From Stramenopiles sp. TOSAG23-6 (taxonomy: Eukaryota; Sar), in the NCBI GenBank assembly GCA_900128565.1, contig LT636013.1, forward strand, positions 1-22,445: a stretch of 22,445 nt of DNA. Direction: 5' to 3'. Both the position numbers and the translations under genes were made by a program. This document shows, piece after piece, positions 1 to 22,445 of this stretch (position 1 is its first letter; every line of letters begins with the position of its first letter). The notes beneath the pieces were generated by a model, which did not search any database, had not been told where the DNA came from, and saw only the letters and a list, made by a program, of their open reading frames with translations.

Positions 1-54
1 TACGAAATTTTGTACCTAACGATTTTTTTTTTGAAATATTTTTCCAAAATACAT
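1..54 (+). other. 3' part of an introner-like intron in the TH1-like gene
   Basis: The stretch matches the 3' halves of the introns at 15020-15111 and, for its first 20 bases, 10336-10429: TACGAAATTTTGTACCTAAC, then a T-run, GAAATATTTTTCC and AAAATACAT. The TH1-like reading frame is open from the end of this element onward. The 5' end of the intron lies outside the window, so its donor is unseen. If it ends like the deaminase intron, the acceptor is ATACAT at 49-54 and the exon starts at 55. Confidence 0.75.
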
Positions 55-2298
55 CACCTGCTGACTTTCACGGAAGCCCTCATTCATTTTCAACACCACA
101 ACAACCACCACGTTCTACATTTTTAAACTTTGATAATGAAGTTGGTGAAAGTATTGCAGATTCATTGAAGGATATTTCTCCGGTTGTTTTACCTAATGAA
201 TGTCAAACTCCAATGCACAAAAAAATGATGTCTTCTACGAAATATACAGATAATGATAATAATAATAATGATTTAATGAATACTATTACATCAATAAATG
301 ATGATGTTACAAGTGATGTAACATTAAAAGATGATTGTGAAGAATTTGTACGACGTGCAAAGTCAATACTTCTTTTAGCAGAACATTCCCAAGGTAAAAA
401 ATCTGGTAATTTAGAACCAGACGATTTAAATAAACTAGCAAAACAATTAAAGAATCTTGTAGTTGAGAGACTTGCTGACTCGGAACCTGTATTTCGTGTT
501 GCAAACGAGTTAAAACTAATGACAAGAGATTTTGGGTTTTCTCTGCAATGTAGGTTCCCATTACTTACTTGGAATTTATTTCATTTTCTGAAGAATTTCG
601 TACCTAACAAATTTCAAATTTGGCATATTTTTTTACAATGTAGGTGCGACTGATATGGAAGCATTACTATACAACAGTCTTTGGAGAGAAAATAAAGATT
701 CAATAGATAAAAAAGATTCGAATAATGAATCTGTATTGTGTCAAGCAAGGCAAATTGGTCTTCAAAAACTTATTGAAAAATCTCGTAGCACAAGTGAAGT
801 GATAACTGCAATTTCGGATGTCTCATTTAATAGTACTACTTCACTTGGAAGTGATAATAAATCACTAAATCTGATAACATCAATAAGCAACAATAGTTAT
901 ACGCATAGCATTGCTGATGGTGGTATGGATAATGGATCACCAGCTGTAGTACATGCACACTCTTTATTAAATCAAGGTATAATTTCAATAGAAGAATTTG
1001 AAGAATTGGTAGAGAAAGATAGGAAATTTAGGTTGAAAGAAACAGTTGATATTGTTCAACAACAACAGACTAATAGAATAACACCAGCAGAATTCAAAGA
1101 ACTTATTGAAGCTCATAAAAACACAACAAATGAAGTACCTATGCACATACTTGAACAAAAGGAATCAGTGAATACTAAAGAGACCACTAAAGATTTTTCA
1201 TCAATGAGTGCTTCATTTATGAATAACTCCGATAGTGATTCTATTTCAATGACTCCACCTTCAATCAAAAATGATGGTACAGTAATTCTTCATAATCCTG
1301 CATTGGTTGTATCGAATGCAACACTTTCTAAACTCAGAAGAGTTTTGAAACGAAAACTGAAATTAATTAAGCAGCGAATTAAAGCAAAAATCATGAGACA
1401 AAGTAGAAAAAAACAAACTAAAGAATCATTGCGACACACATCAACAGTGGAAACGACCAAAACTTCACCTGAAAGTGAATGCTTCACTTTATTTGATGAA
1501 ATACAAAAACATCAACTTCGAGCATTATTAGATAATCAAAAGTTTTTTGAATTATCTTGTCAAAATATAGATTATTATCGTGGTGATTATTTGAATTTAC
1601 GAGGAGATGAAACTGTAAAACAAACCTTAGTACGTGGTGGATCTATGCCACATGAAACTATATTCTTTAGTTCCGTCATTGAACGAGTTCAGCCACAGTC
1701 GTGGTGGAGCAATGGAAGAACACAAAGAATTCTTGTTATAACTGAGGCTGCTGTGTATGAATGTACTACATCTACTGGACAATCATCTATATCTGCTGCT
1801 GTTTGGGGAAGTATTACAAAATCTCCAAGAAAATCTCTACTGGAAAGAACACCAAGTAAATTATTTGCACCTAACTCTGATTCCTTACCTCAAATTGGAT
1901 CACTTTTATTATCAAGTAATAAGACAAAGCTTAGCACCACAACATCTATATTATCTGGAAATAGTAGTAGCAGTTCTAGTAGTTGTCCACAAACTTTTAT
2001 GACAATAGGAAAAGTTATAAAGAGATTTCCATTAGAAAGTATAGGTTGTATATCTCTAAGTAAACTTATAGTTGGTGGAGCGTTCTGTCTAATCATACCT
2101 AGTGAATATGATGTTCTTTTTGACACTGTGAGACGAACAGAAATCGTATCTTGGATGATTCATTTATACGAAATCCGTACGGGTCAGCCATTGATATGTA
2201 ATTTTATGGAAAGCATGTTATTAACATTGGAAGACGGGCAGACAATGACTACTTATTTCGATGAAACAGCTGGGACTGTACGAATGTTAAAATTATAA
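55..2298 (+). CDS. Myosin tail (TH1)-like domain protein, 5' end outside window
   Basis: The gene enters the window through an intron (1-54). Visible exons are 55-549 and 644-2298, joined in frame by a 94-nt GT-AG intron, giving about 715 residues. The N-terminal part is polar, Asn/Ser-rich, with a helical charged block (FVRRAKSILLLAEHSQ and following). Two short segments in the middle resemble SHOCT-like helices (LLNQGIISIEEFEELVEKD; ITPAEFKELIEAH). A very basic stretch (KLRRVLKRKLKLIKQRIKAK) follows. The C-terminal third resembles the class I myosin TH1 tail: GDYLNLRGD, then RILVITEAAVYE, KRFPLESIGCISLSKL, EYDVLFDTVRRTEIV and a final YEIRTGQPL block. TH1 domains bind acidic membrane lipids. 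No motor or IQ motif is visible in this part, but the N-terminus is missing, so whether this is a true myosin or a motor-less TH1 protein cannot be said. TH1 assignment is by eye; moderately sure. Confidence 0.65.
550..643 (+). other. GT-AG intron, diverged member of the TACCTAAC intron group
   Basis: The upstream and downstream coding frames differ by one, and removing 550-643 (94 nt, GTAGGT...AATGTAG) joins them in frame as SLQ-C-ATDMEALL. The intron holds TTTCGTACCTAACAAA, the same core seen in the three near-identical introns, 35 nt before its 3' end. That position fits a branch-point region. A 10-bp direct repeat, CAATGTAGGT, lies at 546-555 and 636-645 across the two splice junctions. 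Confidence 0.75.
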
Positions 2299-2365
2299 AA
2301 CTCTTTAAATTCACTATTTATTTTTCCTTCAAAATCCATATAAAACTTGCGAAATATATAACAGC

Positions 2366-2968
2366 TTATAAGCCACGTCCGCGACCAAAAGGCGGAGGAG
2401 GTCCACGACCAAAACCCAAGTTAAAAGGATTAGGAGGTGGACCACCATAACTCATCGGGCGGGGGGGAGGAGCTCCCATTGGAGGATGACCCATCATTCC
2501 ACGTGGCGGCATCATTCCTGGAGGCGGAGCGCCCATCATTCCTGGATGTGGCATACCTCGAGGCATCATGCCCTGCGGAGCCATTGCAGCCATAGGCCCC
2601 CTTAAACCTTGAGGTGGTGCTGCACCTGAAGATGATATTACTTTCCCGCGACCAGCAGCAACACCTATTCCAGTTCCTACCCTTGCGACACGCTTTTTAC
2701 GACCGGTAGAAGGAGGAGGACCTTCTACATTTAATGAAACGACACAATCTCCTCTTAACAAAATCATACCCAATGAACGTCTTTCCACTCGAACGTCGTC
2801 GTTGTTCCCACTACGTCTTTGTCTCCTCTCCTCGCAATCACCAAGAACAATATTAAGATTCTTATCGAACGCCATAAAAGTACCTACCAATTCTCTACTA
2901 TCCCGTAAAGTAATTTTCATTCTATAGTTGATATAGTGGAGCATCTTGCTCGACTTTTTCATCGACAT
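2366..2968 (-). CDS. SNRPB: Small nuclear ribonucleoprotein SmB (Sm core protein B)
   Basis: This is one of the seven Sm proteins that form the ring on U1, U2, U4 and U5 snRNA. The N-terminus KSSKMLHYINYRMKITLRDS, then GTFMAFDKNLNIVLGDCEE, is the Sm1 motif, and RRSLGMILLRGDCVVSLNVEGPPP is the Sm2 motif. Both match SmB closely. The tail from about residue 95 is Gly/Pro/Met-rich with PPPGMM and PRGMM repeats and ends in FGRGRGL, as in metazoan and plant SmB. The start is set at the ATG at 2968 (MSMKKSSK); the frame stays open for three more codons upstream but without another ATG. A second ATG two codons in is possible. It converges on the TH1-like gene (67 bp between stops) and diverges from the coiled-coil gene. 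Confidence 0.93.
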   Translation of the reverse strand: MSMKKSSKMLHYINYRMKITLRDSRELVGTFMAFDKNLNIVLGDCEERRQRRSGNNDDVRVERRSLGMILLRGDCVVSLNVEGPPPSTGRKKRVARVGTGIGVAAGRGKVISSSGAAPPQGLRGPMAAMAPQGMMPRGMPHPGMMGAPPPGMMPPRGMMGHPPMGAPPPRPMSYGGPPPNPFNLGFGRGPPPPFGRGRGL

Positions 2969-3238
2969 GGTTTTCAACTAATGAAATTAATATACTTTTG
3001 TATCTCTTTCACCAAGTATGGTCTCTATATGCTTCAGAACAACAAGCCGTGATCACTGATTAGGGTTCGCGAAATTGGAATGCGTGTCGCGGGTCAAAAA
3101 TTTTAGTAGCCCTAAACCCTAACCCTAACCGCATCGATTATGTCATGTGACTCATGTCGAAATTATAGAGGAGAGTTGAAAATTAAAATTTTGAATATTT
3201 TTATATTCCTTTCTTAGTACTCCTCGATTAGTTATATC
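2969..3238. promoter_or_regulatory. Bidirectional promoter region with telomere-like (telo-box) motifs
   Basis: The 270 bp separate the start codons of SmB (-) and the coiled-coil gene (+), so this must serve both. It contains TTAGGGTT at 3060-3067 and, in the opposite orientation, a run of three CCCTAA(A) units at 3110-3130. Plants use similar AAACCCTAA boxes in promoters of growth genes; a similar role here is inference only. Confidence 0.5.
3110..3130 (+). repeat. Interstitial telomere-like motif (CCCTAA)n
   Basis: Three consecutive units, CCCTAAA, CCCTAA and CCCTAA, lie between two divergent genes. It is the longest of the telomere-like motifs in the window and matches a TTAGGG telomere. 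It is too short to be a chromosome end and has genes on both sides. Confidence 0.8.
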
Positions 3239-5425
3239 ATGGCAAGTTCTTCACCAGAGAACAACGATGATGAAATAATCACCGATGGACTAGCTACAGT
3301 TTCCATTCTGCGTTGGAAACGCCATGCAACTCGATTACAGTTAAGAAATTTAGAAAAGTTCAAAGAAGAAAATTTGCATCCTCCAAATATTCGTGCGGAA
3401 CAACGAGAAAAGACTTTGTGTGCGAGTCCCAAAATATTAAAAGAAAATGAAAAACTTTTGTCTGCTGCTGATGCGGCGGGTGGCTCTATCATAAATAAGA
3501 ATGAAAATAGTCCATTATCACCCAAGGTTCGCCCTGCGCTTATGATCCGTCCAAAGCAAAAAGCAAATTTGCAAGTATCCGTATTGAAAACTAACAAAAG
3601 CGTTGAAAATACTCTAGAGGAAGAGGAAAAAAGTAGTGACCTCGACACTTTTCTAATAGAGAAAAATCGTAACATCCAACGAGCTCGAAAAAGAATTAAG
3701 AAATTACAAAAAGATTTATTAAAACTAAAGGAAAAAGAAGAAGAAGAAAATATTAATGACACTGGTAAAACTATGAAGTTAACATCAAATATGAAACACG
3801 AAAATTCTACTATTCAGGAGATCAATCCTTTAGTCGATATACGTACAAGGTATGATGCATCGGTAGTGAGAGAACTAAAACTTTATGACAAAATTAATGT
3901 CATAAAACTACAAAACAAATTAGAAAAAGACAATTTACGTGACGAAAATCAACAATTGAAAATAGAAGTCGTCAACTGTAAAGCTGATTGTAGACAAATG
4001 AAAGAAATGCTTACACAGTCACAAAATAGACAATCCACATTATATTCCGCATTAAGTGAACAACGTCGCACACTGGGTGAAATTCTTCCTGAAAAAGATA
4101 AACTTATAAAACAATTAGAAAATGATATGAAAAAGGCAAATAAAATTAGAAAAAAATTAGAAAATGATATAATCAAAGCAAAAACTTCACTTAAACGAAG
4201 TGGTGATGACATCATTAAACTGATTGCTGATGCGGAAAAAGAAAAATCTGTAAATAAAATTGAAATGATTCAAAAAGATAAAATAATAATGAAATTACAG
4301 GAACAATTAGCTAGAGCAAATATATCGCTTAATGCAAATGAAAAACAAAAGAGAAAGTTGAAGTCTGAATTTGAATACTTTGAAAATAGTATAGACGAAA
4401 AACTTTCTCATGTCAATAGTGATACAATAAAAATAAAAAATCAAACAATTGAATCGTTTTTATTTGAAAAATGTCAAGAATTGGACCAAAGACGTGAAAA
4501 TGTCACTGAATTACGGTGTAAACTTAGCAAAGGTGATAAAGATGTTGAGAAATCACTACTTGAGCTAGAAGAGATATCTACTGAAATGTCTAATTTAAAT
4601 AAAAATCAAACTCCAAATGGTTTAGAGGCTTTGGAGAATTTATCAAAAGTTTTGATATGTGAAATGAAGACGTTGAAAAAAAAACAAATAGAAACCTCGA
4701 GTTCATTTCAAACAGAGTATGACACATTACGTGAAAGTTTATCCCTTGCTCAAAAGAAATTAAATACTGCAAATAAAAAACTGATGACTTCATCTGAGAC
4801 ATTGGAATATTGGGAAAATTATTCACAGAGTAAAGAAAAGGAAATAGAAGAAATATATACAAAAGAGCATATATTGCAAGATCAATTAGAAAAAGCAAAG
4901 GGATCAGTCGAAGAATTTGTAAAACATAGTGAATATAATGAAAACAAAATGTTAAATGTTGAAAAAGTGAAGATAGATCAACTAAAAATGAGAGTAGTCA
5001 GAACATTAATGTACAGAACACGAAAGTGGAAATATACAACACAGTATAAGTCTTTCATTCATTGGAAAAAAAATGTGATGTCACAATTAGCAAAAGAAAG
5101 TGAATCTGTTGTTGCTGCTGTAACTCGAGATGAAATTTTATCACAAATCTCTGAGCAAAATAATGTAAATAATGCAATTTTGAAAAAAGTAGCACTGTCG
5201 CGTTTATTTATTGGTTGGATACAGGCAGTGAAATTACATTTGAGTGAACAGAAATTGAAACAAAGTATTCAAAAAGTAGAACAACTACGTATTGAGAAAG
5301 AAAGTGGAAAAGTTCTTGTCAATAAACTAAGGCATAATATGCAGAATCTTCGTGAATCATTGAATGAATTCCGAATAAATAGAGGAAAAATAGAAAAACA
5401 AAATGAAGAAAACTTTAGTAAATAA
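3239..5425 (+). CDS. Long coiled-coil protein with two C-terminal Sfi1-like repeats
   Basis: The 728-residue protein is not recognised as a named family. It starts at an ATG with a short acidic N-terminus. Residues roughly 130 to 600 are rich in Lys, Glu, Leu and Asn with heptad-like spacing, typical of a long coiled coil. Near residues 600-660 there are two helices with aromatic pairs, YKSFIHWKKNV and LSRLFIGWIQAV, resembling Sfi1-type centrin-binding units. A final coiled coil ends the protein. It converges on the large Sfi1-repeat gene with only 45 bp between stop codons. A centrosome or basal-body role is inferred from these repeats and the neighbour. Long coiled coils look alike, so the family is open. 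Confidence 0.75.
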   Translation: MASSSPENNDDEIITDGLATVSILRWKRHATRLQLRNLEKFKEENLHPPNIRAEQREKTLCASPKILKENEKLLSAADAAGGSIINKNENSPLSPKVRPALMIRPKQKANLQVSVLKTNKSVENTLEEEEKSSDLDTFLIEKNRNIQRARKRIKKLQKDLLKLKEKEEEENINDTGKTMKLTSNMKHENSTIQEINPLVDIRTRYDASVVRELKLYDKINVIKLQNKLEKDNLRDENQQLKIEVVNCKADCRQMKEMLTQSQNRQSTLYSALSEQRRTLGEILPEKDKLIKQLENDMKKANKIRKKLENDIIKAKTSLKRSGDDIIKLIADAEKEKSVNKIEMIQKDKIIMKLQEQLARANISLNANEKQKRKLKSEFEYFENSIDEKLSHVNSDTIKIKNQTIESFLFEKCQELDQRRENVTELRCKLSKGDKDVEKSLLELEEISTEMSNLNKNQTPNGLEALENLSKVLICEMKTLKKKQIETSSSFQTEYDTLRESLSLAQKKLNTANKKLMTSSETLEYWENYSQSKEKEIEEIYTKEHILQDQLEKAKGSVEEFVKHSEYNENKMLNVEKVKIDQLKMRVVRTLMYRTRKWKYTTQYKSFIHWKKNVMSQLAKESESVVAAVTRDEILSQISEQNNVNNAILKKVALSRLFIGWIQAVKLHLSEQKLKQSIQKVEQLRIEKESGKVLVNKLRHNMQNLRESLNEFRINRGKIEKQNEENFSK

Positions 5426-5470
5426 ATTACAACTATAAACCAAATTATTGTATTTATTTTACTAAATTTT

Positions 5471-8400
5471 TTATGAATTGAGACGAATTATTTCGTCTTC
5501 TAAGAGTTGAAAGTCAGACCTTGCAGCAGCCAAGTCAGCCATTGCTTGATCTACTAATGTAACACTAACCATTCCTTTTGAGTTAGTTTCAAGTTTTTTT
5601 TCGAGTTTTTCTATATTGTTATCTTTTTCTTTACATTCATCAGATAATGTACAAATTTGTTCATTCATTACATTGATATGAAATGCAAACACTGTACTAG
5701 ACCATTTTCGCATCGCCCTTGAAAGCGAAATATTACTTACTCTTTGAATAAATAAATATAGTATATGAGTTGCTCGCTTCTTTTCGGATGCATTTATACG
5801 TGATATAAAGTTATTGTGTGCCTCTTTCATATAATGATCATTTGTTACACTACACCATCCACGCCATGCTTGAGCTAGTAATTGTTTGCACATTCCTCGG
5901 AGGGTATGATTTATTATATGTAGTGCGTGGACTTTCTTTTGATCTGACATTTTTATCAACATATCTTTATTTTGTAAATTGAAAGAGAGTTGTTCAAGTT
6001 CTCGGTGATATTGAACGAGTTTTCTATGCCATACATGCCAAGCTACACTTAATTGTCTATGTAACAGATGACAAATAACTCTATTCATCATAGATAATGC
6101 ATGACGTTGTGCATCTTCTTCAGCAATTTCATCTAGTACAACTATATGCCATTGTCGCCATCCACGTGCAACCGACATATGTTGCATTCGTAAAACAGTT
6201 TTCTCCAATAGATGTAGTGCATGCCTCCTAGTATGCTCTTCAAAAGTCGCAAATGAACATTCCTCGACCCATGTACGCCAACCCATGGTCAAATAACGAT
6301 TTCGAACAAATTGTAAAAGCTTTTTAAAAAGAAGGAGTTTGAGACATTTTCGATTTTCGACTAACTGCTGAAGTATCATAGATGTTTTCCATTTGTGAAA
6401 ACCACGAGCTAAATATTTTTTCGTCAACGCAAGCACACATTGGTTCATGACAACAAGCATGTGCTGTTTATGAGAAGCTACTTCAGCATGATGTTTTTGT
6501 CGTAAAACTGTCAAAGCTTTCAATAGATGAAATCCACGAGACATTGACGACCGCTTGATACGCTTTGCTGTGTTTTCTATTGTTTGTAGTAACCTGAATA
6601 AATTCTTAGCCACAATTGTATTTTCAAATTTAGCAATACGCTGATCCATCAATAACGCCCGTTGAGATGTTGCATGTCGATGATTTTCTTTGATCCATGC
6701 ATTCCAAGCTTTGACCATCTTTCTGTACTGAATATGGAATATACATTTATTTAATTGTTCGACGGCAGAGGCTTTCCTATTCATGACGGTTGAGTGAATG
6801 TGTGCCGACTTTGTCCACTTCAGTAAACCTTGGGATAATGCTAAATGAGACATACGCCGCGTCGTCTTTTCTATTAAATAAAGAGTGTGTTGTTTATGTT
6901 GTGCCTTTAGCTCAAGTTCTTGGTGATATTTAACGAGTTTTCTATGCCATACATGCCAAGCTACACTTAATTGTCTATGTAACAGATGACAAATAACTCT
7001 ATTCATCATAGATAATGCATGACGTTGTGCATCTTCTTCAGCAATTTCATCGAGCACAACTATATGCCATTGTCGCCATCCACGTGCGAGTCTCACATGG
7101 TATAACGTCTTTAGTATATGTTGTACCATCCTTAACGACGTTAACTTGTTTTGTTGCGCTTCAGAAATATTTTCGTCGTGAATGATACGTTGTTGTACAA
7201 ATTCTGACCATGTATCAAAAGCACCATTAAGTCTATTCCGATAAATTCTTTCGATGGCGGACCCTAGTTTTTTAAATCCATGTCTTAGTGCTATATCCTT
7301 CAATGTTTTTTCATATTCTTGAATAGCCTCAAATTTTTTATGAAGTTGAGTAAATTTCTGACTAAATTTCTGACTAAATTTTAAACTAAGTGTCCAACTG
7401 TTCCAAGCTATACTGTATAATTTCCTTTCTATTCGCCGCACTACACGAGCAATCAATTTTGCAGCTATAACTTTTGTATGTCGAATTGTTTTCTTATGAT
7501 TTATCATTTTGCACCATTTATTCCATCCAGCTAAGGTTTGTAAATGTAGCACATGACCGAATATCCTTGTTATTATTCGCAATGCATCTTTTTTACCTAA
7601 ATTTTTAATGTGTACGTTCAGCCCAACGATCTGCTGATTAAGATCTTTTTTATGTTGTGATAAAATAAAATGCTGCCAAGAATGCCATGCTTTGTTCAAT
7701 ACAGTGTATTCCATATGCCTTATAACAAGAAATAATTTACGGATTTCACGCTCATGCTTATCCAAAATTTCCTTCTGATTCCTTACATAATTTATCCATT
7801 TTAGTAAACCTCGGGATAATGCTAACTGTGCCATTCGCCGTGTCGTCTTTTCTATTAAATAAAGAGTGTGTTGTTTATGTTGTGCCTTTAGCTCAAGTTC
7901 TTGGTGATATTTAACGAGTTTTCTATGCCATACATGCCAAGCTACACTTAATTGTCTATGTAACAGATGACAAATAACTCTATTCATCATAGATAATGCA
8001 TGACGTTGTGCATCTTCTTCAGCAATTTCATCCAGTACAACTATATGCCATTGTCGCCATCCACGTGCAACAGACATATGTTGCATACGTAAAACAGTTT
8101 TCTCCAATAGATGTAGTGCATGTTTCCTTTTATTTTGTTCTACTATTTTTTTGATATCTTCCAGATCTTCCTCTTTTTGCCATATACGATGTGCATGTAG
8201 TAACTGTAACCAAGTATTAAAGCTTTTATGAATATACTTATGCATAATTGCTTTTACTAAAATATTAAGTCTTTTAAGTACTGTTTTTCTATGTCGCTGT
8301 TCATGACTGATTGAACGGCAGAAACCTGCCCATTTATTCCATGCTCTATTATAGAAAATATGTTGAAATTTACCTAAAATATTCATAAGTTTGCATATAG

Positions 8401-8935
8401 CGACATCTTGGGTATGTTCCTTTAATCGCTCACGGATAATAACATCATGCCAGGTGTTCCATGCAGCAGTGTACTTTGCTTTAAGAATATGTTGTACTAC
8501 TCTATTAACTAATTGTACCGCACGATCAAGAGCGGTATTTTCTCTATGATTCTGCAAGGAAATACCTAATGCACTACAATATTGTTTCAATTCAAAAAGT
8601 TCAATAGAAAGCTCTCTATGTTTGTTATCTTTTGATTCATACTCTTCATTCATAGAGGTAAAACTTTGTTTGACAACGTTCAATTCTTGGCGAAGCTTTT
8701 CTTCCCAGATTATGTTTTCAACTTCACTTTGACTCTGTGAGGAAGTATATATTGATTCATCTAAAAATTGATTCATTTTTCGTGTATTATTATTCTTTTC
8801 ACCTGTCAGATTTTTACTCTTTTGAGGTTCTAATTTTTGTGTACTATTATTCTTTTCAACCGTCAAACTTTTAATCTCTTGAGACTCTATTTTTTGTTCT
8901 AAATCTTCATCCCCAGAACTTAGACTAATCTCCAT
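5471..8935 (-). CDS. Sfi1-repeat protein (centrin-binding, centriole/basal body type)
   Basis: The protein of about 1154 residues is dominated by some 20 helical repeats between residues about 150 and 1080. Each carries a short aromatic core such as AWNTWHDV, AWNKWAGF, GWRQWHIV, AWHVWHRK, AWHSWQHF, GWNKWCKM or AWRGWCSV. This pattern is typical of Sfi1, whose repeats each bind one centrin and form a long filament at spindle-pole bodies, centrioles and basal bodies. The N-terminus holds an imperfect tandem repeat (EKNNSTQKLEPQKSKNLTG and EKNNNTRKM), and the C-terminus a short coiled coil. The start is the ATG at 8935 (MEISLSSGDE); the frame continues 11 codons upstream without an ATG. A block of about 75-105 residues occurs three times almost unchanged at the DNA level (see repeats). 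Confidence 0.85.
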   Translation of the reverse strand: MEISLSSGDEDLEQKIESQEIKSLTVEKNNSTQKLEPQKSKNLTGEKNNNTRKMNQFLDESIYTSSQSQSEVENIIWEEKLRQELNVVKQSFTSMNEEYESKDNKHRELSIELFELKQYCSALGISLQNHRENTALDRAVQLVNRVVQHILKAKYTAAWNTWHDVIIRERLKEHTQDVAICKLMNILGKFQHIFYNRAWNKWAGFCRSISHEQRHRKTVLKRLNILVKAIMHKYIHKSFNTWLQLLHAHRIWQKEEDLEDIKKIVEQNKRKHALHLLEKTVLRMQHMSVARGWRQWHIVVLDEIAEEDAQRHALSMMNRVICHLLHRQLSVAWHVWHRKLVKYHQELELKAQHKQHTLYLIEKTTRRMAQLALSRGLLKWINYVRNQKEILDKHEREIRKLFLVIRHMEYTVLNKAWHSWQHFILSQHKKDLNQQIVGLNVHIKNLGKKDALRIITRIFGHVLHLQTLAGWNKWCKMINHKKTIRHTKVIAAKLIARVVRRIERKLYSIAWNSWTLSLKFSQKFSQKFTQLHKKFEAIQEYEKTLKDIALRHGFKKLGSAIERIYRNRLNGAFDTWSEFVQQRIIHDENISEAQQNKLTSLRMVQHILKTLYHVRLARGWRQWHIVVLDEIAEEDAQRHALSMMNRVICHLLHRQLSVAWHVWHRKLVKYHQELELKAQHKQHTLYLIEKTTRRMSHLALSQGLLKWTKSAHIHSTVMNRKASAVEQLNKCIFHIQYRKMVKAWNAWIKENHRHATSQRALLMDQRIAKFENTIVAKNLFRLLQTIENTAKRIKRSSMSRGFHLLKALTVLRQKHHAEVASHKQHMLVVMNQCVLALTKKYLARGFHKWKTSMILQQLVENRKCLKLLLFKKLLQFVRNRYLTMGWRTWVEECSFATFEEHTRRHALHLLEKTVLRMQHMSVARGWRQWHIVVLDEIAEEDAQRHALSMMNRVICHLLHRQLSVAWHVWHRKLVQYHRELEQLSFNLQNKDMLIKMSDQKKVHALHIINHTLRGMCKQLLAQAWRGWCSVTNDHYMKEAHNNFISRINASEKKRATHILYLFIQRVSNISLSRAMRKWSSTVFAFHINVMNEQICTLSDECKEKDNNIEKLEKKLETNSKGMVSVTLVDQAMADLAAARSDFQLLEDEIIRLNS
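5995..6223 (-). repeat. Copy C of near-identical segment inside the Sfi1-repeat gene
   Basis: It is nearly identical in DNA to 7894-8122 (offset 1899 bp, a multiple of three). It encodes the units HALHLLEKTVLRMQHMSVA, GWRQWHIVVLDEIAEED and RHALSMMNRVICHLLHRQ. Only a few substitutions are visible, so the duplication is recent or the copies are kept alike by gene conversion. Confidence 0.85.
6817..7087 (-). repeat. Copy B of near-identical segment inside the Sfi1-repeat gene
   Basis: It matches 7798-8068 (offset 981 bp, a multiple of three). Near-perfect identity runs from about 6861, and the match beyond that is weaker. It encodes the GWRQWHIVV and AWHVWHRKL units plus the following KAQHKQHTLYLIEKTTRRM unit. 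Confidence 0.85.
7798..8122 (-). repeat. Copy A of near-identical segment inside the Sfi1-repeat gene
   Basis: This is the longest copy. Its 5' coding part is shared with copy C and its 3' coding part with copy B, so it spans both partial copies. All offsets keep the reading frame. Confidence 0.85.
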
Positions 8936-9139
8936 ATCTCTTGTAATAAATGCTGCCAGTAAAGGCAAGTTTCACTTATCAAAGCGAACTTTCGTTAAAG
9001 TTGCGAGGATTACGCGTGAGTGAGTAATACGTCGTACACGGTACCACTACTACTACTGCTACTATTAGAGCTAGTACGTAGTATAGCATATAAGAAAGTA
9101 GTATATAACGGACTATATATATACAGTTACATTTTTTTT

Positions 9140-9153
9140 AGGGTTAGGGTTTA
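9140..9153 (+). repeat. Interstitial telomere-like motif (AGGGTTAGGGTTTA)
   Basis: Two TTAGGG-type units lie in the 250-bp gap between the Tudor-like gene's stop and the Sfi1-repeat gene's start, so probably near the promoter of the latter. The same gap holds a short ACTACT trinucleotide run near 9044-9060. I see no gene or RNA in it. Confidence 0.75.
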
Positions 9154-9185
9154 CTAAATTATTTTCAAACATGTTATTTATTTAC

Positions 9186-10858
9186 TTAAAGTTTGTCAAT
9201 AAGATGAAAACGATGTTTCAAACTATATGGAAATGAATCTTCACTTCTTTCATTCCTTGTATCACTCAGATCTTTCCTATTGATTTTTCTTCTATTTACA
9301 TTTTTTTTTAATTTTTCAAATGTATCATTCTTATGATGCGTTGAATTGTTTAATGGACTTGAAGCACTCTGCATAACCAATTTGAATACATTTTCTCTAT
9401 TTTTTAAGCGTCGTTGAAAATATTTTTGTTTTAGTTCCTTTGCTTTTTCACGACGGTGTACCTCACGAACTGCTGCTTTCAAATATTTTTTAGTTTTTGT
9501 ATCTACCTTAGCACCACTTCCAACGTTTTGGATTTTCGAAATTGTTGTACAACTTTGGTGTTTTTGGTGTTTACTGAACTTATTCTGTTGATGTTTTCTT
9601 TGATACAACTTCTTTTCACTTGGGTTACGCCTTGTGATGTTTGGAACTCGATTCATATGTTTATAGAGCTTAGAGTTCATTTTATTGTCACTTTTTGTAT
9701 TTTTTTGTATTTTTTGTATTTTTTGTATCTTTTGTATTTTTTGTATTTTTTGTATTTTTTGTATTTATATCTTTATGTATAGCAATATGGTTAGGGTTAG
9801 TGCTATCTTTAAGGGCATATGTCGTAGAAGCTAATGTAGAAGGCACATCATCAGGTTCTGTTTTACAAAACCAAGAATGTAATTTCAGTGCTCTTATACC
9901 GTCATTTGGAAAATTAGGTAAACCTTCCGTATTAATGTTCCACCAATTTATTAATTTAGCTCCTCTTGGAGCACCAAACAATCGCGCACTCTTTACAAGA
10001 TCAAACTTTTTAATCCAAATTTGGTTGATACCTATCCCACTACTAGATGAAGTTGGTAAACGAAATTTGTCTAATAAATAACACGGTGGGCCATCTTTCA
10101 ACATTCGCGACTTCGTTTCAGAGCAAGTGGCTTTATTGAATTTATATAAAAAATTATCCCACTGACTACGTTGTAAATTTTGAAGACATTCTAAACATAA
10201 ATACGATGGTCTCCAATATATTTCTCCAATACACTTATACTCACAATAAGTATCATCTGTAATTTGCTTGTAACAATCTTTGCATACTGAAGATGCTGTT
10301 GGCTTTTGGTGACGTACTAACAACTCTGGACGCTCATGTATTGTGAAATTGTTTTTTTGTAATTTGTTTTGTTAGGTACAAAATTTCGTACGAAAAATAA
10401 ATTCGAAATTGAAAAAAAATACAACATACATATTTTCGTATTCGTCTTGTTGCTTCTTTTCGTTGCTTACGGAACTCAAACTTCCTTTGAGATTTTTCTT
10501 TTTTTGTCATCTTTAGCAACACACCATCACAGTATACGCGTGGACGCCAAGCTCTATGAAGTGGTGAATGTCTTTCACGACGTTTCATTTCTACTTCGTC
10601 TTTTCGCAAGACGATTTCTAAGTCAGCTTTTGTAATTGGTACTTTGTCAGGTGGTATACCATCTTTTCCTCGATCTGGTCTGAGTTCATGAGCTGTCGCA
10701 TCATCCTGACCTTTTATTTCTAATGAATCAGCATCCCAATATAGAACACGATATATATTGGTCACTGGATCAACGAAGAGAACTCTACAACCCCACCACC
10801 GTCCACTAAGAAAATAAAAAGCGTCATCACCTTGAGAAAAACAAGGGTTGGTATTCAT
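9186..10858 (-). CDS. Tudor-like and Cys-rich protein of unknown function, frameshifted in this assembly
   Basis: I read this as one gene. Exon 1 (10858-10430) begins at an ATG and encodes a Tudor/agenet-like start (GRWWGCRVLFVDP, YRVLYWDADS, HELRPDRG) and a basic helix. After an introner-like intron, exon 2 encodes a Cys-rich segment with a CKDC...C...C...CLEC pattern that could bind zinc. A low-complexity KNT repeat comes next, where the frame ends at 9688. A second open frame starts at an ATG only 7 bp later (9680-9186) and encodes a very basic tail. Shortening one 7-base A-run by one base (9700-9706 on the plus strand) fuses the two frames with no stop. Each part is clear; that they are one protein is inference. 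I do not recognise the family. Confidence 0.55.
9691..9765 (+). repeat. 9-bp tandem repeat (GTATTTTTT) encoding KNT on the minus strand
   Basis: About eight units of GTATTTTTT, one with C replacing T, lie in the coding region. On the minus strand they read Lys-Asn-Thr. Most units have six T, but the one at 9700-9706 has seven, and this breaks the reading frame. Such runs are prone to slippage in the cell and to sequencing error. Confidence 0.85.
9788..9798 (+). repeat. Telomere-like motif inside coding sequence
   Basis: GGTTAGGGTTA lies in the Cys-rich gene and is read on the other strand as Thr-Asn-Pro-Asn. It is short and could be chance, but four more such sites occur in the window. Confidence 0.5.
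10336..10429 (-). mobile_element. Introner-like intron in the Tudor-like gene
   Basis: Its first two thirds are almost identical to the intron at 15020-15111: GTATGTTG, T-run, CAATTTCGAATTTATTTTTC, the palindrome TTTCGTACGAAA, and TGTACCTAAC. The last third differs, but it ends in the same ATACAT. Removing 94 nt joins ...RRIRKY to ERPELLVRHQ in frame. Because ATG occurs at both junctions, the ends can be read as AT-AC, TG-CA, GT-AT or TA-TG. A GT-AG reading (10333-10429, acceptor ATGAG) is also in frame here, so this gene alone does not prove an odd splice site. Confidence 0.75.
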
Positions 10859-11187
10859 ATTATATACAAAAAATCCAACTTAAAACATGCTTCTATAGTC
10901 GTAAGTAAAAAAAACTGATGCTTTTGATCCTTGCTACACTCTTACGGTTATTAGACAGTTCCTATTTGATAATAATAAGAACAACAACCATGCTTTGTCG
11001 TGAGAGCGAACAAAAAAAAATTAATATATATAAATATGTTTGGGGTGTGAATAGAGAAAGACCGTTAAACCTTTAAAACGGACGAAAAATTGAAGAAGAA
11101 TTCGTGATGATGACCGATGACTGACCTCACGCGATTGTTAACTTTCAGACGCATCACCAAAATTCTTCGACAGCACTAACATTCAAC
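10859..11187. promoter_or_regulatory. Divergent promoter region between Tudor-like gene and PCID2
   Basis: The 329 bp lie between two start codons pointing outward and must hold both promoters and 5' leaders. It is AT-rich with short A-runs. I see no gene, RNA, repeat or clear element in it. Confidence 0.45.
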
Positions 11188-12495
11188 ATGGCTTGTCTTT
11201 CGAATGACGCGGAATTACGTGCATTTCTTGTACGTTTCATGGAGGCTGTTCGCGATAGAGATAGTTCGCGTTTATCGGAAGGTTTTGTGGCCCCAAAAGG
11301 AGCTACAGAAATAGTAAATACAAAATTTCTTGGGTCAATTTCTATTGAGTCGGCGTGTGCTTCAATTGCTGTGGGAAGTTGTGAACCATATGCTAACATT
11401 TTAGCTCTCAGACTTCAAAGTCGTGTTGCAGCTGCTGAACCAAACCCCGAACCCCTGAGAGCATATGAATTGGAGAAGGAATTGGCGTCAAAGTTTTTAC
11501 AAATATTCACAGGAGAAGACAACTGGCTTTGTCCGTCGCTTTATGCCATTGTCCGCAACTTACGAGTGGCAGCAACTCGTGCTGATGCAACAGCTATTGC
11601 AGCTCGTCCTTCTGGTGAAAACCGCGATAAGCGTACTCGTGTAGAGCCTACAAAATGTCTTAATGACTGTGTTCAACTTTTGTTATCAGCATTTCGACAG
11701 ACTGTAAGTGATCGTGCTCCACTTGAAGTGAGTAAAAAAGTAGCAACAATATACGTAGCTGTAAACTTGTTTAAAGTTTATTTTCGAGTAAATAAGGCGT
11801 CGAAGTGTACGGAAGTTTATCAAGCAGTAGCAAAACTCCCACGATTTCCTAAAATTGAATCTTTTCCGCTTGCGCATAGCGTTGCGTATCAATATTACGT
11901 TGGACGCCTTCACATGTTAGAGGGAAGTAATGAACTTGCTGAGCGAGAACTTTCTTTTGCTTTACAGCATTGTGATAAGTCACACAGAGTAAATATAAGA
12001 AAGATTCTAGCATGTCTTATTCCTGTTAGAATGCTTCGTGGTACTATGCCATCTTTATCATTACTGAAAAAGTTCGGATTATTAGAATTTACAGATATTG
12101 TGAAGGGAGTAAGAACTGGAGATGTAAGACTTTTCAGGAATGCACTTTCACGACATCAATCCATATTTATAGAACAAGGCACATTTTTAGTTCTTGAGAA
12201 ATTACGAAATCTTACATATAGAAATTGTTTAAAACGTTTATGGTTTATCAATGGAAGCGGAAAACGTCTTGATACTAGAGAAATTGTGCGGATATTTAGT
12301 TGGTTAGATATTTTCAATGAAGGATATATTTCTACAAAAATTGATGAAGAAGAACAATTGGATGATGTGGAATGTATTCTTGCTAATCTTATTCATAGCG
12401 GTTTTGTCAAAGGTTATATTGCTCATAATCATAGAAAACTTGTACTTAGTGGTAAAAATGCTTTTCCCAGTGTAAAACAAGTACTTCAAAAATAA
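11188..12495 (+). CDS. PCID2: PCI domain protein PCID2/Thp1 (TREX-2 mRNA export complex)
   Basis: The 435-residue protein aligns along its length with animal PCID2 and yeast Thp1, the PCI scaffold of TREX-2 that couples transcription to mRNA export at the nuclear pore. Diagnostic blocks are VNLFKVYFRVNKASKC, YQYYVGRLHMLEG, AERELSFALQHC, ILACLIPVRMLRG, SLLKKFGLLEF, FLVLEKLRNLTYRNCLKR and, in the winged helix, DVECILANLIHSGFVKGYI followed by HNHRKLVLS and NAFP. The PCI and winged-helix part occupies about residues 200-415. Length is close to the animal protein. The ATG at 11188 opens the frame. AATAAA at 12491-12496 overlaps the stop and may help polyadenylation. It converges on the helicase gene (91 bp). 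Confidence 0.93.
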   Translation: MACLSNDAELRAFLVRFMEAVRDRDSSRLSEGFVAPKGATEIVNTKFLGSISIESACASIAVGSCEPYANILALRLQSRVAAAEPNPEPLRAYELEKELASKFLQIFTGEDNWLCPSLYAIVRNLRVAATRADATAIAARPSGENRDKRTRVEPTKCLNDCVQLLLSAFRQTVSDRAPLEVSKKVATIYVAVNLFKVYFRVNKASKCTEVYQAVAKLPRFPKIESFPLAHSVAYQYYVGRLHMLEGSNELAERELSFALQHCDKSHRVNIRKILACLIPVRMLRGTMPSLSLLKKFGLLEFTDIVKGVRTGDVRLFRNALSRHQSIFIEQGTFLVLEKLRNLTYRNCLKRLWFINGSGKRLDTREIVRIFSWLDIFNEGYISTKIDEEEQLDDVECILANLIHSGFVKGYIAHNHRKLVLSGKNAFPSVKQVLQK

Positions 12496-12497
12496 AA

Positions 12498-12511
12498 TTA
12501 GGGTTAGGGTT
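12498..12511 (+). repeat. Interstitial telomere-like motif (TTAGGGTTAGGGTT)
   Basis: Two TTAGGG units begin two bases after the PCID2 stop codon, in the 91-bp convergent gap before the helicase stop. Here the motif is in 3' flanking DNA, not in a promoter. Confidence 0.75.
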
Positions 12512-12586
12512 GAGTATGTAATTTAACTTTTTGTTTGCTTTTTGTTTTATATATATATTTATGATTAGACCGTGACTAACATTCAT

Positions 12587-14509
12587 TTAGAAGGATTTAC
12601 ATTTCGATTTTCCCGCTGATTCTTTTTGNTTTTTTTTTTGTTGTGATATATTTTTTCTATTACGATTGCGCACTCGTTTAGGTTGTTTTAGTTTTGGTGA
12701 TGATGGACCATTGTTTTTTCGTTTACTATGTTGTTGTTGTTGTTGTTGTTGTTGCTTTTGTTTTTGTTGTTGTTGTTGTTGTTGTCTTTGAATTACATCT
12801 TTATTTACTTTACTACGTTTTTTAATAGAAGAACTACTGGAAGAATTTCGTCTGACATCACGAGAAACATGTGGTCTGATATCACGATCAACATTTTGCT
12901 TTTGGTGTAATTTCTTTTTTGGACCACCACAACAATCAGGTAAAGATAAAAACCAACTTGGAATATTTGATCCACTTTCTTTCAAGGCTGCTAGAATATC
13001 TTTAGCAAGTTTTCCATTTTCCGATTTCTTATCCATACCAGGCATATAAAATGTAGTTGCCACTCCATTATGTCCTGCACGACCTGTTCTTCCAATTCGG
13101 TGTACATAGGAATCAAATTCATCTGGTAGAGAAAAATTTATTACATGTTCAATATTTGGAATATCTAGTCCTCTTGCAGCAACATCAGTAGCTACAAGAA
13201 TACGAACTTTCCCGTACCGAAATTGTTTTAATGCCGATTCTCTTTGGTTTTGACTTCGATCACCATGAATGGCAACTGCACTTAGATCAACTGTTTCTTG
13301 TATATACTTTTCCTTTTCACTATTAGGTGTAGGATTATTATTACTAATTTTAACCTTTTCACTATTAGGTGTAGGATTATTATTACTAATTTTAACTAAT
13401 TGTTTTGTCAACCAACGGGCTTCTGATTTTTTCTTTACAAAGACTAAAGTTCTTCCACTAATTTTGGAAAGTTCATGTAGTAACATATCAAGTTTGGCTC
13501 TTTTATCTTTTGGTGCATGCAATATGATTTGTTTAATTGCCTCTACAGTTCCTCCAACTTTACCAACAGCAACAAATACATAATTTTTATGCAAGAAAGA
13601 AGACGCCAATTTCTGGATTGAAACTGGAAAAGTAGCAGAGAAAAGAAACGATTGACGTCCCATACTTGAGGACATCATACCACGCTGCATCACTATTTTT
13701 CTAATTTGTGGTTCAAAACCCATGTCAAGCATTCGGTCTGCTTCATCAAGAACTAAAAATTTGCACTTTTGGAGTGAAATTAAACCTCTGTCAACAAAAT
13801 CTTGCAAACGACCTGGTGTTGCTACTAGAACATATAGCTTATTGTATGCGAGTGCTGCCAATTGTGGTTTTGCCTTTGCACCGCCATATACAACTGCTGT
13901 TTGAATATTTGATTTAAAAGTGAGTTTTTTTGCTTCTAACTCAATTTGTTGAGCAAGTTCACGAGTAGGAGCTAGAATGAGTGCCCTTGGCATACAAGGT
14001 GATGTTATTGCAGCTTTCGCTATAGATCCTGTAGAATGAATAGCAGCACAAAGAGGCAAAAGAAATGCAAATGTCTTACCAGAGCCGGTTTGTGCGCAAC
14101 ACATGAGATCGTGACCAAATAAACCAAGGGGAACAGCGTGCTTCTGAATAGGTGTTGGTGTCTTATACCCCATTCTCTGAATGTTACTCTTTAGAAAACC
14201 AGGAATATTTTTTATATCAGAGAATTTTTCTAAAGATGAAACCTCATCCGCATTTGGACCGGAGCGGACGACATTGATTTTATCATATGCTTTGAAATTT
14301 ATACCCACTGTACCACTTTTCTTGCCAAACAGTTGTTCAATTGATAGTGTTTCTTGTTTCGACCCTCCCTTCTTTGACGCCAACTTTTCTTTCATTTCCC
14401 AGAAATATTTTCCTTCGGTAGCTGCTTTTTCAGCCATCGCCTGTAATTGCTTAGCACGGCGACCCTGCTTGCGTTGCTTGCGCTTGGACAAAGCATTTAC
14501 ATCAGCCAT
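12587..14509 (-). CDS. DEAD-box ATP-dependent RNA helicase (DDX3/Ded1-like group)
   Basis: The protein of about 640 residues has all core helicase motifs in order: Q motif (GYKTPTPIQKHAVP), motif I AQTGSGKT near residue 140, PTRELAQQ near 182, TPGRL near 231, DEAD near 254, SAT near 290, then RTLVFV, VATDVAARGLDIP near 446 and HRIGRTGRAG near 473. These features place it with the DDX3/Ded1/DDX5-like helicases that unwind RNA with ATP; which subgroup is uncertain. The N-terminus is basic (KRKQRKQGRRAKQ). The C-terminus carries Ser, poly-Gln and basic tracts. A perfect tandem duplication of 14 residues sits in the second RecA domain. The start is the ATG at 14509. One undetermined base at 12629 makes the last residues uncertain. 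Confidence 0.92.
   Translation of the reverse strand: MADVNALSKRKQRKQGRRAKQLQAMAEKAATEGKYFWEMKEKLASKKGGSKQETLSIEQLFGKKSGTVGINFKAYDKINVVRSGPNADEVSSLEKFSDIKNIPGFLKSNIQRMGYKTPTPIQKHAVPLGLFGHDLMCCAQTGSGKTFAFLLPLCAAIHSTGSIAKAAITSPCMPRALILAPTRELAQQIELEAKKLTFKSNIQTAVVYGGAKAKPQLAALAYNKLYVLVATPGRLQDFVDRGLISLQKCKFLVLDEADRMLDMGFEPQIRKIVMQRGMMSSSMGRQSFLFSATFPVSIQKLASSFLHKNYVFVAVGKVGGTVEAIKQIILHAPKDKRAKLDMLLHELSKISGRTLVFVKKKSEARWLTKQLVKISNNNPTPNSEKVKISNNNPTPNSEKEKYIQETVDLSAVAIHGDRSQNQRESALKQFRYGKVRILVATDVAARGLDIPNIEHVINFSLPDEFDSYVHRIGRTGRAGHNGVATTFYMPGMDKKSENGKLAKDILAALKESGSNIPSWFLSLPDCCGGPKKKLHQKQNVDRDIRPHVSRDVRRNSSSSSSIKKRSKVNKDVIQRQQQQQQQKQKQQQQQQQQHSKRKNNGPSSPKLKQPKRVRNRNRKNISQQKKXQKESAGKSKCKSF
12629..12629. 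other. Undetermined base (n) in the helicase C-terminus
   Basis: A single n sits beside a run of T, within the last 15 codons of the helicase gene. The run length is probably unresolved, so the predicted C-terminus (KKXQKESAGKSKCKSF) could be in another frame. Confidence 0.95.
12728..12784 (-). repeat. CAA/CAG-type microsatellite encoding poly-Gln
   Basis: GTT-type triplets on the plus strand read on the minus strand as two Gln blocks separated by KQK, in the helicase C-terminal tail. The tract is likely to vary in length between individuals. Confidence 0.85.
13313..13396 (-). repeat. Perfect 42-bp tandem duplication in the helicase gene
   Basis: The units 13313-13354 and 13355-13396 are identical. 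They encode VKISNNNPTPNSEK twice, in a loop after the RTLVFV motif of the second RecA domain. It is in frame and polar, and so probably a tolerated surface insertion. Perfect identity points to a recent event. Confidence 0.92.
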
Positions 14510-14685
14510 TGTCACGAGAACTCGTTTTTGCCGAAGTCAAGTAACCAACACAAAAGGAAGATCCAAAAAAAAACGAAAAAAATTTCGCAAAAATTTCGTC
14601 TAAAAAAAAAGTTTAAATGATATAATAAATAACTAATAACCGCATAATAACCTTGTAAAAAACATAGTTGTTTTAATTCAATAAA

Positions 14686-15779
14686 TTACAACTGTTTAGA
14701 CTTTTTTGAATAAACATTTTCACCCTTTTCATCATGGATGCCATTATTATTTTGTCCAGATGAAAGAGATTTTATTGTGTTATTCGTAGATAAACTTCTT
14801 TTTTTTCCCAAAATTTGGTCAACTGAAGAATTACTAGAATGAGTGGGTACAATATTTAATATATCTGCACCTTTCATTGGACCTCCAGATGTATTCATAT
14901 TATGTGTTGCTTCTAGTCCTTTGAAGTATTTCACAGTTTTAACCCGTAACTCTAACGTTGCATCTTCGTCACAAACAACGCAAGCTCGTGGATGCATTTG
15001 AAGCATTGAAACAGTCCACATGTATTTTGGAAAAATATTTCAAAAAAAATCGTTAGGTACACAATTTCGTACGAAAAATAAATTCGAAATTGAAAAAAAA
15101 ATAAAACATACATGTGACTAATACCTTCCTCAATGCATTTATACATCGCATACGCTTTGTGTGCACCTGTTATAATAATCAATACTTCGCGTGAATCCAT
15201 TACAGTACCAACGCCTACTGTAAGCGCCATTTTGGGTACTTTCGAAATGTCATTGTCAAAAAACCTAGAATTGGCAACTATTGTGTCATAAGCTAATGTT
15301 TTCACACGTGTACGTGATGTCAAGCTTGAACCCGGTTCATTGAATGCAATATGCCCATCTGGCCCAATACCACCCAAGAATAATTCAATACCCCCGTATT
15401 GAAATATTTTTTCTTCATATAAACGGCACTCTTCGACCAAATCATTTGCGTTGCCATTCAGCATGTGAACGTTGTTTGGATCAATGTCCACGTGTTTGAA
15501 TAAGTTATTCCACATAAAAGCATGGTATGATTCTGGATGATCTTCGGCGATACCGACGTATTCATCCATATTGAATGTTGCAACATATTTGAAGCTTAAT
15601 TCCCCCGCGTTATAAAAATTTACAAGTTGTTTGTATACTGGGATGGGAGATGAGCCAGTTGGCAACCCAAGAACAAAAAGATTATTGGCACTTGGTGCGT
15701 ACTCTGTGATACGTTTTTGAACATATTTCGCAACCCAAAGTCCAGCATCATCCTTAGATTCCTTGATAATAATACGCAT
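14686..15779 (-). CDS. GNPDA: Glucosamine-6-phosphate deaminase (GNPDA/NagB)
   Basis: It converts glucosamine 6-phosphate to fructose 6-phosphate and ammonia, linking amino sugars to glycolysis in the cytosol. Exons 15779-15112 and 15019-14686 encode about 333 residues. The N-terminal 270 align without gaps: [17 protein letters not shown] (Asp72, general base) and [18 protein letters not shown] (Asp141, His143, Glu148), all with the same numbering as E. coli NagB. The second exon resumes exactly in the conserved HM-WTVS block and reaches [23 protein letters not shown] tail of about 60 residues, Ser/Asn-rich and ending in KKSKQL, is longer than in bacterial or animal enzymes. The intron is introner-like. 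It diverges from the phosphate carrier gene. Confidence 0.94.
15020..15111 (-). mobile_element. Introner-like intron with non-GT-AG ends in the deaminase gene
   Basis: A 92-nt intron interrupts the conserved HM-WTVS block. No AG exists near the 3' junction, so a canonical acceptor is excluded if that block is kept. The flanks share ACATGT, so the cut can slide; GT...AT (GTATGTTTT to AAAATACAT) keeps a normal donor and matches the other copies. The donor side GTAT-GT-TTT is complementary to AAA-ATAC at the acceptor side. Inside are the palindrome TTTCGTACGAAA and TACCTAAC (plus-strand 15052-15059), 32 nt before the end. The 3' 50 nt match window bases 1-54. Confidence 0.85.
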
Positions 15780-16058
15780 TTATCCAATAAATTTAAAGTT
15801 TATCCTCGCGTTTCTACTTTCAATTTAATGGATTTATTTTATTTATTCATGAAGAAGAAGAAGATGATGCATATGATCATCGAGAATCAAAATTTAATCA
15901 CCATCATTGTCCATTGGCCAATCAATTTTTTTGACAGGTGTGTCCCATTTTTTTTACGTATGAAAAATCGCTTGTCTTCAGTACTTTTTATGATCTTTTC
16001 GAATATTATAAGGGACGTTCCCGGTAACGGTAACTAAAAAAGCCTCGTGTCATGACTC
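15780..16058. promoter_or_regulatory. Divergent promoter region, deaminase and phosphate carrier
   Basis: The 279 bp separate two outward-pointing start codons. A short upstream reading frame begins at an ATG at 16052, just before the carrier ATG at 16059 and in another frame; it runs into the carrier coding region and could dampen its translation. No other clear element is seen. Confidence 0.4.
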
Positions 16059-17165
16059 ATGACGATGAGACATCGCGCGACGTTTGCTCGTCTCGTCGTC
16101 GTGTTCGCGTTGTTTTTGTCCTTTTTCTCTTTTCAGTCAATCAAACAAAGACATATGACGATGATTGCCCCCGTGTATGATACCGCCCGTGTAATGGCTA
16201 CCTCTCCTGCTTCTTCTAATCCTCTCCTTCAGAAAGGTCCGTCTGGATTTCGCCCACTTGAGTTTTACGGAAAGTGTATGATGGGAGGTATTCTAGCTTG
16301 TGGTGTGACTCACGCCTCAGTTGTTACCCTTGATGTTGCAAAGTGCCGCACACAAGCACATAGCAAATCAGGAGCTTGGCCTAATGGCCTTGTTGCATCT
16401 ATCAGTAAGACTTGGAAAGGTGAAGGTGTCGGAGGTGTTACAAAAGGTGTAGTTCCAACCTTTTTTGGCTATGGTGCACAGGGTCTGTGCAAATTTGGAC
16501 TTAACGAGTTTTTCAAGGATTTCTACACCAATCTTGTTGGCCAGGAGACAATTGATAACTCAACTGTCAAACGTATGATTCTTTGGGGTGCTGCTTCTGG
16601 TTCCGCCGAAATTTTTGCGGACGTTGCACTTTGCCCATTTGAGATGACCAAGGTCAAGATGCAGGTAACCCTTCCAGGTCAACCTGGACAGGTTCCAGGT
16701 GGTATGCTCAGTGCCATGAGTCACATGAGTGCAAACAAAGCGGAAACTAAATTTCCTTTCGGATCTCTCGCACCGTTATGGGGACGCCAAGTTCCATATA
16801 CTATGATCAAGTTCGTCGGTTTTTACCAAACTCAAAACATGGTCTACGATCAGCTTCTTAAACGCACTGGCAACAAGAAAGAAGATTACGGTGACGCAGC
16901 TCAGCTTGGTATTACTTTTGGATGTGGTTATTGGGCTGGTATTTTCTGCGCTATTGCTACTCAGCCTATGGATAATCTTGTATCAATGAAAGGTATTCCT
17001 GAAAACAAAACAAAACCTTGGGGACAAATGGCAAGTGAAATGGGTGTTAAAGATTTATTCTTGAAAGGTCTCACAACTCGTATTATTATGATTGGTACTC
17101 TTACTGGTCTCCAGTGGTGGATCTATGGTTCATTCAAGAATGCTATGGGTTTTGGAACGTCATAA
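16059..17165 (+). CDS. Mitochondrial phosphate carrier (SLC25A3/PiC-like)
   Basis: It imports phosphate with protons across the inner mitochondrial membrane for ATP synthesis. From about residue 65 the sequence follows the SLC25A3 family through three carrier repeats: YGKCMMGGILACGVTHASVV, then PTFFGYGAQGLCKFGLNEFFKD; FADVALCPFEMTKVKMQ, then APLWGRQVPYTMIKF; and GIFCAIATQPMDNLVSM, ending KGLTTRIIMIGTLTGLQWWIYGSFK. Signature Pro residues are present in repeats 2 and 3, but repeat 1 reads TLDVAK where PLDxxK is usual. The first 55 residues are a basic and hydrophobic leader that could be a presequence; later ATGs at 16155 and 16161 are alternative starts. The coding bases are richer in C at third positions than the neighbours, as expected of a highly expressed gene. 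AATAAA lies at 17305-17310. Confidence 0.92.
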   Translation: MTMRHRATFARLVVVFALFLSFFSFQSIKQRHMTMIAPVYDTARVMATSPASSNPLLQKGPSGFRPLEFYGKCMMGGILACGVTHASVVTLDVAKCRTQAHSKSGAWPNGLVASISKTWKGEGVGGVTKGVVPTFFGYGAQGLCKFGLNEFFKDFYTNLVGQETIDNSTVKRMILWGAASGSAEIFADVALCPFEMTKVKMQVTLPGQPGQVPGGMLSAMSHMSANKAETKFPFGSLAPLWGRQVPYTMIKFVGFYQTQNMVYDQLLKRTGNKKEDYGDAAQLGITFGCGYWAGIFCAIATQPMDNLVSMKGIPENKTKPWGQMASEMGVKDLFLKGLTTRIIMIGTLTGLQWWIYGSFKNAMGFGTS

Positions 17166-17590
17166 ACTTCTCAATTTCGAATTTATTTTGACATAAACTT
17201 CACTTTTTTCTTTGGTAAGTTTTACTATCAACTTCTAAGAAATCCTTTTTTTCATCTGAGTGATTCAAAAGTGTTTTATTTTAATATAGATGAAGTATTC
17301 GTGAAATAAAGATAATTTACTCGTTCATTTTTTGTTTGTTTGTATGTGGAATAAAGTTATTTTTACTCTTTCAAATCAAACTTTTCGATTTCGAATCAAA
17401 ATTCTTTTTTTTTTCTTGCTCTTTTTCGTGTCACATCACATCGTCAAAAAAATAGAGGAGCCAACTTCGAATCAAATTCTAATCTCTCAAAAATCGCAAA
17501 AGTACAATAAAATATATATTTTTAAATATCTCGTCTCTGTCCACCAAAGCCTATTTTACTCGATTAAAGGGAACTAATTAAAGGAAACCA
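17166..17590. other. Intergenic region, 3' flank of phosphate carrier and promoter of SOD
   Basis: The 425 bp are strongly AT-rich. They hold AATAAA at 17305-17310, a likely polyadenylation signal for the carrier gene, and presumably the SOD promoter near the right end. An open frame at 17332-17577 lacks an ATG and looks like chance. I see no RNA gene or repeat. Confidence 0.5.
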
Positions 17591-18969
17591 ATGTTCAAGT
17601 GGGCTAAATATATCACCACGCTGTGCTTTCTTTGGATGATGCCAGTTAAGAGTAATAAATACGCTGTTGCTAAGATCGAGTCCTCCGATGGTTCAGCCAC
17701 TGTTAGTGGTTTCGTTCAGTTTATCCAAATCGCAGACGGTGACGTACTTATGAGTTATTCTATTACAGGTTTAACACCTGGGAAACACGGTATTCATGTA
17801 CATCAAAATGGCGATTGCACGGACACAAAAACACTAAAAACATTAGGATATCATTTTATACCAATAATGTCTTGTGATCCTGAAGGTGACAAAGACAAGT
17901 ATGAAGCCTGCAAGAACGTCAGTTTTCACGGTATGCCACCTGAAGTGAAGAGACAATCTGGTGATATGGGTAATATTGATGTGTCTGCTCAAGGTGTAGC
18001 AACGGGCAGTGTCCTACTCGGGCAGTCAAAGCTAAGTCTCACTGATCAATTTTTATCAATAATCGGTCGATCCGTTGTAATTCACGCAGGAGAAGATAAG
18101 GGCAGCAGTGCACAACCTTGGGGTGATGCTGGTGGGCATATTTGGTATTTATCCAAAGATTTTTTCTTTTTACACTATATTAGTATATACTTGTTTTTAC
18201 TCAGTTTAACTACATTTGATATATCATATACATGACAGCGGAAGCATACGGGATTATTGGAATAGCTAATCCAGCCATGCTTGTTAATCTTCGTTTACCA
18301 TATGAACCAAATAAGTGCACAGCAAACAATGCTGCTGATCCAACTAAACCAACTGCCGGGTGTGCTCCAATTAATCCTGCTCCAAAAACAAACACTGCAA
18401 TAGCACCGTCGCTTCCTCATGTTCAAAAGGTTGTTTGCAACTTCACTGGTCCATATATCAAAGGAAAAGCAATTATTTATAAACCAGATTTTTCGAAAGC
18501 AGAAGCTACGCTCCAGTCCGAATTTACTGTCACAGAAAAATGTCCTGATGGTTGTAAAACATTATCCTGGCATTTTCATATGTTTGGAGATACACCTTCA
18601 TTTGACGAATCTAAACCAGATACTTCTCAAAGTATGGGTCCAGTATTTACTTCAGAAACATTAGTACTTGATACAATTTCAAGGACAGCAAATTCAAGTG
18701 ACGTCTATTTTATTGACCAATTTACACCCAAAAGTCTTCTGGATCACGTTGGAATTACACTGACGCTACACTCGCCAGCAGGTGGACCACCATATCATCC
18801 AACAGTGGCAGCTGCGGTCTGCGGAATTGCTTCTCCAGATACATGCATTGATAAAGATGGCGGTTGTTCCAAAGCAGTACTAATTCATGGCAATCCTAGT
18901 ACAACACAAAGCTTAAGTATAGTGTTTATGGTATTCATTATGTCTTCTTCTTTATGGTGTCAGCAGTAA
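17591..18969 (+). CDS. Secreted tandem Cu/Zn superoxide dismutase-like protein
   Basis: Two coding parts, 17591 to about 18144 and about 18234 to 18969, are joined by a short intron. Residues 1-20 look like a signal peptide. Domain 1 is SOD: KHGIHVHQNGDC (His69, His71), GYHF (His88), FHGMPP (His113), SGDMGN (Asp125), GRSVVIHAGED (His165) and, across the intron, GDAGGHI...AYGIIGIA. The second of the Zn His pair is Gln122 (KRQSGD against the usual RHVGD), the active-site Arg is His, and the usual C-terminal Cys is Tyr. Domain 2 has WHFHMFGD, then LTLHSPAG and AAAVCGIASP, but lacks the zinc-binding loop. The C-terminus is hydrophobic after polar residues, as in a GPI-anchor signal. An extracellular or surface location is inferred. 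Activity of domain 1 is possible; that of domain 2 is doubtful. Confidence 0.85.
18145..18233 (+). other. Intron in the SOD-like gene, borders uncertain, apparently not GT-AG
   Basis: The SOD frame before and after this stretch differs, and homology requires joining GDAGGHI to AYGIIGIA. With the donor GTATTTATCC at 18145, the AG at 18238 gives the wrong frame. Ending at ATACAT (18233) gives 89 nt, the right frame and HIWTAEAYGII, with GT...AT borders as in the deaminase intron. A canonical 56-nt alternative (18183-18238) is in frame but adds about 14 mostly hydrophobic residues inside a conserved block. Confidence 0.55.
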
Positions 18970-19348
18970 CTATAAATTTGTAATAATTTCCATATTTTAC
19001 CATAAATAACTCTTTTAAGTTTTTCAAATTGTGTGTTTTGTGTAATTCTATTTATTTCTTCCTACATACCATCAATAAATCTTAGTATCTGCCTCACTTA
19101 GCTATAGCCATGGATAGTCATAGTCAGTAGCGTTGGATACTATAGTTGGATGTCCGTGCGGTATACGGTACGGTATTTGAAATTTGCGACCACGTGGTAA
19201 CGGGTAACGCGCTGTTCGAACTTCGAACTGACTTGACTACTGGTACACCGAGAGCAAGGGTACCTTGCTTGCAGAGACCGTAGCTACGTACTAATAGCCA
19301 CACAAGAACTACCTATATCAAACCATGAAGGAGAGAGTCTAACGAAAT
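18970..19348. promoter_or_regulatory. Intergenic region upstream of the membrane protein gene
   Basis: The 379 bp begin AT-rich (SOD 3' flank, AATAAA near 19075) and then become more balanced from about 19090. This right part holds the palindrome ACCACGTGGT at 19189-19198, a G-box/E-box type core, and GTTCGAAC at 19214-19221 followed by TTCGAAC. A five-codon upstream frame (ATG at 19325, MKERV) precedes the main ATG at 19349. No tRNA or other RNA gene is evident. Confidence 0.45.
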
Positions 19349-20653
19349 ATGTCGTATATTTATGTATTGGAGTTGATTGTTTTATTGGTTATTTCACCAC
19401 TAAGAATTGCACACTCTGTTGATCCAGTGAACAAGTTGCTAGATATAGAAAGCAACTTCCCTAACACCCCGGTCAATCCACATATTCATGATATTCCACC
19501 AGAGCCAGAGTTTCAATCTGTACGAAATAATAATAGTGAAATAACAATGGCCCAGAATTATATCCATGATCAACTCTATGGAAAACGGGAAATAGAAGAC
19601 ATTCAAAAACTAAACCCTATTGAAGTCTATCGTTCACGAGAAAATAAGATAGATAGTCTCATCGGCTGTTATTTTTTTATGACGTATGTTTTTTGTTGTC
19701 TGGCACCAGGGTTTGCGGTTTTCGCCATCATTTCCGAGATCCCTATATACAAAACTATCGACGGGCATATAGGTGAGATATATATCGATCCTGTGGATTT
19801 GACAGACAGAGCGCAGTTACAATCGTGTGACGACACTGTGGGAACAAGTGAATCAATGGAAACGTTTTGCCAGTGTAAATATTTTCAGCTGTATCCACCT
19901 GATATAAAATTTGAGGACAGAGCATTAGGCAAGTACAAGTGTAAAATTTGGTTTAACACTACCAGCTTGGATACTGCAACTGCAGTCTGTATGCGTAGCA
20001 AACTTGATTGGTCCAGATGGGACCAATTTCAAAGAGAGTGTCTGCAGCATATTGAAAAGAATGCCACGTACCCTGGCTGGATCCCAGATCAAAGGGTGGA
20101 GACCAATACAATGGCATTAAGTATCCCCTTTTCACTTTTTACAATATATACTTCTCTTTATATTATTAATGCTTGCGCGGAGGATATACAGAGTAAGGCA
20201 GAAACATTAGCAAAGAAAATCCTAAAACTAAAATCAAACAAGAAAGACTTGTTCCGAACCGACGCTCATTTTTCCACACAGCATAACCTCTCACAGGTTA
20301 AAAAGACTATAGACAAGCGAATAGAACTAGTAAGGGCAAAAATACGGCTAAATTTTGTCAAAGGTTCCATAGCTATTGGATTTGAAGACTTTGATATCGT
20401 TGAAAACATTGCTCATCACATAAATAAATCAAAGCTAAATACACACATAACAGCTTTAAGAGATTTCGAAAGCCATAAGGCTAATATTATAATGAGGATT
20501 CTTCGAGATAGTACCCCCAGACTTCGAGGCAAAACAGCAGTGGACGTTGGATTTCGAAATGCGTTGCGAGAGATTTATGAATCAACACCTTCAAAGTTAG
20601 AATTAACAGCACGGCAGCATCCGGCAGCTGCCTATTTTCTTGCCAAATGGTGA
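19349..20653 (+). CDS. Unrecognised membrane protein with Cys-rich loop
   Basis: The 434-residue protein is not recognised. Residues 1-23 are hydrophobic (LELIVLLVISPLRIAHS) and may be a signal peptide or anchor. A membrane segment lies near residues 104-130 (CYFFMTYVFCCLAPGFAVFAII) and a second near 253-275 (LSIPFSLFTIYTSLYIINA). Between them are about 125 residues with several Cys (SCDD, FCQC, YKCK, VCMR, RECL) and two N-glycosylation-type sites (FNTT, KNAT), which suggests an extracellular or luminal loop. The last 155 residues are charged, largely helical and probably cytoplasmic. The start is the first in-frame ATG after a five-codon upstream frame. The gene ends in TGA, unlike the TAA of its neighbours. 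It may be lineage-specific. Confidence 0.8.
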   Translation: MSYIYVLELIVLLVISPLRIAHSVDPVNKLLDIESNFPNTPVNPHIHDIPPEPEFQSVRNNNSEITMAQNYIHDQLYGKREIEDIQKLNPIEVYRSRENKIDSLIGCYFFMTYVFCCLAPGFAVFAIISEIPIYKTIDGHIGEIYIDPVDLTDRAQLQSCDDTVGTSESMETFCQCKYFQLYPPDIKFEDRALGKYKCKIWFNTTSLDTATAVCMRSKLDWSRWDQFQRECLQHIEKNATYPGWIPDQRVETNTMALSIPFSLFTIYTSLYIINACAEDIQSKAETLAKKILKLKSNKKDLFRTDAHFSTQHNLSQVKKTIDKRIELVRAKIRLNFVKGSIAIGFEDFDIVENIAHHINKSKLNTHITALRDFESHKANIIMRILRDSTPRLRGKTAVDVGFRNALREIYESTPSKLELTARQHPAAAYFLAKW

Positions 20654-20937
20654 ATAAAGTAGAGGAAGGATTATTAGAAATCCTCACATAATCTAAATAT
20701 ATAAAGTAAAGTGATGGCTAGTTTTATTAGAATCTGATTTATTACTTCTTTTACTGGTATACCAGTTTTGTCCTTTTGCTACGGTATCGATTTTTCGATT
20801 TGACCTGTGTCGAAAGACACAATCAAAAAACCTTATTACGTCCACTACCCAGATACTATGTACGTAGCTACTGCTAGCACTAACTTCCTGCAATTATATT
20901 ATTGATATCAATAGTTGATGTCATCAATAATTAAAAT
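20654..20937. promoter_or_regulatory. Promoter region of the gamma-carboxylase homologue with palindromes
   Basis: The 284 bp contain three dyad symmetries: ACTGGTATACCAGT at 20753-20766, TATTGATATCAATA at 20900-20913 and TTGATG-T-CATCAA at 20915-20927. The last two stand 10-40 bp before the start codon. They could be transcription factor sites, but AT-rich palindromes also arise by chance. Confidence 0.4.
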
Positions 20938-22445
20938 ATGATTAGAGCACTTCATCGCTGGTTGCATGCACCTGTATGTAGCTTTTCACTTTCGTTATTC
21001 CGTATTTTATTTGGTATTGTCATGGCAATATCGAGTATTAAGCATTTTAATCGATTAGACGAAGTCCGTTCTTCATTCCGACTTTACTATTCTGGCTTTT
21101 CATGGATTCCCAAGTTTGCATTCTCAAATATGAAACTTCAGGTCATTGCTATGGGAGTTGCATCTATTTTAATTTCATTTGGTCATAAAGCTATGTACCG
21201 ATTCGCTGTGTTAGTTGCGCTTATTTTGTACTCGTTATTGTTTTTCAGTGATGCTACCTATTACAACAATCACTATTATCTCATTATACTTTTCTTGTTG
21301 TTTTTTTCGGTAACTGATGCAAATACATATGGAATTCAGGATATAATCAACGAATTGATAAGTTGGTGTACGTTTTCAAAATATCATAGTCAAACAATTA
21401 GGAAAGTGCAACGCTGGCAAGTTGTTTTGTTCAAGGTTCAGATTTCACTTGTCTATTTTTTTGCAGGCATTTCAAAACTCAATTCTGAATGGCTTCGAGG
21501 ATACCCAGTAATGAAGTTAAGCATAGATTGTTATCGAAAAGCGTTTATTGATGTTATTGGATTTCGTGCATCGCATGAGGATGTAATTATTCCACTAATA
21601 TTTACATATTTTATATGCTATGGTGGTTTGATATTTGACATTGTTATAGGATTCATTTTGATGAGTTCTTCCTCAGCTACAAGAAAGAAAGGTCTACAAT
21701 TTGCAGCTTTGTTCCATATCATGAATTATTTTATGTTTGATATTGGTGTATTTCCTTTTTTAATGCTATGTACATCAGTGTTATTTATAGATTGTAGAAA
21801 TATTGAAAGAGACTCTTTTTCAGCTGATAATAATTCACAAGATTTTATTGACGATACAAAAAGTAGAAAGTCAATGAAAGATTTTGTTGACGATACAAAA
21901 CGTAGAAAGTCAAAGAAAGATTTTGTTGACGATACAAAAAGTAGAAAGTCAAAGATAATTACGTTTATTCTTTTGATATTCTTTAGTATACAATTTTGTT
22001 TACCATTACGACATTACTGGTATCAATACAAATATGCTGATTATATAATTCACAATTTTCCAATAGACGCTTATGACATAGATTCATTAAACCCTAACCC
22101 TGAAACCCCTAACCCTTCGGAAACAGATTTCGATACTATCTCATTAAAGCAGGTTCGTGTTGGATGGACAGGATTAGGAGAGCTGTTTGCATGGCGTATG
22201 ATGCTTACATCCAAAATCTGTAATGGACAGTTTCATGTGAAAATACGGGGAGGAAAACATCAAAGAATAAAAATTGTGGACACTATTTTAAATACTGATC
22301 TACTATATATCACTCAAAGACAAGCTTTTCGAGTATTCCAATATCCTCATTATATCGTACAAGCAGCTCAACATACAAAAGTATTGATTGATAATGAAAT
22401 AGATACATTTACGTCAAAAATCTCCGCGGTGGGGTCATCATCTCG
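20938..22445 (+). CDS. Vitamin K-dependent gamma-carboxylase (HTTM) homologue, 3' end outside window
   Basis: The frame opens at the ATG at 20938 and stays open to the window end, about 502 residues. Several membrane helices span residues 15-310 (HTTM domain). Blocks align with animal GGCX: YYNNHYYLIILFLLFFSVTDAN (residues 108-129), LVYFFAGISKLNSEWLRGYP (171-190), FHIMNYFMFDIGVFPF, and WTGLGELFAWRMML. Lys180 aligns with the catalytic Lys218 of human GGCX, and the preceding Lys is Ser. GGCX makes gamma-carboxyglutamate in the ER using reduced vitamin K, CO2 and oxygen; whether this protein carboxylates Glu is not shown by sequence. A polar threefold repeat interrupts it at residues 302-340. 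A telomere-like motif is translated as LNPNPETPNPS. Confidence 0.88.
   Translation, partial: MIRALHRWLHAPVCSFSLSLFRILFGIVMAISSIKHFNRLDEVRSSFRLYYSGFSWIPKFAFSNMKLQVIAMGVASILISFGHKAMYRFAVLVALILYSLLFFSDATYYNNHYYLIILFLLFFSVTDANTYGIQDIINELISWCTFSKYHSQTIRKVQRWQVVLFKVQISLVYFFAGISKLNSEWLRGYPVMKLSIDCYRKAFIDVIGFRASHEDVIIPLIFTYFICYGGLIFDIVIGFILMSSSSATRKKGLQFAALFHIMNYFMFDIGVFPFLMLCTSVLFIDCRNIERDSFSADNNSQDFIDDTKSRKSMKDFVDDTKRRKSKKDFVDDTKSRKSKIITFILLIFFSIQFCLPLRHYWYQYKYADYIIHNFPIDAYDIDSLNPNPETPNPSETDFDTISLKQVRVGWTGLGELFAWRMMLTSKICNGQFHVKIRGGKHQRIKIVDTILNTDLLYITQRQAFRVFQYPHYIVQAAQHTKVLIDNEIDTFTSKISAVGSSS
21841..21957 (+). repeat. Three 39-bp tandem repeats in the gamma-carboxylase gene
   Basis: The units start at 21841, 21880 and 21919 and encode DF(I/V)DDTK(S/R)RKSxK three times. 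They differ at a few bases. The charged block lies between two membrane segments, so it probably forms an expandable loop. Confidence 0.92.
22088..22115 (+). repeat. Telomere-like motif inside coding sequence
   Basis: Two or three imperfect CCCTAA units, as AACCCTAACCC then CCCCTAACCC, are read as Asn-Pro repeats within the gamma-carboxylase homologue. The segment lies where GGCX homologues have a variable loop. Confidence 0.7.

Follow-up and report, generated by a model that had tools for sequence, protein, structure and literature searches.

The window, by which we mean the whole stretch of DNA that was analysed (22,445 nt), carries introns that are nearly identical to one another, as the first-pass annotation had proposed. 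Two of them are complete and lie on the minus strand; one of 94 nt at 10336–10429 (GTATGTTG...GTACCTAAC...TCACAATACAT/, where the slash marks the splice junction) and one of 92 nt at 15020–15111 in a gene for glucosamine-6-phosphate deaminase (GTATGTTTT...GTACCTAAC...CCAAAATACAT/). They have 49 nt in common at 98% identity, and the coordinates first given to them are the exact ends (GTATG...ATACAT). The third, at 1–54 on the plus strand, is the 3′ part of a copy and is partial because the contig (C63) starts within it. It agrees with the 3′ end of the deaminase intron over 30 nt at 100% or, in another register, over 41 nt at 85%, and its own end (CCAAAATACAT/CACC) was placed by this similarity. 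Some further contigs likewise start or stop within a copy.

The deaminase intron shows the arrangement most clearly. Its GT donor (15110–15111, minus strand) forms the first two bases of the element and is preceded by the exon bases AT at 15112–15113, which are the same as the final two bases of the intron (15020–15021, minus strand). The presumed branch-point motif, GTACCTAAC, lies at 15052–15060 (minus strand), and the AT at the end of the intron (ACAT/) occupies the position where AG would be expected. Neither complete intron of the window has AG at its 3′ end, and nor does the similarity-placed end of 1–54. Removal of 10336–10429 joins ...RRIRKY/ERPELLV..., and the exons tested around it, which had been called Tudor-like, gave no Pfam match at E≤0.01.

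A fourth and more diverged intron of the window, at 550–643 on the plus strand (GTAGGT...GTACCTAAC...ACAATGTAG/), has the same GTACCTAAC motif and belongs to a myosin-TH1 gene, with a Pfam Myosin_TH1 match downstream of it. Its reading frame is compatible with GT-AG (CTG CAA T/GT GCG ACT GAT); the upstream frame also reads through it as far as a TGA at 651–653, and a gene-model run set a different intron nearby, at 599–639. From its sequence, 550–643 is probably an intron with GT-AG ends.

A family of introns across the genome

The search of the assembly with the 92-nt deaminase intron returned identities of 92–100% at all 40 of the places scored (the query’s own place included), these being drawn from the 1561 candidates that a first look at this genome gave. 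Exact matches in 8.03 Mb amounted to 589 cores, 745 3′ halves and 1009 5′ halves, counts that include duplicate contigs, whereas reversed-pattern controls in the same 8.03 Mb gave none. The proposal of an introner family is thus borne out on a larger scale than first stated, with hundreds of copies genome-wide on both contig strands. Two exact introner patterns had no match in the viral contigs that were searched.

The copies are laid out as GTAYGTTT...GTACCTAAC...T-tract...AATAC-NN/, in which NN is mostly AT, and their ends can also be described as GTATGTTT...AATAC. The length mode is 92 nt and GTACCTAAC lies about 35 nt from the 3′ end. In a sample of 79 copies, consisting of the loci that were fetched and within which gene location and strand were scored, the donor GTATGT/GTACGT is near-invariant (G in 76/79, T in 78/79), and when copies are aligned to both splice ends the nearest-neighbour identity has a median of 0.82 and reaches 0.95. 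The sense orientation noted for the window extends to this sample, with 56 copies sense, 1 marginally antisense and 22 undecided.

These strand counts bear on whether the segments are introns at all. Short, AT-rich and mostly bounded by AT repeats, they could be DNA segments eliminated during nuclear development, similar to IESs. However, DNA elimination would have no reason to follow the gene strand, and the segments contain a branch motif, shared with introns compatible with GT-AG, together with a T-tract. We find an IES-like origin scarcely credible.

The predicted position of the 3′ cut

When GT..AATACNN is removed, the frame is open over ±90 nt at 67 of the 79 junctions, as compared to 16 and 21 for the other two frames; where a single frame is open, it is this one in 40/79 and the others in 1 and 4. 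With the intron retained 13/79 are open, and the antisense frames give 11, 7 and 11. The set of copies with strict ends behaves similarly over ±60 nt, with 38/41 open against 17 and 19 in the other frames. The 12/79 junctions that are not open at ±90 nt are provisionally attributed to mis-called ends, neighbouring introns close by or non-coding sites.

It might be argued that these are ordinary GT-AG introners whose real acceptor is a nearby AG, since there is nothing unusual in the GT donor or the branch motif, and the two introns that share the branch motif and fit AG by frame (550–643 of the window and C4:728–829) would be in keeping with this. Moreover, 2/83 of the 3′ halves among the matches listed end in AG, and an AG is present between the branch motif and the called end in 16/79 copies. 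Against this, a cut at the first AG at least 10 nt past the branch motif leaves only 31/79 junctions open, as opposed to the 67/79 for the AT-type end, and moving the cut to the next AG past the called end gives 35/79 open and 30/79 in frame, close to the one-third expected by chance. Around 88 branch motifs, a free search for both splice sites, supportive of AT though a loose test, found AT better in 30, AG in 2, a tie in 51 and neither in 5.

Conserved proteins provide a second line of evidence. Six AT-ended junctions in five such proteins show no gap in alignments to solved homologues; these are found in NagB (the deaminase, 15020–15111), RPA2, ClpB, a CHD-type helicase (ADE/MGLGKT) and a PIG-A-like glycosyltransferase, in which two introns fit GT-AT and both junctions are gap-free. 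The next AG would remove a median of 17 exon bases, deleting them from NagB, ClpB, RPA2 and CHD, which align without gaps. The GT-AG reading is therefore already contradicted and we regard it as highly improbable. The residue at the junction can also distinguish a GT-AT from an AT-AC intron. In ClpB, GT-AT yields V, as in three homologue chains, and AT-AC yields I. The RPA2 junction residue would be S or Y where homologues have M, M and C, which does not separate the two, and at the second PIG-A-like junction, worked by hand, the residues are identical under either.

A possible target-site duplication and the mode of spread

The two bases before GT equal the two at the 3′ end of the intron in 64/79 copies, with 5000 shuffles giving a mean of 50.7 and a maximum of 59. 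In the strict set the match is 33/41 (10000 shuffles, mean 26.6, maximum 33, such that the best shuffle equals the observed value). Strict copies whose 3′ dinucleotide is other than AT have that same dinucleotide before GT in 4/5 cases, as do 2/2 further copies with unusual acceptors paired by coordinate. AT precedes GT in 30/41 strict copies and, where it does not, the 3′ end is still AT in 7/11; AT thus seems to belong to the acceptor.

One explanation for the frequent AT ahead of GT is that these are AT-AC introns, with the two bases before GT being intronic and a cut, possibly made by a minor-type spliceosome, that falls after AATAC. Indeed, where both dinucleotides are AT, removal of ATGTAYG...AATAC yields an identical mRNA. 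However, since it is the 3′ side that mostly keeps AT when the two differ, the downstream exon would have to begin with AT each time, and the V of ClpB is the residue of GT-AT. Neither the introner donor nor its branch motif matches what we take to be the U12 consensus. We judge AT-AC introns to be improbable.

Also improbable, to a similar degree, is that these are nonconventional introns of the euglenid and diplonemid kind, whose ends are base-paired and which are removed without a spliceosome. The fold of the deaminase copy does close in an 8-bp stem at its ends, to which the AT repeats contribute (z −2.2), and the element is flanked by short direct repeats, but contiguous pairing of the element’s own ends amounts to 3–5 bp in 48/79 copies and is absent in 17. 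Furthermore, the available text of PMC6221363 and PMC12621601 describes such introns as having no U1-matching donor, whereas here there is a near-invariant GTATGT/GTACGT, a branch motif and a T-tract.

Contiguous terminal inverted repeats reach at most 5 bp (4–5 bp in 29/79 copies, 3 bp in 19 and fewer in 31), and in a control slid by 3 none of the 79 has any. Inverted repeats this short are weak for a DNA transposon and, along with the strong sense bias in scorable copies, they would be compatible with spread by reverse splicing of intron RNA instead of DNA transposition. Yet the bias could be explained by selection against orientations that cannot be spliced, and the agreement of unusual acceptors with the bases before GT would be expected of a target-site duplication (TSD) and not of reverse splicing. 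Reverse splicing consequently seems unlikely to us, less sharply so than the readings above.

The best explanation, to which we assign a probability of roughly 80%, is that these are DNA-transposon-like introners that bring their own donor and branch site, take the last two acceptor bases from a 2-bp TSD, and are spliced by a host spliceosome that accepts AT. From the sequence we infer removal at the RNA level by the spliceosome, transposition at the DNA level and a changed recognition of the 3′ splice site. Short non-autonomous elements, spanning GTAYGTTT to AATAC, would insert into DNA with a preference for AT and produce a 2-bp TSD. The element would supply the 5′ splice site (GTATGT/GTACGT), the strong branch motif GTACCTAAC and the T-tract, and the final two intron bases would be the duplicated target bases, so that a cut after them would restore the mRNA exactly. 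With AT as the usual target the resulting introns would be GT-AT, and the major spliceosome of the host, which is proposed to remove them, would therefore have to accept an acceptor that is not AG.

Comparison with known systems

The introners of Aureococcus and Micromonas are, as Huff et al. in 2016 reportedly concluded, a DNA-transposon-like element whose insertion creates an intron, and in this the present family resembles them. It differs in its acceptor, which does not appear to be AG (67/79 junctions open at the AT-type end, 31/79 at the first AG). In the Aureococcus introners, according to PMC7789003, the splicing motifs are canonical and the inverted repeats do not vary in length. The introner reading of the first-pass annotation, which named these two genera as examples, is upheld in copy number, occurrence on both contig strands and sense bias, but not in the ordinary ends that it implied, the acceptor being AT or another dinucleotide, often one copied from the exon side; that annotation had passed over the missing AG.

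Closest to the present family are the introners of Amoebophrya and the AT-ended introns of Fritillaria. Amoebophrya is a dinoflagellate parasite in which more than 60% of introns are not GT-AG and introners are flanked by short direct repeats with transposon-like spread (PMC7789003). On this description the two share repeated introns in a unicellular eukaryote, non-GT-AG ends and flanking direct repeats. The Amoebophrya introners have inverted repeats of 8–20 nt, direct repeats of 3–5 nt and no common end dinucleotides (PMC7789003), whereas here there is one set of motifs, a near-invariant GT donor with a branch motif, a 2-bp repeat, a mostly AT acceptor and no inverted repeat longer than 5 bp.

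An AT 3′ end is found in the tunicates Fritillaria, where the parts of PMC13326754 used here give it for 44% of introns in F. pellucida and 34% in F. borealis, with a YAY triplet ahead of the intron and at its end that the C/T-A-T at the intron end here resembles. The same parts give AG/AC and AG/AT as the major non-canonical classes and report a duplicated U2AF in F. borealis (PMC13326754). Those classes, found in animals, begin with AG, while the introns of the present family begin with GT and are copies of one repeat, so that agreement is confined to the acceptor.

Gozashti et al. (2022; PMC9860276) reported introns that resemble one another across unrelated genes right up to the splice ends, the recruitment of splice sites from TSDs, and one family in which the element carries the 5′ site while the 3′ site is co-opted. 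The present family is like these in its unrelated genes, its similarity to the splice ends and, as proposed, a splice site derived in part from a TSD. The repeats that the study cites for earlier families are 3–9 bp and its TSD method text has a GY/AG core, as opposed to 2 bp and AT here; the passages covered show no AT-acceptor family and model ‘canonical splice-site usage’. As for the nonconventional introns of euglenids and diplonemids, the available text of PMC6221363 and PMC12621601 gives short direct end repeats, possible end pairing and a proposed MITE-like origin. All three have a counterpart here, the third as a proposal; the GTATGT/GTACGT donor, for which the U1 match is judged from the donor alone, the branch motif and the shortness of the end pairing are differences. 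PMC5778133 and PMC8163842, in the passages covered, say nothing about acceptors, and in the passages of the open-access literature that were covered no GT-AT introner was found described.

Other introns and the host

A second class of introns (CACAATAC), taken to be older than the main class, ends in T in 36/36 cases among the matches listed (AT 25, GT 7, TT 4). Together with the two PIG-A-like GT-AT introns, these ends favour a loss of the AG rule throughout the lineage. In this wider proposal the major spliceosome would still require GT but would largely have dropped the AG rule, introns of both older and younger origin would for the most part descend from waves of one introner lineage and have an AC-N-T acceptor, and the transposon’s preference for AT would have rewritten the 3′ splice-site signal of its host. 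We hold this tentatively, finding it slightly easier to doubt than to accept.

A gene-model likelihood scan of 16 acceptor dinucleotides with a GT donor ranked AT best (741 nats) and AG 12th (432). With a composition-only intron model, TT came first, followed by TA and AT, with AG 14th, and a donor scan put GT 6th. The acceptor scan thus tracks dinucleotide abundance and its control did not single out the GT donor, so we give it no weight. The same weakness applies to a flat-acceptor run, in which 14/47 introns under 150 nt end in AT and 0 in AG, and to a run allowing AT and AG equally with introns of up to 400 nt (48 AT, 1 AG and 1 truncated, n=50), where an in-frame ACAT lies 9 nt before the end of the lone AG intron.

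Searches of the contigs for U2 and U6 snRNA and U2AF35 gave no match, in an assembly that is partial and where RNA controls likewise went unmatched, so that these blanks carry no weight. The 5′ end of the 18S (~565 nt) was located at C1:1–564, and in a PCID2 tree the window protein groups only with one EukProt protein and one JGI contig.

Discussion

AG is the 3′ end of almost all introns, and the sudden gain of introns in large numbers through introners is well documented. Both introners and introns lacking AG are thus known; what the sequences suggest to be new is an introner family with a GT donor and a mostly AT acceptor. The element seems to supply all of the signals of an intron except the last two bases, which appear to be taken from the duplicated target. 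If this is true, mobile elements are able to shift a splicing rule once considered nearly universal, and the organism would offer a natural GT-AT genome in which to study the 3′ splice-site step (U2AF1, Prp8). Gene prediction that insists on AG would get many of the intron-bearing genes of this organism and its kin wrong.

Copies in the genome

Near-identical introns in unrelated genes had been claimed in the first-pass annotation, and the comparison bears this out: the introns at 10336–10429 (reverse strand, Tudor-like gene) and 15020–15111 (reverse strand, glucosamine-6-phosphate deaminase, NagB) are 98% identical over 49 common nt, and 30 nt of the partial copy at 1–54 (forward strand) are identical to the 3′ terminus of that deaminase intron. 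The hundreds of copies that it named as support are also present. Throughout the genome searched (8.03 Mb in 408 contigs, the window being the entire contig C63), there were 589 exact matches to the core (TTTCGTACGAAATT, 0–12 nt, GTACCTAAC), 745 to the 3′ half and 1009 to the 5′ half, with 0 for each reversed-pattern control.

These counts are inflated by mirror-duplicated contigs, C2 and most of C4 being mirror duplicates as judged from match positions. Among 100 listed matches each of the 3′ half and the 5′ half, 17 and 18, respectively, were judged duplicates from palindromic or twin contigs, thus the real copy numbers are perhaps a fifth lower; diverged copies are missed by exact matching, a bias in the opposite direction. 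Moreover, copies are interrupted by contig starts or ends at C63:1, C11:1, C15:3, C29:6, C29:27675, C212:1 and C325:1, and therefore the family seems to break the assembly and its true copy number may exceed the count. By match positions C27, C33 and C37, like C2 and C4, are mirror-duplicated in full or part, a pattern that would be expected of amplified single cells or whole-genome-amplification chimeras. The match lists of C13 and C14 are nearly the same, and an 18S 5′ end lies at C1:1–564.

Intron ends and reading frame

The ends were defined on 92 non-identical exact GTACCTAAC anchors, a sample non-random over the genome (best matches, first-listed matches, six contigs and 14 short stretches), of which 79 had both ends scored and sufficient flank. 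The 5′ consensus is GTAYGTTTT and the 3′ consensus is a T-tract, AATAC and two further bases (NN), with modes of 92 nt for length and 35 nt from the last A of the presumed branch motif GTACCTAAC to the intron end; in a few copies the 3′ end was mis-called at TTGAAATAT, which is not the real end. Nearest-neighbour identity ranges from 0.52 to 0.95 (median 0.82), from near-identical to strongly diverged copies, and the copies fall into a GTATG...CCAAAATAC class and a GTACG...TCACAATAC class, some being mixed forms.

When GT..AATACNN is removed, the frame is open across 67 of 79 junctions (90 nt each side) and closed across 12, against 16 and 21 open in the other two frames, 11, 7 and 11 in the antisense frames and 13 with the intron retained; it is the exclusively open frame in 40 copies, the others in 1 and 4. 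At 60 nt each side the values are 73 against 33 and 38, and in the strict set of 41 copies, with exact end motifs but NN left free, 38 against 17 and 19. Canonical GT-AG introners, with an AG near the called end as acceptor, would be the alternative, and an AG does precede the called end in 16 of 79 copies. However, cutting at the earliest AG that lies 10 nt or more past the branch motif leaves only 31/79 junctions open. The next AG after the called end gives 35/79 open junctions, is in frame in 30/79 (chance being one third) and would cost a median of 17 exon bases. Therefore, on these frame results, AG is not the acceptor in most sampled copies. Gene-model scans of the dinucleotides were given no weight because their control was poor.

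Joined products point the same way as the frame with GT..AATACNN removed: junctions align without gap to solved homologues in NagB (402 bits), RPA2, ClpB, a CHD-type helicase (within ADEMGLGKT) and a PIG-A-like glycosyltransferase, where both of two introns behave thus (the first with donor GTTTGT), although this last alignment is to bacterial glycosyltransferases at only 43 bits, with gaps away from the junctions. The ClpB copy has differing NN, GT before the donor and AT at the 3′ end; a GT-AT cut gives V, matching the three chains shown, whereas an AT-AC cut gives I. The RPA2 residue does not discriminate between the two.

By coding score of the joined flanks, 56 of the 79 copies are sense, 1 is antisense (marginal) and 22 are undecided, so the sense orientation in genes proposed earlier holds among the scorable copies of this sample. 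This bias fits removal at the RNA level and argues against the copies being DNA segments eliminated from the genome.

Acceptor dinucleotide and proposed target duplication

Among the matches listed, 83 non-duplicate 3′ halves were tallied. The 3′ NN in the CAAAATAC class (n = 47) is AT in 39, TT in 3, AC in 2, AG in 2 and CT in 1, and in the CACAATAC class (n = 36) AT in 25, GT in 7 and TT in 4; the exon bases preceding the donor are AT in 59/82 of those listed. The same NN stands on both sides in 64/79 sampled copies, against a mean of 50.7 and a maximum of 59 in 5000 shuffles, and in 33/41 of the strict set, where 10000 shuffles average 26.6 and their maximum, 33, equals the observed value. 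Strict copies with a non-AT acceptor carry equal NN upstream in 4/5, and those with non-AT upstream NN have AT downstream in 7/11, both small numbers. Coordinate-paired copies agree in 12/15, including both non-AT acceptors, and the 3 mismatches all have AT downstream. Because of these match patterns, in small numbers, we propose that insertion would make a 2-bp target-site duplication (TSD), with AT preferred as target, after which the exon-side NN may drift while the acceptor would remain or become NT.

Other features of the contig

Three 278-nt repeats (5892–8068, reverse strand), 74–96% identical to the reference copy, lie within a single long ORF (5471–8968). Neighbouring forward-strand ORFs at 17591–18235, by eye superoxide-dismutase-like, and 18232–18969 overlap by 4 nt and are possibly a single gene broken by a frame change. 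The contig-end gene (20941–22443, forward strand) carries HTTM and vitamin K-dependent gamma-carboxylase lumenal domains (Pfam). Short telomere-like CCCTAA/TTAGGG stretches, seen by eye near 3110–3130, 9140, 9790, 12500 and 22090, are inter- or intragenic and could be promoter boxes.

Known introners and the standard spliceosome

Introners are already known. Amoebophrya has introners that are not GT-AG, with longer repeats than here and no common end, in contrast to the fixed GT donor here (PMC7789003); Fritillaria has AG donors with AT and AC acceptors, sharing the AT acceptor but not the GT donor, and U2AF is duplicated in F. borealis (PMC13326754); and an introner survey cites TSDs of 3–9 bp for earlier families and reports families in which a splice site is recruited from the TSD (PMC9860276). 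Within the open-access text searched, we found no description of introners in which the GT donor is fixed and the TSD supplies an AT acceptor.

Contiguous end pairing of the element itself is at most 5 bp in the 79 sampled copies, and in the deaminase copy 8 bp including the AT repeats (z −2.2). The branch motif also occurs inside introns that fit GT-AG by frame, at C4:728–829 (ending TTTTCAG) and at 550–643 (forward strand) of the window. The latter is only probable, because the upstream frame reads through to a TGA at 651–653 and a gene-model run placed the intron at 599–639; a 10-bp direct repeat, CAATGTAGGT, borders it at 546–555 and 636–645, which does not agree with the 2-bp pattern seen in the other copies. 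Since GTACCTAAC is common to these GT-AG-compatible introns, the motif suggests that one machinery may serve both AT and AG acceptors.
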